Shown: positions 1-7,671 of the stretch, one piece after another
How the letters are laid out: the number at the start of each line of letters is the position of its first letter
How positions within the stretch are numbered: position 1 is the stretch's first letter
Assembly (NCBI GenBank): GCA_003696125.1
Contig: RFHZ01000626.1
Coordinates: 1-7,671, forward strand
From: Nitrospinota bacterium
GTDB lineage: Bacteria > Tectomicrobia > Entotheonellia > J063
Length of the DNA: 7,671 nt
Reading direction: 5' to 3'
Notes under the pieces: generated by a model
Seen by the model: the letters and a program-made list of their open reading frames with translations, nothing else
Told to the model about the DNA's origin: nothing
Database searches by the model: none
Translations under genes and position numbers: made by a program

Positions 1-258
1 ACTGACCATGAAGACCACATCGTCCCTTGGGCAGGTTATGTCTACGGAAGAAGAGCCTCGTATGCAGGAGAAACCATAAGCAGGCCCGAAAAAGACATGG
101 CGGTTGTAGAAAACGATCAGCCCTTTTGTCATGGCCACTTTCCCAGGAAACTGCTGCGAGGAGAGATCTAGGGTAACGTTTACAGATTGGCTAGACAAGA
201 CGACCGCCACCTCTATCCAATACCCAAAAATACTCAGAGCGATGCCGAGAGTTGCTGA
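1..258 (-). CDS. Partial hypothetical membrane-anchored protein, start unclear
   Basis: An open frame of 86 codons runs from the stop TGA at 261-259 leftwards off the window edge. Its first 20 or so residues are hydrophobic (TLGIALSIFGYWIEVAVVL), like a membrane anchor or signal segment. They are followed by a polar, beta-rich stretch including SVNVTLDLSSQQFPG and HVFFGPAYGFSC. No ATG lies before the hydrophobic part. In-frame alternatives are GTG at 210 or ATG at 132, and both would remove the anchor. A short frame with a good ribosome site (GGAG, ATG at 311, ending at 234) overlaps it in another register, so a one-base frameshift in a longer gene is possible. The family is not recognised. 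A competing + strand frame (1-171) looks less protein-like. Real coding is likely, but intactness is uncertain. Confidence 0.4.
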
Positions 259-462
259 TCACTGAATACCGAAAGCGCTCCCGGATCAAGCAGCAATGTG
301 ACCCTTCGCATTATGCTCTCCAGGAGAGACCGTATTTCAGCGCTTGGTGCGACACCGCCGCTTGCGCAGAAGGAGCGTGTTGGGCTGTGCTCTATTCGTC
401 TCAATATTGCGCCTCAACAATCAATATCTGAGAAACTCCCTTGTGACCGGTGTTGATGAGAC

Positions 463-485
463 AGAGTGACAAAATTTGTCACTCT
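463..485. promoter_or_regulatory. 23-bp perfect palindrome, probable operator
   Basis: AGAGTGACAAA is followed by a single central A (474) and then the exact reverse complement of the 11-bp arm. It lies 25 bp upstream of the candidate parA -35 box and about 100 bp before the parA start. Arms this long and perfect suggest a binding site for a dimeric regulator. The binding protein is unknown. A partition site or a control site for the leftward gene are alternatives. Confidence 0.5.
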
Positions 486-509
486 ACGATTGTCTAAAAC
501 ACAAAATGC

Positions 510-539
510 TTGCCCTTTCCCCACCCTGCATTGTATATT
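510..539 (+). promoter_or_regulatory. Candidate parA promoter
   Basis: TTGCCC (510-515) and TATATT (534-539) are separated by 18 bp, a reasonable sigma70-type pair. A start near 546 would give a leader of about 40 nt that contains the AGAAAA-box and the hairpin around the parA ribosome site. A repressor bound at 541-587 would therefore block the promoter's start region. Confidence 0.45.
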
Positions 540-540
540 T

Positions 541-589
541 ACAGAAAACCGCTTTTCTCCGTTTCTGGAATACAGGGAATCCAGAAATG
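541..589 (+). promoter_or_regulatory. Partition-protein operator boxes and ribosome-site hairpin
   Basis: ACAGAAAACCG begins at 541 and is part of a dyad, AGAAAA-CCGC-TTTTCT (543-558). TTTCTGGA (562-569) and TCCAGAAA (580-587) form an 8-bp perfect inverted repeat. Pairs G561-T588 and C560-G589 extend it. The 10-nt loop carries the parA Shine-Dalgarno AGGGA (574-578), and the stem covers the start codon. The boxes resemble the ACAGAAA repeats downstream of the operon. I infer an autoregulatory site for the RHH protein at the DNA level, with possible translational masking in RNA. Confidence 0.45.
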
Positions 590-1216
590 ATCATCGCCGT
601 CCTGAACCAAAAGGGAGGAGTAGGCAAGACCACCATTACTCTCCACCTAGCCTATGGCCTCTCCAAACGGGGAGAGAAAGTCTTAGTGGTCGATGCTGAC
701 CCGCAGGGATCGGCCAGAGATTGGGCTGCTGCCCGCAGGAACGATCCCCGGCTACCGGTAGTGGGCTTAGATCGACCAGTGCTCCACCGGGATCTCCCTG
801 CGCTGGCGGCTGACTATGACCAGGTGGTGATCGACGGACCTCCCCGGGCCACAGAGATCGTCCGGTCGGCGATTTTAGCGGCTGATGGAATTCTTATCCC
901 CGTGCAACCCTCTCCCTACGATGTGTGGGCCTGTGCCCAGCTCATTACGCTGATCAAAGAAGCCTCTGTATTTAAAGAAACCCTGAAAACCGCTTTTCTG
1001 TTGAATCGGAAGATCGTCAATACGGTGATCGCTACCGCGGTGAGAGAAGCCCTGGCAACCTATCAGATCCCGGTCTTGCAGTCGGTGATCTCTCAGCGGA
1101 TTGCTTTTGCCGAATCCGCGGCGACAGGCAGTGTCGTCTGGGAGACCGATCCCCGGGGAAAAGCAGTGCAAGAAATAGAGCAGGTGATTGATGAACTACT
1201 GGAGGTGTGGCAATGA
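587..1216 (+). CDS. parA: ParA-family partition ATPase (type Ib, short form)
   Basis: This 209-residue P-loop ATPase should drive segregation of the replicon to daughter cells by ATP-dependent, nucleoid-associated patterning together with a DNA-binding partner. The deviant Walker A motif KGGVGKTT is at residues 9-16, the switch motif VLVVDADPQGSA at 32-43, and Walker B VVIDGPP at 80-86. The protein starts directly with MIIAVLNQKGG, so there is no N-terminal helix-turn-helix, which is typical of short type Ib ParA. ATG 587 is preferred over an upstream ATG at 476 because AGGGA lies 8 bp before it and it matches the family's N-terminus. The extra 37 residues of the longer frame look unrelated. 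It overlaps the RHH gene by ATGA, implying translational coupling. Other members of the family act in cell biology or conjugation (MipZ- or VirC1-like), but the RHH partner favours partition. Confidence 0.9.
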   Translation: MIIAVLNQKGGVGKTTITLHLAYGLSKRGEKVLVVDADPQGSARDWAAARRNDPRLPVVGLDRPVLHRDLPALAADYDQVVIDGPPRATEIVRSAILAADGILIPVQPSPYDVWACAQLITLIKEASVFKETLKTAFLLNRKIVNTVIATAVREALATYQIPVLQSVISQRIAFAESAATGSVVWETDPRGKAVQEIEQVIDELLEVWQ

Positions 1217-1431
1217 CGGCAAAGAAGAAGCAGGTAGACATTCCGATCAAACCGGACGTAGAACAGTGGGTGTATCAGGAAGCAGCACCCAAAAAACGGC
1301 CGGAGAAGCTGAAGCGGTTAACGATCGACATCCCCGCAGAACTCCATCGAAAAATTAAGCTTAAAGCGGTCCAAGAGGGGGAGACCATTGCGCAGCAGCT
1401 CCGGCGACTTTTGGAGGAGCATTATCGCTAG
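1213..1431 (+). CDS. Ribbon-helix-helix DNA-binding protein, probable ParB/ParG-type partition partner
   Basis: This is a 72-residue basic protein. Residues 34-41 (KRLTIDIP) form the expected DNA-contacting beta strand. Residues 42-54 and 57-70 fit helices A and B of a CopG/Arc-type fold, with a G at 56 in the turn. The N-terminal 30 residues are Lys/Pro-rich and probably flexible, as in ParG, where the tail contacts the ATPase. ATG 1213 has GGAGGT six bases upstream; a GTG at 1207 in the same frame is less likely. The gene overlaps parA by 4 bp. Expected roles are binding the centromere repeats, activating ParA and repressing the operon through the 541-589 boxes. The RHH fold is clear; the exact partition role rests on context. 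An antitoxin is the alternative, but no toxin gene follows. Confidence 0.8.
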   Translation: MTAKKKQVDIPIKPDVEQWVYQEAAPKKRPEKLKRLTIDIPAELHRKIKLKAVQEGETIAQQLRRLLEEHYR

Positions 1432-1433
1432 AT

Positions 1434-1488
1434 ACAGAAAGGCTGTTTTACAGAAAATCGCATCCACAGAAAACCGAATCCAGGGGAA
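1434..1488 (+). repeat. Three ACAGAAA direct repeats at 16-bp period, candidate centromere
   Basis: ACAGAAA occurs at 1434, 1450 and 1466, exactly 16 bp apart, and a degenerate AGGGGAA sits in the same register at 1482. The second and third copies extend to ACAGAAAATCG and ACAGAAAACCG, each followed by ATCC three or four bases on. The third copy matches the box at 541. Evenly phased direct repeats beside a ParA/RHH operon are the usual form of type Ib partition sites. The repeats may therefore be parS. A short GAATAC/GTATTC dyad follows at 1486-1506. Confidence 0.45.
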
Positions 1489-1585
1489 TACTTTTTTACG
1501 GTATTCTCTCCCAAAATAACCACCTGAGAGCCTCAAGAAGCCCCTTCCATACCACGATGCGACTTCTGATAGCTCCCCTCCTCTC

Positions 1586-1740
1586 ATCTTTTTTCAAGCG
1601 GCACAACGACTCAGTGTGTCCGTAAGCAGTTTGAAGCATTGGGATACGAGGCTTATATCCCTGATCTGGAAAACTTTTTTAAACTCTCCCAGGGCATGGA
1701 AATTCCTCTGAAAGACCTGAGGGGACAATGGGAGACCTGT
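1586..1740 (+). pseudogene. Possible decayed helix-turn-helix fragment
   Basis: One frame reads FFQAAQRLSVSVSSLKHW (about 1589-1642), which looks like the helix-turn-helix start of a MerR/excisionase-type protein. The adjacent frame continues as EALGYEAYIPDLENFFKL and on to about 1737. Joining the two needs one frameshift near 1640. There is no convincing start or ribosome site, and the 3' part runs into poly-T. The remaining bases of the 1432-1867 gap show only the ACAGAAA repeats and weak promoter-like elements. This could be a relic of a relative of the next gene, or chance. Confidence 0.22.
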
Positions 1741-1752
1741 TTTTTTTGTTTC

Positions 1753-1778
1753 CTGCAAAAAATATGGCCAATTTGCAG
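1753..1778. promoter_or_regulatory. Inverted repeat CTGCAAA/TTTGCAG upstream of the MerR-like gene
   Basis: Perfect 7-bp arms at 1753-1759 and 1772-1778 are separated by 12 AT-rich bases. The dyad lies just upstream of the candidate promoter for the MerR-like gene. Interrupted dyads near the promoter suit autoregulation by a dimeric HTH protein. This is an inference from position and symmetry only. Confidence 0.35.
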
Positions 1779-1783
1779 AATTT

Positions 1784-1811
1784 TTGCTTGCTTTCTTTCG
1801 TCAACTAAGCT
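1784..1811 (+). promoter_or_regulatory. Candidate promoter of the MerR-like gene
   Basis: TTGCTT (1784-1789) and TAAGCT (1806-1811) have a 16-bp spacer. The -10 match is modest. A start near 1818 gives a leader of about 50 nt ending in a very strong AGGAGG (1857-1862) before ATG 1868. A single GTGAATGT, the iteron word of the origin region, lies at 1829-1836 in this leader. Confidence 0.3.
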
Positions 1812-1867
1812 AAAAAGTAAGTCTAGCTGTGAATGTCCTCTCAACAAAAAAAGAATAGGAGGTGCGT

Positions 1868-2347
1868 ATGTATACACGACAAAAGCGGTTAGTAGCAACT
1901 GCCAACCAACAAGGACTATTCCCGGCAGGACAGGTGGTGAAACTTACTGGGATCTCCAGACAGACCTTGCACTTTTGGTCAGCCACTGGCTTTCTTCAGG
2001 CCACACAAGAAGCACAGGGAACAGGGAAATGGCGATTATATAGCTTCAAAGATATTGTCGCTCTCCGCACAGCAAAGCGACTCAGAGATGCCGGGATCAG
2101 CTTGCAAGGACTGCGAAAAGTGATCGCTACCTTACAAACCGTTCACAACCTGGAACATCCTTTAGCTGAAACTTACCTGGTTACAGACGGCTACGATGTC
2201 TACCAGGTTGTCGAAGGTGGAGAGACGCTCCTCTCCCTTCTGAGACAACCGGGACAGGGAGCATTTTCTATTGTGATTGATCTCTCAGAGGTAGTCCGTG
2301 AGCTCCACGAAGCGATTGAAAAAGCCAAAATACCTGCAGCGAGTTGA
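1868..2347 (+). CDS. MerR-like helix-turn-helix transcriptional regulator
   Basis: This is a 159-residue protein. Residues 18-46 (FPAGQVVKLTGISRQTLHFW and on) form a MerR-type helix-turn-helix. The segment around 52-90 (GKWRLYSFKDIVALRTAKRL, then RDAGISLQGLRKVI) fits the wing and the second helical pair of that family. The C-terminal part (about 100-150) lacks the cysteine-rich metal site of classical MerR. It has instead a small compact domain including YLVTDGYDVYQVV and GAFSIVIDLSEVVREL, of unknown ligand. ATG 1868 is chosen because AGGAGG ends five bases before it; GTG 1862 overlaps that site. It sits alone between the partition operon and rep, so control of partition, rep or its own gene is plausible. 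The target is not shown by the sequence. Confidence 0.8.
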   Translation: MYTRQKRLVATANQQGLFPAGQVVKLTGISRQTLHFWSATGFLQATQEAQGTGKWRLYSFKDIVALRTAKRLRDAGISLQGLRKVIATLQTVHNLEHPLAETYLVTDGYDVYQVVEGGETLLSLLRQPGQGAFSIVIDLSEVVRELHEAIEKAKIPAAS

Positions 2348-2509
2348 AAGCCATCAAGTGCTAGGATTGCAATAAACACCGGGGACCTGCTTACGCTTTC
2401 AGACTCATGCAACAAAAACGGAGCTTACCCAAGCTACTTCTCTGAAGTCGTCAAAAGAGAGTTGCGACAGGCCAAAGAAGAGAACCGCAGAAAGCATGTA
2501 ACATCCTAA
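2348..2509 (+). other. Open frame continuing in register after the regulator's stop codon
   Basis: After the TGA at 2345-2347 the same frame stays open for 53 codons to a TAA at 2507-2509. Its second half looks protein-like (YPSYFSEVVKRELRQAKEEN). It contains no ATG or GTG start and no ribosome site. It may be the lost tail of a longer ancestor, a stop-readthrough extension, or chance. Nothing else is evident in this stretch. Confidence 0.2.
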
Positions 2510-2540
2510 AAAAATGCCCCGTCCTGCCAGGGAACGGGGC
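2508..2540 (-). terminator. Intrinsic terminator for leftward transcription
   Basis: Read on the - strand, GCCCCGT (2540-2534), an 11-nt loop and ACGGGGC (2522-2516) form a 7-bp GC-rich stem, followed by A and then seven T (2514-2508). This is a textbook rho-independent terminator. No convincing - strand gene lies to its right, so it probably ends a non-coding RNA or leftward read-through. A weak - strand promoter (TTGACC 2697-2692, 16 bp, TAGATC 2675-2670) would give an RNA of about 155 nt. Confidence 0.65.
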
Positions 2541-2564
2541 AACAACGGGGAGAGAAAGCCTGGT

Positions 2565-2870
2565 ATGTACACCTACTATGTGCGGATCTTCTGCCAACTC
2601 TGGAAGACGTTCGATCCCGGACTCTGGTGGATTGCGCTAGTCAAGGCAAAGTGGCCAACACTTTTGGACGATCTAGATCACTTCCAACTTTGGTCAAAGC
2701 TTCCCCAACTCTTCCAAGACCAAGACAATTCCTTTGTCCGACTCAGGGAACAATTCGGTCTCTTGCCAGTTTTTGCACAGAAGCGGTCTAGAAATAAAGT
2801 GCGACGTCTCTGGAACAGCGCAGACCCGACAGTAATATTACACCAGAAGGCAGGGGAAAAAAGATGGTAA
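2565..2870 (+). CDS. Hypothetical small protein, doubtful
   Basis: The frame gives 101 residues from ATG 2565, or 118 from ATG 2514. The 2514 start lies inside the leftward terminator and has no ribosome site, so 2565 is preferred, though the nearest GGAG is 13 bases away. The protein is rich in Trp, Leu and Phe (VRIFCQLWKTFDPGLWWIAL) with a basic C-terminus. No signal peptide or known motif is seen. It ends 84 bp before rep. A rep-leader peptide or a small regulator is conceivable, but the weak start and unusual composition make a spurious frame quite possible. Confidence 0.35.
   Translation: MYTYYVRIFCQLWKTFDPGLWWIALVKAKWPTLLDDLDHFQLWSKLPQLFQDQDNSFVRLREQFGLLPVFAQKRSRNKVRRLWNSADPTVILHQKAGEKRW
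2810..2838 (+). promoter_or_regulatory. Weak candidate rep promoter
   Basis: CTGGAA (2810-2815) and TAATAT (2833-2838) have a 17-bp spacer. A start near 2845 would give a rep leader of about 110 nt that contains the whole antisense RNA target. A second weak pair is TTGCAC (2773-2778) with TAAAGT (2795-2800). Rep could also be read from the regulator's promoter upstream. Confidence 0.25.
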
Positions 2871-2873
2871 CAG

Positions 2874-2917
2874 AAAAAGAAAAGCCCCAAGCCAAAATTT
2901 GGGGAAGGCATTGGGGC
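2874..2917 (-). terminator. Intrinsic terminator of the predicted antisense RNA
   Basis: On the - strand GCCCCAA (2917-2911) pairs with TTGGGGC (2890-2884), and the U-tract TTTTCTTTTT (2883-2874) follows at once. The 20-nt loop holds an inner CCAAA/TTTGG dyad. On the + strand the same arms lie in the rep leader. There they can also pair as CCCCAA (2885-2890) with TTGGGG (2899-2904), so two mutually exclusive leader structures are possible. Confidence 0.65.
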
Positions 2918-2940
2918 CAAGGGCAAAACCTTGCATCTCT
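2874..2940 (-). ncRNA. Predicted countertranscribed antisense RNA to the rep leader
   Basis: A strong - strand promoter over the rep start codon and an intrinsic terminator about 70 bp downstream define an RNA of about 67 nt, starting near A2940. It would fold as a 5' hairpin (CAAGG 2933-2929 with CCTTG 2922-2918, 6-nt loop) plus the terminator hairpin. It is fully complementary to the rep mRNA just upstream of the Shine-Dalgarno site. Small antisense RNAs in this position limit Rep synthesis in several plasmid families, by attenuation or by blocking translation. The promoter and terminator are seen directly. The RNA and its function are inferred. Confidence 0.6.
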
Positions 2941-2947
2941 AGAGGAG

Positions 2948-2976
2948 ATAATACATGATGCAGACTGAGTTGTCAA
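2948..2976 (-). promoter_or_regulatory. Strong leftward promoter over the rep start codon
   Basis: On the - strand the -35 is TTGACA (2976-2971), the spacer is 17 bp, and the -10 is TATTAT (2953-2948), one base from consensus. This is the best promoter in the window. It overlaps the rep Shine-Dalgarno site (2943-2948) and start codon (2955). It therefore drives RNA into the rep leader and away from rep, and transcription of rep would collide with it. Confidence 0.7.
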
Positions 2977-5507
2977 GAGCAAATGGTAGCACTATCCCTG
3001 AAATTACAAACGCTTTCCATCCAGAGCACTTGGCAGACCTGCAAAAAAGCGGACTTTCCCTCGCTACCATTGAAGCGGCAGGTCTGTATTCCGTCCGCCC
3101 CCAGGACATTCCCAAACTCCTAGGCTTTAACCCTCCCAAGGTGCAATCTGCTTTAGTCTTCCCATACCCCGGAACGAAGGATTTTTGCCGTCTCAAAGTT
3201 TTCCCGCCCTTCCGGGACAAAGACGGGCATACAGTGAAGTATCTTCAACGAGAAAATAGCGGGGTACACCTGTACTTTCCCCCTGGAGTAGTGAAAATTC
3301 TCCAAACAACAGAAACGCTCCATTGGACCGAAGGCGAAAAGAAAGCACTCAAACTCACTCAAGAGGGTTTCCCCTGCATCGGCCTGGGTGGAGTCTGGAA
3401 TTGGAGAGAAAAAGGCCAGGTAATACCGGCGTTGGACCAGATCTTCTTGGAGGGGCGGCATTGTATCATTGTTCCTGATTCGGATACCTGGGAAAAAGAC
3501 GATGTGCTAAGAGCCGTCTATGCGTTTGGTCGGGAACTAGAACAGCGGGGAGCTATGGTTTCTGTGTTCAAGCTCCCCCAAGGGCAAGCAGGGGAGAAAT
3601 GGGGAATTGACGATTACCTGGTTGCTCTAGACACCCAGGGGATCCCGGCTAAGGAGGCGATGGAGAAATTGCAGTGCCTGACCTTGGCTGATCCGCAATT
3701 TGACCAAGCCCGCTGGTGGTATCCGGGATGGAGAAAACGACAAGGGGAAGAGGTGGTTCTTAGACCGGAGCTAGATTTGCTCTTGGAGCGATTGCGTGAA
3801 ACCAAGGACCCCAGGATAGCGTATCATGCTGTACCCCTCTTGGCCGTATTGGATAGTGGTATGGTAGACTGGATAAAAGCAGAGATTAAAGGTGTCTGCC
3901 GTGCGGTCGATCTTCGTCGGTTGAACGCAGAAATTACACAGGCAAAGCGCAATGTACAGGCCCAACACCCCAAGGAAGCTTATAAAAAAGCACGGGGGTC
4001 AGGCCAGGATCTCCCAGCAATCCCCGCTGATGATGGCGATCTTCCCAAAGTAACGCAACAGGCCTGGGATGCTCTCCTGGCTGCAAATAATCCCCCTTTC
4101 CTCTTCCGTTATGGTGGACTTCCAGTGCGGATCGAATACGATGACAAAAAAAGACCGATTGCGCGGGAAATAACGCCAGACCGACTTCGACATGTCCTGG
4201 CCCGGGTCGCATTTTGGTACCGCTATGTGCTGGATAAAAAGACGAAGGAGGTATCGTGCGTCCCTGCTCTCCCACCGATGCCGGTGGTGAAAGATGTGTT
4301 AGCGATGCCAGATTTAGCTCTCCCCATCCTCACTCGCATTGTGGAAGCGCCGGTATTTACTCCAGACGGAACCATCCATACCGATCCCGGCTATCATCCT
4401 ACTGGTCAGATCTATTATGCCCCTACACCAGGATTTGTTCTCCCCTCTGTGCCAGCTTCCCCTACTCCAGACGACCTACAACGTGCTCGGGACCTTATTT
4501 TAAGCGAACTACTTGGCGATTTTCCATTTGTAAGCGATGCAGAAAGAGCACATGCCGTCGCTTTACTCCTCCTGCCTTTTGCGCGGGACTTGATCCCTGG
4601 TCCGACGCCACTGCACCTGATCGAGGCTCCCAGTGCTGGAACAGGAAAAGGTCTCTTGGCTGAGGTATTGCTCCTCCCAGCTCTGGGCCAATCAGCTGCC
4701 ATCATCACCGAAGGGAGAGACGAAGAGGAATGGCGTAAACGTATTACCGCTATTCTCCGAAATGGACCGTCGGTAGTACTTATTGATAACCTGCGCCGAC
4801 GCCTGGACTCTGCAAATGTATCTGCGGCTATTACCGCCACAACTTGGGAAGACCGTATTTTAGGACATTCTGAAACTGTCCGGCTCCCGGTTCGGTGCAT
4901 CTGGGTGGCCACCGGCAATAATCCGGCCCTTTCAACCGAAATCGCCCGGCGCACTGTTCGGATCCGGATTGATGCCAAGAACGACCGCCCTTGGAACCGG
5001 GATAGGGTCTCTTTCCGTCACCCGGACCTGCCCAAGTGGGCAACCCACCATCGTGCTGAACTCGTCTGGGCATCCTTGACCCTGATCCAGGCCTGGATCT
5101 CTCAGGGGCGACCGGGCAAAACCCCCGAAATAACGTTGGGAAGATTTGAATCCTGGTCAAAAACCATGGGAGGAATTCTGGAGGTGGCCGGCATTCCTGG
5201 GTTTCTAGAGAATCTGGATGAGTTCTATGACTACTCTGACGCTGAAGGCGAAATGTGGCGTACGTTCATTGATGCCTGGTGGGACCACTTTGGAGACACT
5301 CCGGTAGGTGTCAAGGACCTCTGGGGCCTTCTGACTAGGGAAGACACTGATCTCTCCCTCCCATTGGGCGAAGGCAATGAAAAAAGTCAACGCATCAGGT
5401 TAGGAAAACTGCTCAAGGCAAATCGCGACCGGCAATTTGCTGAATGTCGGATCGTCTATCACGGAAAAAAGCAGCGTGCGGATCAATGGAGATTGATCCC
5501 AGCGTAA
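2955..5507 (+). CDS. Replication protein: Toprim-like (DUF3854-type) domain plus AAA+ helicase domain
   Basis: This 850-residue protein probably initiates replication by unwinding the adjacent origin. Residues about 20-230 resemble the Toprim-like DUF3854 module: acidic TEGEKKALKL (125-134), IIVPDSD (171-177) and GIDDYL (217-222). A linker of uncertain fold follows, about 230-500. The helicase ATPase domain has Walker A EAPSAGTGKG (557-566), Walker B SVVLIDN (606-612), a sensor-1-like WVATGNNP (650-657) and a likely arginine finger in EIARRTVRIRID (662-673). The last 65 residues (VGVKDLWGLL to QWRLIPA) fit a winged helix, common at the end of plasmid and phage primase-helicases. The Walker A ends in K-G instead of K-S/T. 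Start: AGGAG at 2943-2947 serves ATG 2955; ATG 2958 is the alternative. The gene stops 8 bp before the first iteron repeat. A phage-satellite helicase is an alternative. Confidence 0.85.
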   Translation: MMQTELSRANGSTIPEITNAFHPEHLADLQKSGLSLATIEAAGLYSVRPQDIPKLLGFNPPKVQSALVFPYPGTKDFCRLKVFPPFRDKDGHTVKYLQRENSGVHLYFPPGVVKILQTTETLHWTEGEKKALKLTQEGFPCIGLGGVWNWREKGQVIPALDQIFLEGRHCIIVPDSDTWEKDDVLRAVYAFGRELEQRGAMVSVFKLPQGQAGEKWGIDDYLVALDTQGIPAKEAMEKLQCLTLADPQFDQARWWYPGWRKRQGEEVVLRPELDLLLERLRETKDPRIAYHAVPLLAVLDSGMVDWIKAEIKGVCRAVDLRRLNAEITQAKRNVQAQHPKEAYKKARGSGQDLPAIPADDGDLPKVTQQAWDALLAANNPPFLFRYGGLPVRIEYDDKKRPIAREITPDRLRHVLARVAFWYRYVLDKKTKEVSCVPALPPMPVVKDVLAMPDLALPILTRIVEAPVFTPDGTIHTDPGYHPTGQIYYAPTPGFVLPSVPASPTPDDLQRARDLILSELLGDFPFVSDAERAHAVALLLLPFARDLIPGPTPLHLIEAPSAGTGKGLLAEVLLLPALGQSAAIITEGRDEEEWRKRITAILRNGPSVVLIDNLRRRLDSANVSAAITATTWEDRILGHSETVRLPVRCIWVATGNNPALSTEIARRTVRIRIDAKNDRPWNRDRVSFRHPDLPKWATHHRAELVWASLTLIQAWISQGRPGKTPEITLGRFESWSKTMGGILEVAGIPGFLENLDEFYDYSDAEGEMWRTFIDAWWDHFGDTPVGVKDLWGLLTREDTDLSLPLGEGNEKSQRIRLGKLLKANRDRQFAECRIVYHGKKQRADQWRLIPA
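5480..5499 (+). other. Stem-loop at the 3' end of rep
   Basis: GGATCAAT (5480-5487), loop GGAG and ATTGATCC (5492-5499) form a perfect 8-bp stem within the last rep codons, 16 bp before the iterons. There is no T-run, so it is not an intrinsic terminator. It could stabilise the mRNA end or mark the origin border. Confidence 0.35.
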
Positions 5508-5515
5508 CCAGGGGC

Positions 5516-5557
5516 GGTGAATGTTGAGTGAATGTTGGTGAATGTTGAGTGAATGTT
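5516..5557 (+). repeat. Tandem iterons: two perfect 21-bp units
   Basis: A 21-bp unit (5516-5536) is repeated exactly and without a gap (5537-5557). Each unit holds GTGAATGTT twice, giving starts at 5517, 5528, 5538 and 5549, or 10-11 bp apart. One helical turn per repeat puts all four on one face of the DNA, as expected for cooperative initiator binding. An inverted copy follows at 5566-5573. Confidence 0.75.
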
Positions 5558-5612
5558 TTTTTGTGACATTCACCGAAATAAATACTTAAAAATCAAGTAG
5601 TTGCGGATGTCA

Positions 5613-5740
5613 AGTGAATGTGGTGAATGTTTTTCCTGTACCCTGTACAGAGCGAAATGGATATATATATCTCAGGGGGGAGATATATATATATCTCCCC
5701 TAAAAAAAAGAGTACACGGAAAACATTCACCACATTCACT
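5613..5740. repeat. 128-bp imperfect palindrome carrying paired iterons
   Basis: Arms 5613-5644 and 5709-5740 are inverted copies with 29 of 32 positions matching; the outermost 21 are perfect. Each arm holds two iterons 9 bp apart. The same symmetry axis (between 5676 and 5677) also pairs 5661-5673 with 5680-5692. Nearly the whole element could thus extrude as one cruciform or fold as one RNA hairpin. Its position in the middle of the iteron array suggests the core of the origin. Confidence 0.8.
5677..5700. repeat. AT-rich 24-bp perfect palindrome at the origin core
   Basis: GGGG plus AGATATAT (5677-5688) is followed by its exact reverse complement (5689-5700), with a central run of alternating A and T. 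It competes with the longer palindrome, since 5681-5692 can pair in either structure. Alternating AT melts easily, so this is the best candidate for the DNA unwinding site. An A-run follows, not a T-run, so it is not a + strand terminator. Confidence 0.6.
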
Positions 5741-5780
5741 CCGATACCATATGAGCTGATAAATCAATATGTTGAGTCTG

Positions 5781-5815
5781 GTGAATGTTGTCGCAAACAT
5801 TCACTTGACATTCAC
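5781..5815. repeat. Iteron inverted pair plus one extra iteron
   Basis: GTGAATGTT (5781-5789) and AACATTCAC (5796-5804) form a 9-bp perfect inverted repeat with a 6-base centre. GACATTCAC follows at 5807-5815. Inverted iterons of this kind are often used for Rep dimer binding and autoregulation or handcuffing. That role is inferred. Confidence 0.6.
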
Positions 5816-5821
5816 CTTCCC

Positions 5822-5851
5822 TTGCTTCACTGTGGTCTGTAAATCTATAGA
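5822..5851 (+). promoter_or_regulatory. Candidate promoter of the downstream cluster
   Basis: TTGCTT (5822-5827) and TATAGA (5846-5851) have an 18-bp spacer. A start near 5858 gives a leader of about 58 nt that includes the 13-bp inverted repeat at 5867-5901. No better pair is seen before the gene at 5916. Confidence 0.4.
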
Positions 5852-5866
5852 AATCAACACCTTACA

Positions 5867-5901
5867 CAGGAAGTGAATGGCGTAACAACATTCACTTCCT
5901 G
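5867..5901. promoter_or_regulatory. 13-bp inverted repeat embedding iteron words, likely operator
   Basis: CAGGAAGTGAATG (5867-5879) and its exact reverse complement (5889-5901) are separated by 9 bases. Each arm contains GTGAATG, the iteron core. The element ends three bases before the ribosome site AGAGGG (5904-5909) of the next gene. It could be a Rep-bound operator just downstream of the promoter, an mRNA hairpin limiting access to the start, or both. Confidence 0.55.
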
Positions 5902-5915
5902 GAAGAGGGCGACTA

Positions 5916-6740
5916 ATGATTCCAGAGCTGTCCGGACGTCTTTTATCTGATCCTAACGGCTACCAGATAGAGGTGCACTGTCCCTTTTGCGGGGAGACTC
6001 ACCGGCACCCAGCAGGCGAAACCGGAAAACGTGCCATAGGGATTCGTCTGGCACCATGCACATCGGATCGTCGCTACCGAATTGTGGCGGTAGAGGAGTA
6101 TCCTGCCCCAAATTCCCCACTGGTCAGGGGGCTGGAGGCACCAGCTTTCCCACAAGCCCCTTCTCCTTCAGGCTTGCAAACGGCAGACTTTGATTCCTTG
6201 GTAGAGGAGACCGATCCCCTCTGGGATCATCCCCTCTACCGGGAACTCAAAGCTGTGCAAACACAATTGGCTTTAGAACGTCCTCCAGGCTGTCCTCTCT
6301 ATGGGACGGAATCCCTGGAAGAGCGGATTCATGAAGCGATTCGTCAGAATGACCAGCAGGCTTTCTATAATGCGTTATCGGTATACCAGTCGCATTGTCG
6401 AAAGCTTTTTGCTGAATTCGAGGCGATCCGTAGACAGAAGCTATACCAGGATGCGCCGGCGTCATTATGTGCACAGTGTGGTTGCAATGAATTCTGGAAG
6501 TGTAAGAAGACTGGCCAATGGATCTGTGCCCGGTGTATCCCGTATGAGCCTTACCACAAAGGTCATCGGGCCATCGCCTGGCATGTGGTACCGATCCCGT
6601 CCCGGAAGGTGGAGGGGGATGGGAAAAACCGCCCATCTTTTGTAATGCCTCCATGGAAGCGGGTGACTCCCCTTACTCCCTGGGAGGGGTCGGAAGGCCC
6701 TCCTCCGGCTTGGTGGTACGAAAAGTGGGAGGACGCATAG
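5916..6740 (+). CDS. Hypothetical protein with two Cys-rich zinc-binding motifs
   Basis: This is a 274-residue protein of unrecognised family. The N-terminus has CPFC (22-25) followed by H29, H31 and C48, resembling a small zinc knuckle seen in proteins of mobile elements. A Pro-rich linker (63-86) leads to a helical middle (132-178, SLEERIHEAIRQNDQQAFYN and on). A second motif follows, CAQC (185-188) with CARC (204-207) around FWKCKKTGQW, a plausible four-Cys zinc ribbon. The C-terminus is rich in Trp and Pro. No signal peptide or membrane segment is seen. AGAGGG lies six bases before ATG 5916. It is the first gene after the origin region, so a role in DNA binding or replication is possible but unproven. 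Confidence 0.75.
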   Translation: MIPELSGRLLSDPNGYQIEVHCPFCGETHRHPAGETGKRAIGIRLAPCTSDRRYRIVAVEEYPAPNSPLVRGLEAPAFPQAPSPSGLQTADFDSLVEETDPLWDHPLYRELKAVQTQLALERPPGCPLYGTESLEERIHEAIRQNDQQAFYNALSVYQSHCRKLFAEFEAIRRQKLYQDAPASLCAQCGCNEFWKCKKTGQWICARCIPYEPYHKGHRAIAWHVVPIPSRKVEGDGKNRPSFVMPPWKRVTPLTPWEGSEGPPPAWWYEKWEDA

Positions 6741-6745
6741 CATTT

Positions 6746-6958
6746 ATGAAATCGTATGACCCTCTTCGGGATTTGCAAGCCGTTCACCGTCGTCTCCAGC
6801 GGGCTTATCCCAAGAATTGGGCACTCTCCGGGTCGGTCATCTACGATCCAGAGCAGGGGATAGCTGAAGGGGAATTGTCACTCCCCTTAGTAGATCCTCA
6901 GGAGATCCAGAAGATAGAAGAGGAGAAAGAGCCATGCAAAAGCACTGCACGCTCATAA
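6746..6958 (+). CDS. Small hypothetical protein in the nuclease operon
   Basis: This is a 70-residue protein beginning MKSYDPLRDLQAVHRRLQRA, with a basic helical N-terminal third, a short central beta-like part and an acidic Glu-rich stretch near the end. No known domain is recognised. ATG 6746 lies five bases after the previous stop, with GGGAGGA at 6727-6733, a rather long 12-base spacing. A longer frame opening at 6653 would run inside the previous gene and is not favoured. Its last 25 bases overlap the nuclease gene, supporting real, coupled translation. Confidence 0.6.
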   Translation: MKSYDPLRDLQAVHRRLQRAYPKNWALSGSVIYDPEQGIAEGELSLPLVDPQEIQKIEEEKEPCKSTARS

Positions 6959-7608
6959 CGGGCATCGGACTTACTGTCTTTCTTCTCCTTCCCCTTCCTC
7001 TCTTTGCTGCCACTACCTTCACCGGCAAAGTCGTTGGGGTGATCGACGGTGACACCATCGAAGTCCTCCGGGAAGGCAAAGCCGTCAGAGTGCGGTTAGC
7101 TGGAATCGATGCCCCAGAGCGTAGACAGCCGTACGGCCGGAGAGCCAAGCAATACACCTCTGCATTGGTCTTTGGCCAGGTCGTTACGGTGCAGGTGCAA
7201 AGTATCGGGAAGTATGGCCGGATCATCGGCAATGTGCTGCTGTCTGATGGTCGGAACCTGAGTCAGGAGCTGGTCAGGGCAGGCTACGCCTGGTGGTATC
7301 GACAGTATGCGCCCCATGATACCACCCTACAGCGCCTAGAAAGAGAGGCACGGCTTGCCCAACGGGGTCTGTGGGCTGATCCTACACCAATCCCACCGTG
7401 GGAGTATCGAAAAAAAGCAGAGAGCTTCCGGAAGGGATCATCCTCTGTTCCGGTGGCTGGCCCGATCATCGGGAATCGCCGGAGCAAAATCTACCACTGG
7501 CCGGGATGTCCCAATTATAACCGGATCTCCCCGGAAAACCGGGTGGTCTTCTCTAGTCGGCAAGAAGCGGAAGCGGCCGGGTATCGGGCGGCCAGGAATT
7601 GTCGGTAA
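6934..7608 (+). CDS. Exported thermonuclease (SNase family) with Ada-like C-terminal Cys motif
   Basis: This is a 224-residue protein. Residues 1-26 are a signal peptide: basic start, core LTVFLLLPLPLF, probable cleavage near Ala25-Ala26. Residues 30-150 are a staphylococcal nuclease domain: VIDGDTIEV (36-44), RLAGIDAPER (54-63) and GKYGR (92-96). By alignment with the S. aureus enzyme, D40, R54, D59, E62 and R96 match its D21, R35, D40, E43 and R87. The family cleaves DNA and RNA using Ca2+. The tail (GNRRSKIYHWPGCPNYNRIS to AARNC) resembles the short Cys-containing module common after such nucleases and related to the Ada metal-binding fold. It should act outside the cytoplasm. AGGAG ends eight bases before ATG 6934. 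Nucleases of this type are common beside plasmid transfer genes. Confidence 0.88.
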   Translation: MQKHCTLITGIGLTVFLLLPLPLFAATTFTGKVVGVIDGDTIEVLREGKAVRVRLAGIDAPERRQPYGRRAKQYTSALVFGQVVTVQVQSIGKYGRIIGNVLLSDGRNLSQELVRAGYAWWYRQYAPHDTTLQRLEREARLAQRGLWADPTPIPPWEYRKKAESFRKGSSSVPVAGPIIGNRRSKIYHWPGCPNYNRISPENRVVFSSRQEAEAAGYRAARNCR

Positions 7609-7620
7609 GAGGGGAAGATG

Positions 7621-7671
7621 ATGGCTATGGAAACCGGCATAAAAAAACTTGCTGGTATAATCGCTATTATC
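7621..7671 (+). CDS. Start of a probable membrane protein (cut by window edge)
   Basis: Seventeen codons are visible, MAMETGIKKLAGIIAII, with a basic residue pair followed by a hydrophobic run, suggesting a signal or transmembrane segment. AGGGGA (7610-7615) precedes ATG 7621 by five bases. ATG 7618 and ATG 7627 are alternatives. It starts 12 bp after the nuclease stop, so it belongs to the same operon. Its identity cannot be judged. Confidence 0.55.
   Translation, partial: MAMETGIKKLAGIIAII

Follow-up and report, generated by a model that had tools for sequence, protein, structure and literature searches.

The stretch of DNA analysed here (the window, 7,671 nt) is the whole of one contig (C986) in a 4.18-Mb host assembly of 990 contigs, which is 94.8% complete with 8% contamination. 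The host belongs to a sparsely sampled phylum, represented by five genomes in the genome set that we used. The contig is plasmid-like and its binning to this host is tentative; a circularity check found no terminal overlap between its ends. All recognisable genes of the window run rightward (Table 1). The parA gene and its ribbon-helix-helix partner are flanked, beyond chance expectation, by ACAGAAAA(C/T)CG repeats at positions 541–551 and 1450–1476, which likely form a partition site. They are followed by a gene for a MerR-type regulator, by orf118 and by rep. Downstream of rep lies an array of thirteen repeats, whose unit can also be written GTGAATGT(T/G/C), and beyond the array are orf274, a small ORF and a gene for an SNase-type nuclease (6934–7608), whose N-terminus is signal-like and which carries a fused zinc-binding domain of the Ada type.

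Table 1 Coordinates of the features discussed in the text
Feature	Position	Strand	Remarks
parA and ribbon-helix-helix partner gene	587–1431	+	
MerR-type regulator	1868–2347	+	
orf118, gene upstream of rep	2565–2870	+	start at 2565 with S-D; alternative start at 2514 without S-D
Candidate 34-codon leader ORF	2864–2968	+	MVTEKEKPQAKIWGRHWGQGQNLASLEEIIHDAD; own S-D, −8.4 kcal/mol
Predicted antisense RNA	2874–2940	−	~65–67 nt; start near A2940; ends predicted from promoter and terminator
Terminator U-tract	2874–2883	−	TTTTCTTTTT; U at 9 of 10 positions
Leftward intrinsic terminator hairpin	2884–2917	−	7+3 bp, one bulge, 13-nt loop, −16.6 kcal/mol
5′ stem-loop of predicted antisense RNA	2918–2933	−	CAAGG/CCTTG, 6-nt loop
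Hairpin closing the rep S-D	2935–2949	+	ATCTCT/GGAGAT; predicted fold
rep Shine-Dalgarno (S-D), AGGAG	2943–2947	+	anti-S-D duplex −9.1 kcal/mol
−10 element, TATTAT	2948–2953	−	fills the spacer between the rep S-D and the rep ATG (2955)
−35 element, TTGACA	2971–2976	−	within rep codons 6–8
rep	2955–5507	+	N-terminal DUF3854, C-terminal SF3/D5-type helicase fold
Repeat array	5517–5895	+	GTGAATGTT; 13 copies, in either orientation, flanking an AT-rich palindrome (5660–5700)

The repeat array is likely the replication origin. The preliminary description had placed the rep leader beside an iteron array; the array exists, but its position is downstream of rep. Its 20-nt tandem unit had no match in viral contigs. 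A lone copy of the origin repeat, GTGAATGTC, is found at 1829–1837, 31 nt before the MerR-type gene, and may be there by chance.

In Rep, a DUF3854 (Toprim-like) domain is combined with a helicase fold of the SF3/D5 type. In a predicted structure of moderate confidence (mean pLDDT 69.5, with poor N-terminal and far C-terminal parts), the C-terminal part resembles SF3-type primase-helicases (SaPI5, poxvirus D5/E5). The C-terminal half, and only that half, also aligns with Ruegeria and Caulobacter phage proteins and Streptomyces plasmid proteins. The nearest relatives of Rep are partial, with 45–55% over one domain, and the host assembly contains no DUF3854 gene besides rep. Compared with CyRepA1, in which our analysis confirmed DUF3854, Rep has 31% over 112 aa, and DUF3854 is the only domain common to both; Rep did not match the NCBI CyRepA1 model NF042913, whereas CyRepA1 itself scored 595.8 bits. 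The orf118 product matched nothing in Pfam, PHROG or NCBIfam, and neither orf118 nor orf274 had relatives in the viral contigs or genomes searched. At the DNA level, positions 2500–3100 had no relatives in plasmids (four chance-level matches of 26–27 nt) or in phages.

A predicted minus-strand promoter and terminator opposite the rep leader

The minus strand carries TTGACA, a 17-bp spacer and TATTAT (2976–2948) over the ribosome site and start of rep. This promoter, already noticed in the preliminary description, matches the sigma-70 consensus at 11 of 12 positions, and no other sigma-70 site in the window scores as well. Given the plasmid's codon usage, only 1.2% of synonymous Leu-Ser-Arg codings would produce the TTGACA of the −35 hexamer. 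The host genome encodes a housekeeping RpoD, and the pattern TTGACAN16–18TATWAT occurs 21 times in the 4.18-Mb assembly but only once when the pattern is reversed as a control (3 against 0 for the TATTAT form), which suggests that nearly all such host sites are likely to be real promoters. Most of the other 20 lie close upstream of a long ORF, at a distance of 120 nt or less. Against the reading favoured below, the −10 overlaps an S-D-to-ATG spacer that is naturally A/T-rich, and no sense promoter for rep was identified.

The intrinsic terminator first described behind this promoter was confirmed, with a stem of 2917–2911 and 2890–2884 and a U-tract reaching 2874, and three inner pairs (GCC/GGC) lengthen the stem further. 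With adjoining bases included, the hairpin reaches −18.2 kcal/mol. The first U lies 65 nt from the end of the −10. From promoter and terminator, both of which can be read directly from the DNA, we infer transcription of a leftward RNA of ~65 nt, which would be driven by a sigma-70 promoter in the first rep codons and would end in the gap between orf118 and rep. A leftward protein gene in place of an RNA was rejected, since both minus-strand ORFs score negative on codon usage. Rfam, including its antisense RNA families, gave no match within the window.

Two further terminator-like sites face leftward in the window. One (2515–2541, −17.3 kcal/mol, seven T) lies just upstream of the orf118 S-D and has no leftward gene or promoter before it; its hairpin and that of the rep leader both set a single CCCC arm against two GGGG arms. 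The other (3990–4026, −17.6 kcal/mol) is within the rep coding region.

The frequency of such a promoter-terminator pair was estimated from 6,000 dinucleotide shuffles of the window, scored for a promoter with at least 11 of 12 matches and then a terminator within 30–150 nt. The shuffles yielded 299 such promoters; with the terminator threshold set at −15 kcal/mol one of them qualified, and at −10 kcal/mol two. As a host background we used 151 kb of the assembly (302 kb of strand), which contained 20 terminators at −10 kcal/mol or better, two at −15, and one promoter of at least 11 of 12 with a qualifying terminator behind it. In a first scan, no terminator reaching −10 kcal/mol lay within the 150 nt behind any of the 20 other host consensus promoters; a slightly wider scan added one site (contig C445), with a −13.5 kcal/mol terminator barely inside the 150-nt limit. 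We conclude that the promoter-terminator pair exceeds chance.

Predicted structure of the rep leader and proposed mode of action

On the plus strand, the rep S-D is predicted to be closed in a hairpin. The mean unpaired probability of GGAG (2944–2947) is 0.055, a value equalled in 6 of 500 mononucleotide-shuffled leaders, and the plus-strand leader as a whole is well folded (z of −2.4 to −2.5). The 5′ arm of the S-D hairpin, ATCTCT (2935–2940), is the exact pairing target of the 5′ tail of the predicted antisense RNA. The candidate leader ORF bridges orf118 and rep, starting inside the orf118 stop (ATGGTAA) and ending 11 nt past the rep ATG. Its codon usage is neutral, and a comparable ORF arose in 176 of 5,000 shuffles (3.5%), a rate that makes it only suggestive.

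It had also been proposed that the plus-strand leader can form two mutually exclusive hairpins from the same bases, with attenuation or translational switching as the consequence. Both hairpins exist as sequence but they are unequal (−16.0 kcal/mol for 2884–2917 against −8.2 kcal/mol for 2885–2904), and these energies rule out a balanced two-hairpin switch. Attenuation does not hold up: the plus-strand leader lacks a U-tract behind any of its hairpins, and the alternative hairpin falls ~8 kcal/mol short of the main one. Attenuation of the pT181/pIP501 type, which needs a plus-strand leader terminator that forms upon antisense binding, fails for want of that terminator. A translational effect is favoured, because the rep S-D is predicted to be closed and the leader ORF runs through the antisense target.

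The locus has the general features of a plasmid countertranscript, namely a promoter opposite the rep leader and a short structured RNA with an intrinsic terminator inside that leader. It is probably an antisense RNA gene for copy-number control, RNAII/CopA-like, that would lower rep translation either directly or via the leader ORF. The complementarity, the predicted closure of the S-D and the positions of the ORFs are read from the sequence, whereas repression, coupling to the leader and a role in copy number are what we infer. The RNA would be complementary at every position to the stretch of the rep mRNA leader that lies ~15 to 80 nt upstream of the rep ATG, with which it would pair through a 5′ tail and two stem-loops. 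The edge of the resulting duplex would lie ~15 nt before the ATG, next to the S-D and inside the ribosome footprint, and the duplex would cover codons 5–26 of the leader ORF. Placed beside the S-D and over the leader ORF, it should block both direct initiation on rep and the opening of the S-D hairpin by ribosomes translating the leader. As plasmid copies increase, antisense RNA would rise with them, Rep would fall and replication would start less often.

We considered whether the promoter might be accidental and the terminator a mimic produced by a plus-strand hairpin, the functional element being the structured rep leader with its leader ORF. The folding of the plus-strand leader, the predicted closed S-D, the leader ORF and the coincidence of the −10 with an A/T-rich spacer speak for this. 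However, a promoter-terminator pair of this quality appeared in only 1 of 6,000 shuffles, and a hairpin serving the plus strand has no need of a minus-strand tail with U at 9 of 10 positions. We regard this explanation as unlikely.

Leftward transcription and its terminator might instead act in cis, by transcription interference or as a barrier that keeps leftward readthrough out of orf118 and the genes upstream of it. Consistent with this, strong leftward terminators are repeated on an otherwise rightward plasmid (2541–2515, ~4026–3990 and 2917–2884), three in a 7.7-kb window against two in 302 kb of host strand. However, only the terminator at 2917–2884 has a consensus promoter at the right distance, and the RNA it would end is structured and fully complementary to the leader. 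A purely cis-acting role is, in our estimate, a fairly remote prospect.

Folding also provides an argument against repression by the antisense RNA: when the RNA occupies the 5′ arm of the S-D hairpin, the S-D is predicted to be freed rather than closed. Any repression would consequently have to come from a steric block or through the leader ORF. The opposite outcome, in which the RNA is made but raises rep translation because its 5′ tail (AGAGAU) captures the S-D-closing arm, appears very improbable: with 2876–2940 in duplex the S-D unpaired probability rises from ~0.03 to 0.5–1.0 in two of three folding frames, but the third frame (2871–3010) keeps the S-D partly closed by another pairing, and we give activation little weight because the duplex edge, ~15 nt from the ATG, is within the ribosome footprint in a geometry that represses in pMV158 (PMC4485353), and because a positive loop would fail to keep copy number stable.

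Comparison with known replicon control regions

As positive controls, we applied the same promoter and terminator scan to pMV158 and two members of its family. The pMV158 record was located with the CopG repressor sequence; the record retrieved was pMV158 itself. In pMV158 the scan detected a leftward terminator whose first U lies at −56 relative to the rep start, whereas the known antisense promoter, being less consensus-like, fell under the scan threshold. In Lactococcus lactis p1, of the same family, the −35 lies at +18, the end of the −10 at −10 and the first U at −69; the corresponding positions in the window are +21, −7 and −72, all within 3 nt of p1. The layout of a plasmid countertranscribed RNA, which the preliminary description had recognised here, is borne out as a prediction by the promoter, the terminator, their position, the host's promoter usage and this pMV158-family geometry.

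The RNAII of pMV158, which is experimentally proven, is 48 nt long. Its promoter lies within the 5′ end of repB, and it represses repB translation by base pairing with the mRNA directly in front of the ribosome-binding sequences (PMC4485353, PMC5703833). In the window, likewise, a small gene precedes rep, the predicted antisense promoter is within the first rep codons, the short and fully complementary RNA would have its terminator in the intergenic gap, and the target is directly upstream of the rep ribosome site; the correspondence is one of layout only. The differences are considerable. The window's Rep combines DUF3854 with an SF3-type helicase, whereas that of pMV158 is a Rep_2 HUH endonuclease; orf118 is not CopG; the RNA would be ~65 rather than 48 nt, with an added 5′ stem-loop; and the window has a hairpin-closed classical S-D and an extra leader ORF, where pMV158 has an extended non-S-D start. 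With neither a Rep_2-type HUH initiator nor a CopG gene upstream, the window falls outside the pMV158 (Rep_2) family. The Rep proteins being unrelated, the likeness is one of design and not of family membership.

In plasmid R1 (IncFII), the antisense promoter lies upstream of tap, whereas that of the window is within rep; the RNA predicted in the window is also shorter, its coupling is a prediction, and we claim no sequence kinship. The likeness to the CopA/tap/repA system of R1 consists of a predicted antisense RNA to the rep leader and a candidate leader ORF that overlaps the target, together with a rep S-D whose predicted closure would make leader coupling necessary (PMC5717011). The R1-type features of the window, namely a candidate ORF over the target and the rep start and a predicted occlusion of the S-D, include an ORF of a kind that 3.5% of shuffles also contain.

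The preliminary description had called antisense control beside an iteron array and a DUF3854-type Rep an unusual combination. Two precedents make this an overstatement: pSYSA (PMC9978351, PMC10079941) and pSK41, which has an antisense RNA and Rep boxes (PMC5703833). DUF3854 is documented in CyRepA1/2 (PMC10079941). In Synechocystis pSYSA asRNA1 overlies a small ORF before cyRepA1 (PMC9978351), which places both the ORF and the antisense RNA locus directly ahead of the gene for a DUF3854 Rep, an arrangement also predicted for the window. However, asRNA1 is ~150 nt long, lies over the ssr7036 coding region and starts ~165 nt before rep, and a ColE1-like primer mechanism has been proposed for it (PMC9978351). 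In pSYSX, antisense RNAs are reported to lie over the S-D and start region of the cyRepX genes (PMC10899382). The rep/RNAI system of pSK41 shares with the window a rep-leader antisense RNA and repeats (Rep boxes) as origin, but its initiator is of the RepA_N type, its Rep boxes are inside rep, and the RNAI target is ~100 nt before the rep start (PMC5703833). Among distant relatives of Rep (an alignment of 14 rows), the promoter-terminator layout was absent wherever the start could be read, which says little because the leaders are too far apart to align.

A bolder and decidedly tentative interpretation is that the window holds a fused module, in which a pMV158-like RNAII also blocks an R1-like coupled leader ORF over a hairpin-closed rep S-D. 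It would then represent a previously undescribed class of replicon, with a DUF3854 and SF3-type helicase Rep and a downstream origin of bidirectional repeats, in a sparsely sampled phylum. Control of rep by antisense RNA is itself long known; the DUF3854/SF3-like Rep and the host would be its new settings, and if the leader coupling is real the system is possibly a new variant. If our reading is correct, a replicon whose Rep is DUF3854/SF3-like joins those that use antisense copy control, in a phylum for which the set contains only five genomes, and the region would constitute a compact, testable control cassette. A modular view of replicon control regions has been argued for Pseudomonas plasmids (PMC5304414). 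The window would fit such a view, with the RNAII-type layout turning up again beside an unrelated Rep.
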